DNA of 24,348 nucleotides, taken from a virus. Location of the stretch: IMG/VR virus record IMGVR_UViG_3300030329_000650, positions 10,150 through 34,497 of that record. One strand, given 5' to 3'. Of this stretch, positions 1 through 24,348 are shown one piece after another. Numbering within the stretch: the stretch's first letter is position 1; each line of letters starts with the position of its first letter. The notes under the pieces were generated by a model that saw nothing but the letters and a program-made list of their open reading frames with translations, was not told the origin of the DNA and made no database searches. Position numbers and translations under genes: made by a program.

Positions 1-1
1 C

Positions 2-277
2 CCTTCTATGGCGGGATTTATTCCAAAGTTATTTCCTCATGATATGACTCCTTTAGACCAAGGTTTTCAAGGTCCAGGAGAAACAGGACAAGATAGATAC
101 AATAGATTTTTCGGAGTTATACCTACAGAAAAGATGACTCTTCATACCAGACTTGATGGTAATGATTCTATTGAAGGAATGGTAGATGCTTCAAAAGAAT
201 TTGTTGATGTGCAAGATAATAGAGCAAATTTAGCAAGAGTCAATCAGGTTAAAAGATGGGCAATGGGTGTTAAGTAA
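2..277 (+). CDS. 3' end of an unassigned phage gene (partial)
   Basis: The reading frame is open from the first complete codon to a TAA at 275-277. A methionine codon sits at 8, but the seven bases before it (CCCTTCT) hold no ribosome binding site, so this is more likely the C-terminal ~90 residues of a longer gene cut by the window edge. The visible part is soluble and polar, with a motif-like stretch around TRLDGNDSIEG and an end reading RVNQVKRWAMGVK. I do not recognise the family. In T4-like phages the genes before terminase are neck and tail-completion genes (13, 14, 15), so a neck or structural protein is a reasonable guess from position only. Confidence 0.55.
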   Translation, partial: PSMAGFIPKLFPHDMTPLDQGFQGPGETGQDRYNRFFGVIPTEKMTLHTRLDGNDSIEGMVDASKEFVDVQDNRANLARVNQVKRWAMGVK

Positions 278-317
278 AAATTAAGTCGTATATATATTAA
301 GCCTTACGTGTGCTATA

Positions 318-791
318 ATGGCTGAGGAAGTCAAAGAGGAAATTAAAGAAGAAAAAGAAACTGTGGAAGAAGAAAAGGGTACTTTAGGTAAACTAAAGGA
401 CGCTATTCTACCAGATGCCGAAGAGCAAGCAGCAATCGTCAGTACATTTGTACGACTTGGAGTTCTTGTGTGGTCCGGCGGGATCTTGACGTTAAATTAC
501 GTAGCTATCCCTGGTGTTCCTCAGCAGAAAATTGATCCCACATTCATAGCTTCGGTGTTTACTGGAGTTTTAGCCTCGTTCGGAATTCAGACTGCATCCA
601 AAAAGGGTGATGGTACAATGAAGATGAATGGTAATGGATCAAGTGCTCCTGGTCAAGTATCTAAGGCAGATATGGAACGATTAATTGAAAAAGCAAGTCA
701 AACTGCTCCTGCTCAAATTATTCGTATCGAACAGGCACCTCTTCAAATAGGTGGTACTCAACCTCCAAAACAAAATAACCCTAGTGTATAA
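318..791 (+). CDS. Small two-segment membrane protein, holin-like candidate
   Basis: A 157-aa protein. It opens with a very acidic, E/K-rich cytoplasmic-looking tail (residues 1-30) and then has two hydrophobic segments (about 43-67 and 73-92) separated by a short turn containing PGVPQQ. The tail is polar and G/N/P/Q-rich. Two closely spaced membrane helices with charged ends are the layout of class II holins, but many phage membrane proteins share it and I see no diagnostic motif. It is followed after five bases by another membrane protein and then by a third, so 318-1645 reads as a cluster of small membrane genes. No clear Shine-Dalgarno is seen before the ATG. The function is unknown and holin is an inference. 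Confidence 0.75.
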   Translation: MAEEVKEEIKEEKETVEEEKGTLGKLKDAILPDAEEQAAIVSTFVRLGVLVWSGGILTLNYVAIPGVPQQKIDPTFIASVFTGVLASFGIQTASKKGDGTMKMNGNGSSAPGQVSKADMERLIEKASQTAPAQIIRIEQAPLQIGGTQPPKQNNPSV

Positions 792-796
792 AAATT

Positions 797-1069
797 ATGT
801 CTTGTCAAAAAGTAATTAATGTCATTGCTGTTGCGTCTGGCGTTGTATCTATTGCCATTGTTAGCAGTGGCTTATTTGTATTTGTCAACAGAGATTCTAT
901 CATTGATAACGTCAAGCAGCAAGCTATTGACGCTGCTCTTGGATCACTTGGTGGATTGGGTGGTGGATCACTTCCTCTTGGCACCAATGATCTTGCTCCT
1001 ACTGGTGGGGATCCCTCTATTAGTGGTGTTCCTTCGCCGGCCGCTCCGCAAGGAATACCTGGACTCTGA
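797..1069 (+). CDS. Small single-pass membrane protein with Gly/Pro-rich tail
   Basis: A 90-aa protein with one hydrophobic segment at residues 7-30 (VINVIAVASGVVSIAIVSSG). A short charged stretch follows, then a low-complexity Gly/Ser/Leu section and a Pro-rich end (PSPAAPQGIPGL). The start lies in AAATTATG with no Shine-Dalgarno, five bases after the previous stop. It has no recognised domain. The N-terminal anchor with an extended flexible tail could be an inner-membrane or secreted protein. A second frame (819-1091) runs through the same DNA and is described separately. That this ORF is a real gene is supported by close packing and sensible composition, not by a family match. Confidence 0.65.
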   Translation: MSCQKVINVIAVASGVVSIAIVSSGLFVFVNRDSIIDNVKQQAIDAALGSLGGLGGGSLPLGTNDLAPTGGDPSISGVPSPAAPQGIPGL

Positions 1070-1091
1070 AATAGAGGATAGAATACCATGA
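819..1091 (+). other. Alternative-frame hydrophobic ORF nested over 797-1069
   Basis: In the +1 frame relative to the 90-aa gene there is a second 90-aa frame with ATG at 819. It is strongly hydrophobic: a Leu-rich helix at residues 2-23 and another at 52-71. Its C-terminus is charged (RRPLRKEYLDSEIEDRIP), and its TGA at 1089-1091 overlaps the next gene's ATG as ATGA. The stop-start overlap and charged end are gene-like. The hydrophobicity may simply come from reading a Val/Ala/Gly-rich gene one base out of phase. It has no good ribosome binding site. Confidence 0.2.
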
Positions 1092-1645
1092 AAAAGTGGA
1101 TTGGAATAAGCCTGGGAACTCTCCTGGGCGTTTCCCATTTAGGGATGATCGGAATTATATCTCAACAGACAAAGTTTCCTAAACTTAATCTGCCAATTGG
1201 AGAGTATACCTCATATTCTGTTAAAGCAGATAAGGATGGTTATCTTATAAATTATCGAGCCCATGATCCTAAAGTCATGGTATCTGTTAAGAGGCAGGAT
1301 AAACCTGCTGGATTCTTAGGATTTGGTAAGAGTAGAACTCATATAGAAAATCAATATATGGCAGAAGGTGCTCTTCATACTCAAGGTAATCCTAAAGGAT
1401 TAAGTGCTGCAACTATTGCATGTATTAAGAAAAGGGGTAGTGGAGAAGGTACAGGTAGATTAGTAGGTGGTGGTTTAGGTACTGCTGCTGTGGGAGTAAC
1501 AGGTGTTGCATCTATTCCTGTAGTAGGATGGGTACTTGCTGGTGCTATGACTATGATGGGTATGGAACAAGGTGCTGAGATAGGTGGAAATATGTCAGCA
1601 GACCTTGCTAAGGAATGTAACGAAGTTGAAGAGGACATTAAATGA
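1088..1645 (+). CDS. Putative membrane/secreted protein with glycine-zipper segment
   Basis: A 185-aa protein. Residues 1-27 form a basic start plus a hydrophobic stretch (MKKWIGISLGTLLGVSHLGM), consistent with an uncleaved signal anchor. A polar domain of about 80 residues follows. Then comes a long Gly/Ala/Val-rich region (about residues 117-170) with GxxxG-type spacing (GGGLGTAAVGVTGVASIPVVG), typical of glycine-zipper membrane segments. A purine-rich AGAGGATAGA precedes the start and could serve as the ribosome binding site. It sits last in a run of three small membrane genes. The family is not recognised. A role at the host envelope in lysis or exclusion is possible but not shown. Confidence 0.75.
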   Translation: MKKWIGISLGTLLGVSHLGMIGIISQQTKFPKLNLPIGEYTSYSVKADKDGYLINYRAHDPKVMVSVKRQDKPAGFLGFGKSRTHIENQYMAEGALHTQGNPKGLSAATIACIKKRGSGEGTGRLVGGGLGTAAVGVTGVASIPVVGWVLAGAMTMMGMEQGAEIGGNMSADLAKECNEVEEDIK

Positions 1646-1673
1646 TTAAATAGTTATTCAACATTTTGAACGT

Positions 1674-1823
1674 ATGTACACCATTTACGAGGAACATATT
1701 GAAGTATTGGAAGAAGAGAATAAAGAATTAAAGCAGCAATTGACGCTGTTGAAAAGAGAACTATTGTATTATAGGGAAGATGAGAAGAATGATGATTCTT
1801 GGTTGTATAGGGGAACATACTGA
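1674..1823 (+). CDS. 49-aa coiled-coil microprotein
   Basis: A short frame opens at ATG 1674 and ends at TGA 1821-1823. The first 35 residues form a leucine-zipper-like coiled coil (EHIEVLEEENKELKQQLTLL) with Leu/Ile at heptad spacing and dense E/K. The end is acidic and aromatic (DDSWLYRGTY). It fills an otherwise empty gap between two larger genes, and the regular heptads are unlikely by chance. It probably dimerises. The partner and role are unknown. No strong Shine-Dalgarno is seen. Confidence 0.6.
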   Translation: MYTIYEEHIEVLEEENKELKQQLTLLKRELLYYREDEKNDDSWLYRGTY

Positions 1824-1829
1824 TAAATA
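1822..1829 (+). promoter_or_regulatory. Late-promoter-like octamer (GATAAATA)
   Basis: GATAAATA differs by one base from the T4 late promoter TATAAATA and lies 21 bases before the start of the basic protein gene. It is followed by AAGGAG (1831-1836). It resembles the octamers before gp18, gp67 and gp22 in this window. The assignment is inferred from sequence and position only. Confidence 0.45.
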
Positions 1830-1850
1830 TAAGGAGACTTCTATTTTTTT

Positions 1851-3395
1851 ATGAAGGATTGTCCTCCTGGTAAATATTTTTGCAATAAGGAAAAGAAGTG
1901 TATGCCTATTCCCAAGGGACACTATGTGGGAGCTCGTGGCTGGTTGAGACCTGATCCTGAGGATGAGAATGGACGAAAATCGAAGAAAAACGGCAACAAG
2001 AATGGCAATGGACATTCAGGAACTAATGGGTCTAGTTCTGGCAACGGCAATGGCAATGGGAACGGTGCCGCAGGAGGAGGAGTGAGCGAAGATAAGAAGT
2101 GGATTCAGAAGGCCACCAAGAATATGAGGAAGGATAAACCTTGTACTGGTGAGAAGTTTGGTAGTGAAACTTGCCCTCCTGGTAGTAAGAGGTATAACCT
2201 TGCCAAGACTTTCCGTAAGATGGCAAAGGAAGAAGTTGTAGATGAGATGAAAATATCTAAGTATAAAAAAAGCACTGCTGAAAAGATGATAGATGCAGTG
2301 AAGAAAGCTAAAAAGAGACACGATAAAGCAACAGAGAAAAAACCAAAAACTGCTCCTTATGCTGTAATGGCACAAGAATATAAACCTGAAGGAGAGGTGA
2401 TTGAAGATTGGAAACCAGAGATAGAGGTTATTGATACAAAGAAAAGAAAGAAGGATGCAGAGAAGAAGAGGAAGGAAGCAGAGTCTAGTCTTCCACCTCA
2501 TCTTAAACTAGATGCAATGAAGAAAGCATTTGCTCATACTAATGAGGAAGTGGAACTTGATGAAGGTGGTATGTCACGTCAGGTGCAGCATTCTAAAAGT
2601 CGTAGCACTGCAGTCTTAACTGGTAATAGAGCAGACAAGTCTAGTAAGGAAAACAAAGCCCGTAATAAAGAACTTGGTAAGAAAATCCGTAGTATGGGAT
2701 ATGGATATAAGAAAGTAAAAGGTGAGTATCCTGAGAAGGATGAGAAGACAGGTAAGAAAAAGACAGTCAGCGAACCATCAATGGCTGTTAATGCTCCTAA
2801 GAAGAAGTTTAAGAAATTTAAGAAACAAATGAAACGTCTTGGTAAAGAGTATAACCAAGATGCTGTAATCACAAAGAAAGGAAAGGATAAAGCAACTTTA
2901 CATCCTACTCATAAGAGAGCACGTAAGACATCAACTGGTGTTTCTGGAAAAGGTAGTAAGTTAGGTCAAGTACGTCCAGGTAGAACTGGTAAATATGGAC
3001 ATACCAAAGTTGGTAGTAAGACCTATACTTATGAAGCAACAACTCTTCCCAGAATAAATGGACAGACCATGTATGTCACATTCCAGTGGCGTGGTAAGTA
3101 TATGTCTATTCAAATGTTCTTCCCAGAACTAAAGGTTCCTTCTAAGAAAGAAGTACAAGATGCAGTTGTAAAGGTATATCCTGGTTCTAGAGTTATGAAC
3201 TATGATGTAGTCTTAAGAGATCCTACTAAACCAATTTTACAATTACCAGAAGATGTTGGAGTAAAGAGTTCTAAATGTCCTACTGTTGATGAAGTACAAT
3301 CTAAGCAAATAGCACAAAAGAAAACAAATATGACTGATAAAAAGAAAGAAGTATTGCAAAAAATACAAGCAATTAGAACTAATAATATTAAGTAA
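1851..3395 (+). CDS. Large lysine-rich mosaic protein, probable virion or DNA-binding protein
   Basis: A 514-aa, strongly basic protein built from distinct parts. Residues 1-40 hold a cysteine-containing motif (CPPGKYFC). About 44-75 is an Asn/Gly repeat linker. A second Cys section around 98-112 (CTGEKFGSETCPPGSKRYN) is followed by a Lys-rich region. Residues ~248-395 have the pattern TGNRADKSSKENKARNKEL ... GYGY ... RLGKEYNQDAVI, resembling my memory of a DUF3293-like phage domain. The C-terminal domain (~396-470) is likely beta-rich (TFQWRGKYMSIQMFFPELK). AAGGAG lies 14 bases before the ATG across a run of T, an unusually long spacing. The position before terminase and a late-promoter-like octamer suggest a late structural or packaged protein. 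The function is not known. Confidence 0.8.
   Translation: MKDCPPGKYFCNKEKKCMPIPKGHYVGARGWLRPDPEDENGRKSKKNGNKNGNGHSGTNGSSSGNGNGNGNGAAGGGVSEDKKWIQKATKNMRKDKPCTGEKFGSETCPPGSKRYNLAKTFRKMAKEEVVDEMKISKYKKSTAEKMIDAVKKAKKRHDKATEKKPKTAPYAVMAQEYKPEGEVIEDWKPEIEVIDTKKRKKDAEKKRKEAESSLPPHLKLDAMKKAFAHTNEEVELDEGGMSRQVQHSKSRSTAVLTGNRADKSSKENKARNKELGKKIRSMGYGYKKVKGEYPEKDEKTGKKKTVSEPSMAVNAPKKKFKKFKKQMKRLGKEYNQDAVITKKGKDKATLHPTHKRARKTSTGVSGKGSKLGQVRPGRTGKYGHTKVGSKTYTYEATTLPRINGQTMYVTFQWRGKYMSIQMFFPELKVPSKKEVQDAVVKVYPGSRVMNYDVVLRDPTKPILQLPEDVGVKSSKCPTVDEVQSKQIAQKKTNMTDKKKEVLQKIQAIRTNNIK
1993..2070 (+). repeat. In-frame Asn/Gly low-complexity repeat
   Basis: Repeated AAYGGY-type codons encode runs such as NGNKNGNGHSG and GNGNGNGNG inside the basic protein gene. 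It forms a flexible linker between the N-terminal Cys motif and the Lys-rich body. Such tracts change length easily by slippage. Confidence 0.7.
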
Positions 3396-3397
3396 TT

Positions 3398-3769
3398 ATG
3401 GCAAATCCAATTGTTTATGGGAAAATATGTAACCCTATTAAGGTTGCATATGGCAGTACGGTAGGAGTGATTACTTGTGTTGATAATAAAAAGATTTACA
3501 TAGATGGTGTGTATGCACATGCTGGATATGGTGCATCTACCAGTGCTCAAATCTACTTTGTTCCTAATGGTGGAACAGAAGATTCTCCTGATTTTAGAAT
3601 TATAGATGAAAGTATTGCTGATAGAGGAAACTATAGGTTTGATGTTTATGCATCTCCTTTAGTTTTGGAAAATTCTGGAGATGCTTTGTTCGTTGGTACT
3701 GGTAACTTTGAATCATCTGGTGCTGGAGCAACCTGTACTTTTATCGTTAGTGGTTATCGTCAAACTTAA
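3398..3769 (+). CDS. Small beta-rich protein, presumed virion structural
   Basis: A 123-aa protein with alternating hydrophobic/polar beta-strand patterning and many Gly/Ser/Thr, no membrane segment and no Lys/Arg bias. Examples are the strand-like stretches VAYGSTVGVITCVDNKKIYI and GATCTFIVSGYRQT. It starts two bases after the previous stop, with no Shine-Dalgarno (AAGTAATTATG), so translation is probably coupled. It ends two bases before the terminase gene. The composition is like small head-decoration or fibre-associated proteins. It occupies about the place where gp16 (small terminase) would be in T4, but it lacks the helical look of gp16. The role is unassigned. Confidence 0.75.
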   Translation: MANPIVYGKICNPIKVAYGSTVGVITCVDNKKIYIDGVYAHAGYGASTSAQIYFVPNGGTEDSPDFRIIDESIADRGNYRFDVYASPLVLENSGDALFVGTGNFESSGAGATCTFIVSGYRQT

Positions 3770-3771
3770 TT

Positions 3772-5439
3772 ATGGCTCAAGAAGTATATCTTGGTAATCC
3801 CAATCTCAAGAAAGCAAATACTGAGATTGAGTTTACTCATGAACAAGTCGAAGAATTTATCAAGTGCAAACTTGATCCAGTTTATTTTGCTAGACAATAT
3901 ATCAAGATTGTAAACGTTGATGAGGGTTTAGTTCCCTTTGATATGTGGCCTTTTCAAGAAAAATTAATTAATAGATTTCATGATAATAGATTTAATATCT
4001 GTATGATGCCTAGACAGACTGGTAAGTCTACTACGTCTGTATCATATCTACTTCATTATGCTATCTTTAATGATAATGTTAATATTGGTATTCTTGCAAA
4101 CAAGGCAGCAACTGCCAGAGACTTGTTAGCAAGACTCCAGACTGCCTATGAGAACTTACCCAAATGGATGCAACAGGGTATTCTCGTATGGAATAAAGGT
4201 AGTTTAGAATTGGAGAACGGTTCCAAGATTATGGCAGCATCTACATCTGCTGCTGCAGTCAGGGGTATGACATTTAATATCATATTCTTAGACGAATTTG
4301 CGTTCGTTCCTAATCATATTGCTGACGACTTTTTTAGTTCAGTATATCCTACAATTTCATCTGGTAAATCAACTAAGATTATCATCGTTTCTACCCCTAA
4401 GGGTATGAACCACTTCTATCGCATGTGGCATGATGCTGAGAACGGAGATAATGAATATGTACCTACTGTTGTCCATTGGAGTGAAGTACCTGGTAGAGAC
4501 GATGCATGGAGAGAACAGACTATTAAGAACACTTCGGAAGCTCAATTTAAAGTTGAGTTTGAATGTAATTTCTTAGGATCTGTTAATACTTTAATTAATC
4601 CTGCTAAGCTTAAGAACCTTATATACGAGAAACCTCAAATATCTAGGGAAGGATTGGATTTATATGAGGAACCTCTTGAAAAACATGATTATGTTTGTAC
4701 GGTAGACGTTGCTCGTGGTGTAGGAGAGGATTATTCTACATTTATAATTGTAGACATCACTACATTCCCTCATCAAGTCGTAGCAAAATATAGGAATAAT
4801 GAGATTAAACCTATGTTATTCCCTAATATTATATACGAAACTTGTAAAGGATACAATGATGCCTTCATATTAGTGGAAGTAAATGATATTGGAGATCAAG
4901 TAGCATCTATTCTTAATTATGATTTTGAGTATCCTAACCTCCTTATGTCATCTATGAGGGGACGTGCTGGCCAAGTTATAGGACAGGGTTTCAGTGGCAG
5001 TAAGGTACAACTGGGTGTTAAGATGTCCAAGACTGTTAAAAAGGTTGGTGCATTAAACCTTAAGACTATGATTGAGTCTGAAAAGGTTTTATTTAAAGAT
5101 TATGATATTATTTCAGAATTAACTACCTTTATATCAAAGAGTAATTCCTTTGAGGCAGATGATGGTTGTAATGATGACCTTGCAATGTGTCTTGTCATAT
5201 ATGCTTGGTTAGTAGCACAAGATTATTTTAAAGAACTTACAGACCAAGACGTAAGAAAGAGATTATATGAAGAACAAAAGAATCAAATAGAACAGGATAT
5301 GGCACCATTCGGTTTTATGCTTGATGGATTGGAGGATGATTATATTGTTGATGATGATGGGCAAAGATGGACTAAGGCAGATAGGGATGATATAGAATCC
5401 ACTTATGGTGATATGAGTTATATGTGGGAGTATAAGTGA
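3772..5439 (+). CDS. 17: Terminase large subunit gp17
   Basis: A 555-aa two-domain DNA packaging motor. The N-terminal ATPase has Walker A PRQTGKST (residues 80-87), Walker B IIFLDE (170-175, with D174/E175) and the coupling motif STP (207-209). The C-terminal RNase H-like nuclease that cuts concatemeric DNA has VDVARG (D312), VEVND (E369) and NDDLAM (D468/D469), matching the acidic triad of T4 gp17. The protein docks on the portal (gp20), encoded downstream. It is slightly shorter than T4 gp17 (610 aa). The ATG lies in TTAATTATG two bases after the previous stop with no Shine-Dalgarno. It is the first gene here with a certain identity. Confidence 0.97.
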   Translation: MAQEVYLGNPNLKKANTEIEFTHEQVEEFIKCKLDPVYFARQYIKIVNVDEGLVPFDMWPFQEKLINRFHDNRFNICMMPRQTGKSTTSVSYLLHYAIFNDNVNIGILANKAATARDLLARLQTAYENLPKWMQQGILVWNKGSLELENGSKIMAASTSAAAVRGMTFNIIFLDEFAFVPNHIADDFFSSVYPTISSGKSTKIIIVSTPKGMNHFYRMWHDAENGDNEYVPTVVHWSEVPGRDDAWREQTIKNTSEAQFKVEFECNFLGSVNTLINPAKLKNLIYEKPQISREGLDLYEEPLEKHDYVCTVDVARGVGEDYSTFIIVDITTFPHQVVAKYRNNEIKPMLFPNIIYETCKGYNDAFILVEVNDIGDQVASILNYDFEYPNLLMSSMRGRAGQVIGQGFSGSKVQLGVKMSKTVKKVGALNLKTMIESEKVLFKDYDIISELTTFISKSNSFEADDGCNDDLAMCLVIYAWLVAQDYFKELTDQDVRKRLYEEQKNQIEQDMAPFGFMLDGLEDDYIVDDDGQRWTKADRDDIESTYGDMSYMWEYK

Positions 5440-5457
5440 TAGTTCATGCAGGGTTTC

Positions 5458-5516
5458 CCCTCTGAAAATGTAGCTTTCAATAAATAATTTGTAGGAAATT
5501 GGGAACTCTCAGAGGG
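5458..5516 (+). promoter_or_regulatory. Inverted repeat enclosing a late promoter and covering the gp18 ribosome binding site
   Basis: CCCTCTGA (5458-5465) and TCAGAGGG (5509-5516) are perfect 8-base complements separated by 43 bases. The right arm overlaps the gp18 Shine-Dalgarno (AGAGGG). The late-promoter-like AATAAATA (5479-5486) lies between the arms, so only transcripts reading through from gp17 carry both arms. This matches the known T4 arrangement in which early readthrough RNA masks a late gene's start. It is an inference from sequence. Confidence 0.45.
5479..5486 (+). promoter_or_regulatory. Late-promoter-like octamer before gp18 (AATAAATA)
   Basis: One mismatch to the T4 late consensus TATAAATA, 38 bases before the gp18 ATG, in the only sizeable gap of this stretch (5440-5524). 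It would be recognised by host RNA polymerase carrying gp55, which is encoded in this window. Confidence 0.55.
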
Positions 5517-5524
5517 ACGCAAGC

Positions 5525-7720
5525 ATGGCTATTCAGTTAGTATCACCTGGTGTATTAATCAGGGAAGTCGATCTAACAGTAGGAAGGGCGGATAATGTAC
5601 TCGATAATATCGGTGCAATCGCAGGTCCTTTTGAAATTGGACCGATTGATGATCCTATTACTGTGGAAACAGAACAGGATTTAATCAACACTTTCGGTAA
5701 GCCATTGAGCACCGACAGTCAGTATGAGTATTGGATGACAGCAGCGTCATTCCTTTCTTATGGTGGTATCCTTAAGGTTGCCAGAACTGACGACGATGAC
5801 CTCAAGAATGCTAATGCTGGTGTGGGTATTGCCAATACCACAACTCTGAAGATTAAGAGTTATGACGATTATCAGTCTAACTACACAGGTGCTACCGATT
5901 TCTACTACGCCGCTAAGAACCCTGGGACTTGGGCAAAAGATTTAAAAGTCTGCTTTATTGATGACTATGCTGATCAAACCCTTACTGTAACTTCTACTAG
6001 TCTTGCTGGTTCTGGTGTAACTGTTGGTTATGGTATAACTTCTGTTTTAAGTACAGTTCTTCCTGGAACTGGTTCTACTACTAGTTTCGTAGGTTACCTT
6101 AAAGGTATCATTACTGGTGTTTCTACTGACGCTGTTGGTGGTAATTCAACTATCGATGTTAAGATTGTTTCTCGTGTAGAAACAGTTGGTGGTGGTTCAA
6201 CTGAAACTAAAGTTGATTATACTGAAGGTGGTATCTACGCATTTAGTACTTCAGATAGTCTATTCACTAATCTTCCTGCTGGTACAGTTGGTAGTTCTGC
6301 ATTAACTCCTACTGCTGTTGCTGATTGGTATGATGCTCAAACTCTCCAGTTAGATAATGCAACCATTTACTGGAAAGCAGTTGCTCAAAAACCAGTAACA
6401 AACCAGTACGCTCTTGAAAGAGGTGCTAGAAATGATGCAATGCATATTTGTATTGTTGATGATACTGGAGACATAACTGGTATCAAAGGCAATATTCTTG
6501 AAAAGCATATTGCACTTTCTAAGGCACTTGATTGCGAATCTTCAGGAAATGCTGGACAAAAGATTTGGTACAAGAATTATCTTGCAGACTTCTCTGAGAA
6601 GACATATGCAGGATATAATCCATCTATAGCATATGACTCAATGCGTTTAATCGGACCAGTTAATACTGGATTCGGTGGTACGGAATTCTCTGCTATCAGT
6701 AATGCTGATGCACAGTGGGCTCAGAATGCTGGAGATGTGAAGTACTTCGCAGGTATTGGTGCTACCACTTATGCACTTAAGGGTGGTAACAACTATACAT
6801 CTGCAAATGGATATGCTGCAACACTTGGTGCTCTTATTACTTCTTACAATAAGTTCCAAACTAAGGATGAAATTGCAGTTGATTACTTAATCAATGGACC
6901 TGGTTCTGACACAAGAGCAGAGTCACAGGCCAAGATTAACAAGTTGGCAGACATTGCCGAAACAAGAAAAGATTGTGTTGCTGTTGCTGGTCCTCAACGT
7001 GGAGACGTTGTTAACATCACCAACGCTGCAACTCAGACATCAAACGTTATCGCCACTTTAGATGGAGCAAATTCATCTTCTTATCTGATCATAGACAGTG
7101 GTTATAAGTATATGTTTGATAGGTTCAACAATGAATTCCGTTGGGTTCCAACAAACGGTGACATTGCTGGACTAATGGTTAGAACTAATAGAGAGTTCTA
7201 TCCTTGGTTCTCACCTGCAGGACAGCAACGTGGTGTTCTTAACAACGCTACGAAGCTAGCATATAATCCTACGCAGGCACAAAGAGACCAACTATACACC
7301 AAGCGGATCAACCCGATTGTATTCCGTCCTGGTATCGGCATCATGCTCTTCGGAGACAAGACTGCCTTAGGTTATGCCTCAGCGTTTGACAGAATTAACG
7401 TTAGAAGACTGTTCCTTACAGTCGAGCAGGCACTAGAGAGAGCTGCACAAGCTCAACTCTTTGAGTTCAACGACGAAATTACTCGTGCGAACTTTGTTAA
7501 CATCGTAGAACCATATCTACGTGACGTACAAAGCAAGCGTGGTCTTTATGACTTCCTAGTAATTTGCGACGAGACAAACAACACACCAGATGTCATTGAT
7601 AACAATGAATTCCGTGCTGACATCTTCCTCAAGCCTAGCAAATCTATCAACTTCGTCTCACTAACCTTTGTTGCTACTCGCACAGGTGTTAGTTTCGAGG
7701 AAGTCGCTGGTAGAGTATAA
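5525..7720 (+). CDS. 18: Contractile tail sheath protein gp18
   Basis: A 731-aa sheath subunit that forms the contractile outer tail around the gp19 tube. The N-terminus (VSPGVLIREVDLT) and C-terminal core (INPIVFRPGIGIMLFGDKTA, RINVRRLFLTVEQAL, FNDEITRANF) are typical of T4-like sheath proteins. It is longer than T4 gp18 (659 aa). Residues ~145-255 form a Ser/Thr/Gly-rich insertion that probably lies in the outward-facing protruding domain. Codon use shifts there to GGT/ACT/TCT-rich, unlike the C-rich ends. The ribosome binding site AGAGGG is eight bases before ATG and lies in an inverted repeat. It is followed by gp19 after 17 bases. Confidence 0.96.
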   Translation: MAIQLVSPGVLIREVDLTVGRADNVLDNIGAIAGPFEIGPIDDPITVETEQDLINTFGKPLSTDSQYEYWMTAASFLSYGGILKVARTDDDDLKNANAGVGIANTTTLKIKSYDDYQSNYTGATDFYYAAKNPGTWAKDLKVCFIDDYADQTLTVTSTSLAGSGVTVGYGITSVLSTVLPGTGSTTSFVGYLKGIITGVSTDAVGGNSTIDVKIVSRVETVGGGSTETKVDYTEGGIYAFSTSDSLFTNLPAGTVGSSALTPTAVADWYDAQTLQLDNATIYWKAVAQKPVTNQYALERGARNDAMHICIVDDTGDITGIKGNILEKHIALSKALDCESSGNAGQKIWYKNYLADFSEKTYAGYNPSIAYDSMRLIGPVNTGFGGTEFSAISNADAQWAQNAGDVKYFAGIGATTYALKGGNNYTSANGYAATLGALITSYNKFQTKDEIAVDYLINGPGSDTRAESQAKINKLADIAETRKDCVAVAGPQRGDVVNITNAATQTSNVIATLDGANSSSYLIIDSGYKYMFDRFNNEFRWVPTNGDIAGLMVRTNREFYPWFSPAGQQRGVLNNATKLAYNPTQAQRDQLYTKRINPIVFRPGIGIMLFGDKTALGYASAFDRINVRRLFLTVEQALERAAQAQLFEFNDEITRANFVNIVEPYLRDVQSKRGLYDFLVICDETNNTPDVIDNNEFRADIFLKPSKSINFVSLTFVATRTGVSFEEVAGRV

Positions 7721-7737
7721 TTAAGGAGCACACGTAA

Positions 7738-8382
7738 ATGGCAACCGCACCAAACCCTCCATCAGTAAGAAATATCTCTCAGTTTAAAAGTAAACTGAGA
7801 GGTGGTGGCGCACGTCCCAATCTGTTTGAAGTAGCAATTCCTAACTTCCCAGATTATGTTGGCGCATCTTACAACAATGATGACAAGAGCAACTTACGCT
7901 TTATGTGTAAGGCTGCTAACCTTCCTGCATCCAACGTCGCACCAATTGACGTTCCTTTCAGGGGTCGTATTTTGAAAGTCGCTGGAGACAGAACTTTCGA
8001 TCCTTGGACAATTACAGTTATTAATGACGAAGATTTCCGTCTTAGAACTGCATTTGAAGCATGGATGAATGGAATCTCCAAGTTGGATAACAACACTGGA
8101 GCAACTGCACCAACTTCTTATATGCAAGATGCATTAGTGTATCAACTGGGTAGAGGAGCAACTATTGCATCCGAATCACCAGTTAATGATATAAGTGGAG
8201 CTGGACCTACTGAAACAGCAAACGTATTGAGAGCATACAAATTCTTTGATATCTTCCCAACTAACGTTTCTGAGATAGCATTGTCCTATGATACTGGTGA
8301 CACAATAGAAGATTTTACTGTTGAATTCCAAGTTCAATACCTTGAAGCCTTTGGTTCTGCTGAAGCTGCAGACATAAGGTAA
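7738..8382 (+). CDS. 19: Tail tube protein gp19
   Basis: A 214-aa protein that stacks as hexameric rings to make the inner tail tube through which DNA passes. The sequence shows the tail-tube pattern: NLFEVAIPNFP near the N-terminus, CKAANLPASNV, VPFRGRILKVAGDRTFDPW, INDEDFRLRTAFEAWMNGI and a closing beta region FTVEFQVQYLEAFG. Length is somewhat above T4 gp19 (163 aa), with an extra segment near residues 135-165. A good Shine-Dalgarno AAGGAG (7723-7728) lies nine bases before ATG. It follows gp18 closely and is probably co-transcribed with it. Confidence 0.95.
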   Translation: MATAPNPPSVRNISQFKSKLRGGGARPNLFEVAIPNFPDYVGASYNNDDKSNLRFMCKAANLPASNVAPIDVPFRGRILKVAGDRTFDPWTITVINDEDFRLRTAFEAWMNGISKLDNNTGATAPTSYMQDALVYQLGRGATIASESPVNDISGAGPTETANVLRAYKFFDIFPTNVSEIALSYDTGDTIEDFTVEFQVQYLEAFGSAEAADIR

Positions 8383-8388
8383 TATTTG

Positions 8389-8416
8389 TGCTATACTAAA
8401 TACTAGAACGGTATAG
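8389..8416 (+). promoter_or_regulatory. Possible extended -10 promoter and short dyad before gp20
   Basis: TGCTATACT (8389-8397) fits an extended -10 (TGnTATACT), with a weak -35 match CAGACA 17 bases upstream. CTATAC (8391-8396) and GTATAG (8411-8416) form a short inverted repeat. The gp20 ATG at 8429 lacks a Shine-Dalgarno. Support is weak. Confidence 0.25.
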
Positions 8417-8428
8417 TCTATAGCATAG

Positions 8429-10132
8429 ATGGCTAAATTATTTGGATTCTCGATTGAGAATAATGAAGAAACTCCGAAGTCGGTAGTATCACCGGTCCCC
8501 AATGCCAAGGAGGACCAGAGTGATTACTATATGACTTCGGGGTTTTTTGGCAACTATGTAGACTTAGAAGGTGTATTTAAGAATGAGTTTCAACTAGTTC
8601 GTAGATACAGAGAGATGGCATTACATCCAGAAGTGGATGGTGCAATTGAAGATGTTATACAAGAAGCAATAGTATCAGATACCAACGAAAGTCCTGTAGA
8701 AATAGAACTCTCAAAGTTAAATGCTAGTGATGGTATTAAGAAGAAACTGAGAGATGAATTTAAATTCATTAAAGAACTTTTAGATTTTGATAAAAAATCT
8801 CATGAAATATACCGTAACTGGTATGTTGATGGTAGAATTTATTATCATAAAGTTATTGATTTAAAGAAACCCCATGAGGGATTACAGGAATTGCGTTATA
8901 TTGACGCAATGAAAATGCGTTTTATCAGACACGCTGTAAAAGAAGAGGGTGATGCAGGTAGAATATCTGCTATCCAGGGTCAGAAAGAAGTTAATAGTAT
9001 TCATCAAGCATTCCCTAAGATAGAAGAATATTTCATCTATAGTACTAAAGACACCACTGGTGGTGCTTTAAGTCCATCTGCTAATTTAACTGACACCAAA
9101 GGAGTTCGTTTCTCGAAAGACTCCATTGCTTATTGTACTTCTGGATTGGTAGATAGAAACAAAGGTACAGTACTTTCGTACCTTCATAAGGCAATTAAAT
9201 CACTCAATCAACTTAGGATGATTGAGGATAGTTTGGTTATATACAGACTATCAAGAGCACCAGAACGTAGAATTTTCTATATTGATGTAGGTAACCTTCC
9301 TAAGATGAAGGCAGAACAATACTTACGTGATGTCATGATGAGGTATCGTAACAAGTTAGTTTACGATGCAAACACTGGAGAAATCCGTGATGATAAGAAG
9401 TTCATGTCTATGATGGAGGACTTCTGGTTACCAAGAAGAGAGGGCGGCCGTGGAACAGAAATCTCAACCCTCCCAGGAGGACAAAACCTCGGAGAAATCA
9501 CCGACATCGAGTACTTCAAGAAGAAACTCTATAAGTCACTTAATGTTCCTATCTCCAGAATTGAAGGAGACGGTGGGTTTAACTTGGGCAGATCTTCTGA
9601 GATCTTAAGAGATGAACTTAAGTTTACCAAGTTTGTTGGTAGATTACGTAAGAGATTTGCTAATCTATTCTTAGATCTTTTAAGAACACAATGTCTTCTT
9701 AAGAACGTTTGCACCCCAGAAGACTGGGAGGTAATGTCTGAGAACATTCAGTTTGACTTTGTTTATGATAATCATTTCTCAGAACTTAAAGATGCTGAGT
9801 TACAAAGAGAAAGATTCTCTCTTGCTATGGAGGCAGAACCTTACATTGGTAAGTACTACTCTCAAGATTGGGTTCGTCGTCAAGTTCTTAGACAAACTGA
9901 TGAGGATATCTTAGATCAAGATAAACTTATTGAAAAAGAAATTGAAGAAGGTGTAATTCAAGATCCTGCAGAAGCAGCAATGGCAGTTGATGGATTTAAT
10001 GGTATGGCACCAGGTGTAGGAGAAGAAGCAGCTGCTGGAGGAGGTGATTTAGGGGCTCCAATTATGGAACCTAACCTCGAAGGAAAGAAAGATGCAGGGA
10101 TGACAAAACTACCTAAGGGTGGAGAGATATAA
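8429..10132 (+). CDS. 20: Portal vertex protein gp20
   Basis: A 567-aa portal protein: the dodecameric ring at the head vertex that nucleates head assembly, conducts DNA and docks terminase. The diagnostic T4-like stretches are present: REMALHPEVDGAIEDVIQEA, YRLSRAPERRIFYIDVGNLP, MMEDFWLPRREGGRGTEIST, LPGGQNLGEI and YFKKKLYKSLNVPISR. This region is the standard cyanomyovirus marker. The C-terminal tail is acidic/Ala-Gly-rich (EEAAAGGGDLGAP) and slightly longer than T4 gp20 (524 aa). No Shine-Dalgarno is visible before the ATG. The stop codon lies inside a perfect late promoter octamer for the next gene. Confidence 0.97.
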   Translation: MAKLFGFSIENNEETPKSVVSPVPNAKEDQSDYYMTSGFFGNYVDLEGVFKNEFQLVRRYREMALHPEVDGAIEDVIQEAIVSDTNESPVEIELSKLNASDGIKKKLRDEFKFIKELLDFDKKSHEIYRNWYVDGRIYYHKVIDLKKPHEGLQELRYIDAMKMRFIRHAVKEEGDAGRISAIQGQKEVNSIHQAFPKIEEYFIYSTKDTTGGALSPSANLTDTKGVRFSKDSIAYCTSGLVDRNKGTVLSYLHKAIKSLNQLRMIEDSLVIYRLSRAPERRIFYIDVGNLPKMKAEQYLRDVMMRYRNKLVYDANTGEIRDDKKFMSMMEDFWLPRREGGRGTEISTLPGGQNLGEITDIEYFKKKLYKSLNVPISRIEGDGGFNLGRSSEILRDELKFTKFVGRLRKRFANLFLDLLRTQCLLKNVCTPEDWEVMSENIQFDFVYDNHFSELKDAELQRERFSLAMEAEPYIGKYYSQDWVRRQVLRQTDEDILDQDKLIEKEIEEGVIQDPAEAAMAVDGFNGMAPGVGEEAAAGGGDLGAPIMEPNLEGKKDAGMTKLPKGGEI

Positions 10133-10135
10133 ATA
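10128..10135 (+). promoter_or_regulatory. Perfect T4-type late promoter TATAAATA
   Basis: An exact match to the T4 late promoter octamer, overlapping the gp20 stop codon and 16 bases before the gp67 ATG. It would drive the prohead core/protease/scaffold genes late in infection via gp55. Confidence 0.75.
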
Positions 10136-10151
10136 ACCAGTAGGAAATGTT

Positions 10152-10394
10152 ATGACCATTAGTATGGACGATTTAATGGATGCTATTGTGGCAAATGATT
10201 CACCTTCACAGGTGAGTGATGCTATTAAGGATCTTCTGTATGCAAAAACTGCCGATAAAGTTGATGCTTTAAAACCAGAAATTGCAAACAGTCTCTTTGG
10301 AGATCAAGTTCCTGAAGTAGAAGGTGAAGTTGAAGTAGATGATCAACCAGTTGCGGATGCAACAGAACCAGAAACAACTGAGGAAGAAGAGTAA
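10152..10394 (+). CDS. 67: Prohead core protein gp67-like
   Basis: An 80-aa protein, the same length as T4 gp67 and in the same place right after the portal. The N-terminal half is helical (LMDAIVANDSPSQVSDAIKD, then a Lys/Ala helix), which matches the T4 gp67 pattern of a short N-terminal helix region followed by a highly acidic tail (here VEGEVEVDD ... PETTEEEE). In T4 gp67 is a core component needed for prohead shape and is degraded by gp21. AGGAAATG gives a ribosome binding site. The stop overlaps the next ATG by one base. Confidence 0.85.
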   Translation: MTISMDDLMDAIVANDSPSQVSDAIKDLLYAKTADKVDALKPEIANSLFGDQVPEVEGEVEVDDQPVADATEPETTEEEE

Positions 10395-10993
10395 TGGCCC
10401 ACAATCCTGTAGGTGATAATGTAGTATTGGCAGTAACTACTAGTAGTGCTCAATCAGCATCGCTGCCACAACAATCTGATACCCTAAGGGTTGTCAATAC
10501 TGGACATTCAGGTGTGCATGTTGCAATTGGATCTACTCCAGTAGCAACTACTGCAAATTACTTTGTTGAAAGTAACGAAAAAGCAGTTATCTCTTTGGGT
10601 CAACCAAGTGCTCAACGGGTAGTTTATGTTGAAAAAACTACTGGTGGGGCTCTTACCACTTGCACTTTCCCACAAGGTGTAATTGGTGCTCCATTTCAAC
10701 TTGGTGATAGAGTTGCTTTAACCAGCAATAAATCTGGTTGGAATTTCCAACATCACGAAATCACTGCTATTACTTATCCATCATTTAGTGATTCAACTGG
10801 AGATTTAGCACAGTGCGTAACAGTTACTGTTTCTTTTGATTCTAGTGGTTTTAGTGGTACTTGGGTCAATTCAGATTCAGGTGGTGGTGATGATGGGGAG
10901 TTGAGAAAAACTTTCCAAGTGGCTGGAATTACTACAGTAGGTAGTACTAATGTCCTTAATATTCAACAAGTTCAAGTTAGCGGTGACGCATAA
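10394..10993 (+). CDS. Beta-rich virion structural protein between gp67 and gp21
   Basis: A 199-aa Ser/Thr/Gly/Val-rich protein with no membrane segments. Residues 1-85 have a repeated-strand pattern (DTLRVVNTGHSGVHVAIGST, then EKAVISLG) that resembles small head-decoration or capsid-associated domains found in several marine phages. A second part (~95-199) has strands separated by a Gly/Asp linker (SGGGDDGELRK). It occupies the T4 gp68 position but does not look like the helical core protein gp68. Stops and starts overlap by one base on both sides, so it is translated with gp67 and gp21. Function in the head is an inference from location and composition. Confidence 0.8.
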   Translation: MAHNPVGDNVVLAVTTSSAQSASLPQQSDTLRVVNTGHSGVHVAIGSTPVATTANYFVESNEKAVISLGQPSAQRVVYVEKTTGGALTTCTFPQGVIGAPFQLGDRVALTSNKSGWNFQHHEITAITYPSFSDSTGDLAQCVTVTVSFDSSGFSGTWVNSDSGGGDDGELRKTFQVAGITTVGSTNVLNIQQVQVSGDA

Positions 10994-11643
10994 TGAAACT
11001 CATTACGGAAGAAATTGAACAGGTAGAATTTCTAGTCGAAAACAAAAACGGCAAGAAATCTATGTATATCGAAGGTGTTTTCCTCCAAGGAAACATCACT
11101 AATCGTAATGGGCGGATGTATCCTATGGAAACTCTTAGGAAGGAAGTAGGACGTTACAACGAGAATCACATCCAATCAGGACGTGCGCTCGGTGAACTTG
11201 GACATCCAGAGGGACCAACTGTTAATTTAGACAGAGTGTCTCATAAAATCGTTTCTCTAAGAGAAAGTGGTGCTAATTTCATTGGTAAAGCTAAGATTCT
11301 TGGCACTCCAATGGGTAAGATTGCTGCTAACTTAGTAGAGGAAGGAGTAAAACTCGGTGTTTCTTCTAGAGGAATCGGTTCTCTAAAAGCAACACGTGAG
11401 GGTATTAATGTCGTAGGAGACGACTTTATGTTAGCAACTGCTGCTGACATAGTTGCTGATCCTTCTGCTCCAGATGCCTTTGTTGAAGGGATTATGGAAG
11501 GTAAGGACTGGGTTTGGGACGGCGGAATTCTCCGTGAGAGAATGGCTCGCAAGACCTACAAAACTATCAACACTTTAGTTGATCAGAAAAAACTTGATGA
11601 GAACAAGTTGGATCTGTTTAATAATTTCTTATCAAATCTCTAA
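10993..11643 (+). CDS. 21: Prohead core protease gp21
   Basis: A 216-aa serine protease of the T4 gp21/herpesvirus-protease-like fold that matures the prohead by cutting core and shell proteins after (L/I)xE. The catalytic histidine is likely H71 in GELGHPEG. The serine lies in GVSSRG (S124/S125), and an Asp-rich ADIVADPSAPDAFVEG follows. Length matches T4 gp21 (212 aa). Likely substrates are encoded next door: LME sites occur in gp22 (E342) and gp23 (E55). It overlaps the previous gene by one base. Confidence 0.95.
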   Translation: MKLITEEIEQVEFLVENKNGKKSMYIEGVFLQGNITNRNGRMYPMETLRKEVGRYNENHIQSGRALGELGHPEGPTVNLDRVSHKIVSLRESGANFIGKAKILGTPMGKIAANLVEEGVKLGVSSRGIGSLKATREGINVVGDDFMLATAADIVADPSAPDAFVEGIMEGKDWVWDGGILRERMARKTYKTINTLVDQKKLDENKLDLFNNFLSNL

Positions 11644-11647
11644 CTTT

Positions 11648-11655
11648 AATAAATA
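11648..11655 (+). promoter_or_regulatory. Late-promoter-like octamer before gp22 (AATAAATA)
   Basis: The same octamer and the same 38-base distance to the ATG as before gp18. It lies in the 50-base gp21-gp22 gap, followed by GAGGA (11681-11685) as ribosome binding site. Confidence 0.55.
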
Positions 11656-11693
11656 AATTTAGATTACAACAAGGTAATTCGAGGAAACTTCAA

Positions 11694-12800
11694 ATGGCGA
11701 GTAGCAAACTACAAGAAATGGAAAAGGTATCGGAAGCTAATGCCGTAACAGCAAATGCTAATCCTGGTGATAAGGCTATCCCTAAACTGACAACTGGCGG
11801 TACACCCGTTACTTGGGAAGATTTAGGAGGACCTACTCCACAGAATGCTTCACCAACTAATGATTCTAATAAAATCAAAACACCTGGTGGCACCATTAAG
11901 CAAGTATCCGATGTGGTTACTAACCGTAAAGGTAAAACAGGAGCAATGGGAGTACAAAAAGCATCTGGATTAAAATCAGGTGATGAAGTCGAACTCGAAG
12001 CAGATCAAGAAGTAGTTTCCGAAGAACCTGCTAAGGAAGAAACCCCAGTTGCTGAAGAAGAAGTAATCGAGACATATGACATGGAAGATGATGTCAATGC
12101 TCTATTAGGTGGCGAAGAACTCTCTGAGGAATTCAAAGAGAAAGCAAAAACAATCTTTGAAGCTGCCATCAACGCAAAAGTTTCCGAAATCAAGGCAAAA
12201 CTTGATGAAGAAAAGTCTACTGCAATCGAAGAAGCAGTAGCAGCACATAAGACCGAACTAACAGAACGGACTGATTCTTATCTTGAGTACGTTGCTCAAG
12301 AGTGGTTAACAGAGAATCAACTCGCTGTAGAACACGGACTTAAAACAGAAATGACAGAATCATTCCTTGGTGGAATGAAGAGTCTTTTTGAAGATCATTA
12401 TGTAACTATCCCTGACGAAAAATATGATGTTGTCTCTACTATGGTAGAGAAGTTAGATGACATGGAGACTAAACTCAACGAGCAAATCGAGAAGAACGTT
12501 GCTCTGAATGCAAGACTTTCTGAGTCTACATCAGACGTAATCCTTTCCGATGTTTCTGAAGGCCTTGCTGCCACTCAGAAAGAGAAGCTCGCTACACTTG
12601 CTGAAGGTGTCGAGTTTGAAAGTGAAGAATCGTATAAAGAGAAGCTAACCACACTGAGAGAATCTTATTTCTCTAACAAAAAGGTAGCACCTCAATCATC
12701 CGCCGATACATTGATGGAATCCACTGACGGAACACCTGTTGAGCAGGTATCCGGTACAATGGAAAATTACATGAATGTCTTAGGCAAGATGAAGTCCTGA
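11694..12800 (+). CDS. 22: Prohead core scaffold protein gp22
   Basis: A 368-aa scaffold that forms the inner core around which gp23 assembles and is then digested by gp21. The first ~105 residues are low-complexity and Gly/Thr/Pro-rich. The body is acidic and coiled-coil-rich (EEPAKEETPVAEEEVIETYD, then long E/K/A helices). The C-terminus MENYMNVLGKMKS is characteristic of cyanophage and T4 scaffold proteins. A DTLMESTDG stretch gives a likely gp21 cut site after E342. It is longer than T4 gp22 (269 aa), mainly through the N-terminal extension. GAGGA precedes the ATG by eight bases. Confidence 0.93.
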   Translation: MASSKLQEMEKVSEANAVTANANPGDKAIPKLTTGGTPVTWEDLGGPTPQNASPTNDSNKIKTPGGTIKQVSDVVTNRKGKTGAMGVQKASGLKSGDEVELEADQEVVSEEPAKEETPVAEEEVIETYDMEDDVNALLGGEELSEEFKEKAKTIFEAAINAKVSEIKAKLDEEKSTAIEEAVAAHKTELTERTDSYLEYVAQEWLTENQLAVEHGLKTEMTESFLGGMKSLFEDHYVTIPDEKYDVVSTMVEKLDDMETKLNEQIEKNVALNARLSESTSDVILSDVSEGLAATQKEKLATLAEGVEFESEESYKEKLTTLRESYFSNKKVAPQSSADTLMESTDGTPVEQVSGTMENYMNVLGKMKS

Positions 12801-12841
12801 ATTTAACATTATCTCAAACAAAAACACTTAGGTAAATTAAG

Positions 12842-14281
12842 ATGTTCCAATCAGAACATCTAGTCGAAAAGTGGAAGCCCCTTTTGGACCACGATGGTGG
12901 AATCCAAGACGCACATCGTAAAGCGGTAACCGCAGTTCTACTAGAGAACCAAGAAAAATTCCTCAAAGAGGAACAAGCATTTAGTCAGGGTCATTCCCTG
13001 ATGGAATCACCAACTAACTCAGGCAACGCAGCTGCAACCCAGGGCGGTTTCAGTTCATCTGCGGCTGCTGCAGGTCCAGTTGCTGGTTTCGACCCAGTAT
13101 TGATTAGTCTAATCAGACGTTCAATGCCAAACCTAGTCGCTTATGACTTGGCTGGTGTTCAACCAATGTCTGGTCCTACAGGACTAATCTTCGCAATGCG
13201 CTCACGCTACACTAACCAGAGTGGTACTGAGGCATTCTACAACGAAGCAAACACTGCTTTCTCAGGTCAGTCTTCCAACGACTTCGGTGGAGAAGGATCT
13301 GCTGGTATCAACTCTGCATTCTCTGATGTACCTGCTGGTATTGGTACAATCAGTCAGTCTGGTAGCAACCCTGCCGTTCTGAACCCAGTTGGTACTGCCA
13401 CCTCAACTAACTATAACGTTGGTCAGGGTATGGTAACTGGTGACGCTGAAAACTTAGGTAACGGCGCAAACAACCAGTTCGCTGAAATGGCATTCAGCAT
13501 TGAGAAAGTTACTGTGACTGCTAAGTCCAGAGCACTCAAGGCTGAGTACTCACTTGAGCTTGCTCAAGACCTTAAGGCAATTCACGGCCTTAACGCTGAA
13601 GCAGAACTTGCTAACATCCTTTCTACTGAAATCCTTGCTGAAATCAACAGGGAAGTCATTAGAACAATCTATAAGGTTGCAGAGCAGGGTGCTGTTTCTA
13701 ACGTTGCACAAGCAGGTATCTTCGACCTAGACATCGACAGTAATGGTCGTTGGTCTGTTGAGAAGTTCAAAGGACTTCTGTTCCAGATTGAAAGAGATGC
13801 TAACGCTGTTGCACAAAGAACTCGTCGTGGAAAGGGTAACATTATCCTTACTTCCGCAGACGTTGCTTCTGCACTAACAATGGCTGGTGTACTCGATTAC
13901 ACTCCTGCATTGAACGCTAACCTTAACGTTGATGACACTGGTAACACATTTGCTGGTACAATCAATGGTAAGTATAGAGTTTACATCGACCCATATTCTG
14001 CTAACCTAACTGCTGCTAACGCATCAGGTGGTAATCAGTATTATGTTGTTGGTTACAAAGGATCTTCTCCTTACGATGCTGGACTGTTCTACTGCCCATA
14101 CGTTCCACTACAGATGGTTCGTGCAGTTGGAGAGAACACATTCCAACCAAAAATTGGATTTAAGACTCGTTACGGTATGGTTTCAAACCCATTCGCTGAG
14201 GGAGTTACTCAGGGACTTGGCCGTCTACGTGTTAACAGCAACCGCTACTACAGACGTGTTGCAGTTAAGAACCTCATGTAA
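12842..14281 (+). CDS. 23: Major capsid protein gp23
   Basis: A 479-aa HK97-fold shell protein. The N-terminal region (EKWKPLLDHDGGIQDAHRKA) is the removable delta domain. A cut by gp21 is expected after E55 in GHSLME, giving a mature protein of about 424 residues. Conserved T4-like stretches include RRSMPNLVAYDLAGVQPMSG, LIFAMRSRY, KSRALKAEYSLELAQDLKAI and LGRLRVNSNRYYRRVAVKNL. The preceding 41 bases hold neither a strong Shine-Dalgarno nor a TATAAATA match, which is odd for the most abundant virion protein. It probably depends on the gp22 promoter. Codons are unusually rich in C-ending forms, as expected for high expression. An intrinsic terminator follows directly. Confidence 0.97.
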   Translation: MFQSEHLVEKWKPLLDHDGGIQDAHRKAVTAVLLENQEKFLKEEQAFSQGHSLMESPTNSGNAAATQGGFSSSAAAAGPVAGFDPVLISLIRRSMPNLVAYDLAGVQPMSGPTGLIFAMRSRYTNQSGTEAFYNEANTAFSGQSSNDFGGEGSAGINSAFSDVPAGIGTISQSGSNPAVLNPVGTATSTNYNVGQGMVTGDAENLGNGANNQFAEMAFSIEKVTVTAKSRALKAEYSLELAQDLKAIHGLNAEAELANILSTEILAEINREVIRTIYKVAEQGAVSNVAQAGIFDLDIDSNGRWSVEKFKGLLFQIERDANAVAQRTRRGKGNIILTSADVASALTMAGVLDYTPALNANLNVDDTGNTFAGTINGKYRVYIDPYSANLTAANASGGNQYYVVGYKGSSPYDAGLFYCPYVPLQMVRAVGENTFQPKIGFKTRYGMVSNPFAEGVTQGLGRLRVNSNRYYRRVAVKNLM

Positions 14282-14307
14282 TTCGGATATTACGAATTGT
14301 TTCAATC

Positions 14308-14337
14308 AGAGAGATCCCTTGCGGGTCTCTCTTTTTT
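14308..14337 (+). terminator. Intrinsic terminator after gp23
   Basis: AGAGAGATCCC (14308-14318) pairs with GGGTCTCTCT (14323-14332), with one bulged T and a TTGC loop, followed by a six-T run. It lies 27 bases after the gp23 stop and closes the head module. Confidence 0.88.
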
Positions 14338-14369
14338 ATGTTATGCTATAGATTGATTCCAAATTTATT

Positions 14370-14993
14370 ATGTCCTATTCTGTTCGAGACCCTTATTTGA
14401 GAAATCATAAAATGCATGATTTCCATAAGTCATTAGAAAAGGAGAAAAATATTGTTAGGAGAGGGAATCATTTTAAGGTGATTCATGCTTTAAATTTAGA
14501 ATTTGAAAAGAAAGGATTATCGATTGATTTTGATTCTTTTGAGGATAACTATGGATCTGATGCTAAATCACAGTTTAAGAATAAAGCAGGAGTAGATGCT
14601 ACCTTCAATATTGTAAATCTTGAAACAAGGAAAATAGTAACAGAAGGATATACTATTGATTATAAGTTTAGAGATTCAACTGCTAACTGGAATGATTTTC
14701 TTGCTGAAACTGTGAGTCAAGATTTTGGTAAAAAATCTGGTAAAATGCCTGTTCTTGGTTGGGCAGTAGCACCGCATAAAATAAATAATGGTATATTGTA
14801 TATACAACCATATTATAAACAAGCAACATTAATAGGGAGAAAGGAATTGAAGGCAGGATTTGATAATGACAAATTCCCTAGAAAGCCTTTAAAGTATGCA
14901 AGAAATAGAGCATGGACTACAATAAATATGCCTATTGAGTGGGATGTTATAATGAAAGTATGTCCCTCTACTATGCAATTTAAATATGAGTGA
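14370..14993 (+). CDS. Unassigned protein with PD-(D/E)xK-nuclease-like core, paired with a methyltransferase
   Basis: A 207-aa protein that I cannot place in a named family. A helical N-terminus (residues 12-50) is followed by an acidic strip (SIDFDSFEDNYGSD). Then comes GVDATF (D76), and after a hairpin TIDYKFRD (D97-x-K99). A helix-like DFLAETVS and strand-like LGWAVAPHK follow. An Asp on one strand followed by (D/E)xK on the next, then a helix, is the active-site layout of PD-(D/E)xK nucleases, so a restriction-enzyme-like fold is inferred. It overlaps the methyltransferase gene by eight bases, as paired restriction-modification genes often do. Alternatives are a methyltransferase accessory protein or an unrelated fold. 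Codons are more AT-rich than in the head genes. Confidence 0.75.
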   Translation: MSYSVRDPYLRNHKMHDFHKSLEKEKNIVRRGNHFKVIHALNLEFEKKGLSIDFDSFEDNYGSDAKSQFKNKAGVDATFNIVNLETRKIVTEGYTIDYKFRDSTANWNDFLAETVSQDFGKKSGKMPVLGWAVAPHKINNGILYIQPYYKQATLIGRKELKAGFDNDKFPRKPLKYARNRAWTTINMPIEWDVIMKVCPSTMQFKYE

Positions 14994-15654
14994 TGTAAAA
15001 TTATATAATGATGATTGTATGAATATACTCCCGTCTCTTGCAGATGGGAGTATTACTTTAACGTTAACTGATATACCTTATGATGAAGTTAATCGTAAGA
15101 GTGGTGGATTAAGAAATTTGGATAAAAGTCATGCAGATATTATCACCTTTCCTTTAGATAAATTTATTGATGAAGTTGTTAGAGTAACTTCAGGAAGCAT
15201 TTATATATTTTGTGGTTCAGTTCAAGTGTCACATATTCGTACTAAATTAATAGAGCATAAATTATCAGTTAGACATTGTATTTGGGAAAAGACTAATCCT
15301 TCTCCTATGAATGGTCAGTATATATGGTTATCAAGTATCGAAAATTGTGTATTTGGTAAGAAATCTGGTGCTACATTTAATGAGCATTGCAAATCTGCTG
15401 TTTGGAGAAATCCTATTGAACATTATAAGGATCATCCTACACCTAAACCAGTTAGATTAATGGAAAGATTGATTGAAGCAAGTTCTAATATAGGTGATAA
15501 TGTATTAGATCCTTGTATGGGATCTGGAGCAATAGGAGTTGCTGCTAAACAGTGTGGAAGAAATTTTATTGGAATTGAGAAAAATAAAGAATATTATAAT
15601 TTGACTGAAGAAAGGATTAATAGTAAGAATGAAAGTATTTTAAGTTTTCTCTAA
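14986..15654 (+). CDS. DNA methyltransferase, beta class (N6-adenine or N4-cytosine)
   Basis: A 222-aa SAM-dependent DNA amino-methyltransferase. The catalytic motif IV is TDIPYDE (residues 28-34, a DPPY variant with Ile). The target-recognition region follows, then HPTPKPVRLMERLI (150-163). SAM-binding motif I DPCMGSGAIG (175-184) comes last, continuing GRNFIGIEKN. Motif IV before motif I defines the beta class, which methylates A-N6 or C-N4; the sequence does not decide which. It is short but appears complete. It overlaps the preceding nuclease-like gene by eight bases, suggesting coupled translation. It could protect phage DNA from host or self cleavage. Base use is AT-rich, and the pair is probably an acquired accessory module between gp23 and gp3. 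Confidence 0.93.
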   Translation: MSDVKLYNDDCMNILPSLADGSITLTLTDIPYDEVNRKSGGLRNLDKSHADIITFPLDKFIDEVVRVTSGSIYIFCGSVQVSHIRTKLIEHKLSVRHCIWEKTNPSPMNGQYIWLSSIENCVFGKKSGATFNEHCKSAVWRNPIEHYKDHPTPKPVRLMERLIEASSNIGDNVLDPCMGSGAIGVAAKQCGRNFIGIEKNKEYYNLTEERINSKNESILSFL

Positions 15655-15682
15655 ATAGCCCTACGGAGACCTGCGTTTTACC

Positions 15683-15838
15683 ATGTTCTGTAGAACTAAG
15701 ATGAGTCGAGAAGACCGTCAAAAATTTAAATTAAAAATGCTTCATCGTTATGAGGATGCATTAGAAGTGAGACTTGCTGGTATAAAAGCAGCGAAAGAAA
15801 AACTTGAAGAGCAGATGAATAGAGATGGCAACGAGTAA
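15683..15838 (+). CDS. 51-aa charged helical microprotein
   Basis: ATG at 15683 to TAA at 15836-15838. An in-frame ATG at 15701 is an alternative start. The protein is almost entirely helical and K/R/E-rich (EDRQKFKLKMLHRYEDALEV, then LAGIKAAKEKLEEQMNRD), likely a coiled coil. It overlaps the start of the next gene by 14 bases, consistent with translational coupling. The family is not recognised. Confidence 0.55.
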   Translation: MFCRTKMSREDRQKFKLKMLHRYEDALEVRLAGIKAAKEKLEEQMNRDGNE

Positions 15839-16391
15839 TCCATTTGAAAAACAGATACAGAATAGGAATTTTCTGTCACCAATTGGGTTTAAATTCTCAT
15901 TGGTCAAATGTCCTAAAGTAAGTTTCTTTGCTAATACAGCACAGATTCCTGGTCTTAATATACAAGCTGCGGAACAACCAACTTATCTAAGAGATATTCC
16001 TCAACCTGGTGATAAGATGGAGTTTCAAGACTTCACATTGAGATTTTTGGTTGATGAGAATCTTGAAAACTATATGCAGATCCAAAATTGGATGCGTGGT
16101 ATTGGATTTCCAGATAGTTTAACTGAGATCTACAATCTATGGAGTGGTAATACAGATTTTGTAGATGCTGATCCAAAAAACCCTGATAACTTGGTAAGTG
16201 ATGGTACATTAATAGTAATGGACTCTACCAATAATCCCCAATTTATGGTAAAATATACTGATATGTGGCCAACTGAATTGACATCATTACAGTTTGATGC
16301 TACACCTGGTAGTGTTGATTACTTCACAGCAGAAGTAACATTTAAATATACTATCTACGAAATACTTACTAACCAAGGACAACCAATGTGA
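15825..16391 (+). CDS. 3: Tail-tube-fold protein, probable gp3 tail completion protein
   Basis: A 188-aa protein that shares the gp19 layout: a start like NRNFLSPIGFKFSLVKCPKV, then NTAQIPGLNI, a DRxF-like segment PGDKMEFQDFTLRFLVDE, NWMRGIGFP and a final beta section DYFTAEVTFKYTIYEI. It is thus a tail tube paralogue. In T4-like cyanophages the gene just before uvsY is annotated as gp3, the tail terminator that caps the tube and stabilises the sheath, so position favours gp3. The tube-initiator gp54 has a similar fold and is the alternative. The stop overlaps the uvsY ATG by four bases (ATGTGA region). Confidence 0.75.
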   Translation: MATSNPFEKQIQNRNFLSPIGFKFSLVKCPKVSFFANTAQIPGLNIQAAEQPTYLRDIPQPGDKMEFQDFTLRFLVDENLENYMQIQNWMRGIGFPDSLTEIYNLWSGNTDFVDADPKNPDNLVSDGTLIVMDSTNNPQFMVKYTDMWPTELTSLQFDATPGSVDYFTAEVTFKYTIYEILTNQGQPM

Positions 16392-16819
16392 ATCTTGAAA
16401 CTTTACAAAGTATGTGGGAGAAAGACTCACAGATTGATCCAGATAATTTACACACAGAATCATTAAAGGTACCATCATTACATGCTAAGTACCATGATAT
16501 GTTTAATAATTTCTTGTTGCTAAGAAAGAAAGCAGAGCAACAAAGAAAGAATATTAGGCATGAGAGATATGAATATTATTCTGGGAAAGCAGACCCAGAG
16601 GTATATCAGAAAGATCCTTTTGGAAAGAAGATAAGAGATAAGGATACTATGACTAAGTATCTTGATGCAGATGAGAAATTAAGGGATATAAATCTTAAAA
16701 TAGACTACTATGAAACTCTCCTAAATTATATTGAGAGCATCCTAAAACAGATAAGTAATCGGACTTATCAGATTAAGAATGCAATCGAGTGGCAGAAATT
16801 CATTGCTGGTTATGGTTGA
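16388..16819 (+). CDS. uvsY: Recombination mediator UvsY
   Basis: A 143-aa protein, close to T4 UvsY (137 aa). It loads UvsX recombinase onto gp32-covered single-stranded DNA. Shared features with T4 are the N-terminal LETLQSMWEKDSQID, a central coiled helix with YEYYSGKADPEVY (T4 YYSGRGD), then a segment matching T4 SADKDV (here DADEKL), and the C-terminal YQIKNAIEWQKFIAG. The protein is mostly helical and charged. It overlaps both neighbours by a few bases and is followed by uvsW, the usual cyanophage order. Confidence 0.93.
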   Translation: MNLETLQSMWEKDSQIDPDNLHTESLKVPSLHAKYHDMFNNFLLLRKKAEQQRKNIRHERYEYYSGKADPEVYQKDPFGKKIRDKDTMTKYLDADEKLRDINLKIDYYETLLNYIESILKQISNRTYQIKNAIEWQKFIAGYG

Positions 16820-18275
16820 TCTTGAAATTGAGAAAAAGAATGAAGTCTTTCTTCGGGTTAAAGCAGAACCCCACATATACCAAGAACTTTCAGATCATTT
16901 TACATTTGAGGTACCTGGGGCCAAGTTCATGCCACAGTATCGCAATAAGCACTGGGATGGGAAAATTCGTCTTTTCTCAACCCACACAGGGGAAATATAC
17001 GTTGGTCTATTAGATAAGATAACTGCTTTTTGTAAGAATTACGGATACGATTATAAATTTTTAGATAACAAATATTTTGGTATACCATTTCAAGTTGATG
17101 AGATGGTGTCGATGGAAGGTGTTAAAGATTATATGACATCTATATCCCATCATACTCCACGTGAATACCAGATAGAGGGAGTGTACGACGCTTTAAGACA
17201 TCAAAGAAGATTATTGATATCACCAACTGCTTCTGGAAAATCGTTGATGATTTACGCTCTAGTGAGGTACTACACAAGTAAAGGGCAAAGAAGTCTTGTA
17301 GTTGTCCCAACGACATCTCTCGTAGAGCAGATGTATAAAGATTTTGAAGAGTATGGTTGGGATGCTGAGACATACTGTCACAGAATATACGCAGGCCGAG
17401 AGAAGGAGACATCATGTCCAGTCACCATAACAACGTGGCAATCTATCTATAAGTTACCAAGGAAGTACTTTGAAGAGTTTAATGTAGTAGTAGGAGATGA
17501 AGCACATCAATTTAAATCTAAATCATTAGTTCAAATCATGACTAAGTTGCATACTGCAAAGTATCGATTTGGTTTTACTGGTACCCTGGATGGAACTCAA
17601 ACACATAAGTGGGTATTGGAAGGATTGTTTGGTCCAGCATATAAAGTGACAAGGACTAAAGAATTAATGGAGAAAGGTCAATTAGCAAAACTCGACATTA
17701 CATGTCTCGTTTTAAGGCATCCGCCTATTAAATTTGAAACATATGAAGATGAAATACAATATCTTATACAACATGAACAAAGAAATAACTTCTTAAAGAA
17801 CCTAGCATTAGATCAAAAAGGTAATACCCTATTACTTTATAGTAGGGTAGAGTCACATGGAGAAGTGTTATATAATTTAATAAATAATAATAAGTCAGCA
17901 TCTCGTAAAATATTTTTTATTCACGGTGGGGTGTCTGCTGATGACCGTGAAAAAGTTCGATCCATTACGGAGCAAGAAAAAAATGCTATCATCATTGCGT
18001 CTTACGGTACTTTCAGTACTGGCATTAACATTAAGCGGTTGCACAACGTTATTTTCGCCAGCCCCTCCAAGTCCAGAGTTAGAAATCTCCAATCCATTGG
18101 TAGAGTCCTTAGAAAAGGAAGAGGCAAAGTAAAAGCAATGCTGTATGATATTGCGGATGACTGTACACATCAGTCCCGCAAGAATTATACTTTAAATCAT
18201 TTAATTGAACGGATCAAAACTTACAACGAAGAACAATTCAATTATGAGATAATCTCAATCAAGTTAAAAAAATAA
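16812..18275 (+). CDS. uvsW: DNA/RNA helicase UvsW
   Basis: A 487-aa SF2 helicase that unwinds D-loops, R-loops and stalled forks and helps switch replication from origin to recombination mode. The N-terminal domain (EVFLRVKAEPHIYQELSDHF, RNKHWDGKIRL) matches T4 UvsW. Motif I is SPTASGKS (137-144) and motif II is DEAH (229-232). GFTGTLDG comes next, then motif V IIASYGTFSTGINIK and motif VI QSIGRVLRKGRG. I chose ATG 16812 because it aligns with the T4 start and overlaps the uvsY stop by only eight bases. An upstream in-frame ATG at 16779 would add 11 residues. The motif V-VI DNA also carries a second frame (see 17941-18132), and codons there become richer in C-ending forms. Confidence 0.95.
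   Translation: MVDLEIEKKNEVFLRVKAEPHIYQELSDHFTFEVPGAKFMPQYRNKHWDGKIRLFSTHTGEIYVGLLDKITAFCKNYGYDYKFLDNKYFGIPFQVDEMVSMEGVKDYMTSISHHTPREYQIEGVYDALRHQRRLLISPTASGKSLMIYALVRYYTSKGQRSLVVVPTTSLVEQMYKDFEEYGWDAETYCHRIYAGREKETSCPVTITTWQSIYKLPRKYFEEFNVVVGDEAHQFKSKSLVQIMTKLHTAKYRFGFTGTLDGTQTHKWVLEGLFGPAYKVTRTKELMEKGQLAKLDITCLVLRHPPIKFETYEDEIQYLIQHEQRNNFLKNLALDQKGNTLLLYSRVESHGEVLYNLINNNKSASRKIFFIHGGVSADDREKVRSITEQEKNAIIIASYGTFSTGINIKRLHNVIFASPSKSRVRNLQSIGRVLRKGRGKVKAMLYDIADDCTHQSRKNYTLNHLIERIKTYNEEQFNYEIISIKLKK
17879..17886 (+). promoter_or_regulatory. Late-promoter-like octamer inside uvsW (AATAAATA)
   Basis: This is the same octamer found before gp18 and gp22. Here it lies inside uvsW, 54 bases before the ATG of the nested lipoprotein frame. 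In AT-rich DNA such an octamer can occur by chance, so the support is its position relative to that frame. Confidence 0.3.
17941..18132 (+). CDS. Nested lipoprotein in uvsW (+1 frame), candidate outer-membrane spanin
   Basis: A 63-aa frame wholly inside uvsW. It has a textbook lipoprotein signal: basic n-region (VKKFDPLRSKKK), hydrophobic core (LRLTVLSVLALT) and lipobox LSGC with the lipidated Cys at residue 34. The mature part would be 30 residues, starting CTTLFSPAPPSPELEISNP and ending acidic/basic. Small size, a Pro-containing mature part and an embedded position are hallmarks of Rz1-type outer-membrane spanins. A superinfection-exclusion lipoprotein is the alternative. ATG 17941 has GGTGGGG about nine bases upstream. 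An in-frame ATG at 17983 (49 aa, Cys20) has GGAG ten bases upstream and gives a more standard signal length. No inner-membrane partner was found nearby. Confidence 0.55.
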   Translation: MTVKKFDPLRSKKKMLSSLRLTVLSVLALTLSGCTTLFSPAPPSPELEISNPLVESLEKEEAK

Positions 18276-18682
18276 TGGAAGACGATTTCTATGCATCATT
18301 AAAATTAATATCGGGTGAAGAAGTTTTCGCTCGTATAGCTGCTTGTGATGAAGAGAATAGAACTTTGTTATTATTACATCATCCAGTATTAGTTTCTCAC
18401 GTTAAATTGCCAGGTGGTAATATTACTGCAGGATATAAAGTAGAACCTTGGTTAAAGACTAATGATGAGGATATGATGGTATTAGATATGAAAAATATAA
18501 TGACTATGGTAGAATGTAAAGATATGGAAATGATTATGATACATCAAAGATATGTTGAAGAGTCTTCTCAAGAAGGAAATCTATCTCGTATAGATAGACG
18601 TATGGGATACATATCTAGTGTCAAAGACGCTAAAAGAATGCTAGAGCAACTCTATAAGAAAGATATACAAAAAGAAACCTAA
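18275..18682 (+). CDS. Small protein with Sm-like N-terminal domain
   Basis: A 135-aa protein. Residues 6-45 (FYASLKLISGEEVFARIAAC, then a turn and LLLLHHPVLVSH) follow the Sm/LSm pattern: a strand, a Gly-containing turn with E/D, a strand, a charged turn and a hydrophobic strand. The middle is Met-rich (DEDMMVLDMKNIMTMVECKD) and the C-terminus is helical and basic. Its ATG overlaps the uvsW stop by one base (TAATGG). Cyanophages commonly carry a conserved unknown gene here. RNA binding is suggested by the fold guess but not shown. Confidence 0.8.
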   Translation: MEDDFYASLKLISGEEVFARIAACDEENRTLLLLHHPVLVSHVKLPGGNITAGYKVEPWLKTNDEDMMVLDMKNIMTMVECKDMEMIMIHQRYVEESSQEGNLSRIDRRMGYISSVKDAKRMLEQLYKKDIQKET

Positions 18683-18723
18683 AGCTTTTTCTGAACCCTT
18701 AACAGAGTTATTCTAATGAAGAT

Positions 18724-18738
18724 TTGACAATCTGTCAA
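18724..18738. promoter_or_regulatory. Perfect dyad over the -35 box
   Basis: TTGACA-ATC-TGTCAA is a perfect 6+6 inverted repeat whose left arm is the -35 hexamer. It could be an operator for a dimeric regulator, or a chance symmetric extension of the -35. Confidence 0.4.
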
Positions 18739-18752
18739 GCCCCTGATATAAT
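18724..18752 (+). promoter_or_regulatory. Perfect consensus sigma70 promoter with extended -10 for gp55 operon
   Basis: TTGACA (18724-18729), a 17-base spacer and TATAAT (18747-18752), with TGA before the -10 giving the extended TGnTATAAT. Host sigma70-type RNA polymerase should read it without phage factors, so the gp55/47/46 operon is expected to be expressed early. It lies in the 92-base gap 18683-18774. Confidence 0.88.
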
Positions 18753-18774
18753 AATGTATAGGTGAGAGATACTC

Positions 18775-19281
18775 ATGTCATTAGTAACTATGCCAAGACG
18801 GAGAGCCCGTTCCGAGCATTACGTCAACAATAAGGAATTTCTTGCTGCTATTGTTGCGTATAAAACTTCTGTAAAAGAAGCAGAAGAACTCGGTAAAGAT
18901 AAACCAAGAATTACAAACTATTTGGGTGAATGTTTTTTAAAGATTGCGACACACTTGTCGTACAAACCCAACTTTGTAAATTACATGTTCAAAGACGATA
19001 TGGTTTGTGATGGAATTGAAAACTGTGTTCAGTATATCAATAATTTTGATCCTGCTAAATCTAGCAACCCTTTTGCTTATTTTACCCAGATCATACATTA
19101 CGCTTTTCTTAGACGTATTCAGCGGGAAAAACGTCAATTGGAAGTAAAGAATAAGATTCTAGAACGTTCTGGATTTGAACAAGTGATGGTTGATGACAAC
19201 ACACTTGACGGCGGCAACTATTCAGATTATAATAGCATCAAGGATAATATCCATACTAAATTGAGGAGTGGTTATCAGTGA
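18775..19281 (+). CDS. 55: Late-transcription sigma factor gp55
   Basis: A 168-aa minimal sigma factor that directs host RNA polymerase to TATAAATA late promoters together with the gp45 clamp. A basic start (MPRRRARSEHYVNNKEFLAA) is followed by sigma region 2-like sequence: MVCDGIENCVQYINNFDP, then NPFAYFTQIIHYAFLRRIQR and REKRQ. This is typical of T4 gp55 (185 aa). The acidic C-terminal end is shorter than usual. GGTGAG is upstream of ATG 18775; ATG 18790 is an alternative. It is first in an operon from a strong early promoter. Its TGA overlaps the next GTG by three bases. Confidence 0.94.
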   Translation: MSLVTMPRRRARSEHYVNNKEFLAAIVAYKTSVKEAEELGKDKPRITNYLGECFLKIATHLSYKPNFVNYMFKDDMVCDGIENCVQYINNFDPAKSSNPFAYFTQIIHYAFLRRIQREKRQLEVKNKILERSGFEQVMVDDNTLDGGNYSDYNSIKDNIHTKLRSGYQ

Positions 19282-19799
19282 AGGTTTCACAATCTTCTAC
19301 TATTTTAATTGGGGATTATCTTTTCCAAAATAAACTTAAACCTGAAGTTTTGTCTTTATTGGATATAAGTAATCCAATTCCACGTGAGCATAGTAATGTT
19401 AAAGCATTTCATACTATATGGAATTGGGAACCTGATAATCTTAGGATTAAAAATCTTAAAACATTCATACAGGCAGAGATAGAAAGATTTTATAAACCAG
19501 GAGCTATGGCTGATAGATCAAGAGTTCCGTTACAATGTAAAAATTTTTGGGCAAATGTTTATTATAAAGGAGATTACGCTAATTCCCATTGTCATAAACC
19601 ATACCATTATAGTTTTGCTTACTTTTTAAAATGTGAAAATTATCATGCTCCTTTAGTCTTTACTGAAAGCGGAAGGAAAGTACCTCCTAAAGAAGGACGT
19701 TTTGTTGCTTTTCCTGCTCATTTTAAGCATCATGTTCCTAAACAACTTCATGATGATACACGCATAACTTTATCTGGTAATTTTTACGTTCAAATATGA
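19278..19799 (+). CDS. 2OG-Fe(II) oxygenase-like protein
   Basis: A 173-aa protein. It has the small phage-type 2-oxoglutarate/iron oxygenase pattern: KNFWANVYYKGDYANSHCHK (H104, H106), SFAYFLKC, a strand with the turn PPKEGRFVAFPAHFKHHVPK (H151/H152), then DDTRITLSGNFYV with R162 for 2OG binding. These enzymes hydroxylate amino acids, nucleic acids or small molecules; the substrate is not evident. It starts at GTG 19278 in a GTGA overlap with gp55, with GAGGAG upstream. It is followed by gp47 in an ATGA overlap, so it is fully embedded in the transcription/recombination operon. Similar genes are frequent in cyanophages. Confidence 0.82.
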   Translation: MKVSQSSTILIGDYLFQNKLKPEVLSLLDISNPIPREHSNVKAFHTIWNWEPDNLRIKNLKTFIQAEIERFYKPGAMADRSRVPLQCKNFWANVYYKGDYANSHCHKPYHYSFAYFLKCENYHAPLVFTESGRKVPPKEGRFVAFPAHFKHHVPKQLHDDTRITLSGNFYVQI

Positions 19800-20845
19800 A
19801 ATTAGCAATCATTACAGACCAGCATTTTGGTGCTCGTAAAAATTCAAAGTTATTTCATGATTTTTTCCAAAAATTCTATGATGAAATCTTTTTCCCATAT
19901 TTGGAGACTCATAATATCGATACCGTTATTGATATGGGTGATACTTTCGATAACCGTACAGGCATTAATTATTCTGCTCTCCAGTGGGCCAAAGACAACT
20001 ATTTCGACACTTTACGCAATAGGGGAATTAGTGTTACGACTATTGTGGGAAATCACACCGCCTACTATAAAAACACTAATGCAATCAATGCTTGCGAATT
20101 ATTATTACGAGAGTACGATAATATCCGTGTTGTCAGTGAATATGAGGAATTAAATATTGGTGGATTAAATATAGCATTTGTACCTTGGGTTAATAAAGAG
20201 AACGAAGATAATACATATAAGAGACTGAAGCAATCTAAATGTCGTGTTGTAATGGGACATTTAGAATTAAATGGTTTCTTAGCAAATGCGTATCATGTAA
20301 TGGAACATGGACAAGACAAAGGAATTTATAAAGACTTTGAAAAGGTATACTCCGGTCATTATCATCATAGGAATTCTCAAGATAACATTTATTATCTGGG
20401 CAATCCATACGAAATCTATTGGAACGATTGTGGAGATGTTAGGGGATTTCATATCTTCGATACTGAAACCTTAGAACATACTCCTGTTGATAACCCTTAT
20501 GGTATTTTTGAAAAGATATATTTTAATGATACTAACTATCAAACGTTTGATGCAAGACCTTATAAAGATAAGATAGTCAAAGTAATGATCCAGGATAAAG
20601 GTAAAGGATCTAAGTTAGATAAGTTTATTGATAAGTTATATCAGGCAGGTGTTGCAGAGTTAAAGACTATTGAATCATTTGATTATGGTACTGGTTTTGT
20701 AACCTATGAAAATCAAGGAAAAGAAAGTGAAGACACACTTAGTTTATTAAGTCAGTATGTTGATGAAGTAGAATCCTCTATAGACAAATCTAGAGTTAAA
20801 AAGATTCTAGAGAATGTGTATAGGGAGGCATGTGAGGTGACTTAA
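19796..20845 (+). CDS. 47: Recombination endonuclease subunit gp47 (Mre11-like)
   Basis: A 349-aa metallophosphoesterase nuclease that works with gp46 to resect DNA ends and host DNA for recombination-dependent replication. The phosphoesterase motifs are all present: ITDQHFGAR (D8, H10), DMGDTFDNR (D46, D49), VGNHT (N86, H87), MGHLELN (H155) and YSGHYHHR (H188, H190). Length is close to T4 gp47 (339 aa). The start overlaps the oxygenase stop as ATGA and its TAA shares a base with the next ATG. Separation from gp46 by one small gene is the usual cyanophage arrangement. Confidence 0.96.
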   Translation: MKLAIITDQHFGARKNSKLFHDFFQKFYDEIFFPYLETHNIDTVIDMGDTFDNRTGINYSALQWAKDNYFDTLRNRGISVTTIVGNHTAYYKNTNAINACELLLREYDNIRVVSEYEELNIGGLNIAFVPWVNKENEDNTYKRLKQSKCRVVMGHLELNGFLANAYHVMEHGQDKGIYKDFEKVYSGHYHHRNSQDNIYYLGNPYEIYWNDCGDVRGFHIFDTETLEHTPVDNPYGIFEKIYFNDTNYQTFDARPYKDKIVKVMIQDKGKGSKLDKFIDKLYQAGVAELKTIESFDYGTGFVTYENQGKESEDTLSLLSQYVDEVESSIDKSRVKKILENVYREACEVT

Positions 20846-21129
20846 TGCACTTACTTGCCGTTGCTGGTAAAGAAGACAGTGGAGCATATGCTGTTGATGA
20901 TCGATTTGGTCAAAAGGTGTTATATCTCTTCGTAGAAGAAGATGATGCCGAGCGATATGCTATGATGCTAGAGGAGAGGGGTTACCCAGAGATGAATATC
21001 ATCGAAGTGGAAGATCAATCTGCTATTAATGTCTGTGAAACTAACGGTTATCGGTATTCTATTATTACTAAAAATGACATTGTAATTCCTCCTGAAGATT
21101 TAGATCATGATCTCCTTTCAGAAAGTTAG
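20845..21129 (+). CDS. DUF3110-like small protein
   Basis: A 94-aa protein matching the pattern I know for DUF3110, a domain largely restricted to cyanobacteria and plastids. Examples are VLYLFVEEDDAERYAMMLEE, GYPEMNIIEVE, CETNGYRYSII and IPPEDLDHDLL. The domain has no known activity. The fold is alpha/beta, soluble and acidic. It overlaps gp47 by one base and gp46 by 23 bases. Its location between the two nuclease subunits suggests co-production with them, but there is no evidence that it joins the complex. Its presence supports a cyanobacterial host. Confidence 0.82.
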   Translation: MHLLAVAGKEDSGAYAVDDRFGQKVLYLFVEEDDAERYAMMLEERGYPEMNIIEVEDQSAINVCETNGYRYSIITKNDIVIPPEDLDHDLLSES

Positions 21130-22819
21130 ATGGAAAAACTTTTTAAGTACTGGTAATCAGTTTACTGAAGTTCATTTAACTGAATATGACACAAATATTA
21201 TTGTGGGTACTAATGGTTCGGGTAAATCCACCATTTTAGATGCTTTGTGTTTTTCGTTATTTAATAAACCATTCAGAAAGATTACTAAATCACAATTAAT
21301 TAACTGTACCAATGAGAAAGATGGTGTAGTTGAAGTTGAATTTAATGTAAAGAGTAAGGATTATAAAGTTGTACGTGGATTGAAACCAAATAAGTTTGAG
21401 ATATGGATTGATGGAAAGATGCAGGATCAGTTTGCTAATGCAGCTGAGCAGCAAAAACATTTTGAACAGAACATTCTTAAGTTAAATTTTAAGTCATTTA
21501 CTCAAATTGTTATATTAGGATCTAGTACATTTGTTCCTTTTATGCAATTGACTGCTGTTAATCGTAGAGAGGTTATTGAGGATCTATTGGATATAAAAAT
21601 CTTCTCTGCTATGAGTGAAGTGGTTAAAGCAAAACTTCGATCTAAGAGAGATGAAGTTAGAACCTTAGAATTAAAGAAAGATAGTTTAATTGATAAGGTA
21701 TCAATGCAAGAAGACTTCATTAAAACAATTGAGCAAACCAGTCATGAAGATATCAAGAAGAAACAAAGTCAAATTAAAAAAATTGCAAAGGAAGCTAAAG
21801 GGTATATTGATAATAATGAAAAGCTTTCCGAAGAACTTAAAACCCTTGATAGTAAACTTTTAAATTTGCATGATGTTAGAGGTTCATTGCAACAACTTAA
21901 TACATTACGTGCTAAAATACAAACAAAGAAAGAAAGAGTCAGTAGCGAATATAACTTTTTTGAAGAAAATGTATCATGCCCTACCTGTACACAATCCATA
22001 GAAGAATCATTCCGTGTAAATAAAATTGCGGATCTCAATAACTCTATAAAAGAACTCCAAACAGGTCTCTCCGAATTAGAGTCCAAGATACAAGAAGAGG
22101 AGTTAAGAGAGGTTCGTTTTAACCAATTATCTAAGGAGATTACAACTCTAACACATGGCATTTCTCAAAACAATACGCTCGTTTCTGGACTACAACGACA
22201 GTCAAGGGATTTGGAATCGGAGATTCAAACAATTACCGACCAACTTGAAAGTAGAAATACTGAGCATGAGAAATTAGCTGAATACCAACATAACCTTGCA
22301 GAAACATACGAGAAAGTTTCTGCCCAAAAAGAACTGATCTCAGAACATGACTTCGCATTTGGTTTACTCAAGGATAGTGGAGTAAAGAAGACAATCATTA
22401 AGAAGTATCTTCCACTGATTAACCAACAAGTTAACAGATACCTTCAGATGATGGACTTCTATATTAACTTCACTCTTGATGAGGAGTTTAACGAAAGTGT
22501 TGAATCACCAATTCATGAAGACTTCTCATATGCAAGTTTTTCTGAGGGAGAAAAGATGCGGATAGATCTTGCGCTACTCTTTACTTGGCGTGAGATTGCC
22601 GCTTATAAGAATTCCACAAATACTAATCTCCTTATAATGGATGAGGTGTTTGACAGTTCACTTGATGGTTCTGGTAATGAAGACTTCCTTAAGATTATTC
22701 GTTTTGTTATCAAGGGTGCTAATATATTTGTTATATCCCATAAGGAAGGTATGTTTGACAAATTTGACAACGTTATAAGATTTGAAAAGATTAAAGGATT
22801 CTCTCGTATTGGATTATGA
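21107..22819 (+). CDS. 46: Recombination endonuclease ATPase gp46 (Rad50-like)
   Basis: A 570-aa SMC/Rad50-type ATPase partner of gp47. Walker A is GTNGSGKST (residues 34-42). A long coiled coil (about 170-290 and 300-415) is broken at the tip by a zinc hook CPTC (C291, C294). The ABC signature is SFSEGEKMR (477-485), and Walker B LLIMDE (508-513) is followed by the D-loop SSLD. Length is near T4 gp46 (560 aa). The start overlaps DUF3110 by 23 bases and the stop overlaps the next gene by four bases (ATGA). Codons in the second half (22300-22720) are richer in C than the first half. Confidence 0.96.
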   Translation: MISFQKVRWKNFLSTGNQFTEVHLTEYDTNIIVGTNGSGKSTILDALCFSLFNKPFRKITKSQLINCTNEKDGVVEVEFNVKSKDYKVVRGLKPNKFEIWIDGKMQDQFANAAEQQKHFEQNILKLNFKSFTQIVILGSSTFVPFMQLTAVNRREVIEDLLDIKIFSAMSEVVKAKLRSKRDEVRTLELKKDSLIDKVSMQEDFIKTIEQTSHEDIKKKQSQIKKIAKEAKGYIDNNEKLSEELKTLDSKLLNLHDVRGSLQQLNTLRAKIQTKKERVSSEYNFFEENVSCPTCTQSIEESFRVNKIADLNNSIKELQTGLSELESKIQEEELREVRFNQLSKEITTLTHGISQNNTLVSGLQRQSRDLESEIQTITDQLESRNTEHEKLAEYQHNLAETYEKVSAQKELISEHDFAFGLLKDSGVKKTIIKKYLPLINQQVNRYLQMMDFYINFTLDEEFNESVESPIHEDFSYASFSEGEKMRIDLALLFTWREIAAYKNSTNTNLLIMDEVFDSSLDGSGNEDFLKIIRFVIKGANIFVISHKEGMFDKFDNVIRFEKIKGFSRIGL

Positions 22820-23562
22820 AAATTTTAGTAACAGGACATAAGGGTTTTATTGGCAGTCATGTTTTTTATGATTTAAAACATGAGCAGGGTTATGGTTATT
22901 TGGTAGATGGGTTAGATAGACCTGATGATATAGGAGATTGGGTAGGACCTTCTGGTATGTTTGCCAAGCATTATGATGTGATTATTCATCTTGCTGCCTT
23001 TGCTGCTCTTAGGGATAGTATAAAAGATCCAGAAAAGTTTTGGGAAAATAATGTAGAGAAGTCGAAACCTATATTTGATTACTGTAGAGAGAATAATGTT
23101 AGGTTATTGTATGCAAGTTCTGCCGGAGCACATGAGTGGTGGCAGAATCCATATTCAATAACAAAGAAAGCAAATGAACTCATGGCACCACCTAACAGTG
23201 TGGGTATGAGGTTCTTTAATGTATGGGCAGAAAAGGATAGTAGGTCTGATATGCTTTATAGAATGTTACAAGAAAATACTGCCAAGTATATTACTACACA
23301 TAAAAGAGATTATATTCATGTGAAGGATGTGGTCAGAGCTATTGCTTATATAATGCCTAGTGAATTTACTGGTGTTATTGATATTGGTACTGGTGTACCA
23401 GTTCCTGTGATGGACATAGCAAAAGCGATGGGAAGGAAGTTACCTATATTTTGGGAGACCCCAGGAGAGCCAGACACTTTATGTGCTGACACAACGGACT
23501 TGACTGATTTAGGATGGTTCCCTACAATAAATATCATGGATACGCTACAGAACAATGTCTGA
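22816..23562 (+). CDS. NAD-dependent epimerase/dehydratase (extended SDR)
   Basis: A 248-aa Rossmann-fold sugar-nucleotide epimerase/dehydratase-like enzyme. It has the cofactor motif TGHKGFIGS (residues 6-14), HLAA (58-61), a Ser-containing SSAGAH (101-106) and the catalytic pair YSITK (Y113, K117). RDYIHVKDVVRAI and a C-terminal substrate part DLTDLGWFP follow. This is shorter than typical GalE-like enzymes (~310-330 aa), with a compact C-terminal domain. The substrate is unknown; roles could be in host lipopolysaccharide or glycan change or in virion sugar. It overlaps gp46 by four bases and is thus read from the recombination operon. Confidence 0.9.
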   Translation: MKILVTGHKGFIGSHVFYDLKHEQGYGYLVDGLDRPDDIGDWVGPSGMFAKHYDVIIHLAAFAALRDSIKDPEKFWENNVEKSKPIFDYCRENNVRLLYASSAGAHEWWQNPYSITKKANELMAPPNSVGMRFFNVWAEKDSRSDMLYRMLQENTAKYITTHKRDYIHVKDVVRAIAYIMPSEFTGVIDIGTGVPVPVMDIAKAMGRKLPIFWETPGEPDTLCADTTDLTDLGWFPTINIMDTLQNNV

Positions 23563-23695
23563 AGAAAAATGCGTTCAGGTTGGATCTAATCCAGCAGATC
23601 TCAATGAACCTGGCGGAGAAGACAAGTACACTGTATGTGGTGCGATGACCACTGGCGACTCAGAAGCGTGGGGTAAGGATGATGAAAGTTCCTAA
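23555..23695 (+). CDS. 46-aa acidic microprotein
   Basis: ATG 23555 overlaps the epimerase stop by eight bases; the TAA is at 23693-23695. It is acidic, with two cysteines (EEKCVQVGSNPADLNEPGGE, then KYTVCGAM) and no domain I recognise. Tight overlap with both neighbours suggests a real coupled gene. Confidence 0.5.
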   Translation: MSEEKCVQVGSNPADLNEPGGEDKYTVCGAMTTGDSEAWGKDDESS

Positions 23696-23840
23696 TTGGC
23701 AGCATCATTCCAAGAAGGAATCGAAACGCCATCTTAAACCTCAGGCATTACGTCAAGCACGTGCCAGACGCAGACAGTTGATAAACCGTCTACTAAACGC
23801 TCCCAAACGCTCTGGGAGCGTTTATAGTATGTACATATAA
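23682..23840 (+). CDS. 52-aa very basic microprotein
   Basis: Two tandem ATG codons (23679, 23682) open a frame ending at TAA 23838-23840. I prefer 23682 because GGGG (23670-23673) then has an eight-base spacing. It is extremely basic (HHSKKESKRHLKPQALRQAR, ARRRQLINRLLNAPKR), suggestive of nucleic-acid binding. It overlaps the preceding microprotein by 14 bases. Its last ~15 codons run through a hairpin that may be a terminator, which lowers certainty about the true end. Confidence 0.5.
   Translation: MKVPNWQHHSKKESKRHLKPQALRQARARRRQLINRLLNAPKRSGSVYSMYI
23794..23824 (+). terminator. Strong hairpin, possible terminator without U-tract
   Basis: TAAACGCTCCC (23794-23804) and GGGAGCGTTTA (23814-23824) are perfect 11-base complements with a nine-base loop. 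Only a weak T-containing tail (TAGTATG) follows. It sits at the end of the gp55-46 operon and 28 bases before the next ATG, so attenuation, termination or transcript-end protection is likely. Confidence 0.55.
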
Positions 23841-23851
23841 GCAAACACCCC

Positions 23852-24348
23852 ATGACAGTTAATTTAGAGGTTAAGGGAACTCTGGCCAAACTTTTGGCCA
23901 CAGAAGACATTGTGGTAGAGCATAGAGAGTGTGAAACTGCTCAATTTAATGTAGATAGCAGAGTACTTACTCTTCCTATCTGGGAGGCTAGCAATGAGGT
24001 ATTTGATATGCTAGTTGCTCATGAGGTTTCTCACGCCCTCTTTACACCCAACGAAGACTGGACTGTTAAGTGTTTAGCACCACAACAGTTTGTAAATGTC
24101 TGTGAAGATGTTAGAATAGAAAAGTTGATGAAAGATAAGTACTTAGGAATTGCTAAAACATTCTATAGAGGATACCGAGAACTTCATGATAAAGATTTCT
24201 TTGATGTTGGAGATGAAGATATAAACGAATTCAATCTCGCAGATAAGATAAACTTACATGCTAAGATTGGACCATTTCTAAGAGTTAAATTCACCCCACA
24301 AGAACAGGAGATTGTCAATGTCGTTGAAAACGCTAAAACATTCGAGGA
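23852..24348 (+). CDS. HExxH metallopeptidase-like protein (partial, 3' end beyond window)
   Basis: ATG 23852 opens a frame that stays open to the window end (165 codons seen). Residues ~60-75 read MLVAHEVSHALFTP, giving the zinc motif HEVSH. About 30 residues on, NVCEDVRIEKLMKD supplies a likely third ligand Glu. This HExxH...EDxRIE arrangement is seen in large metallopeptidase/VWA-type proteins that T4-like cyanophages carry near gp46. The visible part is the peptidase domain; a VWA-like C-terminal part would be expected beyond the window. It begins a new unit after the hairpin at 23794-23824. Confidence 0.8.
   Translation, partial: MTVNLEVKGTLAKLLATEDIVVEHRECETAQFNVDSRVLTLPIWEASNEVFDMLVAHEVSHALFTPNEDWTVKCLAPQQFVNVCEDVRIEKLMKDKYLGIAKTFYRGYRELHDKDFFDVGDEDINEFNLADKINLHAKIGPFLRVKFTPQEQEIVNVVENAKTFE

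Follow-up and report, generated by a model that had tools for sequence, protein, structure and literature searches.

The question raised by this locus is whether the helicase gene uvsW of an uncultured virus encodes a second, hidden protein. The window, meaning the whole stretch of 24,348 nucleotides that was analysed, comes from a 34.5-kb virus record. Its uvsW product matches the Pfam families UvsW_N (2.6e-15) and Helicase_C (1.2e-10) as well as the PHROG DNA helicase family (7e-118), helicase motifs V and VI are intact, and the homologous gene is named uvsW in annotated isolate records. In the +1 frame of this gene, positions 17941-18132 read MTVKKFDPLRSKKKMLSSLRLTVLSVLALTLSGCTTLFSPAPPSPELEISNPLVESLEKEEAK followed by a stop, with a Cys codon at 18040-18042. 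A sequence-only reading of the window had described a 63-codon ORF with the lipobox LSGC at this place, which is borne out by translation. The ribosome-binding-like GGTGGGG and GGAG are indeed present before ATG 17941 and ATG 17983, respectively, and AATAAATA lies 54 bases before 17941. The reported shift of uvsW towards C-ending codons is real too, with C at the third position in 31% of codons 388-451 versus 9% of codons 301-387. Comparison with related sequences makes it very probable that 17983-18132 is a real and independently initiated overlapping gene, lying in the +1 frame over the uvsW codons for motifs V-VI (Table 1). This confidence covers the reality of the gene, not its role.

Table 1. 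Features of the uvsW locus and of the very probable gene in its +1 frame (window coordinates)
Feature	Position	Strand	Basis
uvsW, T4-like UvsW helicase (498 aa), contains the ORF	16779..18275	+	Pfam, PHROG, isolate annotation
Very probable overprinted lipoprotein gene, +1 frame, 49 codons + stop, MLSSLRLTVLSVLALTLSGCTTLFSPAPPSPELEISNPLVESLEKEEAK	17983..18132	+	start set by conservation
Predicted signal peptide, 19 residues; n-region MLSSLR, hydrophobic core LTVLSVLALT	17983..18039	+	
Lipobox LSGC, Cys codon 18040-18042 (TGC)	18031..18042	+	
Predicted mature lipoprotein, 30 aa; Ser/Thr/Pro-rich N-terminal half, charged C-terminal half	18040..18129	+	
Stop codon TAA of the overprinted ORF	18130-18132	+	
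Shine-Dalgarno-like GGAG, 10 nt before ATG 17983	17969..17972	+	conserved in style A
Late-promoter-like AATAAATA inside uvsW, upstream of the ORF	17879..17886	+	conserved ATA codon, match to NATAAATA
5' extension of the 63-aa form; not conserved, probably outside the gene	17941..17982	+	in-frame stops in many relatives
uvsW codon 420 CGG (Arg)	18036..18038	+	Arg 76/77 style A, Asn 169/210 style B

Within the window alone, the lipobox ORF is only mildly unusual. When all window genes were shuffled among synonymous codons, a mean of 0.12 lipobox-like ORFs was expected and one was observed, a contrast too weak to decide the matter; chance is excluded by the comparative data across relatives, not by these shuffles. 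For the comparison, candidate ORFs were sought in six frames with a filter demanding an ATG, a positive n-region, an uncharged hydrophobic core, a lipobox and 20 or more residues counted from the Cys onwards. A first, stricter rule, under which the 14 residues nearest the Cys had to be uncharged, excluded the window ORF itself and was replaced. The window form passes the later filter, with the positively charged n-region, uncharged core and lipobox of a lipoprotein signal, and the 49-aa form would be split at the lipobox into MLSSLRLTVLSVLALTLSG and CTTLFSPAPPSPELEISNPLVESLEKEEAK.

Relatives were fetched by UvsW protein similarity, using the whole protein, its C-terminal part and, from three diverged relatives, the N-terminal 318-320 residues. 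With the addition of 12 isolate, single-cell or single-particle records, the sample comprised 300 distinct uvsW genes. In 77 of these the +1 frame has the Cys together with a lipobox (style A), 210 are without the Cys (style B), and 13 have the Cys without a lipobox; as three of the scans were seeded from Cys-bearing genes, the 26% belonging to style A does not represent a frequency in the population. Hits retrieved with the +1 peptide itself did not enter the statistics, since they had been selected for similarity to the ORF. Four of the 12 added records (L164, L169, L170 and L172) were also matched by the +1-frame search, and only L164 is style A. As style A is defined by the Cys and the lipobox residues, neither feature is counted as further evidence.

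The consensus UvsW proteins of the two styles are nearly identical over motifs V-VI, and the style-A codons are therefore not explained by the UvsW protein. The main fixed difference between the proteins is at codon 420, which is Arg (CGG in most) in 76/77 style-A genes versus Asn in 169/210 of style B; in the +1 frame this CGG contributes to the SG of the lipobox. The backgrounds on which style A is found differ by up to 44% of their bases. On the background tree this style needs 15 changes, compared with 62 when the labels are shuffled, indicating that style A is partly inherited and partly exchanged or lost. The lipobox forms of the 77 style-A relatives are mainly LSGC, SSGC, LNGC and LGGC, and related lipoproteins read MKKTLLLLPVMALSVLGLTLSG, MKTTVLLSLATALSALVLISSG or MKLLKTMALLSPLMGLLVLVLTLNG up to the Cys. 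The mature part is 30 residues long in 59/77 style-A genes (range 23-31), with a mean of 3.5 Pro in 29 residues and 40% Ser+Thr+Pro.

Third codon positions of uvsW fall on second codon positions of the +1 frame, where an A gives a polar or charged residue or a stop. Changes were counted in the core codons 404-418, only at sites where an A-ending codon is possible. An A-ending codon was involved in 1/66 inferred synonymous changes in style A, and in 222/447 in style B. The spectrum of changes with and without A, 1:65 in style A versus 222:225 in style B, gives p 8e-17, although Fisher p-values overstate independence here and below, because the genes share ancestry and this segment moves by recombination from one background to another. 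Independent pairs gave 1:50 and 149:181, respectively, and in the flanks (codons 301-403 and 452-490) the spectrum is the same in both styles. After thinning to 28 style-A lineages more than 12% apart, the third bases were T189 C66 G30 A1; those of thinned style B were T802 C311 A309 G40. An acidic residue within 18 aa before the Cys position is absent in 77/77 style-A genes and in 48/210 of style B, and a stop within 22 residues before that position occurs in 0/77 and 51/210, respectively. The mere openness of the +1 frame was dropped as evidence, since codon style brings it about and many style-B genes show it.

A drop in synonymous rate had been predicted over the ORF and did not appear: synonymous change was 1.48x expectation in close relatives and 1.01x in broad pairs. 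A signal peptide can accept T or C, and often G, as the middle base of its codons, which leaves the rate unreduced. The constraint, as read from these alignments, is in the kind of synonymous change tolerated and not in its rate. Selection on the second frame, as expected of an overlapping gene, is seen in the change spectrum, the start and the Shine-Dalgarno-like site; a reduced synonymous rate in the older frame, which is usual but not strictly defining for such genes, was not found.

An ATG lies 18-26 aa before the Cys position in 76/77 style-A genes versus 103/210 of style B, the sole style-A exception being AG-345-F15 (L164), with no ATG near the Cys. The AAT codon for Asn402, which creates the ATG, is used 60:3 in style A versus 82:90 in style B (p 1e-12). 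The start was taken as the nearest ATG giving K or R in the n-region, a rule that was fixed before GGAG was counted and is still a choice. The conserved ATG is 17983, located 19 residues before the Cys, or one 20, 22 or 25 residues before it, and the starts in use differ by lineage (-19, -22 or -25 from the Cys). GGAG or GAGG precedes the chosen start in 61/74 style-A genes, compared with 246/2615 (9%) of the ATGs inside style-A uvsW genes. Correctly spaced copies were found in 23/26 genes starting at -19, 34/39 at -22 and 4/4 at -25, while matching places in style B carry the motif in 26/210 (-19) and 14/210 (-22). Nothing else points as strongly to independent translation as this tie between GGAG/GAGG and the start in use, which also sets the start in the window at ATG 17983, giving 49 aa. 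Of the two ATGs proposed by the sequence-only reading, then, 17983 stands with its conserved GGAG, whereas 17941 is not conserved; the 63-aa start was rejected, the 14 codons upstream often hitting stops in relatives.

The same segment might encode no protein at all, if style A were a DNA haplotype spread by gene conversion that looks like a lipoprotein gene by chance. Style-A genes differ from each other by a mean of 0.187 over codons 404-440 (0.257 within style B) where codons 9-360 differ by 0.32-0.45, half-converted haplotypes exist (L140 and L137), and the local codon style alone often leaves the +1 frame open, all consistent with such spread. A founder haplotype is nevertheless insufficient, because the counted changes occurred after any common origin, and the single A-involving change among 66 is left unexplained. 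The start and the GGAG shift together between -19, -22 and -25 across lineages, and acidic residues are absent before the Cys in style A, which makes a haplotype without a product improbable. Still less probable, to the point of being remote, is that the codon constraint serves another element, either an RNA structure or the antisense ORF at 17895-18170 on the minus strand. One antisense frame does open upon the loss of A-ending codons (76/77, codons 402-421), but over codons 402-448 it is open in 31/77 style-A genes compared with 68/77 for the +1 frame. Neither an antisense nor an RNA element needs a lipobox, an ATG or a GGAG, and an Rfam search of the window gave no match. The overprinted lipoprotein gene accordingly remains the preferred reading of the segment.

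The filter was run over 397 loci with 1.64 Mb of partly redundant cyanophage DNA. It matched solely at this uvsW site, in 69/77 style-A genes and 0/210 of style B; 15 ORFs classed as 'other' proved by their sequence to be the same uvsW site in loci discarded as duplicates. A looser scan of a 179-kb style-A genome with psbA found the uvsW +1 ORF to be the only credible lipoprotein ORF. Among cultured phages, Prochlorococcus phage P-SSM7 encodes the gene at GU071103.1 121310-121471, beginning with MKLIKLLSPVMVLSVLGLTLSGC and located behind GGAGG; its Cys is at 121376, and TTG 121304 is a possible alternative start. A loose scan of P-SSM7 that included GTG and TTG starts gave further candidates, mostly antisense and without a comparable signal peptide. 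The ORF is also carried by the uncultured virus records AG-345-O18, AG-341-P01, AG-345-F15 and AG-345-P14, AG-345 being an extracellular sort plate (PMC6122165). Most cultured cyanophages examined are without it, and no relatives of the lipoprotein were found in the genome_contigs collection. The gene is unannotated in all records examined, including P-SSM7. In the literature library searched, no paper joins uvsW with an overlapping gene, and none of the titles found for cyanophage spanins and lipoproteins concerns a lipoprotein embedded in uvsW.

Some relatives (L119, L129-L131, L360 and AG-345-D19) keep the core and have lost the Cys, suggesting that the gene can decay and is dispensable. 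In AG-345-D19 (L493), L118 and L201 the core is kept and the lipobox has become LSVF, these likely being decaying copies; L118 and L201 have a Cys a few residues downstream of the altered lipobox. In L140 and L137 a style-A core is followed by style-B-like sequence without the Cys, with an apparent recombination boundary within the ORF.

The late promoter consensus of cyanophages is NATAAATA (PMC2984593). The match AATAAATA is placed to transcribe the ORF and, from its sequence, is a putative promoter. Codon 368 of uvsW, encoding Ile, is ATA in 278/280 genes, the median share of ATA at Ile sites being 0.20. ATAAATA occurs inside uvsW in 76/77 style-A and 202/210 style-B genes (278/287 in all). 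As it is equally conserved in uvsW genes without the ORF, the element may serve downstream genes, and it is probably a conserved late promoter for these. In style A, it would place the lipoprotein ORF first on the late transcript. The window has eight ATAAATA sites, all on the + strand (1823, 5480, 10129, 11649, 14781, 14922, 17880 and 23527), a count as expected by chance; four of the eight are 23-45 nt before gene starts.

We propose that the gene arose by overprinting in the +1 frame of the uvsW codons for helicase motifs V-VI. A late transcript from the internal NATAAATA promoter would carry the ORF, and its product would pass through Sec, receive a lipid at Cys20 and be cleaved by signal peptidase II. 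The resulting 30-residue lipoprotein would be left anchored in the envelope, probably in the outer membrane. As a single role, that of a late envelope (lysis) factor working like an o-spanin is the likeliest, with superinfection exclusion the next best candidate. Of the earlier proposal of a hidden late lysis or exclusion gene, the overprinted lipoprotein gene over motifs V-VI and the late-promoter-like element are retained, but no neighbouring i-spanin and no Rz1 or Rz match was found.

A lysis lipoprotein, o-spanin-like or resembling the colicin-type bacteriocin release proteins, would be made late, reach the outer membrane and help to breach it. This is a role for the gene and not an alternative to its being real, and we assign it tentatively, at less than even confidence. 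Small lipoproteins embedded in the frame of another gene are typical of o-spanins (PMC6139136), and the predicted product would be one. The late-promoter-like element upstream, the short Ser/Thr/Pro-rich mature part and the standing of the ORF as the only credible lipoprotein ORF in the 179-kb style-A genome all point the same way. The sequence has the lipoprotein signal and short Pro-containing periplasmic part of an o-spanin, like the Rz1-type proteins lambda Rz1 and T4 pseT.2, which are small outer-membrane-type lipoproteins. Lambda Rz1 likewise lies in another frame inside a longer gene, Rz, and late expression is likely in both cases. Unlike Rz1, however, the containing gene is a DNA helicase and not an i-spanin, and the mature part is about 30 aa instead of 40, less Pro-rich and without a match to PF06085. 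The neighbours of the ORF are uvsY, a T4-GC-139 gene and gp55, with no i-spanin among them. Whole-genome searches gave no match to Rz (PF03245; four genomes were searched for this family) or Rz1 (PF06085), which argues against the o-spanin-like role. An i-spanin candidate in genome G001 (119021-119296) was rejected because it lies out of frame within a structural gene at least 1993 aa long. Weak PHROG matches to 'Rz-like spanin' (best E 0.0018, in one relative) favour the role, but it is mostly the signal peptide that drives them, and for other members the matches are to different lipoproteins. Furthermore, most relatives do not carry the ORF and must be able to lyse in its absence.

The mature parts of the colicin lysis lipoproteins are about 28-30 aa, and the predicted product resembles these bacteriocin release proteins in its very short mature part; they are separate plasmid genes, however, and no homology was found. 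Small phage lipoproteins commonly act in superinfection exclusion, and a lipoprotein that blocks adsorption or DNA entry of competing phages by exclusion or receptor masking, like T5 Llp and Cor, is conceivable here though rather unlikely. The patchy distribution, the loss and the exchange between backgrounds (15 changes on the tree) would suit such a competition factor, and T5 Llp and Cor are likewise small phage-encoded envelope lipoproteins of patchy distribution, an envelope location being predicted here. The window form has a weak match to the Cor family (E 0.43), which is not significant homology, and Llp was not found by family searches. The overlapping location and the promoter position, unlike in T5 Llp and Cor, suggest late expression, which is less favourable to early protection.

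Taken as one claim, that of a new marine-cyanophage lysis gene encoding an overprinted o-spanin-like lipoprotein, expressed from a conserved late promoter in uvsW and passed among lineages as a roughly 150-bp cassette, the proposal should be regarded as doubtful. If true, such a gene may account for some of what is missing from the lysis machinery so far described for cyanophages. Although few ocean viruses have been studied as thoroughly as the T4-like cyanophages, the lipoprotein gene was missed by annotation, and it is a candidate for an envelope function (lysis or exclusion) in abundant ocean viruses. A second protein drawn from the catalytic motifs of a helicase is a striking case of overprinting. 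The product resembles those of overprinted viral genes generally in being born in a second frame and in its Ser-, Pro-, Glu- and Lys-rich, disordered-type composition, but differs in that its ORF sits on top of catalytic helicase motifs and moves from one phage background to another. Scans of synonymous rate can miss overlapping genes whose product needs merely a hydrophobic stretch, and a scan by the type of synonymous change could reveal more of them.

Two further places in the window have overlapping frames. At 797-1069 and 819-1091 there are almost fully overlapping 90-aa ORFs in different frames, the second of which is very hydrophobic and has a stop that overlaps the ATG of the next gene. 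The strongest shortage of synonymous change in uvsW is at codons 127-202 (17157-17384), with 0.37x expectation in the close clade (z -15) and 0.67x in broad pairs, and this stretch is overlain by a minus-strand ORF at 17140-17415.
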